Origin: Capsulimonas corticalis
GTDB taxonomy: Bacteria > Armatimonadota > Armatimonadia > Armatimonadales > Capsulimonadaceae
Reading direction: 5' to 3'
Length of the DNA stretch: 64,000 nucleotides
Assembly: GCF_003574315.2 (NCBI RefSeq)
Contig: NZ_AP025739.1
Location: 7,006,001 to 7,070,000 of the forward strand
Made by a program: the position numbers and the translations under genes. Shown piece by piece: positions 1 through 64,000 of this stretch. Position 1 is the first letter of the stretch; each line of letters starts with the position of its first letter. The notes under the pieces are model-generated. The model made no database searches. It saw only the letters and a program-made list of their open reading frames with translations, and was not told the DNA's origin.

Positions 1-1355
1 ATTATCAAGCGCGTGGTGTCTTATTTTTGCCTGCTGAAGCTCGCTTTTCGCGGCTTCTCACTTTGCCCGAGGGAGAAGATATAGCTAAAGCGATCAATGA
101 AGCCATGAAAGCTATCGAGAATGAAAACGAAGAACTCAGGGACGTGCTGCCCAAAACATATAATCGTCTCGACAACTCGATGCTCGTCACGCTTCTCCGC
201 AGTTTCAACTCCGTGCCGCTAGATATCGAAGGAGACGCTTTCGGAAAGATTTACGAATACTTTCTCGCGCGATTTGCTCTTTCCGAAGGGCAAAAGGGAG
301 GTGAGTTCTTCACCCCAACATCATTGGTCAAACTTATCGTTGAAATTATTGAACCATATGAAGGTCGTATCCTTGATCCTGCTTGCGGATCAGGCGGTAT
401 GTTTGTTCAGAGCGCGAATTTCGTGGCGAGACACAAAAGCAGCCCAGACTCTAAGATTAGTATCTACGGCCAAGAAAAGGTTATGGAGACAGTTCGTCTC
501 GGTAAGATGAACTTGGCGGTTCATGGGCTGTCTGGCGATATCCGTCAGTCGAACACCTACTATGAAGATGTGCATCGCTGTGTCGGCAAGTTCGACTTTG
601 TCATGGCAAATCCACCATTCAATGCAAATAGCGTGGATAAGGAACGCATCAAAGACGACCCACGCTACCCCTTCGGCATCCCTAAGGCCGACAACGCTAA
701 CTACCTCTGGATCGAGAACTTCTACAGCGCCCTGAACGAAACTGGCCGCGCAGGCTTCGTCATGGCCAACTCCGCGAGTGATGCTCGCGGCACCGAGCTT
801 GAAATCCGTAAACACCTCATCCAGACAGGTGCTGTGGACGTGATTGTCTCCATCAGCTCCAACTTCTTCTACACCGTCACGCTTCCCTGTACTCTCTGGT
901 TCTTTGATCGAGCCAAGGAACGTAACGAGCGCAAAGAGAAAGTGCTATTTATTGACGCACGACATATCTACAACCAGATCGACCGTGCCCATCGTGACTT
1001 CAGGCCAGAAGAGATTGAATTTCTGGCCAATATTGTTCGCTTGTATCGTAATGAGGAGCTCGAAACTGAAAATGGCAGTGAGCAACTTATAAAGCAACAC
1101 TTCCCAAGTGGCGACTATGCCGATGTTCTTGGTCTATGCAAGCTGGAAACAATTTCTAAAGTAGAGGAACAGGGCTGGAGCCTTAATCCTGGTCGCTATG
1201 TGGGCGTGACAGCACGAGTGGCGGATGAATTCGTATTTGTGGAACGTCTGGAAGAGTTGAACGAAGAGTTAGAAGTGCTAAATGCTGAGGCACGAGAATT
1301 AGAAGACAATATTGCTAGGAACATAATGCACCTGCTAGAAGGGTCAGCGTTATGA
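1..1355 (+). CDS. hsdM: Type I restriction-modification methyltransferase subunit HsdM (5' end outside window)
   Basis: This is the N6-adenine methyltransferase subunit of a type I restriction-modification enzyme; with HsdS it methylates the bipartite target and with HsdR it restricts. The reading frame is open to the first bases of the window, and residues before the TTG at 27 already read like HsdM, so the N-terminus is cut off by the window rather than starting there. Counting from 27, the SAM-binding motif DPACGSGGM lies near residues 117-125 and the catalytic NPPF motif near 195-198. A C-terminal helical stretch rich in Glu/Leu (about 405-435) fits the part that contacts HsdS. The stop overlaps the HsdS start as ATGA, so translation is probably coupled. 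Confidence 0.96.
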
Positions 1356-2512
1356 TTCTTAGCCGTTGGCAGACTGAAAAACTTGGCACCTTGGTATCGT
1401 TTAAGACAGGTAAATTAGATTCAAACGCAGCAACGTCTCATGGAGCATATCCTTTTTTCACATGCTCCCGAGAGACATATCGCACAGACACATTCTCGTT
1501 CGATACAGAATGCGTTTTATTGGCAGGTAATAATGCTAATGGTATATATCCGATTAAATTCTTCAAAGGAAAATTTGATGCATATCAAAGAACTTATGTT
1601 ATTCAATCACTCAATACCGAGCGTCTTAACAACCGTTTTTTGTACTACGCTTTACAATTCCAACTTGATCATTTGCGAAGAATATCTACAGGATCAGCAA
1701 CTAAGTTTTTGACTCTTACCATACTTAATGATTTATCTATTCCTTTACCACCGATAAAAACTCAGCAGAAGATTTCTGCTTTCATTTCAGCTTACGATGA
1801 TTTAATTGAAAACAACACAAACCGCATTCGAATTTTAGAGGATGCGTTGCGAATATTCTACCATAAACGAATCGCCAAAGAAATCGCTAGTTCATCTCAG
1901 ATTAATGTCCCTGACGGTTGGAACATTAAATCTTTAGGTGAAATTGCCTATGAAAGCCGACGAAGCATCAATATTAGTCAAATCGATCCTAACACTGCGT
2001 ATGTTGGACTTGAACACATACCGCGTAGATCAATTGCTTTATATGATTGGGGAAGCGCAAAAGATGTACAGAGCATGAAACTGCGATTTGACAAAGGTGA
2101 CATCTTGTTTGGAAAAATACGCCCTTATTTTCACAAGGTAAGTATCGCTCCAATTGCGGGCGTATGCTCATCCGATGCAATTGTAATCAAACCAAAAAAA
2201 CCAGAGCATTATGCATTAACTCTTTGTTGCGTCTCTAGTGACGAATTTATTCTCGAAGCAACACAGACTTCACAAGGCACAAAAATGCCCAGAGCTAACT
2301 GGGATGTCCTTAAGAAATTCCCTGTGGTTGTTCCGTCTCAGCCATCTCTATCTCGATTCAATAATATTATTATGGACTTTGTAGCCCAAATAGAGAATTT
2401 ATCAATGAAGAACCGTTTACTTCGTCAAACACGCGATCTCGTAATCCCAAAACTTATATTGAGAGAGATCGATGTGTCAGATTTAGAGATTGTAATGGGA
2501 GAACTTAACTAA
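1352..2512 (+). CDS. hsdS: Type I restriction-modification specificity subunit HsdS
   Basis: HsdS reads the DNA target of the type I enzyme. The 386-residue protein has the expected two target-recognition halves (about 1-165 and 190-350). Each is followed by a conserved helical spacer; the central one is the stretch around 150-185 containing AYDDLIENN and [14 protein letters not shown]. The start overlaps the hsdM stop by 4 bp and the next gene begins immediately after its stop, so it sits in the middle of one transcription unit. The gene is visibly more AT-rich than its neighbours, as is common for HsdS target domains exchanged by horizontal transfer. The target sequence cannot be predicted from the protein. 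Confidence 0.93.
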
Positions 2513-4633
2513 ATGCTCGCCGTGCAAGCTAATCTGCTGACTCTCTTGGATGGCAAAAAACAGTTCATCATTCCTATCTACCAACGGACTTATAGCTGGT
2601 CTGAGAAGCAATGTCGGCAGTTGTGGGCGGATATCGTGAGGACTGCGCAGGACGCCACGATTCCTGCGCATTTCATTGGCTCTGTGGTTTATATCAAGGC
2701 TAGTCCGTATGACACGCCGATTACCACCACGCCGCAGATGCTCGTTATCGACGGTCAGCAGCGTCTCACGACACTTTCTCTTCTCATTATTGCGTTACGG
2801 GAAGCATTAAAAGCATCTGGCGGCACTTCCCAAGTTAATCCTGATGAAGTGGGTGATTATCTAATCAACAAATATGGCACAGGCGATCTGCGCCACAAGC
2901 TGGTGCTGACACAGACAGATAAAGACACGCTGGCGGCATTGATCGATGAGAGGCCATTGCCCGCGACGCCGTCGCTACGGGTTGTGGAGAACTATCGGTT
3001 CTTTCGACATCAGATTCAGTCTTCGCCGCTGGACCTGGACACGCTGTTCCTTGGCGTGCGCAAGCTGATGCTGGTCGATATTTCCTTGGATCGCAGCCAT
3101 GACAACCCGCAGCTGATCTTTGAGAGCCTGAACTCTACGGGGCTGGATTTGTCTCAGGCAGACTTAATCCGTAACTTCGTTCTCATGGGCCAGGAGCCGA
3201 CGAAGCAAACGGACTTGTATCAGGATTATTGGTATCCTATGGAGCGAAGCTTTGGGCAAAGCGACGCTTCGGGCTTGTTTGACCGCTTTATGCGCGATTA
3301 CCTGACAATCAAGATGGGACGTATCCCGAATATGGACGAGGTTTACACCGAGTTCAAAGGGTATGTCCAGACCCAGTCCAGTCTCAGTATTGAAGATGTG
3401 GTGAAGGATGTCAGCGCCTATGCACGGCTGTTCGTGATCCTGGCGTTTTCCAAAGCGCAGGAGAAATCCATCAATGCCGCCATCGATAATATCAATCGCC
3501 TGAAAGTCGATGTCGCCTACCCTTTTCTCATGGAGGCGTACCGAGATTTTGAAGAGCAGGTGATATCGGAATCGGACTTTCTGCATGTGCTTGCGCTGGT
3601 GGAGAGCTATGTGTTTCGCCGCGCCATTTGCGAGATACCGACCAATTCTCTGAACAAGACCTTCGCGGGCCTTCGGAAACTGATCTCTTCCGATTCTTAT
3701 TTGGAAAGCCTGGAAGCGGCGCTGCTGGTCAAGGATTCGTACCGCCGTTTTCCGAGTGACGACGAATTCGTCGCGCGCCTGCTGGTGAAAGATGTATATA
3801 ACTTCCGCAACCGAAACTATCTGCTGGATAAGCTCGAAAACGATGGGCGCAAAGAACCCATGAACGTGGATGAGTTCACCATTGAGCACATCATGCCCCA
3901 GAATGAAAACTTGTCTACCGCTTGGCTGACCGACCTTGGCGGCAACTGGAAACACGTTCAGGACACTTACCTTCACACCCTGGGCAATCTCACGCTCACA
4001 CGCTACAACTCGGAATACAGCGACCGCCCGTTTCTTGAAAAACGAGACCTCAAAGACAAAAATGGACAGGCGTGTGGTTTCGCGCATAGCCCGCTTCATC
4101 TCAATCAAGAGCTTGCGAATCTCGATCATTGGAACGAGAATGAGATCAAAAAACGCGCCGCCTCGCTTGCGAGTAAGGCCGCGACGATCTGGAAGCCCCC
4201 TGCCCTCTCCGCCAGTGTTCTCGACAAATACCGTCAGAACGTGTCCAAGTCGACAGCGTCCACGACCTATACCTATGACAACTACGCCGAAGAGCTGATG
4301 GGCGATTTCTTTGAGCTATTCGATGAGCTGCGAGAGCGCACCCTAGCGCTTGATCCCAATATTGAAGAAACGTACTTCCGATATTACGTGAGCTATGATT
4401 TGCCAGGCCATTTCATCTACAATGTCTCTCCAAAACAGACACGCCTTCGGTTAGTCACGAACATCGTCCACGACCAGGTCATCGATCCTAAAAACATGGC
4501 TTCGGACGCTACAAAGACATATAACCAACCATGGGCGCATGGAATATCCGTGGTGGACCTGAAAACAGAAGCGCAGCTCGATGACGTAATGGCGCTGGTT
4601 ATACAGGCGCTGCCCAAAGATGAAAATCTCTAA
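2513..4633 (+). CDS. GmrSD-like DUF262/DUF1524 protein in the type I RM operon
   Basis: The 706-residue protein combines an N-terminal DUF262 domain with IPIYQRTYSW (20-29) and DGQQR (80-84), which in GmrS/BrxU-type proteins belongs to a ParB-like nucleotidase fold. It also has a DUF1524 His-Me-finger nuclease with TIEHIMPQ (456-463) and LGNLTL (490-495). The C-terminal ~130 residues resemble the DUF5655 domain often appended to this family. Family knowledge: GmrSD enzymes are type IV restriction factors that cut modified phage DNA with NTP hydrolysis. Its ATG directly follows the hsdS stop and it lies before hsdR, so it appears co-expressed with the type I enzyme. Specificity for modified DNA here is inference. 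Confidence 0.88.
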   Translation: MLAVQANLLTLLDGKKQFIIPIYQRTYSWSEKQCRQLWADIVRTAQDATIPAHFIGSVVYIKASPYDTPITTTPQMLVIDGQQRLTTLSLLIIALREALKASGGTSQVNPDEVGDYLINKYGTGDLRHKLVLTQTDKDTLAALIDERPLPATPSLRVVENYRFFRHQIQSSPLDLDTLFLGVRKLMLVDISLDRSHDNPQLIFESLNSTGLDLSQADLIRNFVLMGQEPTKQTDLYQDYWYPMERSFGQSDASGLFDRFMRDYLTIKMGRIPNMDEVYTEFKGYVQTQSSLSIEDVVKDVSAYARLFVILAFSKAQEKSINAAIDNINRLKVDVAYPFLMEAYRDFEEQVISESDFLHVLALVESYVFRRAICEIPTNSLNKTFAGLRKLISSDSYLESLEAALLVKDSYRRFPSDDEFVARLLVKDVYNFRNRNYLLDKLENDGRKEPMNVDEFTIEHIMPQNENLSTAWLTDLGGNWKHVQDTYLHTLGNLTLTRYNSEYSDRPFLEKRDLKDKNGQACGFAHSPLHLNQELANLDHWNENEIKKRAASLASKAATIWKPPALSASVLDKYRQNVSKSTASTTYTYDNYAEELMGDFFELFDELRERTLALDPNIEETYFRYYVSYDLPGHFIYNVSPKQTRLRLVTNIVHDQVIDPKNMASDATKTYNQPWAHGISVVDLKTEAQLDDVMALVIQALPKDENL

Positions 4634-4683
4634 GATCAATCTTTAAAGAACCCGCCGCGTCCCAACAGTTAGAGCAAAAAACC

Positions 4684-7600
4684 ATGAGCGACTATTCCGA
4701 AGATGCGTTAATTGAGCAGCCCGCCATCCAGCTATTCCATGAGATCGGCTGGAGCACTATCGACTGCTATCAAGAGGCAATGGGGGCAGCGGGGACCCTT
4801 GGACGCAAAAGCCGCCAGGAAGTGGTGCTGACACGGCGGCTGCGTGAATCCTTGGCGATACTCAATCCTGAAACTCCAAACGAAGCTCTGGATTCGGCAG
4901 TTGAAATCATCACTCGTGATCGAAGCGCGATGATTCCCGTGAGAGCAAACCACGAGGTCTATCAGCTCCTGCGCGATGGCGTGAAGGTCGAATATCGAGA
5001 CGAGCACGAAGAGCGCGTCACGACGACCCTGAAGGTTATCGACTGGAACGATCCGTCTAAGAACGATTATCTGCTCACCTCCCAGCTCTGGGTCACGGGC
5101 GAGGTCTATAAGCGCCGCACCGACCTCATCGGCTTTGTGAACGGCATCCCCCTCGTGTTCATCGAGCTGAAGGCCAACCATAAGCAGCTCAAAGACGCCT
5201 ACAACGATAACCTGCGCGACTACAAGAACACCATCCCACAGCTCTTCTGGTACAACGCCCTGATCATTCTCTCCAACGGTAGACAGAGCAAAATTGGCAG
5301 CATGACCGCCAACTGGGAGCACTTCGCCGATTGGACCAAGATCAATTCCGAAGGCGAGACAGGCGTCGTGAGCCTCGAAACGATCCTCCGTGGGACTTGC
5401 GCCCCCGACAAGCTCGGTGATCTTGTAGAGAATTTCATCCTCTACAGCGAAGAGAGCGGCGGCCTGGTGAAGCTTGTCGCGAAGAACCATCAATTCCTGG
5501 GCGTGAACAATGCGTTTGAGGCCGTGAAGGCAATCAAGGCCAACCAGGGTAAGCTCGGCGTGTTCTGGCACACGCAGGGCAGCGGCAAGACATACAGCAT
5601 GGCGTTCTTCGCACAGAAGGTTCTCCGCAAGCTCATTGGCAACCACACATTTGTCATCGTCACGGATCGCACGGAGCTCGACGACCAAATTTATAAGAAC
5701 TTCGCTACCGTGGGTGCAGTCACGGAATCCGAAGAACGTGTGAGGGCTGGCAGTGGCGAACAACTCAAGCGCTTCTTGAAAGAAGACCACCGCTATTTGT
5801 TCACGCTGATCCAGAAATTCCACGTGGAAAACGGTCAGACATACCCGATGCTTTCTGATCGCTCGGATATCATCGTGATGACAGACGAAGCTCATCGGAG
5901 CCAGTACGACATCTTCGCCCAGAACATGCGAAACGCGCTTCCCGAAGCGGCGTTTATCGGCTTCACGGGCACGCCGCTGCTCAGCGGCGAAGAACTCACG
6001 AAGTCGGTGTTTGGTGACTACGTCTCTGTTTACAATTTCCAGCAGTCCGTGGAAGACGGCGCGACCGTGCCACTCTACTATGAAAACCGCATTCCCGAGC
6101 TGCAGCTCACGAATGATGATTTGAATGAAGACATGGAGGCGCTCCTCGACGATGCTGTTCTTGATGAAGCACAGGAGCGAAAACTTGAAAAAGAGTTCTC
6201 CCGCGAATACCATCTGCTGACCCGAGACGAGCGCCTCAACACCATTGCCGACGATATCGTCTCCCACTTCATGGGACGCGGCTTCGAGGGCAAAGCCATG
6301 ATGATTTCGGTGGACAAAGTCACCGCAGCGCGTATGTATCACAAAGTTCGCGGCTACTGGGAAAGCCGCCTGAACGCGCTGCGCGCGAAGCTCAAGACCG
6401 TACCGAAAGAGGAGCGAACGGCGCTGGAGGCCGAGATCGCGTACATGGCCGAAACGGACATGGCGCTGATCGTATCTCAGTCGCAGAACGAAGTCGAGGA
6501 TATGGCGAAGAAGGGCATCGACATCATGCCGCACCGTCTTCGCATGCAAAAGGAAGACCTGGCCACCAAGTTCAAAAATCCCAACGATCCGCTCCGCATC
6601 GTATTCGTCTGCGCCATGTGGATTACTGGTTTCGACGTTCCTTCGTGCTCAACGGTCTATCTCGACAAGCCGATGAAGAACCACACGCTTATGCAAACAA
6701 TTGCGCGAGCCAATCGTGTGTTCCCAAACAAAAGCAACGGTCTCATCGTGGATTATGTCGGCGTCTTCCGAAATCTGCAAAAGGCGCTGGCGATGTATGG
6801 GGCCTCTAAGGCTAAGTCATCCGCGTTCGAAGGCGACGAAGATAGCCCCGTGGCCGACAAATCCCAGCTCGTGGCCGCTCTTGCCGAACTGATCGACGAA
6901 ACCAACAAATTTTGCTCCAGCATCGGAGTAGATACCGCCGCGATCCAACTCGCCCAAGGATTCAACCGCGTCAACCTGATCAACAGCGCCGTGGAATTAA
7001 TCATCACCACAAAAGAGCACAAGCTCAAGTTCCTGTCCATGGCGTCCGCTGTGGATAGAACATTCCGCGCCATCCTGCCCGACGCCTCTGTGAACGATCA
7101 CGGACCAGCCCGCACCCTCTTCGTGAAACTGGCGGATACAATTCGCGTCAATGACGATCCCGACGCGAATATTACGGACATCCTCACCCAAGTAGATGCA
7201 CTTCTCGACGATTCCGTAGAGGCCGAAAGCTATCTGATCAAAGAACGACCCGCAGGCATGAAACGATACGATCTGAGCAAGATCGACGTAGACAAGCTTC
7301 GCGCGCGATTTGAACAAGGTCAAAAGCATACCCAGACTCAGAAGCTGCAGGCTATCCTGAAGAAGGAGCTTGATCGCCTCGTCGCCATGAACAAAACGCG
7401 CATGGACTACATGGAAAAATTCCAGGCGATGATCGCAGAATACAACACAGGCAGCCAAAACGCCGACGAGCAATTCCAAATGCTTCTCGACTTCATGGAT
7501 GGCCTGACCAAAGAAGCCACCCGCCACATCTCGGAAAATCTCACTGAGGAAGAACTGGCGATTTTCGACCTGCTCATGAAGCCCTCCATCGACATGAGCG

Positions 7601-7854
7601 AAAATGAAGTCAAACAAATCAAGAAGACAGCAAAAGACTTGCTCGAAACACTAAAACGAGAGAAACTGGTCCTTGACTGGCGGAAACGTCAACAATCACG
7701 AGCTGGCGTAAAACTCACCATTGAAAGCGTGCTCGACCAACTCCCTGAAGCATTCACCGCCGACATGTACAATCTCAAGTGCGAGCAGGTTTATCAGCAT
7801 GTCTATGAATCGTATTACGGTGAAGGGCGAAGCGCATATGCTGCTTACGCGTAA
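4684..7854 (+). CDS. hsdR: Type I restriction endonuclease subunit HsdR
   Basis: HsdR is the translocating and cleaving subunit of the type I complex. The 1056-residue length is normal for the family. The N-terminal PD-(D/E)xK nuclease shows D147 and E161-x-K163 (in VFIELKANH). The SF2 translocase has Walker A QGSGKT (298-303), DEAH (401-404) and a motif VI-like ARANR segment near residue 677. The C-terminal ~250 residues are helical, as expected for docking to the methylase. It starts 50 bp after the DUF262/DUF1524 gene, with GGGACG-type spacing rather than overlap, and is on the same strand, so a single operon hsdM-hsdS-gmrSD-hsdR is the simplest reading. All catalytic motifs look intact. 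Confidence 0.96.
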   Translation: MSDYSEDALIEQPAIQLFHEIGWSTIDCYQEAMGAAGTLGRKSRQEVVLTRRLRESLAILNPETPNEALDSAVEIITRDRSAMIPVRANHEVYQLLRDGVKVEYRDEHEERVTTTLKVIDWNDPSKNDYLLTSQLWVTGEVYKRRTDLIGFVNGIPLVFIELKANHKQLKDAYNDNLRDYKNTIPQLFWYNALIILSNGRQSKIGSMTANWEHFADWTKINSEGETGVVSLETILRGTCAPDKLGDLVENFILYSEESGGLVKLVAKNHQFLGVNNAFEAVKAIKANQGKLGVFWHTQGSGKTYSMAFFAQKVLRKLIGNHTFVIVTDRTELDDQIYKNFATVGAVTESEERVRAGSGEQLKRFLKEDHRYLFTLIQKFHVENGQTYPMLSDRSDIIVMTDEAHRSQYDIFAQNMRNALPEAAFIGFTGTPLLSGEELTKSVFGDYVSVYNFQQSVEDGATVPLYYENRIPELQLTNDDLNEDMEALLDDAVLDEAQERKLEKEFSREYHLLTRDERLNTIADDIVSHFMGRGFEGKAMMISVDKVTAARMYHKVRGYWESRLNALRAKLKTVPKEERTALEAEIAYMAETDMALIVSQSQNEVEDMAKKGIDIMPHRLRMQKEDLATKFKNPNDPLRIVFVCAMWITGFDVPSCSTVYLDKPMKNHTLMQTIARANRVFPNKSNGLIVDYVGVFRNLQKALAMYGASKAKSSAFEGDEDSPVADKSQLVAALAELIDETNKFCSSIGVDTAAIQLAQGFNRVNLINSAVELIITTKEHKLKFLSMASAVDRTFRAILPDASVNDHGPARTLFVKLADTIRVNDDPDANITDILTQVDALLDDSVEAESYLIKERPAGMKRYDLSKIDVDKLRARFEQGQKHTQTQKLQAILKKELDRLVAMNKTRMDYMEKFQAMIAEYNTGSQNADEQFQMLLDFMDGLTKEATRHISENLTEEELAIFDLLMKPSIDMSENEVKQIKKTAKDLLETLKREKLVLDWRKRQQSRAGVKLTIESVLDQLPEAFTADMYNLKCEQVYQHVYESYYGEGRSAYAAYA

Positions 7855-7890
7855 TTAGTCCATTTTATCGACAGGATAGCAATTCCGAAA

Positions 7891-9462
7891 ATGTGTGCAA
7901 TCAATTCTAACGACATGAACGATATTTCTTTGCAACCGAACATTCTCGCACAATGTGATAGTCTCGTTATGCTCCAACGATTAGAGTCAGAAACTGTTAC
8001 ACTTGCGTATTGCGATCCGCCATGGCATCCCGAATTGCCAGAGGGGGAAGCTACCGAACGGGCTTTCCTGGAGCATCTTTCAAAGATCGTCCAACAAACT
8101 CAGCGCGTTCTAAAAGATACGGGATGCCTGTACTTTCACTCATTGCCATCAATGACAGGAGTCACACGAACGATCCTTGATCAGGTATTCGGGCGGAAGA
8201 ACTTCCGTGCTGATATTATTTGGCCCCGCCGCATCAAAAATCTAAGGTCGTCAGAAGTTGTTCAGCAGCACGATACGATACATGTTTATTCGAAATCCGA
8301 TACATTCATTTATCGCTCGCCAACACGAGCTTTGAAAACTCATGAGCTCCAAGATCATTTTCCATATGCTGACAATAATGGCCCATATCGGCTTACTGAC
8401 TTGACAATGCATGTTGAGCGTCCACAATTCCAATTCTCATGGCGAGGCTTCACACCACCTCCAACGCGATCCTGGCGCTACAATGAAGACGCCATGAACA
8501 GGCTGGATGAATCGGGACTTATCGATTTCTCGACATCAGGTCGTCTACCAAAGCATAAGGTTTATCTCAAAAACGACGCAACCGTGGAAATAGAAAGCAT
8601 TTGGTATGATCTCGGTACTTCAGGAACGCCGCAGAGTATGGCCTCGACACAGCAGCCCGTCGCCTTGTTGGAGCGGATCGTTTCGATGTCAACTGATGAA
8701 AATGATGTAATCGTCGACCCATTCTGCGGAACAGGAGCGGCTCTGATTGCGGCTCACTCGTTAAACCGACGATGGTTTGGCTGCGATATTTCGCCTCACG
8801 CAATATTAACGACCGCAGAAGAGTTGAAGAAACTTAGTAACGTACTTCCAACTCAATATAATATTGTTGATCAGGCTGATATGGAGCAATGCGCGTGTGT
8901 TTCCCTGATGAGCTACAAGAAGTTGTATCTTGGGTTTGCGGACAGCAAAGCCAGAGAATTGATACATGGCGGCGAAAGTGGTTGGTGCGAATTTAAAGCT
9001 GTATTACGAGGACGACCAGAAGCAAATGATGGATACGATCTTCAACACAGTTGCCTAAAGACAGTGGCTGCTTTTCTAAACTCTGATGGAGGGACTCTAC
9101 TGATAGGCGTACATGACGACAAAACAGTTCTAGGTGTACGAGTGGAGGAATTTGGTGGACGGGACAGTTTTGAGAGACATTTTTGGGGACTATTACATGA
9201 GGCACTCGGCAAAACCGCTAGTAATGACATTAAGACATATTTTGAGGAAATCTGCAATAAGCCGATATATGTGGTGGAATGTGGCCGTAGTGAAGTACCC
9301 GTCTATTTAAAATATAAGCGACGCAGCGACAAGGGTAAAGAAGAAGAGTTTTACGTACGGACGGGACCGAGAACAGAGAGCCTTTCAATTAGCGAGGCTA
9401 TACAATATATTATAAAGCATTTCGATATCGCAAAGCAGGATTTTCAGCGTGCAACTTTATAA
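7891..9462 (+). CDS. Site-specific DNA methyltransferase fused to a C-terminal AlbA_2 domain
   Basis: This 523-residue protein joins two modules. Residues 1-310 are a DNA (N4-cytosine/N6-adenine) methyltransferase of the beta order: catalytic DPPW at 42-45 precedes the SAM motif DPFCGTG at 276-282. Residues about 355-510 are an AlbA_2 (Schlafen AlbA-type) domain with ESGWCEFK (362-369), AAFLNSDGGTLLIGV (393-407) and a C-terminal beta region. AlbA_2 domains occur in defence and regulatory proteins and may bind or cleave nucleic acid. The start at 7891 was chosen for the upstream AGGATAG; 7915 is an alternative. It follows hsdR by 36 bp on the same strand, so it probably belongs to the same defence unit. 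The fusion is unusual to me. Confidence 0.85.
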   Translation: MCAINSNDMNDISLQPNILAQCDSLVMLQRLESETVTLAYCDPPWHPELPEGEATERAFLEHLSKIVQQTQRVLKDTGCLYFHSLPSMTGVTRTILDQVFGRKNFRADIIWPRRIKNLRSSEVVQQHDTIHVYSKSDTFIYRSPTRALKTHELQDHFPYADNNGPYRLTDLTMHVERPQFQFSWRGFTPPPTRSWRYNEDAMNRLDESGLIDFSTSGRLPKHKVYLKNDATVEIESIWYDLGTSGTPQSMASTQQPVALLERIVSMSTDENDVIVDPFCGTGAALIAAHSLNRRWFGCDISPHAILTTAEELKKLSNVLPTQYNIVDQADMEQCACVSLMSYKKLYLGFADSKARELIHGGESGWCEFKAVLRGRPEANDGYDLQHSCLKTVAAFLNSDGGTLLIGVHDDKTVLGVRVEEFGGRDSFERHFWGLLHEALGKTASNDIKTYFEEICNKPIYVVECGRSEVPVYLKYKRRSDKGKEEEFYVRTGPRTESLSISEAIQYIIKHFDIAKQDFQRATL

Positions 9463-9544
9463 TTCACGGCAGGCTCTATTATTCGATCCAACATACTCAA
9501 TTAATCAAACGCGAACCCTCCCGCCGATAGTAGGCTTAGTATCA

Positions 9545-10303
9545 TTATCGTAGGACTGGAAACGTCCTATGAAGGATGGCAATCTCAACGATGACGATGG
9601 AATGATCTGATATCCCCGCAACGCGCTCATGATGATTGTAGTCAACCGCCGCAATGGAAGGCAACAAATGAGGCGTACAGAAAGCGTGGTCGATCCGAAA
9701 GCCGTTCGCGACGCGGCTGTACCAAGTGTATTCCTGATCCTGTGGATGCTTATTATGCCACGCATCAATCCAGCCTACTTCTGTCACCTTTGTCATCATT
9801 TCAGGGCACGCGAATGGCGTTCCCTGAGCGTCCGATTTGAACCCCGTATTCAAGTCGCCGATCAGAAGGTATTTTGTGTTCGCGTGGTCGTGTGCATACT
9901 TGATCACCGCCTCCCAAAACGCGCGTTTCGCCTGCGTTTCGGGTGACCTGGCGCTTGCCCCGCCACCGACAACATGAACGCACAGAACTCCAAAGTCCAT
10001 GCCATCAATAGTGAAGCTGACCCAGCGGTGGGAAAGGGTTTCGGCATAGATGGGAACAGCGTGAAGCTTTAATGGATACCGCGAAGCTACTACAATGTCG
10101 TTTGCGAAATCGAGGGTGTTCGTAGTATGTTGGTGAGGAAAGCCCGCCTCGTACAGCGCAGGCGCAATGGTATCATTCGTAGGCCGATACTCTGACAGCA
10201 AGATGAGGTCTGGCGAGTGGGCAAGCACTGCCGTCGCAATGTTGGCGGCGTTTGCCCTTCCACCTTGGCGAATATTCCAAGATAGTATCTTTGTGGATCG
10301 CAT
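9545..10303 (-). CDS. Endonuclease/exonuclease/phosphatase (EEP) family protein
   Basis: The 252-residue protein carries the full set of EEP metal and catalytic motifs: SWN (N10), LSEYR (E38), GDLN (D150, N152), RIDHAF (D205, H206) and SDHS (D233, H234). EEP enzymes are Mg-dependent phosphodiesterases acting on DNA, RNA or phospholipids. No signal peptide or membrane segment is visible, so a cytoplasmic nuclease is the likeliest reading. It is the last gene of a minus-strand run starting with the NERD nuclease at 12243, separated by 18 bp from the gene upstream. Given that setting, a role in nucleic-acid attack within the defence island is plausible but not shown. Confidence 0.85.
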   Translation of the reverse strand: MRSTKILSWNIRQGGRANAANIATAVLAHSPDLILLSEYRPTNDTIAPALYEAGFPHQHTTNTLDFANDIVVASRYPLKLHAVPIYAETLSHRWVSFTIDGMDFGVLCVHVVGGGASARSPETQAKRAFWEAVIKYAHDHANTKYLLIGDLNTGFKSDAQGTPFACPEMMTKVTEVGWIDAWHNKHPQDQEYTWYSRVANGFRIDHAFCTPHLLPSIAAVDYNHHERVAGISDHSIVIVEIAILHRTFPVLR

Positions 10304-10321
10304 AAGATAGTTAGCGCTAGT

Positions 10322-10951
10322 TTAAACTATACGCCTTAAAGCTGGAACAATCAGGTCGTGACTTAGTCCCTGTGTGTGTCTAGCGGACGAATCTTCGGTA
10401 GCCCGACTGTGAACAACCAGCCCACTTGCAGTATTTACGAAGAAGTGTGTATTTGACATAAGTGTTGCAAAGCGCCCTTTGAATAGGGACAAATCGTCCG
10501 AATGTGATCCCCATACGTACCAAATCCATGGAAATATATTAGTCTCCGAAGGACAAACTTTGGCGGTAGAATGGATTTTAATTCGTTTAATCGCCATCTC
10601 AAGATCAGGGTTGCATAGATAGAAGAGATTTAATATTTGAATATAAGCATTCGCGGGAGGCGTTTTTGCGGCTAAAACGTATGCTTTTCGAACAATGCTC
10701 CTTACATTCGGAATTAGCTTGTCGCCACCGAGGTCAATTGGCTGCAACCCGCTCTTGGAAGCGTATAGCGGGCGAGCAGAACCTGGGTTCTTCCCAACAA
10801 CAGCGCCAATACACACATCCTGTTGGCTTGGCGCGCCAATGGGATCAAGATACACACGCGTGTCATATCTGAATGTGTCCGATCCGACCTGCTCAAATGA
10901 CGCCCAGTCCTTATATCCGCTAGATTTCAATGTATTCTCCTCAATTTCCAC
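10322..10951 (-). CDS. DUF1643-like protein (weak match), island operon
   Basis: The product has 209 residues and no certain assignment. Three features recall DUF1643 proteins: an early KNPGSARP loop (about 54-61) where that family has NPSTAD, a central ILNLFYLCNPDLE segment (about 105-117) like their VNLFALR-DP core, and a later IWYVWGSHSDD (about 143-153) like their WG-x-H motif. DUF1643 has no settled function. The start lies inside the last codons of the upstream gene (11-bp overlap), which indicates translational coupling in the NERD operon. The function remains unknown, and the DUF1643 link needs a profile search. Confidence 0.6.
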   Translation of the reverse strand: MEIEENTLKSSGYKDWASFEQVGSDTFRYDTRVYLDPIGAPSQQDVCIGAVVGKNPGSARPLYASKSGLQPIDLGGDKLIPNVRSIVRKAYVLAAKTPPANAYIQILNLFYLCNPDLEMAIKRIKIHSTAKVCPSETNIFPWIWYVWGSHSDDLSLFKGRFATLMSNTHFFVNTASGLVVHSRATEDSSARHTQGLSHDLIVPALRRIV

Positions 10952-11258
10952 ACACCACCAAATTATCGCTTACGACTCTTCTCTTAATCTCATCGAACAT
11001 CTTCACATGGTCGAATGCGAACATCTCCCACTGATAATTGGCTCGGTACCGTTTGGCAGCTCCATACAGCCGCTCCCAGCTAAAAACCCCTCTGACGAGC
11101 ACTTCGCGAGGAACTTCGTGGAAGACATCCGCCAAGTCAGCCGCCTGGCGAGCTTGCCCTATTCCATCCAAGTGACGTATCGCGATAAGCGCCAGGCTCA
11201 ACATCTCGGTGAAAAGTGCGCGTTGGTTCTGGGATGGTTGTGACGTTTGCTCGGTCAT
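10941..11258 (-). CDS. Small helical protein of unknown function, NERD operon
   Basis: I do not recognise this 105-residue protein. The frame stays open further upstream inside the NERD gene, but the ATG at 11258 is preferred: a GGTAGGAG ribosome-binding site sits just before it, the NERD stop lies 5 bp upstream, and the sequence from there is uniformly helix-like. Visible features are a Leu/Ala-rich amphipathic region (about 15-50) with LADVFHEVP, then an aromatic-rich region with FSWERLYGAAKRY and YQWEMFAFDH. There is no signal peptide or zinc motif. It overlaps the next gene by 11 bp. A partner or regulator of the neighbouring nucleases is possible. Confidence 0.65.
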   Translation of the reverse strand: MTEQTSQPSQNQRALFTEMLSLALIAIRHLDGIGQARQAADLADVFHEVPREVLVRGVFSWERLYGAAKRYRANYQWEMFAFDHVKMFDEIKRRVVSDNLVVCGN

Positions 11259-11262
11259 TCTC

Positions 11263-12243
11263 CTACCCCACCCTGTTCTCAAAAAACAGAAGCGATCCGT
11301 CGCATTCACCACAATCCGCCCAGAATTTCGGCCCACTCTTCCTGAGCTTGGCCTTACTTCCACAAGCTGAGCATATGACCTTGATCGGCGTGTTGCCTTC
11401 GCATCCTCCGCACTTGAAATAGTAACCATATCGCCCATATTCAACTGTGATATCGGCGGAGGCGCAATGCCGACAGGCATGGCCGCTGGCCGCTGCTGCC
11501 ATGTCCGTTGGTGGCGTCGCCACCGTCACCGCCGTCGTCGGCATGGAATATTCCACTGCTTGCGCTTCTACTGGCACAGGCTCGGGATTGGTCGCGCCTG
11601 GCTTGTGCTTCGCCAGCAGGAAAATCCTAATCCTATCGACATCGGCGACTGACAGCGTGTAGGACGTGTCGGATTTGAAATTGAGTGGGCTTGAATCTTT
11701 GCGATGCTGTGCGACAAGTTGCTTCACGCGCTCCGAGATTTGATCAGCTTTCATTACTTCTGGCAGCGGATTTTTCTTGGTACGCTGAATCACACCTTCA
11801 TCAGAGATAGCGACCAACAAATCGATAGGCATCGCGCCGAACCGCACCTGCAGCAGACCGAGGATTTTGCCAACAAGGTCTGGGGCATGATCGTCCAAGA
11901 GTCTTCGGAGAAGATCAGCCTGGCGCTTCGCCTGAAGCACTGGCGACGCCATCCCTCGGTCTCGCCCATCCCAATATCGGCTCCATTCCTCGCGCTCATT
12001 GATCTTCACGCGACTCGTGACACTCTTACTCTCGATAATGACCATGCCCCAGCGGTGCAGGATCAAGTGATCGATCTGCGCGATTTCGCCGTTGCGCTCC
12101 ACGCGAAGATCGTTGAAGACCAGGACATCGGGGGCTTCGGCGAAAGCGCGGCGCAGGTAAAACGCCATTTGTTCTTCAGCGCGACGACCAGCTTTGGAGA
12201 GGGCGTCGGTAGCGGTTGAGGGATCGGGGTCTTTGAGGATCAT
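11263..12243 (-). CDS. NERD-domain nuclease with C-terminal zinc ribbons
   Basis: The 326-residue protein starts with a NERD (nuclease-related, PD-(D/E)xK-like) domain at about 20-130. It contains the conserved pattern NGEIAQIDHLI (D in QIDH) followed by IIESKS (E-x-K), and then a charged helix. The C-terminus (about 255-326) carries two Cys4 zinc ribbons: CRHC...CGGC, then CSAC...CGEC, resembling topoisomerase-type zinc fingers that bind nucleic acid. NERD proteins are predicted DNA-processing enzymes and some act in defence. It is the first gene of a minus-strand operon (NERD, 105-aa protein, DUF1643-like, EEP nuclease) with overlaps or gaps below 20 bp. Confidence 0.88.
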   Translation of the reverse strand: MILKDPDPSTATDALSKAGRRAEEQMAFYLRRAFAEAPDVLVFNDLRVERNGEIAQIDHLILHRWGMVIIESKSVTSRVKINEREEWSRYWDGRDRGMASPVLQAKRQADLLRRLLDDHAPDLVGKILGLLQVRFGAMPIDLLVAISDEGVIQRTKKNPLPEVMKADQISERVKQLVAQHRKDSSPLNFKSDTSYTLSVADVDRIRIFLLAKHKPGATNPEPVPVEAQAVEYSMPTTAVTVATPPTDMAAAASGHACRHCASADITVEYGRYGYYFKCGGCEGNTPIKVICSACGSKAKLRKSGPKFWADCGECDGSLLFFENRVG

Positions 12244-12746
12244 CGTTTGGTTCTTCGAGGTTGATTGGTGATAGGATTATACCTTGGAGGCGTGGGCGCG
12301 CAGGAATTCGTTTTGGCTGATGCGGATGAGAAATTTTGTGTCATTGCCATTTGAAGCCGTTACACCTATGGGTCCCATACGTACGGAATTTTGACAGATA
12401 ACGAGGGGGTGGGTCGTTGAAAAAGGTACTACTAAGGAATTGGTTGCGTGACGGGGTATGGATGCCTTAATGGGTGTCTGGGAGAGGCAGATGTCTGCGT
12501 TTTTGAATTTTAGTAGGGGGTGGTCTTGGATTTTATCGATTCTTGGGATGGAGAGGCCGTTTTTGAAAATTATATTATATGGAATTTTTGAATTTCGAGG
12601 GATGTAGAGTCGATTAATTTTGACCTCGCAATTAACGGGGGGGGGCGTTCTCTAATACGAAATCACCATGGCCGAAGTTATCCATTGAGTTTCTGCGAAA
12701 CGGATTGTGATCTTCGTCGTGAAGCGGCGGGCGTGGAGGCCCCATC
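12244..12746. other. Gene-free stretch upstream of the NERD operon
   Basis: No convincing gene is visible on either strand. The part from about 12350 to 12660 is locally AT- and G-rich and includes a G9 run near 12641, unlike the coding sequence around it. It should hold the promoter of the minus-strand NERD operon and it leads into the inverted-repeat element starting at 12747. It may be degenerate sequence left by past insertions. Confidence 0.5.
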
Positions 12747-13169
12747 TACTCTAAAACTGTCGGCTGAATATCACTAATCGGCGCTGCCGAAGCTGATACG
12801 AGGCCAACAGGCTCACAGAGACACTAATTCGCGTTTCTACTCTAAAAACGACAGCTGATAATCACTAATCGGGAAGCAAACTGTCGGGTGAAAATCACTA
12901 ATCGGCAGCCTTGCGCCTACAAGGTTGGTCCACGAAGCTCGTTATCGCGCCTACACGCCCATTTTCGGGGCGATTAGTGATTATGCGCTGTTGATTCGAC
13001 CATTATTAGTGATATTCAGCCAACAGATTCGCGCTCATGGGAGCGAAAATGGGCGAATTCGGCCCGAGATTGCCATCAATATTGCATTTGCGGCAACACG
13101 ATTTTATTAGTGATTATGAGCTGTCGATTCGCCGACGATTAGTGATTATGAGGCGACACTTTTAGAGTA
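12747..13169. mobile_element. 423-bp element with terminal inverted repeats and seven iterated sites
   Basis: The outer ends are inverted copies: TACTCTAAAA at 12747-12756 and TTTTAGAGTA at 13160-13169, each continuing inward into a TGTCG-x-CT...AATCACTAATCG unit (about 37 bp of imperfect inverted repeat). The unit recurs inside: forward at about 12757-12781, 12848-12872 and 12881-12905, then reversed at about 12971-12998, 13005-13031, 13106-13131 and 13136-13160. A second TCTACTCTAAAA starts at 12836. Three forward and four reversed sites around a ~65-bp centre resemble the multi-site ends of Tn7/TniA-class transposons drawn together, or a MITE derived from one. No transposase and no clear target duplication are visible. 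A 61-codon ORF inside looks spurious. Confidence 0.7.
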
Positions 13170-13448
13170 AAAACCCGAAAACAGCCCTTTTTGAGACGTG
13201 TCCAGATCAGGCGTTCGGGCACCCGCGGTCGAGGTTGCATTTGGTATGCACACCGCGCAGGACCGCATGTTCGTTGTGATAAGCTTGCCAGGCAGTAACC
13301 AGGCGTCGTCGGGCTGGACTGGATCGATTGGATCGGGATGGATAGAGCGGAATGACGCCAGGAGGCGGCAGAAGGGGTCTACGTGGTCGACATGGAGCAA
13401 CTGGCCAGGCACGATGGCCTGATCGCAGATCGCGCAATGGGTGGGCAT
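13146..13448 (-). CDS. Possible small zinc-binding protein, 3' end overlapped by the repeat element
   Basis: A 100-codon frame starting at ATG 13448 encodes CAIC near residue 5, then a HVDH motif, a single Cys, and CAVC near residue 64. This suggests a Cys/His zinc site of an HNH- or zinc-ribbon-like kind. The frame ends inside the inverted repeat (stop at 13146-13148), so the last ~8 residues derive from the mobile element and the natural C-terminus is probably lost. I do not recognise the family. It may be a truncated remnant. Confidence 0.35.
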   Translation of the reverse strand: MPTHCAICDQAIVPGQLLHVDHVDPFCRLLASFRSIHPDPIDPVQPDDAWLLPGKLITTNMRSCAVCIPNATSTAGARTPDLDTSQKGLFSGFYSKSVAS

Positions 13449-13535
13449 GGGGGTGATGCAGCGGAAATGATACATCTGATCGCCGACTTTGGAACGGGCA
13501 GTATCGGAAAGCTTACGGTGCTCGGTTTTGGCAGA

Positions 13536-13787
13536 TCAATGGCAATTGGCTAGGCCGAAATAAAATCGTTTGTCTTCGGGGCCGACGTACGCGGCAAAAA
13601 CTCGATGGCTGCCTTGGGTCTCGGTGGTAAGGCGCGCGACCTCGCCGTGGCTGTAAAACCATTCCGCATGTGTATGGTGGCGCATCAGGTCGGCGACGAG
13701 CCGCGCCGCAAAACCCGTTAATTCATCGCGCTCAACAAATCCATCTTCATCCAGCAATATTTCGGCGGCGCGCTTCGCCTCCGCCAT
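13536..13787 (-). CDS. Small hypothetical protein
   Basis: This 83-residue protein is not recognised. The ATG at 13787 is preferred over an upstream TTG. The sequence is soluble, starting with an acidic/Ala-rich helix (MAEAKRAAEILLDEDGF) and containing HHTHAEW and RFYFGLANCH near the C-terminus. Codon use looks normal for the window. It lies alone between the repeat element and the DUF4238 gene. There is no visible domain and no firm operon partner. Confidence 0.4.
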   Translation of the reverse strand: MAEAKRAAEILLDEDGFVERDELTGFAARLVADLMRHHTHAEWFYSHGEVARLTTETQGSHRVFAAYVGPEDKRFYFGLANCH

Positions 13788-13972
13788 CGATCCCCATACT
13801 CTTCCGCCCAAGTCGTGTTTTCATCCAATTTCTCCTCGCGATTGTGCTCGCGTGGAGATTTCTTCTGAGGCGGCGGGCGCGGGACCTATTGCTCACATAG
13901 CTTTATTTTTCGAATGGTAATCGTGTTGTCAATTCGGTACGAACATGCGACGTATGGTGTAGAATTGCTTGT

Positions 13973-15058
13973 ATGACTGAAGCACGCAATCATCATGTGG
14001 TACCCCGCTTATATTTAGCAGGATTTTGTGAGGACGAACGTGGGAAATATATTTATGAATACTCCACGGAGAAAACCTACTCACCTCCCACTAGGCTCGG
14101 TAGACAATATGACAAAAACCCGCAGCATTTGTCGATCAAGGGCGCAGCGGGGATTATTCGCGACGAATACAGCTTCACAAATGTTGACGGCACGGTCAAT
14201 CTTTCAAAAGTCGAAGAGCGCCTGGCACGGCTCGAAGATTACAGCACAACTATCGTCAAAATTCTTCAGGGCCAGCGGAATTCGACCAATAAGCGCTCGC
14301 TATCTCCACTATCGATCTACCAAAAAGCCACGTTTTCCGTTTACATTAATCTTATGGTTTTTCGAACACCTCATGGAAGAGCAATGGGCGAGCAACTCTG
14401 GCGAGAGAACCATCTACAAACGGCCTTTGAGCAGCACCGCAGCGCTATGGCCGAAATGCGTGATTTTATCACGGAAAAAAATATTGATCCGTCAGGCAGA
14501 TTCGACCACCTAATATTAGAGTTCGAGAAGCACAGGCATAGTATTGGCCATAAGGGTCCAAGCTACAACACATTGAGCAATGAACTAATGATAATTCGCG
14601 GATTACCTCCTGGCACTGTTGCTGATTTCTTGCAATTTTCCGACGGATTATCTGGAGATTCACTGCCCGATTTCGTACGTACATCAAATATCGTCAACAA
14701 CATTCATTTCAACACGAAGTTATTTCGAAGAATGAGATGGACGTATTTGATGGTTCCGTCAGGCTCGGTGTTTGTAACAAGCGACAGTCCTGTCGCTTGC
14801 CTGCGAAATGTTCCACTGTGGCATTCGCAAGCGGAATTGACTTTTCCAGTCTCAAAAACGGTGGCGATATATTGCTCATGGCATCAGGACTTGCCTGAGG
14901 GATATCTCATAGCAAAGCCTGATGTTGTTGGGGAGATCAATCGCCGCACTATGTCAAACGCAAACATGTGGGTATTCGCGTCGCGCGATTCACAAGGCAT
15001 CGTGGATGCGATTGCGCTGCGCCATCGCCCACAGTATTCAATTTACGAACGACTGTAG
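13973..15058 (+). CDS. DUF4238 domain-containing protein
   Basis: The 361-residue protein opens with the DUF4238 signature NHHVVPRLYLAGF (7-19). It continues with the family pattern of a middle helical region (LSIYQKATFSVYINLMVFRTP) and a late VFVTSDSPVA segment (about 264-273) where DUF4238 proteins have a conserved TSDNP-like motif. Function is not established; members are frequent in defence islands and prophages, and the HHxxP start suggests a metal-dependent enzyme. It starts 160 bp downstream of a divergently arranged small gene and ends 32 bp before the Shedu-like nuclease, so the two are probably co-transcribed. Confidence 0.8.
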   Translation: MTEARNHHVVPRLYLAGFCEDERGKYIYEYSTEKTYSPPTRLGRQYDKNPQHLSIKGAAGIIRDEYSFTNVDGTVNLSKVEERLARLEDYSTTIVKILQGQRNSTNKRSLSPLSIYQKATFSVYINLMVFRTPHGRAMGEQLWRENHLQTAFEQHRSAMAEMRDFITEKNIDPSGRFDHLILEFEKHRHSIGHKGPSYNTLSNELMIIRGLPPGTVADFLQFSDGLSGDSLPDFVRTSNIVNNIHFNTKLFRRMRWTYLMVPSGSVFVTSDSPVACLRNVPLWHSQAELTFPVSKTVAIYCSWHQDLPEGYLIAKPDVVGEINRRTMSNANMWVFASRDSQGIVDAIALRHRPQYSIYERL

Positions 15059-15090
15059 CGTGTAATGCCAACGACAGGTACAATAATGCC

Positions 15091-15966
15091 ATGTCAAACA
15101 AGCCAACATATAAAGGAATGAGTCGGGAAGCATACCTCGATATCGTCAATACGGAGTGGGAAGCATTCAAAAACAACCCTGATTTTGACGATGAAAGGAA
15201 TGTTCAAAATTTCCTAGAGAAATATCCCTGTCTTATACCGTGTCCTTTCGGAACAAGTGGGCCGAATAATCACGGTCCATACCCGTTCGCTGTAATCACT
15301 CAGCCTGTTTTACCGTCATTTACGAAAAAAGTCCCAGACTTCATGTGGATCACGTCCAATAGTGATTTCGTTCATCCTACTCTAATAGAGTTAGAATCAC
15401 CTAAGAAGAAATGGTTTAATCTGGACGGCACTCCGACTGCTGATTTCACCCAAGCATATGATCAAATATCAACTTGGATGGCATGGTTCGAAAACCCGCT
15501 CAACAAGGCTCAATTTGCCGAATACTACCATTTGCCTGATTATTTCCGAGAAAAGCGCATTATGCGGCCAAATTATGTCTTAATTTATGGCAGGCGCGAC
15601 GAGGCGACGCGTACGAGGGAATTAGCAGAAAAACGTGCCATGATGATACGTCCTGGCGAAATACACATGAGTTATGATCGTCTTGGTCCGTCACTAGATG
15701 CGATGGGCTTCATCTGTTCTAAAGTGGATAAAGATGGATATGTAGCTCAGTACATCCCGCCTACTATTACGCCAGACCCTTGGAACGCCCCGAAAATGAG
15801 CGTTCATCGATTTAAAGATGATGCTGTCCGTCAATCACCTCATTTCAACGCACAGGGCGCTGTAGATTTAATTGAAGCGTTCAAGTATTGGGATGAAGAA
15901 GCAAAAAAAGCTCAGGGACCGCATATGACGAATTCGAACGGAATCACCCCGTGGCCCATCCGCTAA
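15091..15966 (+). CDS. Shedu-like (DUF4263) nuclease-domain protein
   Basis: The ATG at 15091 gives 291 residues; the open frame extends upstream into the previous gene but that part is not protein-like. A helical segment NVQNFLEKYPCLIP (about 37-50) matches the FLE-x-NP-W-like helix preceding Shedu nuclease cores. It is followed by KVPDFMW (about 81-87) and TLIELESPKKKWF (about 99-111), which fits the PD...(D/E)xK order of DUF4263. The residue expected to be the catalytic Lys is Glu here (ELE), with Lys residues a few positions later, so activity is uncertain. Shedu proteins are single- or two-gene antiphage nucleases. The DUF4238 gene directly upstream is the likely operon partner. Confidence 0.6.
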   Translation: MSNKPTYKGMSREAYLDIVNTEWEAFKNNPDFDDERNVQNFLEKYPCLIPCPFGTSGPNNHGPYPFAVITQPVLPSFTKKVPDFMWITSNSDFVHPTLIELESPKKKWFNLDGTPTADFTQAYDQISTWMAWFENPLNKAQFAEYYHLPDYFREKRIMRPNYVLIYGRRDEATRTRELAEKRAMMIRPGEIHMSYDRLGPSLDAMGFICSKVDKDGYVAQYIPPTITPDPWNAPKMSVHRFKDDAVRQSPHFNAQGAVDLIEAFKYWDEEAKKAQGPHMTNSNGITPWPIR

Positions 15967-16096
15967 ATTTATCGTGCTACGACAGATATAGACGGGCTCT
16001 GCCGTAGCCATGATACACAAGCCTGACTGACACAGACCTCGACAACCAACGTGCCTGATTGATGCTGATAATGGTCGTCGAGGTCTCTCCCATGGC

Positions 16097-17095
16097 CTAT
16101 TGTTGCCTTCGCCTACTTGATCGTCGGCGATTTACCATAAATTCAGCCCGCTGCCCTGTTGGTTTCGTGGCAGCCTGAGGCTCTTGATCCGTATGGCTAC
16201 TCAGCGCTGCGTATTTCGACATCAATTTATTCTGAACTTCGCCGTGGTGCAGATATCGAAACGTAGTTTCCGTGATGCTGTGGCCGAGCGCCGACTGTAT
16301 AGCCTTGATCGGCGCGCCATTCTCCATCATACGTGTTGCGAAGGCATGGCGCAGGCTATGGCACTTAATATTTGGCTGATCGGCAAGGTCTGCAAGAGCC
16401 TTGATTTCCTCAACTGTCTTACATAGACTTTGATATCCAATGCGTCGGCCACGGTCGTACATGAAGAGAAACGGTAATTTGCAGTCAGGTTCACGCAATG
16501 CCAACCACTCAGAGAGAGCTGCGATGCATTCCGCTGGAGGAAAGAGCTGGCGCGACTTACTGCCCTTCCCTGAGGCGACGAGTAACGATTTGTTGGCGAT
16601 ATTGACGTGCCCCACCTCCAAATCCAGAAGTTCCTGAGCGCGCAGTCCAGAATAGATCAAAACCGACAGCAAAGCTCGGTTCAACGCCTTCTTGCGTGGA
16701 TGTCTAATGCGCTCTACAGCCTGTAACAGTCGTTCGACCTCCTCTGTGGAAACAGTAAGACGTTGAGCGGCATCTCTCTTTGGCATGGTCAGTGTGGCTG
16801 TGGGATTCGATTGGATCGCGCCGTTCGCCACGAGAAAATGCCCCAGTGCCTTGATAGGTGCGAAAGCTCCACGGATTGTTCGCGGGCGACATCCCCTGCC
16901 ACTCAGAGTGTACTGGTAGCGTCGCAACACAGTAGGGTCGAAGACGGAAAGGTCGGGATCGGGATACCCGTTCTCATTCAGCCAAGCCAGCATGTGACGC
17001 AGCCATGCTGCGTATGATTTGCAAGTAGCCTTGGCATGGCCCTTTTCGACAGAAATGTAGTTGAGATAATCTGAGACGGCGTCTTGCAGTTTCAT
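16097..17095 (-). CDS. Tyrosine recombinase / integrase
   Basis: The 332-residue protein has an N-terminal SAM-like core-binding domain (about 1-95) and a complete tyrosine-recombinase catalytic domain: R152 (SGLRAQEL), K180 (GKGSK), H246-x-x-R249 (HSLRHAF), H272 (LGHS) and nucleophile Y281 (FRYLH). It lacks an extra arm-binding domain and looks XerC/D-like in layout. The gene starts 132 bp from the 3' end of tRNA-Val and reads away from it, the usual arrangement for an island integrated at a tRNA 3' end. The defence genes to its left are then the likely cargo. Confidence 0.93.
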   Translation of the reverse strand: MKLQDAVSDYLNYISVEKGHAKATCKSYAAWLRHMLAWLNENGYPDPDLSVFDPTVLRRYQYTLSGRGCRPRTIRGAFAPIKALGHFLVANGAIQSNPTATLTMPKRDAAQRLTVSTEEVERLLQAVERIRHPRKKALNRALLSVLIYSGLRAQELLDLEVGHVNIANKSLLVASGKGSKSRQLFPPAECIAALSEWLALREPDCKLPFLFMYDRGRRIGYQSLCKTVEEIKALADLADQPNIKCHSLRHAFATRMMENGAPIKAIQSALGHSITETTFRYLHHGEVQNKLMSKYAALSSHTDQEPQAATKPTGQRAEFMVNRRRSSRRRQQ

Positions 17096-17180
17096 GTAAC
17101 GCTGATTCCTTCCGAGAGTGGAGTGAAACAGCCGAACACGAAATCACGCAAGATGGAAGCGTTGAGTGTGGGAGAATTGA

Positions 17181-17218
17181 CTTGCAAGGTATGAATAGAG
17201 TGATTCATACCTTGCAAG
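17181..17218. repeat. Perfect 16-bp inverted repeat with 6-bp spacer between integrase and tRNA
   Basis: CTTGCAAGGTATGAAT (17181-17196) is followed by a 6-bp spacer (17197-17202) and the exact reverse complement (17203-17218). The geometry, long arms around a 6-bp centre, is that of a tyrosine-recombinase core site. It lies 86 bp upstream of the integrase start and 9 bp beyond the tRNA CCA. A transcription terminator for the tRNA is the alternative, but no T-run follows on the tRNA strand. Confidence 0.75.
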
Positions 17219-17226
17219 ATCGATCT

Positions 17227-17301
17227 TGGTGGGCGATGAGGGATTCGAACCCCCGACCTCCTCGATGTGAACGAGGCGCTCTACCACTAAGCTAATCGCC
17301 C
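17227..17301 (-). tRNA. tRNA-Val (anticodon CAC), CCA encoded
   Basis: On the minus strand the sequence folds as a standard tRNA: acceptor GGGCGAT paired with ATCGCCC, a D-arm with AGTGGTAGAG, anticodon stem CCTCG/CGAGG around loop TTCACAT (anticodon CAC, reading GUG), and T-arm with GGTTCGAATCC. The discriminator A and CCA are encoded (17230-17227). The 3' end points towards the integrase gene, making this the probable integration site of the defence island. Confidence 0.97.
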
Positions 17302-17653
17302 AAGAGCGATTACGATGGGCTTATTATACTGGGCGCTCGCCATGGATGTCAAGAGGCGGATGGCGATGGTTATGGTTTCATTATCGATTTTGAAGCGTCT
17401 TTCGGGCAAGGAGAAACGCAGTCCTGGCTTGGGGTATTCCACTGTCGCAAGTCGCTAACGATTTCTGCATACCAGTGGCGTCGCTTCTACGAGGTAAACT
17501 GATTTCATCCGCTGATTTTAATTCCCAGATGATGTGGTAACACAAACCGAGGTTACGCTGGAGTACTACGGCGAGGAGTTTCCGCTTGTGGAGCGGCAAA
17601 TGCTGATGCGTGATCGCGCCGTACCGGGACTGGATGTAAAAAACAGGACAACC
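17302..17653. other. Gap between tRNA and first gene of the small-gene array
   Basis: This interval should hold the tRNA promoter (upstream on the minus strand). I see no convincing gene. Short frames exist on both strands (for example from 17534 into the next gene), but the translated sequence before 17654 is not protein-like. Confidence 0.5.
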
Positions 17654-18178
17654 ATGGACCAAGATTTCGATCAACGATGGCGAGCGGCCGCCACACCGTT
17701 CGATGGCGTCACGATCTATTCTGCGGGCTGCGCACCTCTGGCCGAATTGCGATATACGTTGAACGCTGTGTTCAACATTTTGCGTGAACAGAGCCCAAAC
17801 GCTGAACTCTTTAATTTATCGGACTGGCATGAGCATGACGGTTATGTTAACGAGGCTACCCCTAGTTCATGGAACGAGCTTCAGTCTTACCTGATCTCAA
17901 CAGATGCGCTTAAAGGTCTGAGCACTGGCGAGACCTACGTGCGCATCGCTATCTTCAGCAAGCACCGTGATTTTCTCTTGCGCGTGTACATTCCCGACGC
18001 GTACGACAATCCGCACTTCGGCTATGACGATCCAAACCTCGTTGATTGCGGTATCTTCGACTTCACCAGCACAGAGCCGTTGGCGCTAAGAATTAGAGAT
18101 GCGGCGATGGATGCTGGCGCAAGCGACATTCGGATGATGCCTGCAAAGGAATTCTTTGACAAAGGTTATGGTGGCTGA
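17654..18178 (+). CDS. Hypothetical protein, immunity-like setting
   Basis: The product has 174 residues starting at ATG 17654, which has CAGGACAACC upstream; the frame is open 120 bp further but an AGGA-spaced ATG is preferred. It is soluble and mixed alpha/beta, with aromatic-rich segments LFNLSDWHEHDG and RVYIPDAYDNPHFGYDDPN and no signal peptide or cysteine motif. I do not recognise the family. It leads a run of small same-strand genes that includes an ankyrin protein, a context typical of orphan immunity proteins, but nothing in the sequence proves that role. Confidence 0.6.
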   Translation: MDQDFDQRWRAAATPFDGVTIYSAGCAPLAELRYTLNAVFNILREQSPNAELFNLSDWHEHDGYVNEATPSSWNELQSYLISTDALKGLSTGETYVRIAIFSKHRDFLLRVYIPDAYDNPHFGYDDPNLVDCGIFDFTSTEPLALRIRDAAMDAGASDIRMMPAKEFFDKGYGG

Positions 18179-18210
18179 CTGCGGTCAGGATTCGTAATGA
18201 ATGAAAAACG

Positions 18211-18708
18211 ATGATGAACGAAGCTTTCTTCGACGCCGTGGCTAAGGGACATACGGATCGAATGCTGTCTCTACTGAAAAGCGGGATCGATATAAACGCG
18301 CGCGACTCTGTAGGAATGACCGCGCTCATGGTGGCCGCAAAGAGAGGCAATACGGAGACGGTAGAAGCCCTGCTTGACCGAGAGGCCGACGTAAACGCGC
18401 AGGCGACCTACTATGGCTGGACGGCGCTGGCGTACGCCGCCAACCGAGGATATGAGAAGATTGTGCGACTTCTTTTGGCGCACGGCGCTGATCCCGATCT
18501 CAAAGCGGAGCGAAGCAAAACAGCCCTTGTTTTGGCGGCAGACAGGGGACACACAGCCACGGTGATCGCGCTGCTCAGAAAGGGAGCGGATGCCTGTGCC
18601 AGCCCCGACCATCATGGCTGGACGGCGCTGGGACGCGCCATCAAAAACGGGCGCATTGAGATCGTGGAAATCCTCCGCAAAGCGGAAGCTGATATAAAGA
18701 GGACTTAG
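18211..18708 (+). CDS. Ankyrin-repeat protein
   Basis: The 165-residue protein consists almost wholly of ankyrin repeats of about 33-36 residues, with recognisable units: GMTALMVAAKRGNTETVEAL, GWTALAYAANRGYEKIVRLL, SKTALVLAADRGHTATVIAL and GWTALGRAIKNGRIEIVEIL. Ankyrin repeats form protein-binding surfaces, and short free-standing ones in bacteria are often immunity or inhibitor proteins. It follows the previous gene by 32 bp and precedes the next by 37 bp. No enzyme domain or signal peptide is visible. Confidence 0.93.
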   Translation: MMNEAFFDAVAKGHTDRMLSLLKSGIDINARDSVGMTALMVAAKRGNTETVEALLDREADVNAQATYYGWTALAYAANRGYEKIVRLLLAHGADPDLKAERSKTALVLAADRGHTATVIALLRKGADACASPDHHGWTALGRAIKNGRIEIVEILRKAEADIKRT

Positions 18709-18745
18709 TTCTCCCTTCTCAGCTCGACACGGACAAAACGCACTT

Positions 18746-19264
18746 ATGGACACCATCGAATTCAAGCTCGTAAAAGACTCCGAAATTTATGCCGATAAAG
18801 CCCCCTCCCCTGCGGTTGCTATCTTCGTCAATGGCCGTAGCTTAATCGATCTGGCGCGCGAAATCGAATTGCCGTTCGCCGAAGCCGAAGGAAGAACAAC
18901 CGATGCCGGGAATTACGCTTGGCTGCGCCTTAACTGGCTCCACGGCCCATGGGAGCATTTCCACGGCACAGCGGAATCCGAGTTTTACTATCGCGCCAAG
19001 ACAAACCTTCTCGAATGCGGCGACTGCGGCGTGTCGGGGTGCTGGCCACTACTGGCGCGTATCGAAGTCAAGAAGACGATCGTCGTGTGGAAGAAGTTTG
19101 AGCAGCCGTATCGACGGAAGAAGTATGCGTCAAGCCGCGTGAAGCATTGGAATTACGACATCTTCGGCCCATTCCGCTTTGATCGCGAGCAGTATGAAAC
19201 GGCGCTGAAAGCAATGATCGGTGAAGCATCAAAGACAGTCACTCCGCCATTCGCGTCAGCTTGA
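18746..19264 (+). CDS. Conserved hypothetical protein with paired Cys motif
   Basis: The 172-residue soluble protein has a distinctive centre, LECGDCGVSGCWPLLARIEV (about 90-109), followed by VVWKKFEQPYRRK and a C-terminal WNYDIFGPFRFDREQYETAL. I have a sense of this pattern as a recurring bacterial hypothetical family, usually among small immunity-type genes, but cannot name it. The three cysteines may bind metal. Its last 26 bp overlap the convergent secreted-protein gene at 19239. Confidence 0.75.
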   Translation: MDTIEFKLVKDSEIYADKAPSPAVAIFVNGRSLIDLAREIELPFAEAEGRTTDAGNYAWLRLNWLHGPWEHFHGTAESEFYYRAKTNLLECGDCGVSGCWPLLARIEVKKTIVVWKKFEQPYRRKKYASSRVKHWNYDIFGPFRFDREQYETALKAMIGEASKTVTPPFASA

Positions 19265-19643
19265 CCGTGCGCAAATACACAAAAGACGCTACAGGCCCTC
19301 CGCTCTGCGCCTTATCAAGCTCCAAAAGATAATTGCTCACACCGCCCACATTTCCGCCTCGACTTGCCTTCTCATTGACGTATAGCGGCGCTGGATACTT
19401 ACCGTTCACAGACGCGCTGATCGTCCCAGAGATCGTGTTTGTGACATCGCCATTGTCGCTCACAGTTTTGAAAGGCTTGCCGACTGTCACGGGGATGACC
19501 ACTTGAAAATGATGATTGAGCACCGAGTCCAGCGTCACGGAGAGCATCAGCGCATCCTTGTCAGGAGCGGCAGAGCTGGACAGAGGCGCGATGGAAAACA
19601 TCGCGGCGCAGAGGACTACAGCGCAGATGATGTTACGTTTCAT
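19239..19643 (-). CDS. Secreted hypothetical protein
   Basis: The 134-residue protein begins with a clear Sec signal peptide (KR followed by a hydrophobic stretch IICAVVLCAAMFSIAPL, probable cleavage after SSSA near residue 25). The mature part is Thr/Ser/Val-rich and probably all-beta, with two short repeats around a VTVGKPF segment. I recognise no domain. It overlaps convergently with the gene ending at 19264. A periplasmic or surface location is inferred from the signal peptide only. Confidence 0.65.
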   Translation of the reverse strand: MKRNIICAVVLCAAMFSIAPLSSSAAPDKDALMLSVTLDSVLNHHFQVVIPVTVGKPFKTVSDNGDVTNTISGTISASVNGKYPAPLYVNEKASRGGNVGGVSNYLLELDKAQSGGPVASFVYLRTVKLTRMAE

Positions 19644-19943
19644 TGATCTTTACTCTAATGAGCAGGCGCTGGCTTACAATCTCAGACGGAAGATCGATCA
19701 AGATCGACGGTGGTGAATCTGACATCAGGATGGGCGTCCTTCCTCGGCGCTATGCCGCTGGCAAGTTCACAAAAAGTGTACCCCGACACACCACTCCCTG
19801 AGCTACTGATTGGCTGCGGCTTGCCCCCCCCCGCCGCCAACTGGTATTACGCCCCTGGCAGGCAGGGATAAAACCCGATATCATCGTAAGACTTCGCCCG
19901 AACGTCGTCCGGCGAGTTCAGGCCCAGAAAGGCAGGCATCCCA
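19644..19943. other. 300-bp gap without a recognisable gene
   Basis: No supported gene is seen. The interval includes a C10 run near 19827 and should hold the promoter of the minus-strand secreted protein and that of the downstream plus-strand gene. Short frames on both strands have no protein-like features. Confidence 0.4.
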
Positions 19944-20735
19944 GTGTTATCCATCACCAACGAGAAGGTCGCAGGCTTCGTTCCGCGATGGGCCGAATTT
20001 CGCGGGTTCTCGATCCTCTTCGACAGCCCAGGCGATTGCCTGAGCCCCCGCGGCGGACTTCTCGACCTGACCTGCGATGTGGATGGCGATCCCAATCTCG
20101 GCTTCTACAAGAGTCTGCGGGACAGCCTGGCCCGACTGAACCCCGATCTCCTCACAACCACCTATTCCTTCTGCCCGCTCCCGCCGTCCTCTTACCATGT
20201 CACTGTCTGGGACGGAGGCAACCAGGGGAATGTCGCGCGGATGTTGGCTGAACAGCGCCCGAAGCTAGAGGATTACCTCGCGGCCCTGCCCGACGCCGCC
20301 GTAAGGCCGCATGAGATGACCGACATGGCGCTGGCGTCTCCCCTCGTTCGCAGGCGAGACTGGGGCGTCGAGTTCCAGTTCGACGAACTCGTGATCTGGG
20401 GCGGCGTAGTCATGGTGGCGCGGCTGGCCCCGACCAACGCCGGCCAGAACGCGTTTGAACGATTCGTCGCGGAGCGCCGTGACCTGAACGCCTCGTTTCG
20501 GGAGAAATTCGGTATCGGCGCCTCGGAAGGGTACACGCCGCACGTCTCGCTGGGGTATTTCGCCAACCGTGAGGGCGCACAGCTGGCGCTTCCATGCTTA
20601 CGGGAGTGGAACGCGCTATTCGGAAACCAGATGCAGGATTTGCGGCTGATATTCGAGCACGCAAGCATCTACGGTTTCACGGACATGGCGACTTTCTTCA
20701 CGTCACCGTCACTGGCGATGAGCCTCGGGAAGTGA
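19944..20735 (+). CDS. 2H phosphoesterase-like (DUF1868-type) protein
   Basis: The 263-residue protein uses a GTG start at 19944 preceded by AGGCAGG. It has the two signature H-x-T/S motifs of the 2H phosphoesterase superfamily: YHVTVWDG (about 83-90) and PHVSLGYF (about 199-206), roughly 115 residues apart, plus an early PRWAEFRGFSILF segment. 2H enzymes hydrolyse cyclic phosphates or 2',5'-linked nucleotides, and DUF1868 members are predicted RNA- or nucleotide-processing enzymes. No signal peptide is seen. The substrate is unknown. Confidence 0.75.
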   Translation: MLSITNEKVAGFVPRWAEFRGFSILFDSPGDCLSPRGGLLDLTCDVDGDPNLGFYKSLRDSLARLNPDLLTTTYSFCPLPPSSYHVTVWDGGNQGNVARMLAEQRPKLEDYLAALPDAAVRPHEMTDMALASPLVRRRDWGVEFQFDELVIWGGVVMVARLAPTNAGQNAFERFVAERRDLNASFREKFGIGASEGYTPHVSLGYFANREGAQLALPCLREWNALFGNQMQDLRLIFEHASIYGFTDMATFFTSPSLAMSLGK

Positions 20736-20886
20736 CGATCGAACGCGCCAGGGCATCGTCGGGCTCAGCAGCCGCAGTTCGGAGGACCATACAAGTTTGC
20801 CAAGCTCGCACAGGCGCTGTGTCAATATCGCGAAGCATTGATTCCCGCACTTTTCCCGATCAGTTCTCAATTCCGCTCTGACAACC

Positions 20887-21945
20887 ATGCCAAAATCACC
20901 AACCACATCCCCTGCCCGCCTCTATGTCATCCTAGCGCGCGAAGCGTCTGTTGGCGTGATCTTTCGCCAAGGCCCAAGCGATTGGACTCAGATCATTCAC
21001 TGGGATACAGCAACCGACACCTTCACGCCAGGGCAATGGTTCCATGGAGACATCCAATCACGGCGCAGCGATCTCTCCCCTGACGGAAAACTAATGATCT
21101 ATCACGCGGTGAAGGACACTTGGAAGACGCGCAGGGATACCGAGTATACGCACACATGGACTGCAATTAGCAAGCCGCCATATCTGACCGCGCTAGCGCT
21201 CTGGCCACTAGGAGAAAACCCAGGCGGCGGCGGGATGTTTCAATCGAACGAGGAAGTTGTGGTCCATCATCCTCCGTCACATATGGCAGCGCATGAGAAG
21301 CACCAGTCAAAAGGGTTGCGTGTAACGTACACGGAACCTGTCATGCACGGGTTCGGACAGGTGGAGTTTGATGGTTACGGATTTGCGCGGGAATCCCAGC
21401 GCTTTGAGCGCGATGGATGGCGACAAATTCAAGAGTGGCACGGCGAACATATTCCTAGCCCTCGGCAGCATGCGATCGGCTTGATGATGATGGAAGTTCT
21501 TGAAGGCAGAAAAGTGTTCGGAGAGCCAGAATATCAGGAATGGTATCGAGAAGCGTATGGGAACCTGCCTGTAGACGATGGCTCTATGCATTATGTGGAT
21601 TACGCTCCTGGGATTAAGGAGAAGCAGAATTCCAGTCAGACTTCCACGCTCACAATCACAAAGACACGGGGCGAAAGTCTGTATTCGGATGGATTTCCCT
21701 TCCTCAACGTCTACTCTGTCCGAGACAACCATGGCCATGAACAGCAGATCGAAAAAGCAGAATGGGCCGACTGGGATCAGCAAGGGCGATTGGTTTATGC
21801 GCGCGATGGAAAGCTGTTCGAGTTCACGCTCGCGGGGGAGTCAATCGAGTTGGCGGAATTTAATGACGCAAAGCCCGAGCAGATGGCCGCGCCTGAGTGG
21901 GCAAAGACGTGGGATTATAGTAAGAAGGACGAAGATCGACCATGA
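20887..21945 (+). CDS. Conserved hypothetical protein (beta-propeller-like)
   Basis: The 352-residue soluble protein has no domain that I can name. It opens with ARLYVILAREASVGVIFRQG, followed by SDLSPDGKLMIYHA, and has a later WDQQGRLVYARDGKLFEF. Alternating short beta segments with xSPDGxxxxY and DGKLxxF turns recall WD40/TolB-type repeat blades. It belongs to a recurrent but uncharacterised bacterial family as far as I can tell. It lies alone, 150 bp after the 2H gene. Confidence 0.75.
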   Translation: MPKSPTTSPARLYVILAREASVGVIFRQGPSDWTQIIHWDTATDTFTPGQWFHGDIQSRRSDLSPDGKLMIYHAVKDTWKTRRDTEYTHTWTAISKPPYLTALALWPLGENPGGGGMFQSNEEVVVHHPPSHMAAHEKHQSKGLRVTYTEPVMHGFGQVEFDGYGFARESQRFERDGWRQIQEWHGEHIPSPRQHAIGLMMMEVLEGRKVFGEPEYQEWYREAYGNLPVDDGSMHYVDYAPGIKEKQNSSQTSTLTITKTRGESLYSDGFPFLNVYSVRDNHGHEQQIEKAEWADWDQQGRLVYARDGKLFEFTLAGESIELAEFNDAKPEQMAAPEWAKTWDYSKKDEDRP

Positions 21946-22105
21946 GTGAAGCCGTGCGGCGCTGCAAGGACGGACGGAATTTGTCCAAAGGATTTTAGAT
22001 CGCGGTGCTCAGGGCTGATGGGCGCACGCTGGCGGTCCTCGCGGCGACAGACACGGATTGAGATTGCGAGACTTGACTGTGGTTCTCTTGCGGGAGGAAA
22101 GATCA

Positions 22106-22357
22106 ATGAACAATCGCTACATTGTTGTGCTTATGATCGGTGGAGTATTATTGGCTGCTGAAGGATATGCGGCATTAAACGCCGAGCATTTAGCATGTCC
22201 GACACCTTACAGGTACTCAGGGCCATACTCAGATACGTCGGCAGGCAGACTTGAGATATCCATTCGCGAGTTCGCATTGCTGATTGCGGCGACAGGTTCG
22301 GCCTTGGTCTTACTGGCGTGCAATTCTTGGTTACGTGGCTCCCCCGCTGCTGACTAG
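22106..22357 (+). CDS. Small membrane protein
   Basis: The 83-residue product starts at ATG 22106, which has a strong GGGAGGAAA ribosome-binding site; a longer frame from 22058 is less likely. Two hydrophobic segments (about 5-22, YIVVLMIGGVLLAAEGY, and about 53-72, ALLIAATGSALVLLAC) predict an inner-membrane hairpin with a short periplasmic or cytoplasmic loop between. The function is unknown. Confidence 0.6.
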   Translation: MNNRYIVVLMIGGVLLAAEGYAALNAEHLACPTPYRYSGPYSDTSAGRLEISIREFALLIAATGSALVLLACNSWLRGSPAAD

Positions 22358-22564
22358 GAAAAAGTACCGAAGCCGAACATGCCACGGCTTTTCGCGACGA
22401 TGTTTTAGGACAAGCCGCGAGCATGGCTTCGTGCTGGTCAAGCCGAACAAAGAAGGTATTTATCACATCGACGGCATGGATGCTCATGACGATCTGGCCG
22501 AGCCAACCAACGCGAGCATTTACCACTGGCTGATCCTGACGGCGCAGGGCGGGGTTTAAAAACG

Positions 22565-22837
22565 ATGCTAAGAAAATTCATCGCAGCGTTCGTTGGTATG
22601 GGGGTTGGGTTTCTGATTGGCGCTGCTACGGTGAAGTTTATCGTGATGCCATGGGAGAATCGAACAGACCCTGGCGGATACAACTATACACTATGGCTGT
22701 ATATTATATTTGGGCTGATCGTAACGACATGGATCGGCCTGTACTGTGGCCTCGAAGTAGAATGGGCTAGCAGCCAGCGTCAGAGAAAGTTGCGCGCACA
22801 GGGCGAAGATCAAGTTAAAGATGAGAGCAAAATATAG
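22565..22837 (+). CDS. Small membrane protein with charged tail
   Basis: The 90-residue product has two transmembrane segments (about 4-26 and 43-65) and a highly charged C-terminal tail (QRQRKLRAQGEDQVKDESKI) likely in the cytoplasm. The family is unrecognised. Between 22358 and 22560 lies a stretch whose frame reads HGFVLVKPNKEGIYHIDGMD, which may be the remnant of another small gene. Confidence 0.6.
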   Translation: MLRKFIAAFVGMGVGFLIGAATVKFIVMPWENRTDPGGYNYTLWLYIIFGLIVTTWIGLYCGLEVEWASSQRQRKLRAQGEDQVKDESKI

Positions 22838-22936
22838 GCAATTCTTATCAGGACAATCTTGGAACAGATATCCTATCCTCTGTCCCGAGTTTGAGCGCCG
22901 CACGCCAGGAACAGGTTATCGGGGATAAAAGAAACT

Positions 22937-23353
22937 ATGGCGACATCATATCGGCATCCCATCATGGACATTATCGGCCATGAGGTCCATCAAGTGCGAT
23001 TCGCCGCTGGCGGCAGCGCCGCTCGCCTCATCTTCCTCAGCGGGGACAACCAGCTCTCCGAGATCGCAATTGTGGGGATGGTCAAGCTCGTTCGCGGCGC
23101 AGACGAAACATTGCTCAAGGGCGCTCTGATGGGCAAACACTTTAATCCACGCGAACTGGCGCCTCTCCTGAACCTGCTCACGGGAACGGTCACGGATATC
23201 GCCGCCACGGAATGCGAAAATGACGATGGCTCGCTTGAGCCTGCGCTTTCGATCTCTTTCTCGAACAGGCAAACGCTGGTGATCGGCGGCGACACAATGG
23301 GAAATGAAGGCTGGTCATTTCGGCACGGCAAAGGCGTGGTGAAGGTGATCTGA
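22937..23353 (+). CDS. Hypothetical protein
   Basis: This 138-residue soluble protein is unrecognised. It is beta-rich, with VRFAAGGSAARLIFLSGDN and a C-terminal LSISFSNRQTLVIGGDTMGNEGWSF segment suggesting a small beta-barrel or sandwich. It is followed after 3 bp by the next gene, so the two are probably translated together. Confidence 0.6.
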   Translation: MATSYRHPIMDIIGHEVHQVRFAAGGSAARLIFLSGDNQLSEIAIVGMVKLVRGADETLLKGALMGKHFNPRELAPLLNLLTGTVTDIAATECENDDGSLEPALSISFSNRQTLVIGGDTMGNEGWSFRHGKGVVKVI

Positions 23354-23356
23354 GAT

Positions 23357-24064
23357 ATGGAAAAGGCAGACATAAATATCGCGCCGCCTGACGTATTGAT
23401 ACGCTACTTGGCAGTCTTCTCGCGATTCTTCCGCGAATCCCAGAAGTTTCTGGACGCCGAGGATTATGGCGGTATTTTACTCACTGGGCATGCCGCCAAT
23501 GTCCTTCATCACACTCCTATGAACCTCAGTCACTACCGAGGAGTCAAGGCCGATTGGAAAGAGCGGTCGAGTGAGTTCTTTGGATCGTGGGCTAGTCGCT
23601 TTCGGGCCGATGGTGCGCCCGAATATCTTCTTACGATTTGGGATGAGATTTTCACGCCTATGCAGGACCACGCCGAGCTTGGTTTGCATGCTGATCTATC
23701 GAATTTGGATTTGGCTCCACCCGTCGTTTTTGACGCATTTATGGCCCTGTTCCTAGACGCTTGCTTATCCATGCGTTTCTTAAACAACATCTCCTCAGAA
23801 CCTGTGGAATGGCAGATGCCTGACGCCTCTGTGATCAAAGATGGTGAGCGGGCCATTATCGCCAGCACTCAGATTGCGCGAGCCTTTGCGCCGCTTCCCA
23901 CAGCGTTGCTGCATTGGAGTTCGTTCGACCCAGAAAGCTTTATAAACCACGAAGAAATGATCGAAAGGACCGTACTGCGCGAGTGGTGGGCGCGGTCCAT
24001 TGATCAAGTGCGGGCAGCGGTCACGGCAGCATCTGCAGAAGATGCGAAGAAGCAAACACTATAA
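23357..24064 (+). CDS. Hypothetical helical protein
   Basis: The 235-residue protein begins 3 bp after the previous stop. It is rich in Phe, Trp, Leu and Ala helices (FSRFFRESQKFLDAEDY; FDAFMALFLDACLSMRFLNN; LREWWARSIDQVRAAVTAA) and has no membrane span, signal peptide or metal motif. I do not recognise it. Pairing with the upstream gene suggests a two-gene unit in the small-gene array. Confidence 0.6.
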   Translation: MEKADINIAPPDVLIRYLAVFSRFFRESQKFLDAEDYGGILLTGHAANVLHHTPMNLSHYRGVKADWKERSSEFFGSWASRFRADGAPEYLLTIWDEIFTPMQDHAELGLHADLSNLDLAPPVVFDAFMALFLDACLSMRFLNNISSEPVEWQMPDASVIKDGERAIIASTQIARAFAPLPTALLHWSSFDPESFINHEEMIERTVLREWWARSIDQVRAAVTAASAEDAKKQTL

Positions 24065-24090
24065 ATACAAAAGACGATCTTCCAAGCGGC

Positions 24091-24566
24091 TTGATTCGCA
24101 TCAAAAACGGCCATGTCACCAGTGGTCCTTGGAAGGCCGCGCAGCCAGATGTGAGATACCCTTGCCCTTGCTGCGGCTACCCCACCCTGCCCAGGCGCGG
24201 ATGGCAGGATATCTGCGGTCTCTGTAGCTGGCATGATGACGGGCAAGACGATCCACACGCCGATGAAGTCTGGGGGGACCGAATAGCCATTACTCTTTAG
24301 TGGTGGCTCGTGAGAACTTCAAGCGCTATTGGGTGATCTTCAGCCCTGACAATGACAGACGCATTGGCGGCGGGGATTCCGAGATTATACTTGCGGCGAA
24401 AAAGGCAATGGTGGCGGCGTTTGACGCCATGGCCGATGCTGACGATTTAGAGAAAGATCGGTTGTGGGAAGCTGTGGGGGATGCTGAGACAGTCATGAGC
24501 CAAGAAACTCGTAGAACGCTTGATGAATATGAGCTGCGGATGATGGGCAAGTTGCGGACAGACTAG
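24091..24566 (+). pseudogene. CPCC-family cysteine-rich protein, frameshifted in a G-run
   Basis: The first frame (24091-24300) reads RYPCPCCGYPTL...DICGLCSWHDDGQDDPHADEVW, the start of the CPCC family. The second (24300-24566) continues ARENFKRYW, the family's usual ending, but in another frame. Adding one G to the G6 run at 24272-24277 gives GGPNSHYSLVVARENF, exactly the conserved joint, and removes the stop. So either one G has been lost in this strain or in the sequence. Restored, the product is ~159 residues with a C-terminal acidic extension (VGDAETVMSQETRRTLDEYE). CPCC proteins are small zinc-site proteins common among immunity-type genes. The start codon (TTG at 24091) is uncertain. 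Confidence 0.8.
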
Positions 24567-24769
24567 TTCACATCAATAAACTGCCCCGCAGCAAGCTGCG
24601 AAGTATTGAGAGCCTAAGAGCCGCAGGCGCGCTGAAGCGCACCTACGGACAAAGCAGGGTACGAAGCAAGCTTCGGGGTATTGACATCCCGCTGTGAATA
24701 AACAAAGGAGCGCGTCCGACGCACGAACCGAGTCAGACGCTGGAGGGCGTGATGGACATATTCGGCGGT

Positions 24770-25427
24770 TCAGCCAAACCGTTCGCTGATAGGCTCGGTG
24801 CGCGACATCGTCAGGATGAGCGTCGTCCCCTTTGGTCCCGTCAGGATATCGACGGTATCGACGAGGGCCATTAGCGTGATCCCATCCCGAGCGTTCCTTT
24901 GCTGCCCAGCCGTTTTGGAGAGTCATTTAGGGAATCGATTCCCACTTCAGCCCGGTCCCATTGTCAATCACTTGAACCTGGATCGTATCGTCATCGTGAC
25001 TGACATTCACCGTCCCGCCATTTCCATGCACGATCGCGTTCATCATCGCTTCGGAAACCGACGAGATGAGATCGATTTGGCGTGACGCGCTGAAGGCGAG
25101 CCGCTGGGTGACTTCGCCGATCTCTTTGCGCAGCGACGTCTCCGCAAGCTCCCGTCCCGCGATTTCCCGCTCCAGCGTCTCGCGCCGCATCTTTTCGATA
25201 TTGAGCTGTTCCAGCACATCCTCACCGCGAATGAGGCCAGGAAATCGGGACGAGTTGACAAGAACGGCGAAGCCGCAATCGGCGGTCACCATCGTCCAGG
25301 GAACGTTCAGGGGATACGTCAGACGCCAGTAGGAAAGCCCCTCCATGAAGCGCCCGGAGGAGCAAGCGACAAAAATGATCGGCACGAATACGCGCAGGAG
25401 CCGCTGAAACCAGAGGTGGCGCGACAC
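24770..25427 (-). pseudogene. Decayed paralogue of the membrane-anchored HATPase at 26892-28064
   Basis: The readable 166-residue frame (24927-25427) matches the C-terminal half of the intact neighbour. It shares FQRLL-x-xFVP-xIF, the block EGLSYWRLTYPLNVPW, MVTAD-GFAVLVN-SRFP and the ATPase N-box AMMNAIVHGNGG. It then meets a stop after GLKWESIP. Homology continues downstream in other frames: NGWAAK, then GTLGMGS, then LMALVDTVDILTGPKGTT ending at 24770. One nonsense change and two single-base losses explain it. The membrane N-terminus is missing because the DUF4337 gene abuts at 25429, so both ends are broken. Confidence 0.8.
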
Positions 25428-25428
25428 G

Positions 25429-26043
25429 CTATGGCCTCAAGAAGCCATAGATCAGCATGCCCGCGCCGGCGGCGCCAGCCGCAAGACCGATAAACCAAAC
25501 CCGCCGCCGCTTCGTCAGCGCAGCCACGGCGGAGAGCGCGATAGCGATCTGGCAGAGACTGACGGAGAAAGCGAAGATATGATGCCGAGCGAGGTAGCGC
25601 TCAGACATCGTGCTCGACGTTTCTGCCTCCTTGATCAGCTTTTCCGCATCCGCCTTGATGCCCGCTTGCTTTTGCTGATAGTGATCCGCCTGCGCCTGAT
25701 CCTGGGCCGTCGCCGGAGATCCCACGGGAAGCCGCTGCGCCGCGGTTTGGTAGATTAGGGACTTCAGCCCTTCGGCCTGATAATAGTTCCACTGGTCCGA
25801 AGCCTGGGTGAGCTTGCCGATCTGCTCATTTTTCTGAAGAAGAGACTCGTTGACCAGAAATCCGGACTCCAGCGCTCCCACAGCCGCGATGGCGGCGAGG
25901 ATCGCGGTGCTCAGCGCCACCAGGCGCGTCCAGGACTTCTCATGCTCCTCCCCCTCCTCGCGCTTCTTTTCGGCATGCTCATTGTGCAGCTCGTGAACCT
26001 TTTCGCGGACTTCATCCATAGGAAGCTCGATTTCCTCCGGCAT
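25429..26043 (-). CDS. DUF4337 membrane protein
   Basis: The 204-residue protein has a charged N-terminus (VHELHNEHAEKKREEGEEHEKSW), a transmembrane segment near 42-62, a long coiled region with SDQWNYYQAEG (about 82-92), and two C-terminal transmembrane segments (about 157-177 and 184-202). The ASDQW-x-YQA pattern between membrane spans is the DUF4337 signature. Function is not known; the topology puts the helical domain outside the cytoplasm. It is flanked on the same strand by the DUF1003 gene upstream and the decayed HATPase downstream. Confidence 0.8.
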   Translation of the reverse strand: MPEEIELPMDEVREKVHELHNEHAEKKREEGEEHEKSWTRLVALSTAILAAIAAVGALESGFLVNESLLQKNEQIGKLTQASDQWNYYQAEGLKSLIYQTAAQRLPVGSPATAQDQAQADHYQQKQAGIKADAEKLIKEAETSSTMSERYLARHHIFAFSVSLCQIAIALSAVAALTKRRRVWFIGLAAGAAGAGMLIYGFLRP

Positions 26044-26082
26044 AATTGTCCTTTCCTAAAATCAATCGTCCGAGCAGCGATT

Positions 26083-26703
26083 CTAGATATTCTCGCCTCC
26101 ATCGGTTTTAGGGTCCAGCGAGGCAAGTCGATCGGCTAAGCCGATTTCCGCTTTAATCGCTCTCATCTCCTCGTCTGAAACGCGGCACTCGAGGTGCTTC
26201 ATCAGTTGAAGAATCAGATCCGTGTTGTGCTCCAAATGCCGCAGGACCGCCATAACTTCCTTCTCGGCCTTTTGATTGATCTCAAAGTCCAGCTCCGCGC
26301 GCGTCTCACTGTGTCGCCCTTGAATGTTCTGACCAACCATGATCAGCGGCATGAGCAAAATCTGAATGACGTTGCTGATGAGCAAGTAAGCGACGAACGC
26401 GGGAAAGGGATCGAACGCTTTCCAGTGCAGGGATGAGACTTCCGAGGCCAGTATGTTGTACCCTGTCCACAGCACCGTCCACGTGAAGATAACCATGAAG
26501 AAGCCCATGGAGCCGACCTTGTCGGTGATCTTGATGGCGAGCTTATCCAAAGGGCTGAGCGCGTTCTCATGCTCCGTATTGGCGTTCTTGACAGGAGGAT
26601 GATCGTGCGTAAAGTGTGGCAATCGCAGGTGTTCGAACACTCCGGCGGCGTGCATGAGCGGTCCGTCACTGTTCGAAGCGGCTTCGGGATCGATTGTAGT
26701 CAT
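26083..26703 (-). CDS. DUF1003 membrane protein
   Basis: The 206-residue protein starts at ATG 26703, preceded by AAAGGAAC; a longer frame lacks such a site. The core about 55-150 is DUF1003: ADKVGSMGFF-like DKVGSMGFFMVIFTWTVLW, then FDPFPAFVAYLLISNVIQILLMPLIM and QNIQGRHSETRAELDFEINQKAE. It contains two transmembrane spans followed by a long cytoplasmic helix. DUF1003 proteins are widespread and uncharacterised, sometimes linked to stress or transport. It lies 40 bp upstream of the DUF4337 gene and may share a transcript with it. Confidence 0.88.
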   Translation of the reverse strand: MTTIDPEAASNSDGPLMHAAGVFEHLRLPHFTHDHPPVKNANTEHENALSPLDKLAIKITDKVGSMGFFMVIFTWTVLWTGYNILASEVSSLHWKAFDPFPAFVAYLLISNVIQILLMPLIMVGQNIQGRHSETRAELDFEINQKAEKEVMAVLRHLEHNTDLILQLMKHLECRVSDEEMRAIKAEIGLADRLASLDPKTDGGENI

Positions 26704-26891
26704 GGCGGTTCCTTTTGACGAGAGAGGCGTTAGAGCGCATCGATTGGCCCGGTGTGGCGGGCCCAATGAACGATACAGCGCAGCCAAGCACGCAAAAGTT
26801 CGGTTGTTTGGAAATAAGCAGGCGCCGCCGGATAAGCCAGCGGCGCGAGGCGATCGCGGATCCGGCGGCGCGTTAACGCCGCCGGATGCAA

Positions 26892-28064
26892 TTAAACGGC
26901 GACGGGTTCGGCCGGGACCTGGGCGGGCTGGATCGTGAGCACGATCGTGGTTCCGGAGCGGCTGGTCAGCAGATCGAGACGGCTGGCCATATTCAGCATC
27001 AGCGAAAAGCCCTGGCCTTCCGCCCCCGCCGTGCTGTAACCTTGCGCCAGCGCCGTGCGCGGCAATTGCGAAAGGCGAACGCCTTCCCCATGATCGACCA
27101 CCCAGATTTGCAGCGTGGAGCTGTCGGCCCGCAGCGTCAGCTCGCCGTCGGAGCCGTGCACGATCGCGTTCATGGCGGCTTCGCCAACCGCGGTTTGAAC
27201 GGCGTCCAGGGCTTCGTCGCTGAAGCGCCGGTCGCGCCCCGCCTCCACCGCGCGGCGGCGCGCGTGGGCGAGCGTTTCGCGCGAAAGCGAGATCGGCGGC
27301 TCGACCAGCGGCAGGGGCCTGGGCAGATCGTCCAGCGTATCGCAGAGGTTCAGCCGGTTGCGGGTGGCGCTGAGCAGCATATCGCGCAGAAACTGATGCT
27401 TGGCCGCCGCATCCTCGCGCATTCCGGCCAGTCCATCCGTAATATCCTGCCCCTTAATGAAGGCGGGAAAGCGCGATGCATTCACCAGCACCGCAAAACC
27501 GACGTCCGCCGTGACCATTGTCCAGGGAACATTCAGCGGATACGTGAGCTTCCAATACGAAACTCCTTCAAGAAAGTGCCCGACCGCGCAGGAAAAGAAG
27601 ATAAAAGGAACGAAGATGCCTAGGAGACGCTGAAACCAGACTTGACGCGAAACGACGAGAGTAAAGGTCATGACGATGGCGTCTCCAACCAGCAGCGCCA
27701 CAAAGGGCTGAAAGTGGTAGACGCAAAAGAAGTCCAGCAGGAACGACGCGATTACGTATACGGCGCCGTAAAGCAGGTCGCGGCGATGGGTGGTGTCCGA
27801 GGCGGCGGCGCGCACGATGTGATAGGTCATGCTGGCGAAGACGCCGGCGTACGCGAGACCGATCTCGATATGCCCCACGCTCCAGATCCGCGCGAGGTTG
27901 GGATTCACGAGCACGCATCGCTGCATGATTTCGTTGTGGCTGAGCTGCCGCGTCAGCGTCAGCCAGAGCAGGCTGTAGGCGACGCCCAGCAGAAGCAGAG
28001 GAATAACCCAGGGCATTCCCGAGCGCCGGGATGGGTTAGGAGCGCTCTGAACGGCGGAAGACAT
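26892..28064 (-). CDS. Membrane-anchored RsbW-like HATPase (putative anti-sigma regulator)
   Basis: The 390-residue protein starts at ATG 28064 (AAGGGGGA 10 bp upstream); an upstream in-frame ATG at 28076 sits on the ribosome site itself. The N-terminal half has about six transmembrane segments with the conserved block GVSYWKLTYPLNVPWTMVTAD. The C-terminal 130 residues form an HATPase_c_2 domain: N-box VGEAAMNAIVHGSDG, G1 VVDHGEGV and GQGFSLML. This is the layout of RsbW/SpoIIAB-type serine kinases that hold sigma factors or anti-anti-sigma proteins, here tethered to a membrane sensor. There is no His-phosphorylation box. The target is unknown. Confidence 0.8.
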   Translation of the reverse strand: MSSAVQSAPNPSRRSGMPWVIPLLLLGVAYSLLWLTLTRQLSHNEIMQRCVLVNPNLARIWSVGHIEIGLAYAGVFASMTYHIVRAAASDTTHRRDLLYGAVYVIASFLLDFFCVYHFQPFVALLVGDAIVMTFTLVVSRQVWFQRLLGIFVPFIFFSCAVGHFLEGVSYWKLTYPLNVPWTMVTADVGFAVLVNASRFPAFIKGQDITDGLAGMREDAAAKHQFLRDMLLSATRNRLNLCDTLDDLPRPLPLVEPPISLSRETLAHARRRAVEAGRDRRFSDEALDAVQTAVGEAAMNAIVHGSDGELTLRADSSTLQIWVVDHGEGVRLSQLPRTALAQGYSTAGAEGQGFSLMLNMASRLDLLTSRSGTTIVLTIQPAQVPAEPVAV

Positions 28065-28266
28065 AATGGCGATCATCCCCCTTGAATGCGGGACCGCCAT
28101 GACTCCGCGGAAGATCCGATCGGTCAAGACGGCTGAAACAGAATCGTCGGGAGCCACTGACGGTGGCGCCCGACCGTTCTCATTGTTCCATGAGCAGTCG
28201 AAGAAATACAGGGATATTTACGGGGAAAGCGCGTACTCCAGCAATGAGGCGCGGGGGTGAGCAAGT

Positions 28267-28788
28267 ATGAAACCGCGAGCAATCGCCGCAGCGGCGTTTG
28301 TGGCCGTGATGCTGATTTGCGGCGGCTACGTTCTGCGCCAGTGGCAGGTCAAACATCCGCCTCGTCTGCCGGGCATGCAGGATCGTGATTTTCGCGATGG
28401 AAGGGACGGACGCGACTGGCGCGGCGGGGCGGGCAACTGGCGGGAGGCAAGGCCGGAGGAGCGCAAGGCGGCGATGGCGTGCGTCGACGGGCAATTGGAC
28501 GCATTCCGAAAGGACGATTACCCCAAGGCCATCTCTTATCAGAGCGAGATCCTGCGGCCACAATTTCGGTCGGCGACGCAGTTTCGGAATATGATCATCC
28601 ATTTCTACCCGGAGTTCAGCAATGCGCGGAAGGTCGACTATGGGCGCGCCTTCACGGACGGAAGCGGACGCCTGCTCGCCATTCGTGTGGACCTGACCGG
28701 CGCGAACGGGCGCCATGTTTCCGCCCGTTACCGGTTGATCAAAGAAAAGAACACTTACCGCGTCATGGGCGTGGACGACGGGCATTAA
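28267..28788 (+). CDS. DUF4864-like exported or membrane-anchored protein
   Basis: The 173-residue protein has an N-terminal signal anchor (about 5-25, AAAAFVAVMLICGGYVL). A low-complexity Arg/Asp/Gly linker follows (RDFRDGRDGRDWRGGAG), then a C-terminal domain with QLDAFRKDDYPKAISYQS and F-x-x-M-I-x-x-FYPEF, matching the DUF4864 pattern (an NTF2-like cone). The function is unknown. It is divergent from the HATPase gene, with a 200-bp shared upstream region. Confidence 0.7.
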   Translation: MKPRAIAAAAFVAVMLICGGYVLRQWQVKHPPRLPGMQDRDFRDGRDGRDWRGGAGNWREARPEERKAAMACVDGQLDAFRKDDYPKAISYQSEILRPQFRSATQFRNMIIHFYPEFSNARKVDYGRAFTDGSGRLLAIRVDLTGANGRHVSARYRLIKEKNTYRVMGVDDGH

Positions 28789-28850
28789 GCCAGTCGCATA
28801 CCGTAAACCAATCGCATTCCGTCCATGGAGCCGCCCCATGGACGGCGAAG

Positions 28851-30065
28851 TTACAGCAGGGTCTCCACCGGATAACCATCGCCGCGCAGGGCTGTGAGGA
28901 TCCGTTCGCGATGGGCGCGGTCCCGCACTTCGATCAGCAGCTCGATGCGCGTTTTGCCGAGCGAAATGTGCGGGCTCAGGCGATTATGGCTGACGGTAAT
29001 GACGTTGCCGCGCTCGACGGCGACAATCTCCAGCAGCCGCGCCAGCGATCCAGGCCGGTCGTCGCAGGCGGTGAACAGATGCAGGTATCGGTCGGCGCGC
29101 AGCATTTCGCGCTGGGCGATATCCGCGAGGCGCAGCGCGTCGATGTTGCCGCCGCAGAGAATCACGGCCGTTTCGCCGCGCGCGTCGGCCTTGCCCGCCA
29201 GCAGCGCCGCCAATCCCGCCGCGCCGCTCGGCTCCACGACGAGCTTTGCCCGCTCCGCCAGCAAAAGCATCGCTTCCGCCACGGCGAAGTCCGAAACGGT
29301 CACCACATCGTCGGCGTACTTGCGGATATAATCGAATGTCCGCGCCGCCGGCGACTTCACGGCGATCCCGTCGCAGATCGTGCTGACCGGCTCCTCACGC
29401 GGCAGCAGATGTCCGGCGTGAAACGAACGCGCCGCCGTGTCGGCCCCCTCGGCTTGTACGCCGATGATGCGCACGTTCGGTCGGCTTTCCTTGATCGCCA
29501 GCGCCACGCCCGCGAACAGGCCGCCGCCGCCGATCGGAACCATGACGGTCTCCACGTTCGGCAGGTCGTCCAGCAGCTCCAGGCCCAGTGTCCCCTGCCC
29601 CGCGATCACCCCATCGTCGTCATACGGCGAGATATAGACGGCGTCGTTTTCGGCGACATACCGATGGCACGCGATCGCGGATTCGTCGAAGTTCTTGCCC
29701 GCAAGGACCACTTCGGCGCCGTATCCCTCGGTCGCTTTGATCTTGGCGATGCTCGCCGTCTCGGGCATAAAGATCGTCGCCTGAACGCCCAGAAGCTGCG
29801 CGGCGAGGGCCACTCCCTGCGCGTGGTTTCCGGCGCTGACCGCCGCCACGCCGCATCGTTTCTCCGCGTCCGTCAACTGGGACAGCCGGTAATACGCGCC
29901 TCGGATCTTGAACGCCCCGGTCCGCTGAAAGTTCTCGGCTTTCAGCCGCAGCGCTACGCCGTCGGCCAGACGCTCCTCGATCGTATGGCAGGTCATCACG
30001 GGGGTGTGATGGATCACCGGGCGCACCACGGCGGCGGCTTTTTCGATATCAGACAGGTGCAGCAT
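28851..30065 (-). CDS. ilvA: Threonine dehydratase (threonine ammonia-lyase) with ACT domain
   Basis: The enzyme deaminates threonine to 2-oxobutanoate, the first step of isoleucine synthesis or threonine catabolism. ATG 30065 with GGGAGAG upstream gives 404 residues, the length of the short form. PLP-site motifs are present: FQRTGAFKIRGA (Lys near 53), SAGNHAQGVA and GGGGLFAGV. About 75 C-terminal residues form one ACT domain (RPGSLARLLEIV...HNRLSPHISLGKTRIEL), so allosteric control is likely. The gene is divergent from the Dph6-like gene with 80 bp between starts. The short single-ACT form cannot be assigned as biosynthetic or catabolic from sequence alone. Confidence 0.93.
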   Translation of the reverse strand: MLHLSDIEKAAAVVRPVIHHTPVMTCHTIEERLADGVALRLKAENFQRTGAFKIRGAYYRLSQLTDAEKRCGVAAVSAGNHAQGVALAAQLLGVQATIFMPETASIAKIKATEGYGAEVVLAGKNFDESAIACHRYVAENDAVYISPYDDDGVIAGQGTLGLELLDDLPNVETVMVPIGGGGLFAGVALAIKESRPNVRIIGVQAEGADTAARSFHAGHLLPREEPVSTICDGIAVKSPAARTFDYIRKYADDVVTVSDFAVAEAMLLLAERAKLVVEPSGAAGLAALLAGKADARGETAVILCGGNIDALRLADIAQREMLRADRYLHLFTACDDRPGSLARLLEIVAVERGNVITVSHNRLSPHISLGKTRIELLIEVRDRAHRERILTALRGDGYPVETLL

Positions 30066-30145
30066 TCTTCTCTCCCAAAAACACCGTTGACACAACGGCG
30101 GTCGTTCCGATACAATCTGTTCGCAATCATCAAGGAGCCACGACG

Positions 30146-30850
30146 ATGCCCAATTTTCAGCCGCGGCGCTCCTGGCCCCGCCTCCTGCTATCCTGGAGCA
30201 GCGGCAAGGACGCCGCATGGTGCCTGCATACGCTCCAGCAGTCTCAGGAGTACGAGATCGCGGGTCTGCTCACGACGATCAACTCCGAATTCGACCGAGT
30301 CGCCATGCACGCCGTCCGGCGCGCACTGCTGGAAGCGCAGGCCGAAGCCGCGGGGCTGCCGCTGCTCATCGTTCCCATCCCATGGCCCTGCGCGAACGCC
30401 GAGTACGAAGCGGCCATGGCGGCGGCGCTGCAAACGGCGCGTGACGATTGGGGCGTCACGCATATCGCGTTCGGCGACCTTTACCTGGAAGACGTGCGCG
30501 CTTACCGGGAAGCGTCTCTCGCGGACACGGGCCTGACGCCGGTCTTCCCGATTTGGGGCCGGCCGACACGCGCGCTCGCCGAGGAGATGATCGCCTCCGG
30601 GCTCCAGGCGCGGCTGACGTGTGTCGATCCGCGTCGCCTGCCCGCCGACTACGCCGGGCGGACATTCGATCTGGAACTGCTGGCGGCGCTGCCGGACGAT
30701 GTCGATCCATGCGGAGAATCGGGCGAGTTTCACTCGTTCGCCTTCGCCGGTCCCATGTTCCGTTCTCCGATCGAGACGATGTTAGGCGAAGTGGTCGAGC
30801 GCGACGGCTTCGTCTTCGCGGACCTGCTGCCGGGCGGCGCCGGCGCGTAA
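30146..30850 (+). CDS. Dph6-like ATP-pyrophosphatase (ATP-dependent amidase family)
   Basis: The 234-residue protein has the PP-loop LSWSSGKDAAWCLH (13-26). Other Dph6-family hallmarks are ITHI-like GVTHIAFGDLYLEDVRAYRE (about 106-125), PIWGRPTRALAEEMI and the C-terminal CGESGEFHSF (about 190-199). Eukaryotic Dph6 forms the diphthamide amide on EF2; bacteria lack diphthamide, so bacterial members act on an unidentified substrate. The start at 30146 has AAGGAGCC upstream. Confidence 0.88.
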   Translation: MPNFQPRRSWPRLLLSWSSGKDAAWCLHTLQQSQEYEIAGLLTTINSEFDRVAMHAVRRALLEAQAEAAGLPLLIVPIPWPCANAEYEAAMAAALQTARDDWGVTHIAFGDLYLEDVRAYREASLADTGLTPVFPIWGRPTRALAEEMIASGLQARLTCVDPRRLPADYAGRTFDLELLAALPDDVDPCGESGEFHSFAFAGPMFRSPIETMLGEVVERDGFVFADLLPGGAGA

Positions 30851-30944
30851 CAATCAGTTTTTATATGAACGAGGGAACCATTCGGTTCGTTCCAGCGTCT
30901 CATGAGATGCAGGACAATTTTTCGGATCACTGAAGGAGAAGCGA

Positions 30945-31685
30945 GTGCGAGTTTCACATATTTCCGCGTTTTTCGGCGCGGCGGCGGTCATGACGACCGG
31001 CCTTGGGGCGTCGGCGGCCCCCATTCGCGGCGGCGATCGTCTGGTCATGCAAAGCGAGGGCATCACCGCCCATGGACACGCAGAAACGAAGGTCAAGCCG
31101 GATATCCTGAAGGCCACTCTCGGCGTCACCACGATTTCCCGCAGCCAGGCGGACGCGGTGAGCGCGAACGCGACGCGCGCCAAGGCGGTTCTGGCCGCGC
31201 TGCATAGCGGCGGCGTCGCCGACAAAGACATCCAGACACAATATTATACCGTCCAGCCGCAATATGACTACAAGAAGTCTCCGGCGGTTCTCACGGGATA
31301 TCAAGTCAGCAACTCGATCCAGGTCACGGTCCGCGATCTCACCAAGGGCGGCGTGATCATCGATCAAGCGACCAAGGCCGGCGCGACCGACGTCAACGAC
31401 CTGACGTTCGATCTCTCGGACCGCAAAAAGGCCGAGGGCGCCGCGCTCGTCGCCGCCGTCGCCAACGCGCGCAGCAAGGCGGATCTGATGGCCGGCGCCT
31501 CCGGAGTCAGCCTCGGACGCCTGATCAGTCTCGACGAAGGAACGGCCCCGACGTTTGAGCCGGTCATGTTCAAATCGCGCGCCATGGCGGCCGATACGTC
31601 GGACACCACCCCGGTTGTCCCGCAGGAGATCGTCGTGACGGCCGACGTCACCGTGGTCTACGATATCGACGCCGGAGTCAAGTAA
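30945..31685 (+). CDS. SIMPL (DUF541) domain periplasmic protein
   Basis: The 246-residue protein has a signal peptide (about 1-25, ending LGASAAP). The DUF541/SIMPL domain follows: ITAHGHAETKVKPDILKATLGV, then TQYYTVQPQYDYKKSPAVLTGYQVSN and a C-terminal EIVVTADVTVVYDI. SIMPL proteins are oligomeric periplasmic or outer-membrane-associated proteins of poorly known function, some linked to oxidative stress. It lies 95 bp after the Dph6-like gene on the same strand. Confidence 0.9.
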   Translation: MRVSHISAFFGAAAVMTTGLGASAAPIRGGDRLVMQSEGITAHGHAETKVKPDILKATLGVTTISRSQADAVSANATRAKAVLAALHSGGVADKDIQTQYYTVQPQYDYKKSPAVLTGYQVSNSIQVTVRDLTKGGVIIDQATKAGATDVNDLTFDLSDRKKAEGAALVAAVANARSKADLMAGASGVSLGRLISLDEGTAPTFEPVMFKSRAMAADTSDTTPVVPQEIVVTADVTVVYDIDAGVK

Positions 31686-31770
31686 TCTCTCACGCCGCCG
31701 CGTCCGTCCCGCGCCTTCTCATGCAGGAGAGCGCTGGGCGGACGCGGAATAAGAGTGCGGGAGAGATATT

Positions 31771-32361
31771 ATGACCGACAACGAACGCCTGACGGCCGCG
31801 TTCGAGCGCTTCGACGCCGTGAACGCCGAAGATCCGAATCACGACATTGTGAACGGCGTGGAGCATCCGCGCGAGCTTCTGTACGCGCAGCGAATGACGC
31901 GAGAGCTCGACCGCTTCGCCCCCGACGCCTCCACCGCCCTCAAACTTGCCGCGCGCAGCCAGCACATCCAGCGCTGGGCCAGCCCCCGCGCGAGCTACCC
32001 CATGGACCGCACCGGCTACCTGCGCTGGCGCACCGACCTCAAAAAGCGCCACGCCGAACTTGCCGGCGTCATCCTCGCGGAAGTCGGCTACGACGAAGCG
32101 ACCGTCGCCCGGGTGCAAAGCCTTCTCCGTAAAGAGAGCCTCACCACCGACCCCGAGATGAAGACCCTCGAAGACGTCATCTGCCTCGTCTTTCTTCAGC
32201 ATTACTTCGCCGACTTCGCCGCCAAGCACGACGACGAGAAGGTGATCGACATCGTCCAAAAGACCTGGAAGAAGATGAGCGACGCCGGCCACGAGGCGGC
32301 GCTCAAGCTGGATCTGCCTCCGGACGCGCTGGCGCTGGTCGTCCGCGCGCTGGGCGGATAA
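31771..32361 (+). CDS. DUF4202 domain-containing protein
   Basis: The 196-residue soluble protein matches DUF4202 over nearly its whole length. The matching segments are FDAVNAEDPNHDIVNGVEHPRELLYAQRMT at the start (about 14-43), AARSQHIQRWASPRASYPMDRTGYLRWRTDLKK in the middle, and EDVICLVFLQHYFADFAAKH later. The family recurs in bacteria and fungi and resembles an all-helical HD-like fold; no activity is established. A clear intrinsic terminator follows at 32392-32425. Confidence 0.92.
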   Translation: MTDNERLTAAFERFDAVNAEDPNHDIVNGVEHPRELLYAQRMTRELDRFAPDASTALKLAARSQHIQRWASPRASYPMDRTGYLRWRTDLKKRHAELAGVILAEVGYDEATVARVQSLLRKESLTTDPEMKTLEDVICLVFLQHYFADFAAKHDDEKVIDIVQKTWKKMSDAGHEAALKLDLPPDALALVVRALGG

Positions 32362-32391
32362 TCCGCTCAAGCAGCGTCGTCAAAGCAGTAC

Positions 32392-32425
32392 AAAGGCTCG
32401 GACACCACATGGTATCCGAGCCTTT
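32392..32425 (+). terminator. Intrinsic terminator after the DUF4202 gene
   Basis: AAAGGCTCGGA (32392-32402) pairs with TCCGAGCCTTT (32415-32425) around a 12-base loop and is followed by TCTCTTCC on the plus strand. It lies 31 bp past the stop codon. Confidence 0.85.
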
Positions 32426-32579
32426 TCTCTTCCTCCCCGCCGATCCGCGACCACCCAAACCGTGGGAACGTTTTCCCCTCCAATCCCTAATGCCTCCATA
32501 ATGCTCCTCCGGCGATAATCGTCAAGCTTGAAACTTCAAGCCTGACCATCGAATACGAACTCGCGATCCGGAGAACACC

Positions 32580-33116
32580 ATGCTTCGTCGAACTCATGAG
32601 CGCCGCGCCGCTTGGTTTGGACCGTCCATCCTGCTGGCGGCCCTCACGTTATCTTCTCTTGGAGGATTCGCCCACCCTCTCTCCTCGCTGGGCCAGCTGC
32701 GGCTGACACCGGAGGAAGTGAAGTCGGCGCATTCTCTGCTGCCGTCCGAAACAGGGTCGTCAGGAGCATCGTCGGTGCGGGAGATCGTCATTCACGGCGA
32801 TCCTGCAAAGCCGGGCCTCTACACGATCCTTCTGAAAGTCGGCCCCAATACGCGAATCGCCGCACATCGCCACCCCGACGATCGGATGGCGACAGTTCTT
32901 TCCGGCGTCTGGTACTTTGGCTACGGTCCCAAGTTCGACACCGCCAAACTCAAGCAGCTCCCCGCCGGAAGCGTCTACGCTGAGCCAGCCGGCGCCAACC
33001 ACTTCGCCATGACGCGCGGCCCGGTGATCGTCGAAATTACCGGCTACGGTCCTTCCGGAGTCACGTACGCAACAAACGCGAACATCCCCTCGCCCCATCA
33101 TTCCGCGGAACACTAA
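32580..33116 (+). CDS. Secreted cupin-domain protein
   Basis: The 178-residue protein has an N-terminal signal peptide (about 10-32, GPSILLAALTLSSLGGFAHP) and a single cupin barrel. The metal motif 1 is visible as IAAHRHPDDRMATVLSGVWYFGYG (about 94-117), and motif 2 as SVYAEPAGANHFAM (about 132-145). Such small exported cupins are usually of unknown substrate. The isochorismatase-type gene follows 11 bp downstream, so the two are probably co-transcribed. Confidence 0.85.
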   Translation: MLRRTHERRAAWFGPSILLAALTLSSLGGFAHPLSSLGQLRLTPEEVKSAHSLLPSETGSSGASSVREIVIHGDPAKPGLYTILLKVGPNTRIAAHRHPDDRMATVLSGVWYFGYGPKFDTAKLKQLPAGSVYAEPAGANHFAMTRGPVIVEITGYGPSGVTYATNANIPSPHHSAEH

Positions 33117-33127
33117 GGAAAACTATT

Positions 33128-33784
33128 ATGGCAAGCCAGATTCGGCGCGATCCGGCCACGGACGCCCTTCTCACCCCGGAAAACGCGGCGCTCGTTCTGA
33201 TCGACTATCAAGCGCCCCAGTTTAATACCGTGCGCTCCATGGACAGCGGACTGCTGCTCGCGAATGTCGTGGCGCTCGCCAAAACGGCGAAGCTCTTCGG
33301 ACTGCCCATCGTTCTCTCGACGGTCGGCGTCGCGAGCGGAGCCAACCCGGACACTGTACCTACGCTTTTGGAGGCCCTGCCGGGCGTTCCATCGATCGAC
33401 CGAACGAGTATCAATGCCTGGGAGGATGCGCAATTCGTCGCCGCCGTGCGAGCGACCGGCCGCAAGAAGCTGATCATGGGGGCGCTTTGGACGGAAGTCT
33501 GCCTGGCGTTTCCAGCACTGGACGCCTTGAAAGAGGGATTTGAAGTATTCGCGGTCGCCGATGCTGTGGGAGGCACGTCGATCGCGGCGCATGAAACCGC
33601 CTTGCAGCGAGTCTATCAGGCGGGAGCTCAGCCGGTCAGTTGGATTGGCGTGCTGTGTGAGCTGCAGCGCGATTGGGCGCGAACTTCCACGGCGGACGGG
33701 ATGGTTCAAATCAGCAGCGAGCATGGCGGATCCTGGGGAACGGAGATCGCCCTCAAGCGATTCCTCACCCGGGGCGCCGCGTAA
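33128..33784 (+). CDS. Isochorismatase-family cysteine hydrolase
   Basis: The 218-residue protein shows the family's layout: catalytic Asp in LVLIDYQAPQF (about 19-29), RTSINAWEDAQF in the middle, and the nucleophile Cys in MGALWTEVCLAFPALDALKEGF. It ends with ADAVGGTSIAAHETAL. Isochorismatase-like hydrolases act on amides or enol ethers; here the substrate is unknown. It follows the secreted cupin gene by 11 bp and is closed by a strong hairpin at 33805-33839. Confidence 0.9.
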   Translation: MASQIRRDPATDALLTPENAALVLIDYQAPQFNTVRSMDSGLLLANVVALAKTAKLFGLPIVLSTVGVASGANPDTVPTLLEALPGVPSIDRTSINAWEDAQFVAAVRATGRKKLIMGALWTEVCLAFPALDALKEGFEVFAVADAVGGTSIAAHETALQRVYQAGAQPVSWIGVLCELQRDWARTSTADGMVQISSEHGGSWGTEIALKRFLTRGAA

Positions 33785-33804
33785 GCATCCCGCTGACAAA
33801 AATC

Positions 33805-33839
33805 GGGGGCGCGGCGGTCGATTTGACCGCCGCGCCCCC
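33805..33839. terminator. Strong hairpin between convergent genes
   Basis: GGGGGCGCGGCGGTC (33805-33819) is followed by a 5-base loop and its exact complement (33825-33839). It lies between the plus-strand hydrolase and the minus-strand ATPase. AAAAATC on the left gives a U-rich tail for the minus strand, so it can serve both directions. Confidence 0.85.
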
Positions 33840-33858
33840 ACTCTGAAGTCCTGAGAAG

Positions 33859-35559
33859 CTATCCCATCGGCTCCACGTAATCGTCGCCGGGCAGCGCGGG
33901 CGGATACGGGAATTTGACGAAGATCGGCTGCGGGAACTTTGGGAACTTCACCAGAAGCTGTCCCTGGGGAAGCATCGTCAGTTTGGTTTTGATCTCGTCG
34001 CTGAAGCCGGAGTAATTGGGCATCCGCATCTCGGTGCTTTCCGTACGGCCGAACATGAAGGTGGAGCTGTTCTCCACGATCTCCTTTTCGACGGAAGACG
34101 CGAACTGCTGCGCGCCGAACAGGACGAGTCCCAGACTGCGGCCCCGCGCCGTCACCTCGACAAGCTTCGTCTTCAGCGGAGTGCGATCCAGCGCCGCCGG
34201 CGCGAACTTATTCAACTCGTCCACGAACACCACCACCGCATCCAGTTCGCCCTTGCGCGTTTCCAGCTGATGCGTGATCGCCTGGATCGTCCGGCTGAAC
34301 ACCAGCTTCTGACCACCCTGCGAGAGCATCTGGATATCGACTACGTACATATCGCCGTGGCCGATGCGGCTCCAGGGGATATCCCGTCCGTCGCTCTCCG
34401 TCTCGATCAATCCCCGGTACATCAGCGTAAAGCGCTTCAAATGCCCCTTAAGCTTGAACCAGGTCGCCGATGTGTATCCGCGCGGCCACTCGGTTAGACC
34501 GGATGTCGAAAGCAGCTTGTCGATCCAGGTGAGCATATCCGAGTAGGTGAGAATGCGGCCGCGTTCGATCTCCTCACGGATCACGTACCAGGCGCCTTCG
34601 ATATTATCGTCCCACTCGGACGCATGGAAGAGCGACGGGATATCGTCGTAGAGCATCTTCAGATCCCAGCGATAGCTCTCCGTGGGGAGCGTGCGCAGGC
34701 TCTGAGTCATATTGCGGTTTTTGGGATGCGACGGCGCGAAGAACCGCGCGTCGACAAACGCCTGGATCGGGATGTCCAGGTTTTCATAAACCTGCTGCGA
34801 CCATCGGTCCTGCTGGAGCCGCGTGTTGATCTGATCGACGTAAAGCAAGTCCTTGCTTTTGACGTTCATGACCACGACGGCGATCTTTTTGCGCGTGTGC
34901 CGCTGGAGGGATTTCAACGCAAACTGGAGAGCGCTGGTCTTACAGGCCAGGCCCGAGATGCCCGAGACGCTGAGATGGGCGGCTTCCGGACCGACGAGGA
35001 AGTCCTCATCCACGCTGACCGGCGCGATGGTGCCGTCGCCGTTCTCGAAGATGCCGATGGGGATAGCGGCGCCGCTGGACGCCCAGCGTCCCTGCGCGTC
35101 CACGATGCCGAAGGCGAATTGAATGCCGCGCGGGCTCGGGAAGTAAACCCGGCAGCGCCCGATGGGACGCGTGCGCGAGGAAAGGTTGCGAATCACGGCG
35201 CAGGTGGCGACAACGACTTCCGCCTGATCGCCTCCGACAATGGCGTAAGGCTCGCCATAGTTATGGATCGCGAAGTCCGCGCTGAAGCTGTCGGCCTCGC
35301 TGTAAGAGCGCATCTCCTGAACCGTGCCGAAGGTGAGCTCTCGCCCGTCATCGGAGTAGGCGGCGATGATGCTGCCGATCTCAATCGTCCCGACTTCGAC
35401 GGCGTGACGAGAGAGCCAGAAATGAAATCGTCCGGAGGTGTTGGGATCGTTCTTCGTGGAGACCGTGCGTCCGACAATACCAAACTTGACATTGACAAAT
35501 GTGCTGAGGACATCCTGCTGCGTGGGAGCCGCGCTTTGTTCCGTGAGCAAGGCAAACAA
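33859..35559 (-). CDS. HerA/FtsK-like DUF87 ATPase
   Basis: The 566-residue protein is a DUF87/HerA-type P-loop ATPase. The N-terminal ~170 residues resemble the HAS-barrel of HerA (VNVKFGIVGRTV...). The Walker A is unusual, GISGLACKTSA (about 196-206) with Cys where Gly normally precedes Lys. Walker B is VVVFVDELNKFAP (about 440-452), and GAQQFASSVEKEIVENSSTFMFGR follows. HerA-type enzymes are hexameric DNA translocases, often partnered with a nuclease; no NurA or nuclease gene is adjacent. It is free-standing. Confidence 0.85.
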   Translation of the reverse strand: MFALLTEQSAAPTQQDVLSTFVNVKFGIVGRTVSTKNDPNTSGRFHFWLSRHAVEVGTIEIGSIIAAYSDDGRELTFGTVQEMRSYSEADSFSADFAIHNYGEPYAIVGGDQAEVVVATCAVIRNLSSRTRPIGRCRVYFPSPRGIQFAFGIVDAQGRWASSGAAIPIGIFENGDGTIAPVSVDEDFLVGPEAAHLSVSGISGLACKTSALQFALKSLQRHTRKKIAVVVMNVKSKDLLYVDQINTRLQQDRWSQQVYENLDIPIQAFVDARFFAPSHPKNRNMTQSLRTLPTESYRWDLKMLYDDIPSLFHASEWDDNIEGAWYVIREEIERGRILTYSDMLTWIDKLLSTSGLTEWPRGYTSATWFKLKGHLKRFTLMYRGLIETESDGRDIPWSRIGHGDMYVVDIQMLSQGGQKLVFSRTIQAITHQLETRKGELDAVVVFVDELNKFAPAALDRTPLKTKLVEVTARGRSLGLVLFGAQQFASSVEKEIVENSSTFMFGRTESTEMRMPNYSGFSDEIKTKLTMLPQGQLLVKFPKFPQPIFVKFPYPPALPGDDYVEPMG

Positions 35560-35723
35560 CCTTTCGTGCGTGGCGTGATGTTAGGCGAGTATCGTTCTTA
35601 CGGAGTGATGGGGATAAACGGAGCTCCGTCGCGATCTGCTTCTATTGTATCACGGATTCTTCACGCTTGCCAGGTTGCATTTGCCGCACTTGCGACATTT
35701 CTGCCCATATTTTTCATACAAAC

Positions 35724-35752
35724 GGCCTCCTCGCGGTCTTCGCGAGGAGGCC
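35724..35752 (-). terminator. Terminator-like hairpin after the hydrolase gene
   Basis: GGCCTCCTCGCG (35724-35735) pairs with CGCGAGGAGGCC (35741-35752) around a 5-base loop. It lies 8 bp past the stop of the minus-strand hydrolase and is followed on that strand by GTTTGTATG. Confidence 0.75.
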
Positions 35753-35759
35753 GCGCGGC

Positions 35760-36371
35760 TTATTTGTTCGTCAGCGGCGGCAGTTCTGCGCGGCCCAGCG
35801 CCCACTCCAGCGCCCAGGGCCACTCGCCGTAGCCGTAATAGGGGGAGATGTGGCCGGCGCCCGAAAGTTTTTCGATCGGGACATCCAGACCGCCGGCGTA
35901 AGCGGATGTCTGGTCGAAGGTCGCATAGTCATCGGTGTCGGAGGCGATGATAACGGTCTCCTTGCCGATCGTCGCAATCCCCGCTTTGCTGAGCGGAGGC
36001 GGGAAGAAGTTCGCGGCTCCGGGCGGCGCATCCAGCGGCGGGATCTCACGGATCACATATGGCGGCGCGACCAGCAGCACGCGCGCCGCCTGCGGACCAT
36101 GGGAAAGCGTCTCCGACATCGCCGCATGGTGTATCCACAAGATCGCGCCTAGCGAATGGGCCAGGACTGTCAGCGCGGAGTCCGCCGGGATTTCATCCAG
36201 CACGGCGTGCAGCGCGGTCATCCAGGCGTCCAGGTCCGGGTTCTTGGGGTCGGGTAATGTGGGATACCGGACATCGGCGCCCGCGTTCTTGAGTCCCAGG
36301 ACAAGGTGCTCCTGCCAGTGCTCAGGCTTGTTGCCTCCCCAGCCGTGCAGTACGAGAAAGACGTCGCTCAT
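35760..36371 (-). CDS. RBBP9/YdeN-type serine hydrolase (copy 1)
   Basis: ATG 36371 gives a 203-residue alpha/beta hydrolase. Motifs are FLVLHGWGGNKPEHWQ (oxyanion region, 5-20), nucleophile Ser in VLAHSLGAIL, the acid in IIASDTDDYATF and the catalytic His in SGAGHISPYYGYGEWPWALEW. This is the RBBP9 (DUF1234-like) family of small cytoplasmic serine hydrolases with unknown natural substrates. It is a close paralogue of the next gene upstream (36454-37071), both on the minus strand, so it arose by tandem duplication. Confidence 0.9.
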   Translation of the reverse strand: MSDVFLVLHGWGGNKPEHWQEHLVLGLKNAGADVRYPTLPDPKNPDLDAWMTALHAVLDEIPADSALTVLAHSLGAILWIHHAAMSETLSHGPQAARVLLVAPPYVIREIPPLDAPPGAANFFPPPLSKAGIATIGKETVIIASDTDDYATFDQTSAYAGGLDVPIEKLSGAGHISPYYGYGEWPWALEWALGRAELPPLTNK

Positions 36372-36453
36372 AGTATCGATACCCTTTCGAAAGGCCAAAG
36401 ATTCGCCGATGGTTTCCATCCCGCGTCCAGCATACCCAATGCCCGCCCCAGAT

Positions 36454-37071
36454 TCACTCGTTCGTATTTGGCAACGGCGGCAAAGCCGCGCGACCCAACG
36501 CCCAATCCAGCACCCAGGGCCACGCGCCGTAGCCATAAAATGGCGAGATATGCCCGGCGCCGCAAAGCAAATGAATTGGAATATCGAGCGCGGCGGCGTA
36601 TGCCTGGGTCTGCGCGAATGTCGCGAAGTCATCCGTATCCGACGCCACGATCGCCGTTTCACGCCCCGCCGCCGCAATCCCGCCTGCGCTCATCGGCGGC
36701 GGATAAAACCGCGTCGTTCCTGTCGGCTGCCCCGCCAATGGAATCTCCCGCACGATATACGGCGGCGCGACCAGCAGCACTCGATCCGCCTTCGGCCCAT
36801 CGTTCTCCGCGAACGCCGCCGCGTGATGCATCCACAAAATGCTTCCCAGCGAATGCGCGAAAACCGTCAGCTTCGCATCGGCGGGGATTTGCTCCAAGAC
36901 GCCGCGCAGCATACGCAGCCACTCGGTAAGATCGGGATCGTCCGGCGTGGGAAACTGCGGATATCGGACATCCGCGCCCGCATTAGTCAGGTCCTGCGCG
37001 AGATGCGATTGCCAATGCCCCGGACCGCTGCCGCCCCGGCCGTGCAAAATCAGAAAGATCTGATGAGACAT
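36454..37071 (-). CDS. RBBP9/YdeN-type serine hydrolase (copy 2)
   Basis: ATG 37071 gives 205 residues, strongly similar along its length to the downstream copy. It has FLILHGRGGSGPGHWQ, nucleophile in VFAHSLGSIL, IVASDTDDFATF and CGAGHISPFYGYGAWPWVLDW. All triad residues are kept, so both copies should be active; differences cluster in the region after the nucleophile (AAAFAENDGPKADR versus AAMSETLSHGPQAAR). It follows the SPL-family gene by 12 bp and may be on its transcript. Confidence 0.9.
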   Translation of the reverse strand: MSHQIFLILHGRGGSGPGHWQSHLAQDLTNAGADVRYPQFPTPDDPDLTEWLRMLRGVLEQIPADAKLTVFAHSLGSILWMHHAAAFAENDGPKADRVLLVAPPYIVREIPLAGQPTGTTRFYPPPMSAGGIAAAGRETAIVASDTDDFATFAQTQAYAAALDIPIHLLCGAGHISPFYGYGAWPWVLDWALGRAALPPLPNTNE

Positions 37072-37082
37072 ATTGCCCTCAT

Positions 37083-38204
37083 TCAAAACGCATACCGCAA
37101 ACGGCAATACGGCAATTTCGCGGCTAAGAGCGCCGCGAAATCGCTCACCATCCGCCCCTTCATTCCGGTCCGGTAACGCACATTGATCCCGCCCATCTCC
37201 GAGCGTTTCGGCTCCTGAAGGTCGGGACGCCAGAGCAAGTCCTCACCCCTCGGATGCCAGCCCAGATTGACGCGATGCAGTCCTTCGTTGTGAGTCAGGA
37301 AGATGCATTCGGCGGCTAGCTGGGCCTTGGCGCGCGGCGAAAGCGCGGCGTCGATTTCTTCGAACAGCTCGGCGTAGAGCGCAAGCCAGTTCTCCGTGAC
37401 GATCACCGGGGAGAGGTTGAGATGGACTTCGTACCCTGCCTCCACGAAATCATTCACGGCGGCGATCCGCTCCGCCATAGGCGAGGTGCGCACGTCCACC
37501 ACCCTGGCGACCGACGCCGGCATCAGGCTGAAACGGATGCGCGTTTTGCCCTGCGGGTCATAATCCAAAAGCGCGCGGTTGATGAACTTGGTGGCCCAGG
37601 TCGCTTTGGCCCCGGGCAGCGTGCGGAAGAAGGCGACTTGATCCTTGATGTTGTCCGAAAGCAGCGCATCGACGGAGCAGTCGCTGTTTTCCCCGATATC
37701 ATAGACCCAGAGCTCGGGATCGGTCTGGCTGGGCTCCCACTTGAACCCCTGCGCCACCGAGTGCTTCGCGATTGCCGCATTGATTTCGTCGACGTTCACA
37801 AACAAGGTGATGGGATTGGCGAAGCCTTTATGCCGGGGGACATAACAGTACGCGCAGGCCATCGCGCAGCCGCTCGCCTGCCCCGGCGCGATAAAGTCCG
37901 CGCTGCGACCGTTCACGCGGACGGGAAGCGTCTTGCGAATGCCCAGCACGAGCGTACTGCGCTTGGTCCTCACCCACTCCCGCACCCGGCCCTCGTTCCC
38001 ATAGAGGCCGGGAATGTCGCGATGGGACGCGACTTCGATTTTGCGCGCTCCGGGAAACCGATCCAGCACTTCCCGGCCCCGCGCTCTTTCGATAGCAGCG
38101 GGCTCGTAATAGATCGTCTCGATTTGCAGCATCCGCTGCGCCGCCGTCAATCGCGGGCGGCGCTCGGGCAACTCTAAGTGTGACAGTGTCACAGTATTTT
38201 CCAT
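37083..38204 (-). CDS. splB: Spore photoproduct lyase family radical-SAM protein
   Basis: The 373-residue protein belongs to the SPL family. It has a radical-SAM cluster motif C-x3-C-x2-C in SGCAMACAYCYVPRH (about 127-141) and SPL-like segments WVYDIGENSDCSVDALLSDNIKD, ATWATKFINRALL, RFSLMPASVARVVDVRTSP and GYEVHLNLSPVI. Classical SPL repairs the thymine spore photoproduct; members in non-sporulating bacteria are of uncertain role, so the symbol is by family only. A TGTGACA palindrome (38179-38193) lies over codons 4-9, facing further copies before the divergent NADAR gene. Confidence 0.88.
   Translation of the reverse strand: MENTVTLSHLELPERRPRLTAAQRMLQIETIYYEPAAIERARGREVLDRFPGARKIEVASHRDIPGLYGNEGRVREWVRTKRSTLVLGIRKTLPVRVNGRSADFIAPGQASGCAMACAYCYVPRHKGFANPITLFVNVDEINAAIAKHSVAQGFKWEPSQTDPELWVYDIGENSDCSVDALLSDNIKDQVAFFRTLPGAKATWATKFINRALLDYDPQGKTRIRFSLMPASVARVVDVRTSPMAERIAAVNDFVEAGYEVHLNLSPVIVTENWLALYAELFEEIDAALSPRAKAQLAAECIFLTHNEGLHRVNLGWHPRGEDLLWRPDLQEPKRSEMGGINVRYRTGMKGRMVSDFAALLAAKLPYCRLRYAF
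38179..38193. promoter_or_regulatory. Palindromic operator-like site at the SPL-family gene start
   Basis: TGTGACA (38179-38185), one G, then TGTCACA (38187-38193) form a perfect palindrome within the first codons of the minus-strand gene. The same half-sites recur 80 bp away before the divergent NADAR gene, which supports a shared regulator. Confidence 0.6.
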
Positions 38205-38258
38205 CTAGGCGAATGCTCGCCGGCGATTTTGTGCGGCTGCGGCTCCGCTTCGGGTAAA

Positions 38259-38294
38259 GTCTTGTCACATCTGTGACAAGGACTGTGACAAGAC
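38259..38294. promoter_or_regulatory. Triple TGTGACA operator-like cluster before the NADAR gene
   Basis: CTTGTCACA (38261-38269), a 2-base centre and TGTGACAAG (38272-38280) form a perfect palindrome. A further TGTGACAAGAC (38284-38294) ends 1 bp before the ATG and also complements GTCTTGTCACA (38259-38269). A bound dimer would block both the promoter and the ribosome site. Confidence 0.65.
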
Positions 38295-38295
38295 T

Positions 38296-38733
38296 ATGCC
38301 TATCTACTTCTATTCCCAGCGAATGCTCTACGGAGAGTTCTCGAACTTCGCAAAATACGGCGTCAAAATGGACGGCGAATGGTGGCCGACCACCGAGCAT
38401 TACTTCCAAGCACAGAAGTTCGTCGATCCCGATTACCGTACCCAGATTCGCAACGCCGACACGCCCAAACGCGCCGCCGAACTCGGCCGCAGCCGCCGCG
38501 TCCCCCTGCGCCCGGATTGGGAAGACGTGAAAGACGATATCATGTACGCCTGCGTGCTCAAGAAGTTCGAAACGCACCCGGAGCTTCGCGAACGATTGCT
38601 CTCGACCGGCGACGAAGAGATCATCGAAAACGCCCCCGGCGATTTCTACTGGGGCTGCGGCAAGGACGGAACCGGCAAGAACATGCTGGGCAAGATCCTC
38701 ATGGACATCCGCACCGCGCTTCGCGGGGAGTAA
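38296..38733 (+). CDS. ybiA: NADAR / YbiA-like N-glycosidase
   Basis: The 145-residue protein is a full-length NADAR protein: FYSQRMLYGEFSNFAKYGVKMDG, WWPTTEHYFQAQKF (about 31-44), RVPLRPDWEDVKDDIMYACVLKKF and the C-terminal FYWGCGKDGTGKNMLGKILMDIR. E. coli YbiA hydrolyses the N-glycosidic bond of riboflavin-pathway intermediates; other NADAR proteins reverse or hydrolyse ADP-ribosylation of nucleic acids. It is divergent from the SPL-family gene and shares TGTGACA operator-like repeats with it, suggesting a common stress response. Confidence 0.93.
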   Translation: MPIYFYSQRMLYGEFSNFAKYGVKMDGEWWPTTEHYFQAQKFVDPDYRTQIRNADTPKRAAELGRSRRVPLRPDWEDVKDDIMYACVLKKFETHPELRERLLSTGDEEIIENAPGDFYWGCGKDGTGKNMLGKILMDIRTALRGE

Positions 38734-39057
38734 TTCACACATTCTTACCAATTTAGTGATTGGACGCCGCGTTCGGGTCGCCGTATTCTTGCGTCTCGGC
38801 GGTGGCGAAGTTGCTGACAAAGATACGCCAGCGGAATGGCTCACCGAGGTTGACGCCTTCGGCGGACATAGTTGCGGCGCGCCATGAGTTTGCTCGCTGA
38901 AGAACTCGATCGCCTGAAGTATGCGCTGTGCATCAACCCTGGCTCGGTCTCAACATTTCTCTATTATGACGCATAAACTCGCTTGGCCGGTGTGACACGT
39001 AAGCGGACTGGATATATACTCCTCAAGACAACTCCGGAAAGTTAAGGAGGACGCGGG
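38734..39057. other. 324-bp gap with possible gene remnants
   Basis: No intact gene is supported. On the minus strand a 38-codon frame (ending at about 38754) reads NLGEPFRWRIFVSNFATAE and looks like the tail of a lost protein. On the plus strand a 30-codon frame from 38883 reads LLAEELDRLKYALCINPGS. A TGTGACA half-site lies at 38991-38997 upstream of the next small ORF. Confidence 0.4.
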
Positions 39058-39202
39058 ATGAGCCAGAACATTGAAGAGATTGCACCGAGGCGACGTGCGC
39101 GCATGGAAAACCGGCGTGGGAGCTCTGGCGATTGCGGGAGCGGCGATCGCCGCCGTGCGTCATCATCAATCCGCCGTGGATTTGGAAGATGAGGATGATT
39201 GA
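39058..39202 (+). CDS. Very small ORF, possibly frameshifted
   Basis: A strong ribosome site (AAGGAGG, 7 bp before ATG 39058) opens a frame of 44 codons ending at 39192. The overlapping frame that ends at 39202 carries the better protein signal: a hydrophobic helix GVGALAIAGAAIAAV followed by RHHQSAVDLEDEDD. One indel in between would give a single ~48-residue membrane peptide. Either this is a frameshifted small gene or only the first frame is used. It is weakly supported. Confidence 0.3.
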
Positions 39203-39318
39203 CCAAAAATTTCTCGTACTCCTTGACAATGCCCGCCGCGATCGGGATAATTGCATAAAACAATATTTACCATTCTATTACTGGTGAATATCCATAAATC
39301 AAGCTGACGAGGCGACTT

Positions 39319-39356
39319 GAGGCTGCGGGCGTTCTATCGGAAACGCTCGCAGCCTC
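39319..39356 (+). promoter_or_regulatory. Leader hairpin before the FMN reductase
   Basis: GAGGCTGCGGGCGTT (39319-39333) pairs with AACGCTCGCAGCCTC (39342-39356) with one G-T pair and an 8-base loop. It ends 26 bp before ATG 39383 and lacks a T-run, so it may be a 5'-leader structure or a weak terminator of upstream transcription. Confidence 0.5.
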
Positions 39357-39382
39357 GCGTATTTCTGGAGGACACGACGATT

Positions 39383-39913
39383 ATGTACGACATCGTAATC
39401 ATCTCAGGCAGCCCCTCGAATGCGTCCAATTCCCATGGCGTTCTTGGCTACACACGGCGCATCCTGGAGAGCCACGCGCTTTCCACGCATTTGATTTCCG
39501 TTCGAGACCTGCCGCTGAAGGATCTCTTGCACGCCCAGGCCGAAAGCACGGCGGTGCGCGGCCAGACAGAACTGCTCGCCCACGCCGGAGGAATCATCGT
39601 GGGCTCGCCAACGTTCCGATCTTCGTTTTCTGGCGTCCTGAAGACTTATTTGGATTTGCTGCCTGATGGGATTTTTGCGGGAAAGGCCGTGCTGCCGATC
39701 TCGAGCGCGGCGACGCTCTCGCAGATCGGCGACTTCGAGGCGGCAATCAAGCCGGTGCTGACGGACCTGGGAGCGCACAAAATCCTGCCCGGACTGACGC
39801 TGCTGGACAGCCAGATCGAATGGAGCGAAGATCGGGAGATTCGACTGCCGGACAACATTGACCACAGCCTGCACGCCGCGCTGCAGCTGCTGGCGCAAAA
39901 CATTCGCAAGTAA
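39383..39913 (+). CDS. NAD(P)H-dependent FMN reductase (SsuE-like)
   Basis: ATG 39383 with TGGAGGACACG upstream gives 176 residues. The flavodoxin-like fold is marked by IVIISGSPSNASNSHGVLGY (phosphate loop, 4-23) and GIIVGSPTFRSSFSGVLKTYLDLLP (about 73-97), as in SsuE/MsuE-type reductases supplying FMNH2 to two-component monooxygenases. No monooxygenase or sulfonate-transport gene is adjacent, so a general flavin reductase role is equally possible. Confidence 0.88.
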   Translation: MYDIVIISGSPSNASNSHGVLGYTRRILESHALSTHLISVRDLPLKDLLHAQAESTAVRGQTELLAHAGGIIVGSPTFRSSFSGVLKTYLDLLPDGIFAGKAVLPISSAATLSQIGDFEAAIKPVLTDLGAHKILPGLTLLDSQIEWSEDREIRLPDNIDHSLHAALQLLAQNIRK

Positions 39914-39991
39914 GAGGAGACCAAATGAGAAGAACGTGGAGCGAACGAAGAAAGGAGCCGACCGGAGCGGTGCAGATCGCTCACGCGCCAG

Positions 39992-41221
39992 TCACCCGCC
40001 CCATCGCGCGAGCAGCAGACAAACGTCGTCCCGGAACGTTCCTCCGGAATAAGCGCGCGCGACGGCGATGATCGCCTCGCCGGAGTCCGCCAGGGAAGTT
40101 TCCAAAGGGGCGGAGTCGGCGGCGGCCATAAGCCCTTCGGGGCCGAAGAACTCGCCGCCCTGCCGCGCCTCGGTAACGCCGTCGGTCGCGAGCAGAAGCA
40201 CATCGCCCGTGGACAGCGTGACGCGCCGCATTTCGTAGGATACTTTTTCCATGACGCCAATGGGGACTCCATTCGCGTCCACAGGCTCCGCCTTGCGGCC
40301 GCGCCGGATCAAAATCGGCGGCTCGGCGCCCGCCACGGCAATTTCCGCATGTCCTGTCTGGATATTGACGACGGCCAGCAGCACCGCAACCAAACGCGGG
40401 TCGTCGTTGATCTCGTCGGGACCGGCGGCCATGACGTAACGATTGAGCTGAGCCATCGCCAGCGCCGGGTCGGGCTCCTGAAGCACGATCGCGCGCAATG
40501 CGAACTTCACTTCCGCCATCTGCGACGCCGCCCGCAACCCTTTGCCGACCACATCCCCAACCACGAGCGCCACTTTGTCTCCGACCGCGAAGACATCGAA
40601 GAAATCGCCGCCGATCATCGCCTCTGTCCACGCCGGCGCGTATTGCGTCACGACTTCCAGATTGGGGAACGCATCCGGCGCGGGCGCTTTGAGCAGCGAT
40701 CGCTGGAGCGTCTCCGCGATCCGGCGCTGCTGGTCCAGCAGATCCTCGCGCTCCTGCTCCAGCAAGGCAAGGTCCCGAAGGTAGGACCGCATCTCATACT
40801 GCCGTCTGCGCGAACGAAGCGACACGCGCAGGGCGCTGATAAGCGTCGCCTTTCGCAGGGGGCGCTCCAGAATGGCCGCGTTGGTGAACACGTCGATCTC
40901 CGCCAGAATGCGCCGGCTCTCCATCGTATCTCGTCCGCTGGAGGACAGGATGACGATGGGAAAATCCGACCAGGTCGGCTGCGCGGTCACGATGGCGGAA
41001 AGGGCGCTGAGCGCCGGCGGCGTTAGCGCTTCCTCGGCCAGCAGCGCCGCGCCGGCGCCCTCGGCGATCGAGGCGCACAAGGAGACCATATCCGGACAGG
41101 ACTCGGCATGGAAGCCCGCCTCCTGCAAGACCGCGCATGTGGTGGCGGCGTCCCGCCCCGTGGGCGTCAGCACCAGCACGCGCTCGTCCCGCAGATGCGG
41201 GGCATGGATGTTGGCGCTCAC
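39992..41221 (-). CDS. SpoIIE-type PP2C phosphatase with N-terminal receiver-like domain
   Basis: The 409-residue protein starts with GTG 41221 inside the KaiC stop (GTGA), so translation is coupled. Residues 1-135 resemble a response-regulator receiver (RVLVLTPTGRDAAT, PIVILSSSG) but lack the usual phospho-Asp position. A coiled linker (about 138-175, EQEREDLLDQQRRIAETLQRSLL) leads to the SpoIIE/RsbU PP2C domain with metal motifs GGDFFDV, VGDVVGKGL, LLLATDGVTEAR and FRDDVCLL. Such enzymes dephosphorylate anti-anti-sigma proteins. The KaiC-like ATPase is its evident partner. Confidence 0.92.
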   Translation of the reverse strand: MSANIHAPHLRDERVLVLTPTGRDAATTCAVLQEAGFHAESCPDMVSLCASIAEGAGAALLAEEALTPPALSALSAIVTAQPTWSDFPIVILSSSGRDTMESRRILAEIDVFTNAAILERPLRKATLISALRVSLRSRRRQYEMRSYLRDLALLEQEREDLLDQQRRIAETLQRSLLKAPAPDAFPNLEVVTQYAPAWTEAMIGGDFFDVFAVGDKVALVVGDVVGKGLRAASQMAEVKFALRAIVLQEPDPALAMAQLNRYVMAAGPDEINDDPRLVAVLLAVVNIQTGHAEIAVAGAEPPILIRRGRKAEPVDANGVPIGVMEKVSYEMRRVTLSTGDVLLLATDGVTEARQGGEFFGPEGLMAAADSAPLETSLADSGEAIIAVARAYSGGTFRDDVCLLLARWGG

Positions 41222-42762
41222 GCGAAAGCCCCGGTCTTCTGGGTATCCCCGCCGCGATCCAGCGTCGGAACGCCAGTCAAGAGGCCACGGAACTGCGTCA
41301 AAGGCTCACTGATACAGATCCCCGGCTCGCCGCCTAAAATTAGCTCACGGATTGTCTGTTCATGCTGCCCGCTTCGCCGCTTGAACACCGACAGCGCCTT
41401 CTTGATCGCGCCGCCATACTCAAAGTAGCGGAAGAGTAGCGCCGTGTCGGCAATGTAGCTGATATCGAGCCCCGGCACAGCCGCCGCCGCCATCATTCCC
41501 GCCTGCGCCGTGATCAGCAGCGTGGTGACGCCCTGCTGGGAAAGATACGTCAGCAGTTCATGCAGCTGGAGGATCAGATAACGCTCGCCCGGCATGGCGT
41601 TGAGATAGCCGTTCAAACTGTCGATCAGCACGATCCGCGCGCCGCCCTTTTCCACGGCGTCCCGCACGCGCTGGATAAACTCGTTGGGGGCAAGCTCGGC
41701 GGGATCGATGGAGTGAATGGCGACGCATCCGTTGTCCACATACGGCTTCAAGTCCATATGCAGCAGGCGCGAACGCTGAAACAGCGTCGCCGGCGTTTCC
41801 TCAAAGAGAAACATGGCGGCGTTTTCCCCCCGCTGCGCCGCCGAGACAATATATCGCGTCGCGATAGTGGACTTGCCGCAGCCCGACGGCCCCATGAGCG
41901 CGATGCTGGCCCCACGATCCAGGCCGCCGCCCAGCAGATCATCGAGCGCCTTAACGCCGCTCGAAATCGGCTCATTGATGAACTCCGACTTATGCTCCGC
42001 CGCCACCAATCGGGGATATACGTCCAGCCCGCCCGTTCGGATCACATAGTCGTGATAGCCGCCGCGAAACCGCACGCCGCGCATCTTGGTGATACGAACC
42101 CGGTAGCGCTCGACTCCATACTCCGGGACCGTATTGTCCAGCGCGACAACGCCGTGGCAAAGGCTTTGCAGCTGGCGGTCCCCGGCGTCCGTGGTCCGGT
42201 CATCCAGAAGCAGCACCGTGCTCTTGCGTCCGACAAAATAGTGCTTCAGGGAAAGGATTTCGCGCCGATAGCGCAGCGAATCTGCCGCCAGCAGACGCAG
42301 TTCCGAAAGGCTGTCGAAGACGACGCGAGAAGGCTGCACGCGCTCGACAATGCCCAGCAGCGTACGCATCGTTTCGCCCAGCTCTAGCTCGGCGGGATGA
42401 AAGACAGTGCTTTGCGTCTGCGCCGAAAGCTGGTCTTCCTGGCTGAACTCGTGGATATCCACGCCGTCGAGAGACCAGCCGTGCGACTGCACGACGTCCT
42501 GAATCTCCTCCAGGCTCTCGGACAGCGTCACATACAGCACCCGCTCTCCGCGCCGCGCGCCTTCGAGCAAGAACTGCATCGCCAGCGTCGTCTTACCGAC
42601 CCCGGGATCGCCCTGCAATAAATAGAGACGATTGCGCGGAAAGCCGCCCCCCAGCACATCGTCCAACCCCACAATACCGGACGCCGCACGATCAATCCTG
42701 CGGGCTCCGTTCGCCAAACTTGTCTGTGTCACCGCCACCCGATCCTCCTGATCTATCGCCAT
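41218..42762 (-). CDS. KaiC-like double-domain ATPase
   Basis: The 514-residue protein (ATG 42762; a TTG 12 bp upstream is the alternative) has two RecA/KaiC domains. P-loops are GDPGVGKTT (about 51-58) and GPSGCGKST (about 291-298). Walker B strands are RVVFDSLSEL and RIVLIDSLNGYL, each domain beginning with GLDDVLGGG or ALDDLLGGG. Cyanobacterial KaiC keeps circadian time, but without KaiA/KaiB nearby this is the broader KaiC-like signalling class. It is translationally coupled to the downstream SpoIIE phosphatase (4-bp overlap), pointing to control of a partner-switching cascade. Confidence 0.92.
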   Translation of the reverse strand: MAIDQEDRVAVTQTSLANGARRIDRAASGIVGLDDVLGGGFPRNRLYLLQGDPGVGKTTLAMQFLLEGARRGERVLYVTLSESLEEIQDVVQSHGWSLDGVDIHEFSQEDQLSAQTQSTVFHPAELELGETMRTLLGIVERVQPSRVVFDSLSELRLLAADSLRYRREILSLKHYFVGRKSTVLLLDDRTTDAGDRQLQSLCHGVVALDNTVPEYGVERYRVRITKMRGVRFRGGYHDYVIRTGGLDVYPRLVAAEHKSEFINEPISSGVKALDDLLGGGLDRGASIALMGPSGCGKSTIATRYIVSAAQRGENAAMFLFEETPATLFQRSRLLHMDLKPYVDNGCVAIHSIDPAELAPNEFIQRVRDAVEKGGARIVLIDSLNGYLNAMPGERYLILQLHELLTYLSQQGVTTLLITAQAGMMAAAAVPGLDISYIADTALLFRYFEYGGAIKKALSVFKRRSGQHEQTIRELILGGEPGICISEPLTQFRGLLTGVPTLDRGGDTQKTGAFA

Positions 42763-42843
42763 CGTTTTCTTCAAAAAACGACTGCGAGGTGCTGGCTAAT
42801 TCATACCCATTAACAAATCAAAGCTAACAGGCGAGCAAACAAA

Positions 42844-42878
42844 AAATCAGAGTAAGCGCTAAGCGCCTACTCTGATTT
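42844..42878. terminator. Bidirectional-type hairpin after dinB-family gene
   Basis: AAATCAGAGTA (42844-42854) pairs with TACTCTGATTT (42868-42878), with AGCGC/GCGCC pairing inside. An A-run before it on the plus strand gives a T-run on the minus strand, so it fits termination of the minus-strand DinB gene that ends at 42914. Confidence 0.8.
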
Positions 42879-42913
42879 CTGATCCCGCCGATCCATTGCC
42901 AATTTCAGCGACT

Positions 42914-43465
42914 TCACAAGTCGGCGAGCGGCGGCTCCGTCAAATGGCCGCCCAAATCACACAGCTCCGGCGCGGAAATCCCCTGCGCCGCCAGCATCAG
43001 GCTTAGCTGCCCGCCATGATGGATATCGTGCGACAAGATCCGCCAGATCGTCCACTGATGGGAAACGGCGTACGTTTTGCCCCAATACGTGTGCGGATAA
43101 CTCTTCGCCAGATCCTCCACGGTCCAGATGCTCAGAGTCTCCTCAACCATTCCCCAGGTCATCTCCAGCCACCGCGATAGCGCCGCCGCATCCTCGGCCA
43201 AGCTCCCGACCGATGGACGCAGACGATCCAGCTCCGCGCTGCGGGGCGCATCCATCCTCAAAAACCAATCGATCCGCCCAAAGCTGATATGCTCCGCGAC
43301 TTCGCCAAGCGAACGCAGACCCGGCATCGGCCGCCAAACAAGCTGCTCCCGCGTCAGCGGCGAGACAGCGTTCACCAGGCTGGTCTGATATCCATCCCAC
43401 CCATCGTAAACACTCCAAAGAGAATTCGCATTCTTTTGCATGGCTTTGCCCATCGCCTCCGGCAT
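42914..43465 (-). CDS. DinB-family (DUF664-like) protein
   Basis: Starting at ATG 43465 (GAGGCGT before it; 43441 is an alternative) the protein has ~183 residues. It shows the DinB four-helix layout with metal histidines in VAEHISFGRIDWFLR and HDIHHGGQLSLMLAAQG (the H-x3-H pattern), plus a central WTVEDL segment. DinB/YfiT proteins bind Ni or Zn; many are bacillithiol- or other thiol-transferases, many uncharacterised. It is upstream of the KaiC pair on the same strand but separated by a terminator. Confidence 0.88.
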   Translation of the reverse strand: MPEAMGKAMQKNANSLWSVYDGWDGYQTSLVNAVSPLTREQLVWRPMPGLRSLGEVAEHISFGRIDWFLRMDAPRSAELDRLRPSVGSLAEDAAALSRWLEMTWGMVEETLSIWTVEDLAKSYPHTYWGKTYAVSHQWTIWRILSHDIHHGGQLSLMLAAQGISAPELCDLGGHLTEPPLADL

Positions 43466-43656
43466 ACGCCTCAATCCCTCTCTGCCGCATCTCATCCATG
43501 CTTCCCACAAGCTTCACTTGTGGGACAAAAAGCCGCCCGGTTAACAAAAATCGGATGCATTCTGGGGATCGTTGGGGAGCACGTCATGCCATGAATAGAA
43601 ACACTTTGGGCACTGCTTTGATTGAGGCCTTCGCGCCAGCGCTCCAGTTCATATCA

Positions 43657-43872
43657 TTAACGTCGAGTGACCACAAGCATCACGACAAATAAGATCGCGG
43701 TTATAAAAGCGCAAGCGGCGAACACGAACCCGAGCGTCCAATGATGCGCGCTAAACGAAAATGCGGATACGACGGCCCAGCTGACCGCGCCGATGGCGCA
43801 GTTTCTCGTAATCATGGCGCTAATCTGCGGCTTCGTCAACTTTTTGGACGACGGACCTTGAAATGGATACAT
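43657..43872 (-). CDS. Small two-span membrane protein
   Basis: ATG 43872 with TTAAGGAA upstream gives 71 residues: a short polar N-terminus (SKKLTKPQISAMITRN) and two hydrophobic segments (about 22-40 and 47-68, LGFVFAACAFITAILFVVMLVV). The family is unrecognised. It may form a pair with the CdiI-like gene 45 bp upstream on the same strand. Confidence 0.55.
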   Translation of the reverse strand: MYPFQGPSSKKLTKPQISAMITRNCAIGAVSWAVVSAFSFSAHHWTLGFVFAACAFITAILFVVMLVVTRR

Positions 43873-43916
43873 TGTTTGCAATTCCTTAACTCCGCAAAGC
43901 TCCACGGTTCAACCGA

Positions 43917-44333
43917 CTATCGATTCCGTTGATACCTCTGCAAGTCAGTGACAACCTTATCGACTACGAATTCACGTAGCTCTTCATCGGCGGCGAGCAG
44001 ATTCTCGGCTTTGAGCACGACAATATCCATGGTTTTACGGAGTTCTTGATGCTCCACCCAAAACATCTGCGGCAGAGAAAGGACGTTTCCCAAAAGATCG
44101 CCGGCATAGTAGTCGCCTTCGGCAAATGGCTCATCAATCAGCAGCATCAACGCCAAGGGAACAAGATAATCCAGGCTGATCTTCTGTCCGATCAAAACGC
44201 GCAAGTTTTCAACGGTGAAATCCTTCAAAGGCACCGTACGCAAGCGATGGCATTCCGTCACAAGATGGCTTGGGTAAGTCGGCTCTCCCCAAACTGTACC
44301 ATCCAAATCTTGTAATGTCGAATTGAGAAACAT
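43917..44333 (-). CDS. CdiI-type contact-dependent inhibition immunity protein
   Basis: The 138-residue protein matches the CdiI_2 immunity family pattern: LQDLDGTVWGEPTYPSHLVTECHRLRTVPL, then DFTVENLRVLIGQKISLDYLVPLALMLLIDEPFAEGDYYAGDLLGNVLSLP and W-x-x-x-x-EL. These proteins neutralise a cognate CDI toxin. No CdiA/CdiB or polymorphic toxin is nearby, so it is an orphan immunity gene, probably protecting against neighbours' toxins. Confidence 0.85.
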   Translation of the reverse strand: MFLNSTLQDLDGTVWGEPTYPSHLVTECHRLRTVPLKDFTVENLRVLIGQKISLDYLVPLALMLLIDEPFAEGDYYAGDLLGNVLSLPQMFWVEHQELRKTMDIVVLKAENLLAADEELREFVVDKVVTDLQRYQRNR

Positions 44334-44377
44334 AGGATTTACCGGATTCCGCGCAGCAGCCCGTCGATTTCAGCATT

Positions 44378-44818
44378 TCAGGCATCATGCCATGAATGCA
44401 AACATTTCGAACATTGACGCGACTGCGGCGTTCGCGCCAGAGCGCCGCATTTTGGACAGAGATTTAAGAGCTTCTGCCCATGCTTCTGCAATAACCGATC
44501 TTTCACTCTCGCAAGGAAGGCGCTGTCTCCGTCTTTAAGCATCTCTTCGATCGCTGGCTGAAGCAGTCGTTTTGCTCGGTTTTCTCCCTTGATGCGCTCA
44601 CGCTTCACGGTAAAACTATAAGCGTATTGCAGCATCGCCAAGTAGTGCGCCGTTGCTCGTTCGTCCTCCGACATTAACTCCCGGCATGTCTGAAAAATGT
44701 GCCATGTCGCCGGCTCGACAGTCATCGTTGCCTCATGCAAAGTTCCCTGACTCGTGTGGCGCAGTCTTAAGAGAAAATTCTTTTCAGCATCGCGTTCATA
44801 TTCGTCCGCTATTTCCAT
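44378..44818 (-). CDS. Hypothetical protein with C-terminal zinc ribbon
   Basis: The 146-residue protein has a helical N-terminal region (VEPATWHIFQTCRELMSEDERATAHYLAMLQYAYSF) and a C-terminal Cys4 ribbon CPKC...CSKC (about 121-142). I do not recognise the whole. The ribbon suggests nucleic-acid or protein binding. It is the first gene of a short minus-strand run with the CdiI-like protein. Confidence 0.6.
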   Translation of the reverse strand: MEIADEYERDAEKNFLLRLRHTSQGTLHEATMTVEPATWHIFQTCRELMSEDERATAHYLAMLQYAYSFTVKRERIKGENRAKRLLQPAIEEMLKDGDSAFLARVKDRLLQKHGQKLLNLCPKCGALARTPQSRQCSKCLHSWHDA

Positions 44819-44856
44819 AAGTCTTCCGTTTTAAAAGCGTCGTCCCTTGACATCCT

Positions 44857-45000
44857 TACCCGCGCGGCAAGCCGCGCAACAACTCCGCCGCCGTCTCCAG
44901 CGTCTCTGGCTTCTTGCAATAGCAAAACCTCACCTTCGTGCGCCCAAACGCCGGATCGCGGTAGAAGCTGCTGCCGGGGATGACGGCGACGCGGCGACGC
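44857..45000 (-). pseudogene. Aminotransferase 3'-end fragment A
   Basis: On the minus strand this reads the last ~48 residues of a class I/II aminotransferase: VIPGSSFYRDPAFG...RFCYCKKPETLET and a stop at 44857-44859. The same ending occurs in fragments B (46129) and C (52432), all on the same strand. Homology breaks at about 45000, where a GC-rich hairpin begins. No 5' part is present. Confidence 0.85.
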
Positions 45001-45029
45001 CCGGCCTTCCCACTGTGGAGGGCCGGGCG
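44998..45029. terminator. Hairpin at the junction of aminotransferase fragment A and acetamidase
   Basis: CGCCCGGCC (44998-45006) pairs with GGCCGGGCG (45021-45029), followed on the plus strand by TTTTTGTT. It lies 7 bp beyond the acetamidase stop (minus strand). The T-run favours termination of plus-strand transcripts; on the minus strand only the stem is available. Confidence 0.6.
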
Positions 45030-45035
45030 TTTTTG

Positions 45036-45992
45036 TTATTGCGGGTTGATGATGAGAGCGTTGTGCGGCAAGACCGCGTGTATCCCTTGCACCCCATTTA
45101 CTATTTGGGTCACTCTCATGTCAACAACCAGACTCGCGAGCGCCAGCGCGTCCCGCCGTTCGAGTCCATACTGTTCCATCATCACTTCTAACATCGCTTC
45201 TAAGGCGTGGAACCCCGCTTCATCTAAATCCTCATGTAAACCAAGGGTAATGAACGCCTCTGGAGTGCGAGCACGGGGCGTCGTTATCCGCAAATCGTCC
45301 CGAATGTTGAACGTGAGTGTGACTCGTTCCATTGGACACTCAATGGCCGTGACACACACTTCCCCGTCCCCTTGCACCGCGTACCCGTCCCCGACAGAGA
45401 ACAAACCACCATCCACGGCAATTGGCAAATACAGAGTGCTTCCCGCCGTCAGTTCCTTGCAGTCCAGATTACCGCCAGTCGTGCGGGGCGGTGAAGTGGA
45501 ATGGAGCCCCGGTTCATCGGGCGGCATCCCCATCACGCCCATGAAGGGACGGAGTTTGACTTCATGCCCATATTGGTTGCGGCCGGTCATGTTGTCTCCG
45601 TCCAGCGCCCAAAGATGCATGATTTCTTCCCCGTCGGCCAAACCTAATCTCTGGTTGACCGGATGAGGCCAGCCGGTCGCAGAAGTCCAACCCCATGCGC
45701 CGACGGATACCTCTTGGATTCCAACTTCCAATGTCATGCCGGGCCGTGCGCCGCGTATGGCAATAGGGCCGCAGAGACAGTGACCATTGTCAGAACCGTC
45801 TGTGCGGCGCGACTCAAACTTGCGCGGCCTTTCGCTGATGTTGGTGGAACGTCGTGGCTCCACGTTCCAGGCAGCATCCAGCGTGCGGTACAGGACCGTA
45901 TCGCCCGGTTCAATGATCAGGACGGGCGCAAAATCACGCGAGAACGCGCCGTGTAAAGTTTCCCGCGTTGGTTCTATCGTGTATGTGGTCAT
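45036..45992 (-). CDS. Acetamidase/formamidase family protein
   Basis: ATG 45992 (AAGGGGACAG upstream) gives 318 residues of the FmdA_AmdA family, which hydrolyses short amides to carboxylate and ammonia. Family features are VLIIEPGDTVLYRTLDA, GPIAIRGARPGMTLEVGI (about 78-95), a core with RPFMGVMGMPPDEPG, GGNLDCKELTAGSTLYLPIAVDGGLFSVGDGYAVQGDGEV, and a C-terminal SLVVDMRVTQIVNGVQGIHAVLP. It appears intact. It is bracketed by aminotransferase fragments A (44857) and B (46129), so it seems to be one cassette in a repeatedly rearranged site. Confidence 0.93.
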   Translation of the reverse strand: MTTYTIEPTRETLHGAFSRDFAPVLIIEPGDTVLYRTLDAAWNVEPRRSTNISERPRKFESRRTDGSDNGHCLCGPIAIRGARPGMTLEVGIQEVSVGAWGWTSATGWPHPVNQRLGLADGEEIMHLWALDGDNMTGRNQYGHEVKLRPFMGVMGMPPDEPGLHSTSPPRTTGGNLDCKELTAGSTLYLPIAVDGGLFSVGDGYAVQGDGEVCVTAIECPMERVTLTFNIRDDLRITTPRARTPEAFITLGLHEDLDEAGFHALEAMLEVMMEQYGLERRDALALASLVVDMRVTQIVNGVQGIHAVLPHNALIINPQ

Positions 45993-46128
45993 TGTTCGGC
46001 TGTCCCCTTCAGCGCGTAAGTTCGCCAAATATCATGGTTATCCACCTAGAACGTGAGACGATCAATCACCCCCGTCCGACAACTCGATTCGTGTCTAAAT
46101 TTATGGGGCCATCATAGTTTCAGACGAA

Positions 46129-46566
46129 TTATCTGCCCCGCAAGCCGCGCAGCAGCCTCGCGGCCGTCTCCAGCGTCTCCGGCTTCTTGCAATAACAAAA
46201 TCTCACCTTAGTACGACCGAGCGTCGGATCGCGGTAGAAGCTGCTGCCGGGGACGACGGCGACGCCGTGTTCTTCGATCAGCCAGTGGGTGAAGGCGATG
46301 TCGTTGTCCCAGTCGAGGCCGGCGATGTCGGTCATGATGTAGTAGGCACCGTGCGGGTCGTAGACGCGGAAGCCGGTTTCGCGCAGGACGTTTGCCAGGA
46401 AGTCGCGCTTTTCTCGGTAGAGGTTGGTGAGGCGAGCGTAGTACTCGTCGGGGAAGGTCAGGGCGAGGGCGGCGCCTTCTTGCAGGGGCGCGGCGGCGCC
46501 GACGGTGAGGAAGTCGTGGACTTTGCGGATGGCGTTGGTGGCTTCGGGCGGCGCGATCAACCAGAT
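46129..46566 (-). pseudogene. Aminotransferase 3'-end fragment B (longest copy)
   Basis: The minus strand encodes ~146 C-terminal residues of a PLP-dependent class I/II aminotransferase: WLIAPPEATNAIRKVHDFLTVG, FPDEYYARLTNLYREKRDF, DPHGAYYIMTDIAG, then PGSSFYRDPTLG and RFCYCKKPETLETAARLL. The lysine-bearing 5' two-thirds are missing. Homology stops at about 46566, just before a TGTACAGTTAAAG motif (46571) that also adjoins fragment C. The upstream ATG in the frame is fortuitous, so no functional enzyme is expected. Confidence 0.88.
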
Positions 46567-46570
46567 GTTA

Positions 46571-46601
46571 TGTACAGTTAAAGAAACGCACGTTGAAGTT
46601 C
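46571..46601. repeat. Junction repeat next to aminotransferase fragment B
   Basis: A 31-bp block starting TGTACAGTTAAAG matches 25 of 31 positions with 52683-52713, which sits in the same place beside fragment C. Its abrupt start against the truncated gene suggests the end of an insertion sequence or the breakpoint of a shared rearrangement. Confidence 0.6.
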
Positions 46602-46847
46602 TACCCCGAGCCACCCTTGACCTCTCATAAGATTAGCAGCCCTGCAGGGAGGACCATCGTTACCAATAATCCTCCCTACGTGGCATACAAATCAAATATT
46701 ACGAAAACGGCAAGTCACAAAGTACATCCTCAATCGACTTTAAATGAAATCTACCCCACTACTAGATCCTTGATTAGAGCATACACAGGGAAATAAGGCT
46801 CAATTTATCTCCTTATGCCAACACGACTAGAATCAAGCTTGCTTATT

Positions 46848-48059
46848 CTAATCCTTCCAAACAAGTAAAAGTAGAGTGTATACATACTCGTTGGACACAC
46901 GCCGGCTTTCTTCCACAATCGTCGATTCATCGTCTATACCCTCACACCACATCTCTGCTGGCCATTCAGCTTTCGACTGACATGGCCATTCTTCATTTGC
47001 AAACAATTGGGAAGCCAATGAATCAGGATGTAGTTGTTTTGGAATGAAGGCTTGAAAGAATGGAGATCTTACCGTCCATTGTATGGCTCCCAACTTCGAC
47101 ACAACGAGTGCACATCCCCAATTCGATGCTCTTACTAACCGGCGAAGAGATGCAAGCAATGAGACTTCATATTCCTCACAGAGCTCATCCGCCGCCGCAA
47201 GCGAGGGAAGCGTCGCGCCAAAGTTACTCGGCAGAAGTGCAGACGGCATCAAGAGCAACGAGCTGAACACATTTGCCTGCATTTCGGCTCCAGCATCGAA
47301 GTCGTCAAGCTGGCTACTACTATCCTTGTAGAGCGCCTGCCCGGAATGAAGCACGGCATGCCCAATCTCATGTCCGAAGGTGAATCGCCGGCGGCGCTCA
47401 TCTAAGACAGATGAGTTCAACAATATGATCCCGGCTTCTCCATTGGTTATAAGACAGCCGTCTAATGGGTCGAGAGGAACGTTTTGAACAATGAGGCAAA
47501 GTCGCTGGGCAAGAACGCTCAGATCTACTGGAGCGCTAAGATCGTCCATCAGGGCGATTGTTTCACCAATTTTTTTCTCTAAGGTGCTTTCCAGAAGCTT
47601 TAAATTTGCCTCATTTGTGTAAAGCAATGCTTTCGATGTTACCGTAAGTCCAGATCCACGGTTCATCACAGCACTGCCTAAAAAAGGTTTTGATGGCGCC
47701 CAGGATGCCGGTCCGAGCGTCGCGATTATCTTTTCGGCTCCATGGACGAAATCTGAGGACATCGTCGCCCACTCAGTACTAATAAGTTCGTTTATTCGGA
47801 GCACTAATCGACGTCTTACCAGCACTTGTGAAATCTTGGCAAGTGTGTCATCCAGGAGCTTATCCGAGATATGATCGTCGCAATGATACGCTACGACATT
47901 CTCAACACCATAGATTGCCTCCATGAGCCCTTCACGTTCGGTCTGAGGACATCGAGCAGCAAACTCATCGGGCTTTGGCGCCATCCGTCCGGAAAGGCGA
48001 CTATCGATATACTCGTCAAGCAGCTGTGCGGCTCGTGTCTCTGGACGTTCTTTACTCAC
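46848..48059 (-). CDS. ImmA/IrrE-type zinc metalloprotease (paired with ECF sigma factor)
   Basis: GTG 48059, with GGCGAGG upstream, gives 403 residues. The metalloprotease motif FTFGHEIGHAVLH lies near residue 230, with the downstream Glu in AEMQANVFSSLLLMP, as in ImmA/IrrE (DUF955) proteases that cleave repressors. The N-terminal ~60 residues (RAAQLLDEYIDSRLSGRMAPKPDEFAARCPQ) resemble segments seen in kinase- or sigma-linked regulators. It follows the ECF sigma gene by 48 bp on the same strand. A role in releasing or degrading a regulator of the divergent ubiquitin-like operon is an inference from position. Confidence 0.82.
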   Translation of the reverse strand: MSKERPETRAAQLLDEYIDSRLSGRMAPKPDEFAARCPQTEREGLMEAIYGVENVVAYHCDDHISDKLLDDTLAKISQVLVRRRLVLRINELISTEWATMSSDFVHGAEKIIATLGPASWAPSKPFLGSAVMNRGSGLTVTSKALLYTNEANLKLLESTLEKKIGETIALMDDLSAPVDLSVLAQRLCLIVQNVPLDPLDGCLITNGEAGIILLNSSVLDERRRRFTFGHEIGHAVLHSGQALYKDSSSQLDDFDAGAEMQANVFSSLLLMPSALLPSNFGATLPSLAAADELCEEYEVSLLASLRRLVRASNWGCALVVSKLGAIQWTVRSPFFQAFIPKQLHPDSLASQLFANEEWPCQSKAEWPAEMWCEGIDDESTIVEESRRVSNEYVYTLLLLVWKD

Positions 48060-48107
48060 AATAATCCTCGCCAATTCACAGTATCAGCGCTTCGCTTGAG
48101 TGCCGTG

Positions 48108-48656
48108 CTATACCCCTTCATCACGGCGCCTCTGATAAGCTTTACGCATTATCCGCTTTTGGAAGCTTTCCGCATCAGCTGGCGTCATCGCAAGGCGCTC
48201 AGCACATTCGCGTACTGATAGGCGCTCCCAAAATCGAAGATGAATGAACTCACGCTCGGCTTCCTCAAGACAAGACACCACCTCATCTACTACAAGACGC
48301 CGATACGCCTCTTCCTGCGGATCATCTTCCGCAGATGGCTCCGGCTGTAGCTCAATATCGTCAGTGCGATGCCGACAATCAGCCCGTACCTGCTCACGCC
48401 AAACATTTCGAGCTATACCACATAGCCACGTGTAAAACGTACTATCGCCACGAAATGTGTCAATCTTCTGTACGGCGCGCAACATTGCGCCAGACAACAC
48501 TTCGTCAACGGTCAGTGGAATATTCGTCAGATCCTTGCAAATAAACCCACGCACCTTGCCCATAAGGATGCGAAACTCCTCCCGGTCCGGTTGGAGTCCC
48601 TCCCTTAATTGAGCTACGACCGCTTCATCCGGATCGGCGTCGCGCATTCTGACCAT
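48108..48656 (-). CDS. ECF RNA polymerase sigma factor
   Basis: The 182-residue protein has sigma region 2 (LTVDEVLSGAMLRAVQKIDTFRGDSTFYTWLCGIARNVWREQVR, about 48-91) and region 4 (VSCLEEAEREFIHLRFWERLSVRECAERLAMTPADAESFQKRIMRKAYQR, about 127-177). It has no extra C-terminal domain or membrane part. It is transcribed away from the ubiquitin-like operon across a 183-bp shared region and is followed by the ImmA/IrrE protease. No classical anti-sigma gene is adjacent, so the protease protein may take that part. Confidence 0.9.
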   Translation of the reverse strand: MVRMRDADPDEAVVAQLREGLQPDREEFRILMGKVRGFICKDLTNIPLTVDEVLSGAMLRAVQKIDTFRGDSTFYTWLCGIARNVWREQVRADCRHRTDDIELQPEPSAEDDPQEEAYRRLVVDEVVSCLEEAEREFIHLRFWERLSVRECAERLAMTPADAESFQKRIMRKAYQRRRDEGV

Positions 48657-48696
48657 GTCGTATTCTGATCCCCAATGATACGGTTCAAGCAGTTAG

Positions 48697-48721
48697 TGGC
48701 AAATAAGGCTTGCTTTTGCCA
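48697..48721. promoter_or_regulatory. Inverted repeat in the divergent region of the Ubl operon
   Basis: TGGCAAA (48697-48703) and TTTGCCA (48715-48721) form a dyad with an 11-bp centre, 41 bp from the sigma-factor start and 118 bp from the ubiquitin-like gene start. It is a candidate operator controlling one or both sides. An A9 run follows directly. Confidence 0.45.
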
Positions 48722-48838
48722 TGAAAAAAAAATTATTGTCACGGCAATTCTGACGATCTGCGATCACTAACTCATGACGGCGAAAAACAACAGCGGGTCA
48801 CCACAGCCGTCAGAAGTGTGATCCAACAGGACATAATT

Positions 48839-49609
48839 ATGACACAAGTAGACACCATTCAGCTTATCCTTCGCGGCGAGGGAATCACCGGAAACCGCTC
48901 TATAACCCCTCTCCTGTCGGCTTTGCTCAAAGATATCATCACTGAAGCGCATATTGATTGTGGCTACAAGCGAAGTGACGATCAAGAACTCTTCGTGTTC
49001 CTTGAGTCTCGGGATGATGAAATTGATGTGCGGGAAATCCTCATCGCCGATCTCGGCATCCGTGACGGCGGCACCGTCTTTGTCCACGGATGTCGCAATA
49101 TCCATGTAACTGTCGATTACAAAGGTCGCCAGCATTCGCAGCATTTCAAGCCGAATGTGCGCGTCGCCGAGCTTCTCCAGTGGGCGATCAAAGCCTTCAA
49201 CCTTCCAGGCGATGAGGAAGCCGCTCTCGCTCAGAGCGAGCATGCTCCACACCTTGATCCGCACCAACATATCGGCCAGATCCACGAAGCGCCCGGATGC
49301 GACCTGAGACTTGTTCTCGTGGCGCATCAGCGGACTGCCCATCATCACGTCCGTGTTCACAATGAAGAAAATGGGAGCAACATTGAGATCCTCGCAACGG
49401 ATGATACAACGATCAATATGGTCATCGCGGAGATGTACGAGAAATTTCATATCACCCCAAAGGACGATGACCGTTTGAGTTGCGAGGCGACCGGGCAAGA
49501 CGTGCTTGTGTTTCGCGCCATGACACTGAAGGAGTATATTGCGGCAGGACAGTGTCATAAACTGGAATGGCTCTTCGTTGGCGGCACCGGAGGCGCACAG
49601 GAATGCTGA
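48839..49609 (+). CDS. Ubiquitin-like modifier protein with Gly-Gly and C-terminal tail (BilA-like)
   Basis: ATG 48839 (CAACAGGAC upstream) gives 256 residues. At least two beta-grasp, ubiquitin-like units can be seen: about 87-157 (NIHVTVDYKGRQHSQHF, then VRVAELLQWAIKAFNL) and about 168-252 (NIEILATDDTTINMVIAEMY...EWLFVGG). Residues 1-85 (LFVFLESRDDEIDV, DLGIRDGGTVFVHGCR) may be a third. The C-terminus is G248-G249-T-G251-G252-AQEC, a di-glycine with a four-residue tail that the downstream JAMM peptidase could remove. First gene of a four-gene overlapping operon encoding E2-, JAMM- and E1-like proteins; the order equals BilA-B-C-D. Confidence 0.82.
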   Translation: MTQVDTIQLILRGEGITGNRSITPLLSALLKDIITEAHIDCGYKRSDDQELFVFLESRDDEIDVREILIADLGIRDGGTVFVHGCRNIHVTVDYKGRQHSQHFKPNVRVAELLQWAIKAFNLPGDEEAALAQSEHAPHLDPHQHIGQIHEAPGCDLRLVLVAHQRTAHHHVRVHNEENGSNIEILATDDTTINMVIAEMYEKFHITPKDDDRLSCEATGQDVLVFRAMTLKEYIAAGQCHKLEWLFVGGTGGAQEC

Positions 49610-50121
49610 GTGAACCGACGCCGGTTGACCCAGAGGTGGCGGCAGCGACATTTAGCCGCCACCTGGACGCTTTTTGGCAAGGGCTTCGCGCAGACCGATC
49701 CGACTGGGAATTATATCGTATTGACGATCTCAATGTAGTAATAAAACTGTACGCCGTCCGAAGCGACGGCGTACGCGAAGACTACTATCTCAAGCTTGGA
49801 GCTAATTTTTACGATTCCTGGCCACCACTCGCCTGGTTCGTCAAGCCCAATGATTGGTCCCAGGCAGATCCTGGATCGCAATGGTGGCCGAAGCTGGCGA
49901 CGACGCCAACTTGGTTCGGCCTGCATGCGAGCTACCCTTACCGAGATGGTTCACAGCGGCCACTCCTCTGCTTCACCCATTGTGCTCAGTACTACCAGAC
50001 TAACCATGCTCCGGAAGAACACACTGTATGGAAGCAAGGTAGGCACACGCTTGCCATGACCGTAAACCGAGTTGCCGAAATTTTGCGCCCCCCTTATTAT
50101 GCCGGGAGATCCGATATATGA
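49603..50121 (+). CDS. E2-like ubiquitin-conjugating fold protein (BilB-like)
   Basis: ATG 49603 overlaps the modifier's stop by 7 bp and gives 172 residues. The pattern fits bacterial E2-like proteins: a central beta region (NVVIKLYAVRS, YYLKLGANFYDSWPPLAWFVKP), then RPLLCFTHCAQYYQTNH (C123 and C127, H135) followed by W143 and a closing helix TLAMTVNRVAEIL with PPYYAGR. C123 is the likely thioester cysteine by position after the beta meander, C127 the alternative. Assignment rests on this pattern and operon position rather than strong identity. Confidence 0.72.
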   Translation: MLSEPTPVDPEVAAATFSRHLDAFWQGLRADRSDWELYRIDDLNVVIKLYAVRSDGVREDYYLKLGANFYDSWPPLAWFVKPNDWSQADPGSQWWPKLATTPTWFGLHASYPYRDGSQRPLLCFTHCAQYYQTNHAPEEHTVWKQGRHTLAMTVNRVAEILRPPYYAGRSDI

Positions 50122-50693
50122 TATATATCTCAGAATCAACCTGGCAGACAATGCTTAAGGAGCTGGCTCGCACGAAGGGCAACGTCGAGCGCGTCGCGTT
50201 CCTTGATGGGCCTCGGCGCGGCGGCATCGGTTTTGTGACGACCGTCACTCTCCCAGATGCTATCCTAGCTCCCGGATCATATGACGTAACGCCAGCAGCA
50301 ATGAGCCAAGCCGGGAAACATCTTCGCCGCTTCCAGATCGAGCGCTTAGCCCAGATACATACGCACGACGGAGATTGGGTTAATCATTCTGGCAAGGACA
50401 GTTCTCAGGCCTACTCACAAATGCCAGGCGCTTTGTCGATCGTGCTGCCACGACATGGGCGTGAGGCTCCTATGCCGAGCGAATCAGGGATACACATCCG
50501 TGAGGAGCATGGATGGCGGCGTCTTGATACCGACGAGGTAGACGCGACGTTTTTGATCATTCCATCAGTTCTCGACTTTCGCAGTCCCGAATCTTTGGCA
50601 TCTGAGGAGACAATCACATGGAGCGAGTATCGAGCCGCCACGAAGGCGATGCTAGCGGGATTCTTTCACCGTTTTCTGAAGTTACCCCGGTAG
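50118..50693 (+). CDS. JAMM/MPN deubiquitinase-like metalloprotease (BilC-like)
   Basis: The 191-residue protein overlaps the E2 stop as ATGA. The complete JAMM zinc motif is present: E24 (VERVAFLDG), H81-x-H83 (QIHTHDGDW) and S91-x-x-D94 (HSGKD), with the canonical ten residues between H83 and D94. Such enzymes cleave after the C-terminal Gly of ubiquitin-like proteins, here probably trimming the AQEC tail of the modifier and/or removing it from targets. The C-terminal ~70 residues form a separate mixed region that also encodes, in another frame, the start of the E1 gene. Confidence 0.88.
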   Translation: MIYISESTWQTMLKELARTKGNVERVAFLDGPRRGGIGFVTTVTLPDAILAPGSYDVTPAAMSQAGKHLRRFQIERLAQIHTHDGDWVNHSGKDSSQAYSQMPGALSIVLPRHGREAPMPSESGIHIREEHGWRRLDTDEVDATFLIIPSVLDFRSPESLASEETITWSEYRAATKAMLAGFFHRFLKLPR

Positions 50694-52099
50694 ATGTTAC
50701 CGTCGAAATTGAGCCTGAGTTTGCTAACCAAGCGAGCGTTCAACACACAGCATGGATGATCGTCAATTTGTTAGCCAGGCTGGAAGGCGTGGTAGCTCGT
50801 GTAGGCATTCTCGCTGACGAGCAGGTGTTCCAAGCCGGACGTATTGTTCCGCTTGGAACGCCATCCACAAACTTCATGGAAGCCCTCCTAAGAGGAGCCG
50901 CAGCAATTGGGGTAGTACCCGTCAGTGACGGCAAGCTGCCAGACAGTGTGTGCATATCAGTAGGACCTGGATCAGCCAATGGAGCGTGGCTCCGAGCACA
51001 TGGAAACGGCTGGACGGGTGGTATAGCTCCAGGTGTATATGAAGGCGCTGCGGATTCACCGCTGCCGTTCGGCCCCTACATTTCTGCATGTATGGCGGTG
51101 GCTGAAGTTTTCAAGCTGGTTCGTATGAGCCCTGAGATGCGAAGCGAGATTCAGCATGTGACTTACAGCGCCTGGGAACACACAGTCGGCGCTGCAACCG
51201 ATAGCGGCCCGTCCGTTATCGGAGACCTCCAAATCGACTGCACATTAGCTGGCGTGGGAGCAGTTGGAAGCGCCTGGCTCCATGCCATCTGGGCGCTCGA
51301 TTGCCTGACCGGGCAAGTCATATTATCCGACAACGACCAGAAAGGCGTTGATGTAACCAACATCAATCGATACAGTTTCTTTGGTAAAACCTCAATAGGC
51401 CAGCCCAAAGCAACGGAAGCTGCTCGCACAGCCTCAGCCTCACCTATCGTTTGGCTTCCGAATGACGTTGGCATCGAGCGTATCTCCGCTCGTCATGGCT
51501 TGCTCGTATCAGCAGTTGATCGGAATTCAGTCCGCCAGGCTATTCAGTGTCTATATCCTGATCGCATTCTATCTGGCTCTACAAACGACCTTCGCGCTGA
51601 AATCATGCGGTGCGGCCCTCCAGGTGTTGGAGCATGCCTAGGGTGCTTTAACCCGTTGGAAACAGCCGCCCCCGATTCCGAGATGCAGGCCCAACTACGA
51701 CAGGATCCGGAGTTAGCCTTAGAGGTATCAAAGAGCCTCCATATCTCAGTAGCTGAAGTTCACGCATGGGCTCAAAATGCAACTTGTGGTGAAACAGGCG
51801 ACCGGATTTTGGGATATTTACGTCATGCCGACGATGGCCCCGATCGCTTCGCAGTCGGATTCGTCTCAGTGATGGCCGGTGCTTTATTGGCGGCAGAAAC
51901 CATTAAAGAACTGCTCCATAGCCCTCTGCCGCTAAACGATATAAGAAATCGCGCAACGTTTCAATTCGTGACGCCGGCCTCGCCTTGGAATGGCTCAAAA
52001 CCCTACCGTAGAGAGGAGCAATGCACGCTATGTGCGCCTGGCACCGACGCACATCGTATCTGGACCAAGCGATTTCAAAGCCACGCCCCCAGAGGTTAA
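50618..52099 (+). CDS. E1-like ThiF-domain activating enzyme (BilD-like)
   Basis: ATG 50618, with TGAGGAGAC upstream, starts 76 bp inside the JAMM gene and gives 493 residues. Residues 1-195 are an N-terminal domain of unknown type. The ThiF/E1 adenylation domain follows: GVGAVGS (212-218), acidic LSDND (236-240), N248/R251 in NINRY, K264 and VSAVDRNSVRQ (297-306). Zinc cysteines pair as CLGC (340-343) and CTLC (469-472). C390 in NATCGETGD is the candidate thioester cysteine. The enzyme would adenylate the modifier's terminal Gly and pass it to the E2-like protein. Confidence 0.9.
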   Translation: MERVSSRHEGDASGILSPFSEVTPVDVTVEIEPEFANQASVQHTAWMIVNLLARLEGVVARVGILADEQVFQAGRIVPLGTPSTNFMEALLRGAAAIGVVPVSDGKLPDSVCISVGPGSANGAWLRAHGNGWTGGIAPGVYEGAADSPLPFGPYISACMAVAEVFKLVRMSPEMRSEIQHVTYSAWEHTVGAATDSGPSVIGDLQIDCTLAGVGAVGSAWLHAIWALDCLTGQVILSDNDQKGVDVTNINRYSFFGKTSIGQPKATEAARTASASPIVWLPNDVGIERISARHGLLVSAVDRNSVRQAIQCLYPDRILSGSTNDLRAEIMRCGPPGVGACLGCFNPLETAAPDSEMQAQLRQDPELALEVSKSLHISVAEVHAWAQNATCGETGDRILGYLRHADDGPDRFAVGFVSVMAGALLAAETIKELLHSPLPLNDIRNRATFQFVTPASPWNGSKPYRREEQCTLCAPGTDAHRIWTKRFQSHAPRG

Positions 52100-52431
52100 C
52101 AGAAGATAGGAAAGAAGCGAGGAGTAGAAAGCATTCGCCTCCTACCTCTCCATCTAAATGCATTGGCCTCTGGATTGATCTCAAGCATCTAGGCATACAA
52201 GCAATGCTGCTCAACGCCATGGCTGTATAATAGGGCGACCAGGACAATCCAAAAGCCACCATCACCCTAGAGCGTATCTAGGATTTTAGGTATTGGCAAA
52301 ATTGCCGCAGCCAAAGACAAGATGCCATGACCGCATACGAGCGTCAACAAAACGACATAGCAGTATGTCAGAGGCGTTCTCAATGTAATGAGGTTAGACA
52401 ATTATTCTCGTTGATAATCTTATCCATTCCC
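52100..52431. other. Gap downstream of the Ubl operon
   Basis: No gene is supported. AGGAGTAG...CTCCT near 52118-52144 can form a weak hairpin that may end the operon transcript. The sequence is less GC-rich than the flanks, like the 46617-46847 stretch at the other border of the cassette, consistent with transferred DNA. Confidence 0.45.
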
Positions 52432-52670
52432 TCACACACCCCGCAAGCCACGCAGCAACCCCGCCGCCGTCTCCAGCGTCTCGGGATTCTTACATTAGCA
52501 AAACCGCACTTTCATCCGCCCGAGTTTGTGATCGCTATTGAAGCTGCCGCCGGGGACGACGGCGACGCCGTGGTTTTCGATGAGCCAGTGGGCGAATGCG
52601 ATGTCGTTGTCCCAGCCGAGGCCGGCGATGTCGGTCATGATGTAGTAGGCTCCGTGCGGGTCATAGACTC
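52432..52670 (-). pseudogene. Aminotransferase 3'-end fragment C
   Basis: The minus strand matches the last ~78 residues of fragment B (DPHGAYYIMTDIAGLGWDNDIAF and HWLIEN, then PGGSFNSD). It has an in-frame stop where B has Tyr in RFCYCKKPET (TGC TAA TGT at about 52496). It ends at 52432-52434. At its truncated end the block starting TGTACAGTTAAAG follows at 52683, as in B. It is non-functional. Confidence 0.85.
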
Positions 52671-52682
52671 AGCCGGGTGTTC

Positions 52683-52713
52683 TGTACAGTTAAAGCAACC
52701 CGCATTGAGGTCC
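52683..52713. repeat. Junction repeat next to aminotransferase fragment C
   Basis: This is the partner of 46571-46601, starting TGTACAGTTAAAG and matching 25 of 31 positions, placed in the same orientation relative to the truncated aminotransferase. The two copies bracket the 5.9-kb ubiquitin-like cassette as direct repeats. Confidence 0.6.
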
Positions 52714-52731
52714 GAAATCGCACCTCCCTTT

Positions 52732-53655
52732 TCACCGCACGAGCCGGAGCAGATCCCACCCAATCATAATCACCGTTCCTGCAACAAGAATGGCGAACAG
52801 AAGACGCAGCACGCGATTTGCCAAGTAATGCGTAGTAAGCGCTCCAAGTTGCGCGCCTATGGAAGAGCCAATCAGGATTGCCATGGCCAGCTTCAAACTT
52901 ACGTACCCATGGAGCGCCTGTTCCACGGTTCCGAGGGCAACCGTCACGAACAGCAGCAGCACGCCGGTGCCTGCGGCGTTGCGTACGGAAAGGCCAATTC
53001 CGTAGAGCAAAATGGGCATGAACAGAACGCCGCCACCGATGCCCATCAGGCCCGACGCCAGTCCCAGGACAAACCCGAGATAGCTCAGCATCAGCACGGA
53101 GACTTGCGTCAGCTGTACGCCGGGCAGATCGATGTATGGAGGAATGCGTACTTTCGACACGAGCGGGCCAGGAATCGTCAGGTCGCCGCGCGGCGCCGCG
53201 TTGCGCGCCTGCCAGGCGTCACGGAATTTATAGAAGGCGGTAAAAGACAGCAGGACGATGAAGAGCAAATCGAGCACGACCTGCACGGCGGGAACGCTTC
53301 CTCCGCCGCCGATCCTCCATGAGCCAAGCGACGTCAGGTAGGCAAGCAGCCGAGTGCCGGCGTCGACGCCCATCAAGCTGCCGCCCATCATCACCAAATC
53401 GATGCGAGGTTCTCCGCGTTTCATCTGGCGGTATTTGAGAAACGAACTGATAGACGTGCCACACTTCTGCGCCAGCGCCGAACCGACAGCCACGGGAGCA
53501 GGAACGCCGAAAACATAGATGAGCATCGGCGTGAGCAGAAAGCCGCCGCCAACGCCGAACATACCCGCGATGTATCCGATCAGCAAACCAACCGCAGCCA
53601 GTGCGGGAAGAGAAACGGCGTGACCGATCCCCGCTCCAAGACGAACCAACAGCAT
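52732..53655 (-). CDS. TauE/SafE-family sulfite/organosulfonate permease
   Basis: The 307-residue protein has seven to nine transmembrane segments and the TauE/SafE repeats: GYIAGMFGVGGGFLLTPMLIYVFGVPAPVAVGSAL (about 26-60) and GLASGLMGIGGGVLFMPILLYGIGL (about 198-222). These exporters or importers move sulfite, thiosulfate or similar anions. It lies 12 bp after a small membrane gene on the same strand and is divergent from an ArsR-type regulator and rhodanese gene, giving a compact sulfur-handling cluster. Confidence 0.92.
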   Translation of the reverse strand: MLLVRLGAGIGHAVSLPALAAVGLLIGYIAGMFGVGGGFLLTPMLIYVFGVPAPVAVGSALAQKCGTSISSFLKYRQMKRGEPRIDLVMMGGSLMGVDAGTRLLAYLTSLGSWRIGGGGSVPAVQVVLDLLFIVLLSFTAFYKFRDAWQARNAAPRGDLTIPGPLVSKVRIPPYIDLPGVQLTQVSVLMLSYLGFVLGLASGLMGIGGGVLFMPILLYGIGLSVRNAAGTGVLLLFVTVALGTVEQALHGYVSLKLAMAILIGSSIGAQLGALTTHYLANRVLRLLFAILVAGTVIMIGWDLLRLVR

Positions 53656-53667
53656 CGTCTGGTTTCC

Positions 53668-53841
53668 TCAAATGTGATAGTCGAGTGGAAGCGTCGGGGC
53701 TTCGCCGTCGCGTTCGCTTACGGACGAATGCGGGCTTAACACCCGTCGTTCAATCTTGCTGGAAATCCAGTAGACGATCACCCCCCAGATTGCGGGAACG
53801 CAAACGCACAGCGCGGCGTAGGCCAGCAGATTCCATGGCAT
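53668..53841 (-). CDS. Small single-span membrane protein upstream of TauE/SafE
   Basis: ATG 53841 with GAGGAGAAAA upstream gives 57 residues: one transmembrane helix (about 4-25, LLAYAALCVCVPAIWGVIVYWI) and a cytoplasmic charged tail. It is transcribed with the permease gene 12 bp downstream and may be an accessory subunit. Confidence 0.65.
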   Translation of the reverse strand: MPWNLLAYAALCVCVPAIWGVIVYWISSKIERRVLSPHSSVSERDGEAPTLPLDYHI

Positions 53842-53936
53842 GAGAATTTTCTCCTCGTCCTCAACATCGCAGATCAATAGCATTGTACCTACGGGCGACG
53901 CGGAAAAACTTCTAAGGAATTGTGTATAAACGCCTT

Positions 53937-53958
53937 AATATAGAGGTATAGCTATATT
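53937..53958. promoter_or_regulatory. Palindromic operator of the ArsR-type regulator
   Basis: AATATAG (53937-53943) and CTATATT (53952-53958) form a 7-bp dyad with an 8-bp centre ending right at the GTG start, with TATAAA just upstream. AT-rich dyads overlapping promoters are usual ArsR/BigR targets, so autoregulation and control of the divergent permease are likely. Confidence 0.6.
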
Positions 53959-54279
53959 GTGATAAACAATAAAACACAAGATCAAGAACTCATCGACATG
54001 GAAACGCTGGAGCGTGTGGCTCCGATCATTCGCAACGCGGCACATCCGATTCGGCTTCGTATCCTGGACTTTTTGCGGCAGCAGGGGCAGCCATGTACCG
54101 TGACACAAATTATGGAGGCGGCGGGCATCGGACAGGCGCTGGTCAGCCAGCAGCTCCGTATCCTCAAGGATCAAGGCGTTCTGTCCGCGCGACGCGAAGG
54201 CAATTATATGCGCTATGATATCGCCGACAGCAGCGTCCTTCTTCTGCTCGACTGTATCCGCGAGCATCAAGTCCAATGA
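53959..54279 (+). CDS. ArsR/SmtB-family regulator, BigR/SqrR-like
   Basis: The 106-residue winged-helix protein has ARNAAHPIRLRILDFL-like IRNAAHPIRLRILDFL and recognition helix TQIMEAAGIGQALVSQQLRILKDQGVL. It has two cysteines, C46 (QPCTVTQ) and C99 (LLDCIREH), spaced as in the persulfide sensors BigR/SqrR, which form a di- or polysulfide bridge and release DNA. The GTG at 53959 sits on the operator; ATG 53998 is an alternative. Downstream rhodanese and divergent TauE/SafE genes fit a reactive-sulfur response. Confidence 0.85.
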   Translation: MINNKTQDQELIDMETLERVAPIIRNAAHPIRLRILDFLRQQGQPCTVTQIMEAAGIGQALVSQQLRILKDQGVLSARREGNYMRYDIADSSVLLLLDCIREHQVQ

Positions 54280-54301
54280 GCATTTAGGAGAATTCAAAAC
54301 A

Positions 54302-54825
54302 ATGGATGTCATAACGCCGCAGGAGGCTCAGGCGAACATACTGGTCGATGGAGCTTCGCTCATCGACGTGCGCGGATTTGACGAGTTTGCGGCGGGACAT
54401 GCTCCGCAGGCGAAATGTATCCCCCTTGCGGCTTTGGAGCGGCGTGCGGGGAAATCGCAACGGATCGCACGGTGTTTGTTATTTGCCGTTCAGGAAATCG
54501 GAGCGCAATGGCGGCGGAGCGTCTGCTCTCTCTGGGAATGGTCAATATCGTCGATGTCCAGGGCGGAATGGCGGCGTGGGAACACGCTGGTCTTCCCGTT
54601 GAAAAACAGGAGGCGGCGATGCCGCTGGAGCGGCAAGTACGGATTGTCGCGGGCGCGCTCGTATTTGGCTTCTCTTTGTTAGGGTTCTTTGTTAACTTTA
54701 CATTTTTCTATGGGTCCGCATTGATCGGTTTTATGCTCGCTTTCACGGGCATTCTGGGGCTTTGCCCGATGATGTCACTCTTAAAACTGATGCCATGGAA
54801 TCGTGTGTCGATCCTCACAAAATAG
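54302..54825 (+). pseudogene. YgaP-like rhodanese-membrane protein with a one-base frameshift
   Basis: ATG 54302 (TTAGGAG upstream) begins a rhodanese domain: ITPQEAQANILVDGASLIDVRGFDEFAAGHAPQAKCIPLAALERRAG. The frame then breaks at the G4 run 54448-54451; one extra G gives EIATDRTVFVICRSGNRSAMAAERLL in register, with active-site loop CRSGNR. The rest (to 54825) has two transmembrane segments of a DUF2892 tail, FGFSLLGFFVNFTFFYG and LIGFMLAFTGILGLCPM. Restored length is ~174 residues, equal to E. coli YgaP, which handles sulfane sulfur. The frameshift may be real or a sequencing error. Confidence 0.82.
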
Positions 54826-54951
54826 TGGTTTTAAGTATAAACTGCGCACATCATGAGTTGAGAGGCATCAATGCTCGCGGTATGGCCAATTACGCTTTGG
54901 CGACGAGCATCAATGTCCCTTGATCTGCCGTCATTTTGTCATCAAAGCCAA

Positions 54952-56184
54952 TTACGGGATGTTCTTTGGCTTGGGCGCTTGCGGAGCGAGCGGCTTTTGA
55001 TCGGTAAAGGCAAGCGCCGGACAGTTGACCACGATATTGGCCGATCCGAGCGGCGAGCCGCCGGGCGCCGTCACCCACCCTTTTTTCGCCAGATGACGAA
55101 CCTGGTTGGCGTCCATCTGGGCGACGTTCAATTCGCGAGCGACAGCTTGTGGGCTCCACTCACCGACATGGACGTCCCAAAGCGGCGTGTACTGGGCGCG
55201 CATCTTAGGATCGCTCAGCGTGGGGAAGTTCTCCAGCACGTTGCGGGCGTCGCCGCCCATGCGCAGCGACTCCATTAGACCGGAGTTGTCCAGGCTGGCG
55301 TCTTCGTCGTTGTGGCCGTCGATGATGACATGGTTCAGACCCTGAGCCGGCGGACTGGCTTTATGCGTCTGGCCATTGACGAAGGTAAAGAGGGCGGCGC
55401 GCGCCGACATGGACGGGTCCTTGCCTCCGTTGGGTGAAGGGGATGTGTTCAGTCCAGGCGCGAAGTTCGCGCGCTCAATGACGGAAGATCCGGCGTCCGA
55501 ATCGTCGAAGGAAAGATACAGCACGGGCTCGCCATCGGCGAATCCACGCACGAACAGCAGATCCACGGTCATTTTGTCGGTGTCGATCGCTGTCACGCGG
55601 TCCTGAGTATTCTTGTGCGTCTTGACGTCGAACGGCCCATCCCCCGTGGCGACGATGGGGGCGTTGTAGACAACACGACCATTACCGATCTTCACAAATG
55701 AGCTGTAATGGATATCGCCCATGCTGCCAGGAGAAGCGCCGAGAGGCGGGAATCCCTTCTCGCTCGGCAAGAGTCGGCGCATCGGCGAGAAATCGGGCTG
55801 CCCCGCAAATTCGACTCCCGTTCGTCCTAAAGGCAGAGAGGAGGTCGTCACGGTCTGAACCTGACCGGGGGAATCCAGAAGGTTGGCAATCGGCGGCGCA
55901 AAGTTGACGCCGAGATCGCGCGCCGCGCCGGCGTCCGAGACGTCCGTGATGACATACCAGACCGTCTGACCATTGCAGGTTCCCTTGTGCAGCGGCAGAG
56001 TTCCCGAATTGTTCATCATGTCCACGTGCAGAGCGCTCGTGATGGTGAAATACTGTTCCGGCAGATAGCGCGGATCTCCCGCCATTGTCACACCGCTCTT
56101 GCCGGTCTGGGCGAACCCAGGCTGAGCGGCCGCGAGAGCCAGCAGCGAGCCGGCGACGCAGGTCAATAGTAATCGTTTTTGCAT
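54952..56184 (-). CDS. Secreted conserved protein (unknown function)
   Basis: ATG 56184 with AAAGGGAAA upstream gives 410 residues with a Sec signal peptide (RLLLTCVAGSLLALAAAQPGFAQ, cut near residue 25). The mature protein has blocks HKGTCNGQTVWYVITDVSDAGAARDLGVNFAPPIANL, FVRGFADGEPVLYLSFDDSDAGSSVIERANFAPGL and PLWDVHVGEWSPQAV. I know this as a recurring exported family without an assigned function. It is probably periplasmic. It is first in a minus-strand run below the DUF1223 and ECF sigma genes. Confidence 0.75.
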   Translation of the reverse strand: MQKRLLLTCVAGSLLALAAAQPGFAQTGKSGVTMAGDPRYLPEQYFTITSALHVDMMNNSGTLPLHKGTCNGQTVWYVITDVSDAGAARDLGVNFAPPIANLLDSPGQVQTVTTSSLPLGRTGVEFAGQPDFSPMRRLLPSEKGFPPLGASPGSMGDIHYSSFVKIGNGRVVYNAPIVATGDGPFDVKTHKNTQDRVTAIDTDKMTVDLLFVRGFADGEPVLYLSFDDSDAGSSVIERANFAPGLNTSPSPNGGKDPSMSARAALFTFVNGQTHKASPPAQGLNHVIIDGHNDEDASLDNSGLMESLRMGGDARNVLENFPTLSDPKMRAQYTPLWDVHVGEWSPQAVARELNVAQMDANQVRHLAKKGWVTAPGGSPLGSANIVVNCPALAFTDQKPLAPQAPKPKNIP

Positions 56185-56290
56185 GTCTGATTTCCCTTTG
56201 AGTTCTTCTTGAACACCAAAATTATGACGGGCTAAGTTCACACGCATCTCACGCAAAGATCACTTTTCCGTCACGAAGTCTTGAGGTCGA

Positions 56291-57109
56291 TTAGTTTGAG
56301 CGGATCGGATCAAGCTTCGTCTCGGCCGCGCCAAGAATGCGCCGGCTGGACTGCTCCTGTACGAAGACCGCCACACGCAGATTTTCGCGACGCCATGCGG
56401 CCGGCAGCTTTATGCGGGCGGAGAACGCGGTAGGATGCGCCGCCGCCACGCCTAACAGACGCATCTCACGCACGACCGCGCTATGGGACAGCATGCGCCC
56501 CTCGTTTTCACCGCCTGCGACGCTCGATTGTAGATTATCTTCTGTGATCGCCATGATTACCTGGGCGGTATCGCCCGCGCCGACGTCGGGAAGATTATCA
56601 ACATTTGCCTTGATGTCCGCCGCGTCCGCCGCTCCTGACATCGTGACGCGCACAGTTGCTTTAGGCGATGCAGCGGCGCGGGAGATCGCATGAATCGCCT
56701 TGTCCCGATCACTGCCGACAAACTCGACGTCTCCGTCCACGACCATCTGCGGCGTGTACACGCTGTCGCTATGAAATTGCTTAGCATAGCCATTCTGTCG
56801 CACGCTAAACGCGTAATTGGAATATCGATCCTTCCAGCCATTGTGGTCCCAGTAGTCGACATGCTCCCCAAGCACGATAATATGCGCTCGGCGAACCGGC
56901 TGCTCGCGCTCCAGCCCGGACAAGACTTTGTCCGCGGGCGGACAGCTGGAGCAGCCTTCCGAAGTGAATAGCTCCACGATGACGGGATTCCCTGACGGCG
57001 CGGACGCGGCCTGAGTTTGCGCAGGATATACGGACGATCCGGCAGTTAGGCACACAGCGGCCAGGCACACGCATTTTCGCACCTGGGCCGCTGAAATTTG
57101 TGTTCGCAT
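56291..57109 (-). CDS. DUF1223 secreted thioredoxin-like protein
   Basis: ATG 57109, with AAAGGGAAG upstream, gives 272 residues. A signal peptide (about 1-34) is followed by the DUF1223 core VIVELFTSEGCSSCPPADKVL (about 43-63), with the C-x-x-C of a thioredoxin fold, then LGEHVDYWDHNGWKDRYS and YTPQMVVDGDVEFVGSD. Function is unknown; an extracytoplasmic redox or copper-related role is likely. It lies 38 bp after the ECF sigma factor gene and is probably in its regulon or operon. Confidence 0.92.
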   Translation of the reverse strand: MRTQISAAQVRKCVCLAAVCLTAGSSVYPAQTQAASAPSGNPVIVELFTSEGCSSCPPADKVLSGLEREQPVRRAHIIVLGEHVDYWDHNGWKDRYSNYAFSVRQNGYAKQFHSDSVYTPQMVVDGDVEFVGSDRDKAIHAISRAAASPKATVRVTMSGAADAADIKANVDNLPDVGAGDTAQVIMAITEDNLQSSVAGGENEGRMLSHSAVVREMRLLGVAAAHPTAFSARIKLPAAWRRENLRVAVFVQEQSSRRILGAAETKLDPIRSN

Positions 57110-57146
57110 GAGTAACTTCCCTTTCGGCTGAGGCATATCCTTGATT

Positions 57147-57761
57147 TCAGACGGGAACGCGCCGATGCTCCTGGGCGTAATCCCAAAGCAGTGGCCTGAG
57201 CAGCAGGCGGGCTCGCGATAGACGAGAACGCACCGTACCGATTGGAACGCCAAGAGACAGAGCAGCTTGCGCGTACTCCTCCCCTTCCAGGTCCACCAGG
57301 ATCACGCACAGCTTCAGCTTCTCCGGCAGAGCGGTCAGCGCTTGCTCCAAGGGCTCATCCAAGATTCCGGCCATCAGACGGGCGGCGGGCGTATCACTCC
57401 GAGATGCTATCTGGGCCATCTCGTTCATCTTGCCGCAGACCGCGCTTGTCCCCAGTCCGGTGCCCGCTTCCCAGCGCCGCCGATGGCGGTAATCGTTGAT
57501 GTAGAGATTTAGCAGGGTGCGAAAAAGCCAGGCGCGCGCGTTTTGATGTGATTGGAGCTGACCGCGCAAGCATGCCCGGTAGGCGCTCACAAGAGTGTCT
57601 TGTACAAAATCTTGCGCGCGGTCTTCATTGCCGTGGCACAAGTGGCGTGCGAAGCGCAAAAGGTCATCCTGCCGCTGCAAGACCAGCCGCGTAAACGCCT
57701 CGCGCGCCGGTACTGTGAGGGCATCCAGATCCGTAGTGGGTGTGCTGCTGTTTCTGCTCAT
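57147..57761 (-). CDS. ECF RNA polymerase sigma factor (second)
   Basis: The 204-residue protein has region 2 (RLVLQRQDDLLRFARHLCHGNEDRAQDFVQDTLVSAYR, then NARAWLFRTLLNLYINDYR) and region 4 (ALTALPEKLKLCVILVDLEGEEYAQAALSLGVPIGTVRSRLSRAR). It resembles heavy-metal or oxidative-stress ECF groups. No anti-sigma gene is adjacent. Its neighbours are DUF1223 downstream and a Met/His-rich exported protein upstream, pointing to control of envelope metal or redox stress. Confidence 0.92.
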   Translation of the reverse strand: MSRNSSTPTTDLDALTVPAREAFTRLVLQRQDDLLRFARHLCHGNEDRAQDFVQDTLVSAYRACLRGQLQSHQNARAWLFRTLLNLYINDYRHRRRWEAGTGLGTSAVCGKMNEMAQIASRSDTPAARLMAGILDEPLEQALTALPEKLKLCVILVDLEGEEYAQAALSLGVPIGTVRSRLSRARLLLRPLLWDYAQEHRRVPV

Positions 57762-57828
57762 GACAGGTTCAATTTGGAAAGGTATGGACGCCGCCTCAGT
57801 CCAGAGCCGAAGCGGCGTCTGAGCCAGA

Positions 57829-58140
57829 CTACATCTTGCCGTGGTCCATCATCATCTTGTGCATCATCATTTTCTTGTGCGCCATGGACATGTGGGACAT
57901 TTTCATCATCATCGCCCTTTTCTCGGAAGGCGACATGGAGGACATATGGTCCATCATCATCTTCTTTTCCGATGAAGACATACCCATCATCATCTTATGC
58001 ATCATCTTGTCGGACATCTTGCCGTGCATCATTTTCCCATGCGACATCTTACCGTGATGCATCATCGCGCTCTGAGCGACGCCGGCCGATGCGGACAGGA
58101 CAGCGAGGGCAGCGGTCACTGCGATTAGGCGTAGTTTCAT
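57829..58140 (-). CDS. Exported Met/His/Lys-rich protein (putative metal-binding)
   Basis: The 103-residue protein has a signal peptide (about 1-24, LIAVTAALAVLSASAGVAQS). A mature region made almost only of Met, His, Lys, Ser, Gly and Asp follows, with recurring HGKM, KMMM and MDHMSSMSPSEK units. About 38 of the ~79 mature residues are Met. Met/His-rich exported peptides commonly bind Cu(I), Ag(I) or related ions. It lies 68 bp before the ECF sigma gene on the same strand. Metal identity is inference. Confidence 0.85.
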   Translation of the reverse strand: MKLRLIAVTAALAVLSASAGVAQSAMMHHGKMSHGKMMHGKMSDKMMHKMMMGMSSSEKKMMMDHMSSMSPSEKRAMMMKMSHMSMAHKKMMMHKMMMDHGKM

Positions 58141-58274
58141 GGTCGTCTCCTTCCCGCCTCACGGCGGGAGCGATATGTGCGGGAAGGTCCCACATCAGTC
58201 TCCTTAAGTATGGAAGATTACCCATCACGCGAACGTCACGTCTTTATCACATTTCGGTCACGAGGACGCAGCGT

Positions 58275-59804
58275 TCAGCCTTGGGCTTTCTCAATTGGCA
58301 GATGAAATGTGAAGGCCGTTCCCTGATCGAGAACACTCTCTACCGTAATGCTGCTGCCGTGAAGCTCCAGGATGCGCTTGGCGATCGCAAGCCCAAGGCC
58401 GGCGCAGCCCGGCTTCTCAGATTGCCCCGGCGCTCGGTAAAACCGCTCGAAGATGTGGGCGAGGTCCGCAGGAGAGATGCCGCAGCCGGTATCAGTGACA
58501 CGAACGCCGATGCTTTCCGCTTCCAGAGCGAGGCTGACGGCGACCATACCGCCCTCCGGCGTATATCGCAGAGCGTTCTCCAGAAGGTTCTCCAGCACCC
58601 GCTCGATCAGGCCAATGTCCGCGCGCACGAACGGCAGGTTTTCCGGCAGAGAGGCATGAAGCCGAATCTGTTTCTGCTCAGCGGTCAGCTGGTGCTGCTG
58701 CACCACGTCCTGCACAAGCTCGCTCAGCGAAAACGCCTCGGAGTTGAGACTGACTTCCCGCGCGTCCAGCTGAGCCAGCTCGAACAGCTCGCCAATTAGC
58801 TTCGCCAGCCGGTCACTGTGCCGAATGGCGACTTGCAGATATCCGCGCTGCTCCTCGGGCGTCATCCTCCCTTCCTTCATCAGCAGCGTCTCCAGATAGC
58901 CTTGCAGCGCGGCCAGCGGCGTGCGCAGGTCATGGGAGGCGTTGCTGACCATCTCGCGGCGGTGGGTATCCGCCAGGGCCAACTCCTGAATTTGCCCTTG
59001 AATACGATCGGACATCTGGAGGCAGACCGTCCCGAGACGGTCGAGCTCGTCGCGCGGAGAAACTATCCCACGCCAAGGAGCGAAGAGGCGAGTAGACTGC
59101 ACGGAATTGGCTTCGAGGAAGTCCAGATCCCGAAAAGTCTCCATCGCCACTGTTAGACGGCGCAGTCGTTGGGTCAGTAGACGGAAGAGAAACAAACCGG
59201 CGACGGAAACGGACGCCAGAAGGACGCCCAGTCCCCATAGACTCGACCGCAGAATGTAACTCCTTCGCAGAAGTCCGGCCACGGAATCATAATGCTGCCC
59301 TCCGAGGATCACATAGACGTAGCCTTGGGGAGAATTTGGCGGATGTTGCCCGCTGGCGTAGATCGGGGCGGCTGAGAAGACTTTCCGATCGGCAGACGAG
59401 CGCGGGTCGTCGTTCAGAATAGGCAGCCGCACGGACTTCGTCAGGAAGCGCTGAAGTGGCGCGAGAGGCACTCGGTCCCGACGAATATCGCTAGGTGCGC
59501 CGGAATACGCCAAAATCGTTCCCCGCGTGTCCAGGAGATAGACATCGATATCCGGGTTAATGACCATCAGATACTTGATCTCGGATCGAGCCTTGCTAAG
59601 ACGCGCCGGGGCATGGGAGAACAGATTCGTCTCGGTCAAGTGGGCCGCGAGACTTGACGCCAAAGGGCGGTTGAGGTTCTGGGCAACCTCCTGCTGGTAG
59701 TTTTGCGTGGTGAACAGCGTCAGCGGGACGGACAGACAGCCGATCAAACACAGTAGAACGAGCAGAATTAGAGTAAGTCGCCCGTGAAGCGTCTTAAGGA
59801 GCAC
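58275..59804 (-). CDS. Membrane sensor histidine kinase
   Basis: The 509-residue protein has a transmembrane helix at about 8-32, an extracytoplasmic sensor domain (about 35-185), a second span at about 187-211, a HAMP-like linker, HisKA with H291 (VSNASHDLRTPLAAL) and an HATPase domain (NLLENALRYTPEGG, VTDTGCGI, GLGLAIAKRIL). It phosphorylates the response regulator encoded 1 bp upstream on the same strand. The stimulus is unknown; the Met-rich protein and ECF sigma gene downstream suggest envelope or metal stress. Confidence 0.95.
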   Translation of the reverse strand: MLLKTLHGRLTLILLVLLCLIGCLSVPLTLFTTQNYQQEVAQNLNRPLASSLAAHLTETNLFSHAPARLSKARSEIKYLMVINPDIDVYLLDTRGTILAYSGAPSDIRRDRVPLAPLQRFLTKSVRLPILNDDPRSSADRKVFSAAPIYASGQHPPNSPQGYVYVILGGQHYDSVAGLLRRSYILRSSLWGLGVLLASVSVAGLFLFRLLTQRLRRLTVAMETFRDLDFLEANSVQSTRLFAPWRGIVSPRDELDRLGTVCLQMSDRIQGQIQELALADTHRREMVSNASHDLRTPLAALQGYLETLLMKEGRMTPEEQRGYLQVAIRHSDRLAKLIGELFELAQLDAREVSLNSEAFSLSELVQDVVQQHQLTAEQKQIRLHASLPENLPFVRADIGLIERVLENLLENALRYTPEGGMVAVSLALEAESIGVRVTDTGCGISPADLAHIFERFYRAPGQSEKPGCAGLGLAIAKRILELHGSSITVESVLDQGTAFTFHLPIEKAQG

Positions 59805-59805
59805 G

Positions 59806-60543
59806 TCAATTGTCTCCCCAGGTATCGCGGGATGCGAATTTGTAGCCGACTCCCCAAGCCGTCAGCAGGTAGTGAGGATGCGCCGAGTTCTTCTCAATCT
59901 TCGATCGAAGCCGGTTGATATGGGAGTTGACAGTATGCTCGTACCCTTCGTATCCCATTCCCCAGACCAGATCTAGCAGTTGGGCGCGCGTATAAACGCG
60001 TGCGGGATGGCAAGCCAGCAGAAACAGCAAATCGAATTCTTTCGCTGTTAAGTTTACATCCTGGCCTGAGAGAGTGACCTGACGCTTGTCTGCGTCAATG
60101 ACCAATGGACCGCCTCGAATCACCTTTTCCTCTTCGGGACAGAGATCAGATGATGTACTTCGCGCCTCCATGCGCCGGAGCAGGGCTTTGACCCGAGCGA
60201 GCAGTTCCCGGATGCCGAACGGCTTGATGAGATAGTCGTCTGCGCCGATCTCCAATCCCAATACCCGATCCAGCTCGGAGGAACGGGCCGTCAGCATCAA
60301 GATAAGAGGATAGCTGGGCTTCGCACGGAGGCGGCGGCAGATCTCCAATCCCTCGACGCCCGGCAGATTTAGGTCGAGGATCGCCAGATCGTAAGCTTTT
60401 GTTAAGGCCCGCTCCAAGCCATCGGCTCCATCGTAAGCGATATCCACGTTATAGCCAGCATCTCTCAGATGAAGCTCCACGAGATGCGAGATATCCCGGT
60501 CATCCTCGACGATGAGCACATTGGCAGGCGCGGTTTGTTTCAT
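59806..60543 (-). CDS. OmpR/PhoB-family response regulator
   Basis: ATG 60543 (TTGGAAAACAG upstream) gives 245 residues. The receiver has an acidic pocket E13-D14-D15, phospho-Asp D57 (AILDLNLPG), a Thr/Ser switch in MLTARS and Lys in LIKPF. The C-terminal winged helix has LTAKEFDLLFLLACHPARVYTRAQLLDLVWG and VNSHINRLRSKIE. The kinase gene follows directly, so the two form one operon. Confidence 0.96.
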   Translation of the reverse strand: MKQTAPANVLIVEDDRDISHLVELHLRDAGYNVDIAYDGADGLERALTKAYDLAILDLNLPGVEGLEICRRLRAKPSYPLILMLTARSSELDRVLGLEIGADDYLIKPFGIRELLARVKALLRRMEARSTSSDLCPEEEKVIRGGPLVIDADKRQVTLSGQDVNLTAKEFDLLFLLACHPARVYTRAQLLDLVWGMGYEGYEHTVNSHINRLRSKIEKNSAHPHYLLTAWGVGYKFASRDTWGDN

Positions 60544-60736
60544 TCTGTTTTCCAAAAATATCGCAAAATCGAAAGTGTCCGGTACATCCCGAGCCTTCGA
60601 GAACGGATTGATGCTTCAATAGTATAACCGGTAATTGTCACAGCGAGATCACGAAATCGTCACCTTTTAGTCAGAGACGATGGACCGGATCTTCTGCCGC
60701 GCGGGGTTATTTTCCCAGGGTGGTAACCTGAGGAAA

Positions 60737-63130
60737 CTATGCGCTTCCGATGATAACCGTAGTGAAATTTTGCCCTTCCCAGTGATTAGCTTTGCTCCAG
60801 CAGAACGTGAAGGCGAGGCTTCCGTCTGTCGCCATATCTCCGGTAGTTAGGTCCGCATAATATACGCCTAAACCGCTATCCGTGGTGGAGACCTCCCGTA
60901 TTGTTTTCCAAGAATCGGAGCTCCAGCGAATGACTGCGGCGGCTTCTACCTGCACTCGAAGTGTTTTCCCAGCCGGCAGCGACTGCGTTTGCGCATCGAA
61001 GGTCCATGGAATGAGCGGCGAAACGACGTGTTCTTTCAGATAGCGCTGAACGGTCTGAGGCGGCATGTCGAAGACTGCCCCGTCGCACAAGGAGCGGACG
61101 AGTTTTACGAGTTCGGCGTGCGCCCAGACGAGTGGCATTCCCGATCCCGAAGGAAGGCCATTATATAGTTCGCGCTCCGGGATATCCTCCCCGTCCCAGA
61201 TCTGTTCCGGCAGCAGGCCGCCGGGGCTCGTTTGACGCGTCATCACATTCAAGAGTCGACGCGCCTCGTCCTCATTCCCCAGAGCCAGCGCGTACTGTGC
61301 TCGCTCCCCGGCCAGCAGCGGCCAGCAGCGCCCCACCCCAACGCCTTCGTATGGGCCGCCGCTTCCCGTCTCACCGTATCCGTCGTGCGTGTAGCGGCGC
61401 CAGGCCGTCCCGGTCGCCGTTTCCGCTTTGAGCGTCGCGTCGATGACTTGAACCGTGCTGACGATACGCGGATCGTCCGCCGCTCGCAATCCATAACGCA
61501 CCAGGGACAGGGCGTCTGGACTGACGATGCAATCGGCGGGAAACCGGTTCTCTGACGGCGGCAAGTTCTTGATCTCGACAGATGCGGCGCGGACATCGCC
61601 GCTGACGCCGACTTCCGGCGGTGCGATGCGGACGTAGTAGCCGGCCACGCCATTCTCCCTTGCGAGTTCCGTATCCGTGACATAGGTCCAGCGTTCAATG
61701 TTCTCGTTCCAGCAGTCGGCGGTTTCGCGCAGGAATGAGGCGCACGGATCGCTCGCCGCGTCAGCGAAGTCGGCGGCCGCCAGCAGCGCGGCGATCGTCA
61801 CCGCGAGCGTGAACGCCGTGAATCCCGCGTTCTCTTCCCAGCGGTCCATCGGGGTGGACGGGCCGTTCTGAACGAGAAAGGCGGCGGCGGCTCGGATAGC
61901 CAGCCAGGGATCCAGCCCGTCCAGCGCGTCATTGCGGCGAAGCATATCGGCAAGCAAAATCGGGAGGGCGGTCTCGTCCAGCTGAACGCCTGTCCATACG
62001 CCGGCGCCATTCATATGCATGTTCTGCGGCCAGTGCCCATCCCCTTCCTGAGTCGCCATCAAGTAGAGCATCGTTTCGCGCGCGGCGCGCGGGTTTCCCG
62101 CAGCCAGCATCGCGCCCGCCGCCTCCACCTGATCGCGCGGCCAGACGACATGATAACCCGCCAGATCGTTATCGCCATGCGCAAATCCCCAGGGAATGGA
62201 AAGACTGGCGATCACGCCGCCCGGAAACCGCTTTCCGTCGTGAACCCGAAGTACGCTGAGGCTGGTGTGATACGCATCGAAGCCGTCTCGCCCAGGCGCC
62301 TCCATCGCCAGACATTCTCCGTGGAACTCACGCCATTCGCGGGAATATTCCATCTCGGCGTCCGTGAAGCCAGTCAGCAGCGACGTGCGCGCCTGCTGCC
62401 CCGCGCCGCTCCAGTCCTGGTCGAAGCCCAGAGCAAGCACGAACTCGCCGCCACACGTTTCCAGATCGATCTGCCCGGTCAGGGCGATGTTGCCGCCGGA
62501 CGCGTCTCCGTAAAAATGCATCATCTTTTTATGCGCCTCAATGTCCCGCCAGCCGTCCGATGCGCCGACGTAGCCGCAGGAACGGCCCAGCCACGGAGCG
62601 GAGCAGGCCAGGGCGAGCGCAACGCCTCCTCGCCGGGCGAACAGCATCGGGACGCCTTTGTAGTCGCCGGTCCACCCGTCATTCCCCGAACCGCAATTCG
62701 CCAAATGCGGCGCCAGCAGCGCGTAGACTTGGTAGTCGGATAGCTCCCCTTTCAGCGCTTCGAATGTCACCTTCTGTAGGAGTACGTCTCTGCGGGGATC
62801 CGTGATAATAGTTTTCGTGATGCGGTAACGTCTCTGGCGACAGGTGTTCGTCATTACGTATCCCGGAATTCCCCGTCCGAGCGGCCGGATCGCGTGGTCC
62901 GTATCCCGCTTTTCTTCCGAGAAGAAACCGTCCTTATCCGTCACCAGCAGGCCGAAGTCGCGTGTGTTGGCCTGATCCACGGAAGGATGATAGACCTCGT
63001 CCACGATCCCGTGCGAAATGGTGAACCAGACGCGGCTGGCGTTCGATAGAGCGGCGCCGACTCCCGATTTGGCGCTGGATGTCCATCGCGGCGCCATGCC
63101 AGGTTTACCGGGAGCAATATTGTTATTCAT
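60737..63130 (-). CDS. GH15 glucoamylase / glucodextranase-type glycosidase
   Basis: ATG 63130 (GAGAAAG upstream) gives 797 residues. An N-terminal beta-sandwich (about 1-280, SSAKSGVGAALSNASRVWFTISHGIVDEVYHP) precedes the (alpha/alpha)6 GH15 domain: GYHVVWPRDQVEAAGAML, GHWPQNMHMNG, general acid in DRWEENAGFT and general base in GGLLPEQIWDG. A C-terminal starch-binding-like tail ends the protein. It releases glucose from alpha-glucans; with no signal peptide a cytoplasmic role on glycogen-type glucan is likely. It overlaps the VKOR-like gene by 8 bp. Confidence 0.94.
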   Translation of the reverse strand: MNNNIAPGKPGMAPRWTSSAKSGVGAALSNASRVWFTISHGIVDEVYHPSVDQANTRDFGLLVTDKDGFFSEEKRDTDHAIRPLGRGIPGYVMTNTCRQRRYRITKTIITDPRRDVLLQKVTFEALKGELSDYQVYALLAPHLANCGSGNDGWTGDYKGVPMLFARRGGVALALACSAPWLGRSCGYVGASDGWRDIEAHKKMMHFYGDASGGNIALTGQIDLETCGGEFVLALGFDQDWSGAGQQARTSLLTGFTDAEMEYSREWREFHGECLAMEAPGRDGFDAYHTSLSVLRVHDGKRFPGGVIASLSIPWGFAHGDNDLAGYHVVWPRDQVEAAGAMLAAGNPRAARETMLYLMATQEGDGHWPQNMHMNGAGVWTGVQLDETALPILLADMLRRNDALDGLDPWLAIRAAAAFLVQNGPSTPMDRWEENAGFTAFTLAVTIAALLAAADFADAASDPCASFLRETADCWNENIERWTYVTDTELARENGVAGYYVRIAPPEVGVSGDVRAASVEIKNLPPSENRFPADCIVSPDALSLVRYGLRAADDPRIVSTVQVIDATLKAETATGTAWRRYTHDGYGETGSGGPYEGVGVGRCWPLLAGERAQYALALGNEDEARRLLNVMTRQTSPGGLLPEQIWDGEDIPERELYNGLPSGSGMPLVWAHAELVKLVRSLCDGAVFDMPPQTVQRYLKEHVVSPLIPWTFDAQTQSLPAGKTLRVQVEAAAVIRWSSDSWKTIREVSTTDSGLGVYYADLTTGDMATDGSLAFTFCWSKANHWEGQNFTTVIIGSA

Positions 63131-63635
63131 TGGATTTACTTTCTCGAATATGGTCCCATGCCGCGCGGGCTTCGGGCCAGGCCAGAGGCGCCGCCGCGAG
63201 TGTCCCAAGTGCGCCGGTAACGCACAAGGCGCAGTAGGCACTGTACTTCACCGGCTGATCGATCAGGAGTTTAATCGCGAACGCCGCATCCGCAATCGCC
63301 TTCACGCCCATAAAGAAGGCCGCCAGCGGCAGAGCCTTCGCGCGGTCGGGCGGGCCCATTGCCGCCAGACCAGCGGTGGCGGCATAGGATCCCACGGCGA
63401 GCACGGCATCGGGCGTCTGTAGTAACTCATAAGCCTGCGGTGAGCCATTGATCTTGTCCCCGTCCTCGCCAGGCAGGGGAATTTCCGGGACGTGTTTCAG
63501 AATGCCCATTTGAAAAAGTGAAATAATCCCCATGACGGCGACGTTGAAAAGAGAGAGGGTGACGATCCACCGACGATTTTTCAGAAATGGCCCATCATCC
63601 TCGCGAAGAGCGCGACCTAATTCTTCCGGTGACAT
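63123..63635 (-). CDS. Vitamin K epoxide reductase-like membrane protein
   Basis: The 170-residue protein has four hydrophobic segments (about 24-42, 78-97, 101-121 and 133-151) and YCALC (about 134-138) placed as in VKOR, ahead of the last membrane span. VKOR proteins reoxidise periplasmic disulfide-forming enzymes via quinone. A second cysteine pair is not visible, so it may be a divergent or structural homologue. It overlaps the glucoamylase start by 8 bp. Confidence 0.65.
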   Translation of the reverse strand: MSPEELGRALREDDGPFLKNRRWIVTLSLFNVAVMGIISLFQMGILKHVPEIPLPGEDGDKINGSPQAYELLQTPDAVLAVGSYAATAGLAAMGPPDRAKALPLAAFFMGVKAIADAAFAIKLLIDQPVKYSAYCALCVTGALGTLAAAPLAWPEARAAWDHIRESKSNE

Positions 63636-63675
63636 AAATTCCCCTTGTCTTTCGATCTTGATCTTGTTTCGACAT

Positions 63676-63975
63676 TCAATCTCCGCGACGTCTGCCTTGG
63701 ACGCAGACCTGCGGAAGCACGACGCTAAGAGTGGCCGCCCAATGGGCGGCCAAAACTCGGGGCTTCATGCCGTTCGCACGGGCCAGGGCGTTGTCCACGA
63801 TGACCAACAGATGACGGTGTACGGATATGCTCACATCTCGGCCATGTCTGGACCGGCGGACAACAACATCGGAAGGCCGTAAGTCCGCGATACCGAGGAT
63901 CGGACTGAGCCGCCTTCGAACGCGATCGGCGCGCTGATGCGGCGAGCAGCCGTCGATGCCAACCCGAATATCCAT
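63676..63975 (-). CDS. Hypothetical protein
   Basis: The 99-residue frame has a good ribosome-binding site (GGGAGGAAAG, 9 bp before ATG 63975). It reads MDIRVGIDGCSPHQRADRVRRRL...SISVHRHLLVIVDNALA, a plausible small alpha/beta fold. I do not recognise it, and the Arg-rich content leaves some doubt. It lies 40 bp upstream of the VKOR-like gene. Confidence 0.4.
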   Translation of the reverse strand: MDIRVGIDGCSPHQRADRVRRRLSPILGIADLRPSDVVVRRSRHGRDVSISVHRHLLVIVDNALARANGMKPRVLAAHWAATLSVVLPQVCVQGRRRGD

Positions 63976-64000
63976 AATCTGCTTTCCTCCCAGGCAGATC

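What the first reader, a model, noticed from the sequence alone, without database searches (positions are those of the whole stretch)
48839..52099. Complete bacterial ubiquitin-like conjugation operon (BilABCD order)
Four overlapping genes encode a ubiquitin-like protein with terminal Gly-Gly, an E2-like protein, a JAMM peptidase with every zinc ligand (E24, H81, H83, D94) and a ThiF/E1 enzyme with two CxxC pairs. Overlaps of 7, 4 and 76 bp tie them into one translational unit. Published Bil systems with this order protect against phage by tagging virion proteins. The modifier, E2 and E1 N-terminal domain here look divergent, so this may be an undescribed subtype.
Basis: partly seen in the sequence, partly recalled or inferred. 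Interest (0 to 1): 0.92.

Follow-up and report, generated by a model that had tools for sequence, protein, structure and literature searches.

The report
Ubiquitin-like operon with sigma-protease switch
A bacterial gene set that probably attaches a ubiquitin-like tag to proteins, as in known anti-phage systems, sits beside an unusual pair of control genes (an alternative sigma factor and a CapP-type protease) that also turns up beside other kinds of bacterial immune operons.

Summary
The operon is real at the stated coordinates. Four overlapping genes encode a ubiquitin-like protein, a distant E2, a JAMM peptidase with all zinc ligands and an E1. Two details need correcting. The modifier has three tandem Ubl segments, not two. 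It ends ...GGTGGAQEC, so the Gly-Gly is internal and would need trimming. It works like a Bil system but is not a canonical member: no BilB model hit, and its E1 groups with rhizobial three-Ubl operons (support 95/97) outside the BilD clade. Syntenic rhizobial relatives exist, so the operon alone is a new variant of a known kind.

The more novel part lies just outside the reported coordinates. The divergent pair upstream is an ECF-like sigma factor plus a CapP peptidase carrying a conserved ~150-residue N-terminal extension. The pair recurs twice in another genome of the phylum, beside a type II CBASS operon and beside an MBL/E2-E1-JAB operon. Among 398 Pseudomonadota genomes sampled, 35 have strong CapP matches, none with the extension. 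Of 20 of those loci examined, 17 have a CapH-like gene and none a related sigma factor. I propose a sigma-based, protease-controlled regulator of Ubl-conjugation immunity. The association is shown; the mechanism is inferred.

The parts
48839..49609 (+). Ubl modifier, 256 aa, three tandem Ubl segments, C-terminus ...GGTGGAQEC
   Evidence: PADLOC BilA 1.6e-29 over residues 6-166; third domain 167-249 predicted as beta-grasp with pLDDT mostly 74-90, Foldseek hits ubiquitin, SUMO, ISG15 and BilA 8tyx_A (TMt 0.76)
49603..50121 (+). E2-like protein, 172 aa, candidate catalytic Cys123 with H135
   Evidence: C123, Y130, Y131, H135, W143 invariant in rhizobial homologues; hhalign against a BilB/E2-like alignment, probability 69.9%, E 4e-5; low-confidence model (pLDDT 41) whose best PDB hits are BilB chains, E 0.12-0.21
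50118..50693 (+). JAMM/JAB peptidase, 191 aa, E24 H81 H83 S91 D94
   Evidence: PADLOC BilC 1.3e-12; residues checked; weak match to BilC 8tyx
50618..52099 (+). E1 (ThiF fold), 493 aa, C390 candidate catalytic Cys, CxxC 340-343 and 469-472
   Evidence: Pfam ThiF 9.9e-13; PADLOC BilD 1.6e-15; PDB BilD 8tyz 3.2e-11; C390 invariant among three-Ubl E1s; clade support 95/97
48108..48656 (-). ECF-like sigma-70 family factor (regions 2 and 4), divergent from the operon
   Evidence: Pfam Sigma70_r2 2e-8, NCBIfam sigma70-ECF 4.9e-18; best non-self match in three genomes searched is the CapP-adjacent sigma of G282
46848..48074 (-). CapP-family ImmA/IrrE peptidase (residues 167-405, HEIGH) with conserved N-terminal extension 1-~166
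   Evidence: PADLOC capP 1.8e-46 over the whole CapP model; extension shared with two G282 proteins
48657..48838 (.). 182-bp divergent intergenic region, presumed to hold both promoters
   Evidence: Gene layout; no promoter motif above chance found

Best explanation
This is a horizontally acquired, stress-inducible protein-tagging immune operon. The E1 (C390) would adenylate and load the three-domain modifier once the JAMM peptidase has trimmed its C-terminal tail to expose glycine. The E2-like protein (C123) would transfer it to target proteins, possibly phage structural proteins as in Bil, and the JAMM would also reverse tagging. Expression is most likely controlled by the divergent pair. 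The N-terminal extension of the CapP-type protein holds the sigma factor inactive, and a damage or infection signal (single-stranded DNA for known CapP) activates the peptidase, frees the sigma factor and switches on the operon. Shown: genes, family relationships, active-site residues, synteny, recurrence of the sigma + extended CapP pair beside three different immune-type operons. Inferred: conjugation, targets, phage defence, sigma binding by the extension, and the signal.
For: Family matches for Ubl, JAMM, E1 and CapP. Syntenic relatives in Sinorhizobium and Rhizobium with HTH + ImmA/CapP genes in the same divergent position. Sigma + extended CapP pair beside type II CBASS (cyclase 1.9e-148, SAVED effector 7.8e-125, E1-E2 4.1e-190, JAB 3.9e-48) and beside MBL + E2-E1-JAB in G282. 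All three intact extended CapPs in 291 genomes of the phylum have the sigma gene immediately upstream. Of 398 Pseudomonadota genomes, 35 have CapP matches at E<=1e-15, none reaching the conserved part of the extension (earliest query residue 134); of 20 such loci examined, 17 have a CapH-like HTH and 0 this sigma. Low GC3 (47-58%) against sampled flanking genes (69-81%) suggests acquisition. CapP is activated by ssDNA and cleaves CapH, and CapW or CapH+CapP occur on 219 of 544 Bub operons (PMC13373217).
Against: E2 is only remotely recognisable. The extension has no family match, so an anti-sigma role is a guess from its position. All sigma + extended CapP pairs come from two genomes of one phylum, with a broken copy of the CapP part in a third (G190, no sigma seen). 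No shared promoter motif above chance. The modifier's first two segments were not confidently modelled (pLDDT <50). No functional data.
Confidence: 0.6

Rival explanations
1. The operon is a Ubl conjugation system as described, but the sigma factor and CapP protein act differently: CapP cleaves the sigma factor to shut the system off, so the pair sets a timer or brake rather than an inducer.
For: Known CapP cleaves its adjacent partner CapH (PMC13373217), and here the sigma gene occupies CapH's position; no anti-sigma family is detectable in the extension.
Against: Cleaving an activator would not switch on a neighbouring operon, unlike the known CapH+CapP logic; the conserved extension occurs only in the sigma-paired form and would have no role in this reading.
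Confidence: 0.2
2. It is a Bub-like or stress-response pathway (covalent or filament-forming Ubl) rather than anti-phage defence; the modifier acts on host proteins or self-assembles.
For: Bub operons share regulators of this kind and have not been shown to protect against phage (PMC13373217); three-domain bacterial Ubls forming filaments are recalled from Gong et al 2025 (abstract from memory, paper not held).
Against: BilA, BilC and BilD models match while Bub models could not be tested; both operons beside the regulator in G282 resemble immune operons.
Confidence: 0.25
3. The operon is a decayed or non-conjugating remnant: the E2 is not an active E2 and the system is inactive.
For: E2 recognised only remotely; the GG is internal; JAMM has HTHD instead of HxHP.
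Against: All four frames are intact with catalytic residues conserved against relatives at ~20-30% identity, which implies selection.
Confidence: 0.08

Closest known systems
Bil (BilABCD, bacterial ISG15-like)
   Same: Gene order; first two Ubl segments match the BilA model; JAMM and E1 match BilC and BilD; an ImmA-type protease gene next to the operon also occurs at canonical Bil loci L101-L104
   Different: Three Ubl segments instead of two; E2 not matched by BilB or DUF7665; E1 outside the canonical BilD clade; E2 motif C-x5-Q-x-Y-x3-H rather than the published CEHH
Rhizobial three-Ubl operons (Sinorhizobium fredii GR64 L003, Rhizobium L004, L010, L011)
   Same: Same order, three-segment modifier ending TGGA, same E2 cysteine, E1 sister clade
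   Different: About 30% E1 identity and ~20% modifier identity; an HTH + ImmA/CapP pair (CapH+CapP in L003) or similar, not sigma + extended CapP
CapH+CapP regulators of CBASS and Bub
   Same: CapP peptidase domain (1.8e-46), divergent and adjacent to an immune-type operon
   Different: Partner is an ECF-like sigma factor, not CapH; CapP carries a ~150-residue N-terminal extension
CapK+CapS and CapW
   Same: Regulatory genes beside the same kinds of operon (PMC13373217)
   Different: Unrelated protein families; repressors rather than a sigma factor

Membership tests
Bil | Ubl, E2, JAMM, E1 genes in this order | tested here: met
   E2 only by remote evidence
Bil | BilA with two Ubl domains | tested here: not met
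   256 aa against a 162-position model; third beta-grasp at 167-249
Bil | BilB-family E2 | tested here: not met
   No PADLOC BilB or Pfam hit, while canonical L101 scores 8.7e-65 and matches DUF7665 at 2.4e-66
Bil | E2 catalytic Cys with C-E-H-H motif (PMC11354881) | tested here: inconclusive
   C123 and H135 conserved, E and first H replaced by Q129 and Y131
Bil | BilC JAMM zinc ligands | tested here: met
   E24, H81, H83, D94
Bil | E1 within the BilD clade | tested here: not met
   BilD clade 98/96, window in a separate three-Ubl clade 95/97
Bil | Tags phage structural proteins and protects from phage | not testable with these tools
   needs bench work
CapH+CapP | CapP peptidase | tested here: met
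   capP 1.8e-46, HEIGH motif
CapH+CapP | CapH HTH repressor next to CapP | tested here: not met
   sigma factor in its place; no other gene-like ORF between it and the operon
ECF sigma / anti-sigma pair | Sigma regions 2 and 4 | tested here: met
ECF sigma / anti-sigma pair | Adjacent protein that binds and inhibits the sigma factor | not testable with these tools
   extension has no Pfam family; binding not modelled
Type II CBASS | CD-NTase in operon | tested here: not met
   none among the four genes; present in L039
Bub | Bub protein models | not tested
   no models available; papers not held

The most novel reading that the evidence does not exclude
An alternative sigma factor paired with an N-extended CapP protease is a further class of controller for bacterial Ubl-conjugation immune operons, acting by switching on transcription (sigma release) instead of removing a repressor, and moving as a module between Bil-like, CBASS and MBL/E2-E1 systems.
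Probability: 0.5. Interest if true: 0.78.

Novelty: new variant of a known kind. Interest (0 to 1): 0.62.

Why it matters
Known controllers of such operons (CapW, CapH+CapP, CapK+CapS) work through repressors. A sigma-based switch built on the same CapP protease would show that these immune systems can be wired to an activator, and would give a way to find further operons by their regulator. The operon also extends three-Ubl conjugation systems from rhizobia to a distant phylum, with a C-terminus that needs processing.

Tried and rejected
Viral contigs: no relative of the E1; the CapP query found only ImmA-like proteins without the extension or the sigma. Phage records: none. First genome-contig scan with the single E1 found nothing. 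Shared two-box promoter in the divergent region: best score 12 of 13, reached by 10 of 30 shuffles, so no evidence. A sigma-like gene, a small protein and an ImmA-helicase precede canonical Bil loci L101 and L102; I tested whether the small protein is the same domain as the CapP extension and found no support (hhalign 0.3%); the sigma-like proteins are only weakly related (59.7%, E 9e-5), so I treat these as parallel, not the same module. Structure models from three-sequence alignments were poor except for the third Ubl. The E1 tree row L109 was taken from the wrong ORF and should be ignored; deep forks are unresolved. G190's CapP is broken by frameshifts and has no visible sigma, so it is not counted.

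Full report
Observation. The four ORFs exist with overlaps of 7, 4 and 76 bp. PADLOC gives BilA 1.6e-29 for residues 6-166 of the first protein, BilC 1.3e-12 and BilD 1.6e-15, and nothing for the second protein. Pfam gives ThiF for the E1. By sequence, the only PDB entry type matched by the E1 is BilD. JAMM ligands and both CxxC pairs are present. The first protein is longer than BilA and ends GGTGGAQEC, so the Gly-Gly is not terminal.

Relatives. tblastn in plasmids found a syntenic operon in Sinorhizobium fredii GR64, annotated multiubiquitin protein, hypothetical, Mov34/MPN, ThiF, with CapH- and CapP-like genes divergent, and another in Rhizobium sp. WYJ-E13. A profile scan of genome contigs found only two more, both Rhizobium. 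Their modifiers are also about 240 aa and end TGGA. The E2-like proteins share C123, YY130-131, H135 and W143. The E1s share C390 and the zinc cysteines. In 291 genomes of the window's phylum the only other E1 match at E<=1e-10 was G190.

Is it Bil? Canonical Bil loci were found in Alphaproteobacteria with the BilD model and confirmed by PADLOC for L101 and L104. In an E1 tree the canonical BilDs form one clade (98/96, with the BilD-like L107) and the window plus four rhizobial three-Ubl E1s another (95/97). The E2 is related to BilB remotely: hhalign 69.9%, E 4e-5 against an alignment of BilBs from Bil loci and two other E2-like proteins, and the three best PDB fold matches of a weak model are BilB chains, though with E 0.12-0.21. 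The third Ubl segment is a well-predicted beta-grasp. Hence: works like Bil, is not a canonical member.

Regulators. Divergent from the operon lie an ECF-like sigma factor (48108-48656) and a peptidase whose residues 167-405 match the whole CapP model at 1.8e-46. Residues 1-166 are an extension. Searching the phylum with this protein returned two full-length relatives, both in genome G282 and both directly preceded by a sigma gene. One pair leads a type II CBASS operon (SAVED effector, cyclase, E1-E2, JAB); the other is divergent from an MBL + Prok-E2_A-ThiF-JAB operon. The two G282 proteins align with the window's along the whole length, and the sigma factors align too. With the window sigma as query, the best non-self hit in three genomes is the CapP-adjacent sigma of G282 (54 bits, against 33 for the best paralogue in its own genome); the second pair's sigma ranks third among the non-self hits. 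A profile of the extension finds these three, a broken copy in G190 and one weak hit at E 0.007. In 398 Pseudomonadota genomes, 35 have CapP matches at E<=1e-15; none reaches the conserved part of the extension. Of 20 of those loci examined, 17 carry a CapH-like HTH and none this sigma. The neighbourhoods were not selected for, so finding a conjugation-type immune operon at all three is informative, but the sample is two genomes.

Mechanism. Published CapP is activated by ssDNA and cleaves the repressor CapH (PMC13373217). Replacing CapH by a sigma factor reverses the logic: an activator must be released, not a repressor destroyed. The simplest model is that the extension is an anti-sigma domain fused to its own protease. 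This is inference; no anti-sigma family is detected. A possible resemblance of the extension to motifs in sigma-linked proteins of other phyla is from memory and untested.

Limits. Papers defining Bil and Bub structures were not in the library, so statements about them rest on a review (PMC11354881), PMC13373217 and memory. I found no paper joining ECF sigma factors with CapP, but the library lacks most subscription journals, so novelty of the pair is provisional.

Noticed in passing
L101:289-4933 and L102:23-4501: Canonical Bil operons preceded by a sigma-like protein, a ~210-aa protein and an ImmA peptidase-UvrD helicase-PD-(D/E)XK fusion of ~1120 aa; a different sigma + ImmA arrangement beside Bil.
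   Followed up: partly
L103:7486-8664 and L104:3849-4795: Other Bil loci have divergent HTH + ImmA proteins (fused in L103; separate, with a capP match at 2.6e-33, in L104).
   Followed up: partly
L110 (G000:C1 about 4183480-4183845): The same genome carries a second conjugation-type enzyme, a 601-aa protein matching PADLOC E1-E2 at 3.5e-132.
   Followed up: partly
L038:3692-7000 (G190): A short Ubl ending QQGGGV, E2, JAMM, E1 operon with a frameshifted extended CapP upstream and an XRE + ImmA pair downstream.
   Followed up: partly
46848-52099: GC3 of 47-58% in the six genes against 69-81% in the three flanking genes sampled; suggests the block was acquired. The only tRNA in the window is at 17227, so no nearby integration site was seen.
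   Followed up: partly
43917-44333: CdiI_3-family immunity protein (1.6e-28), not followed.
   Followed up: no
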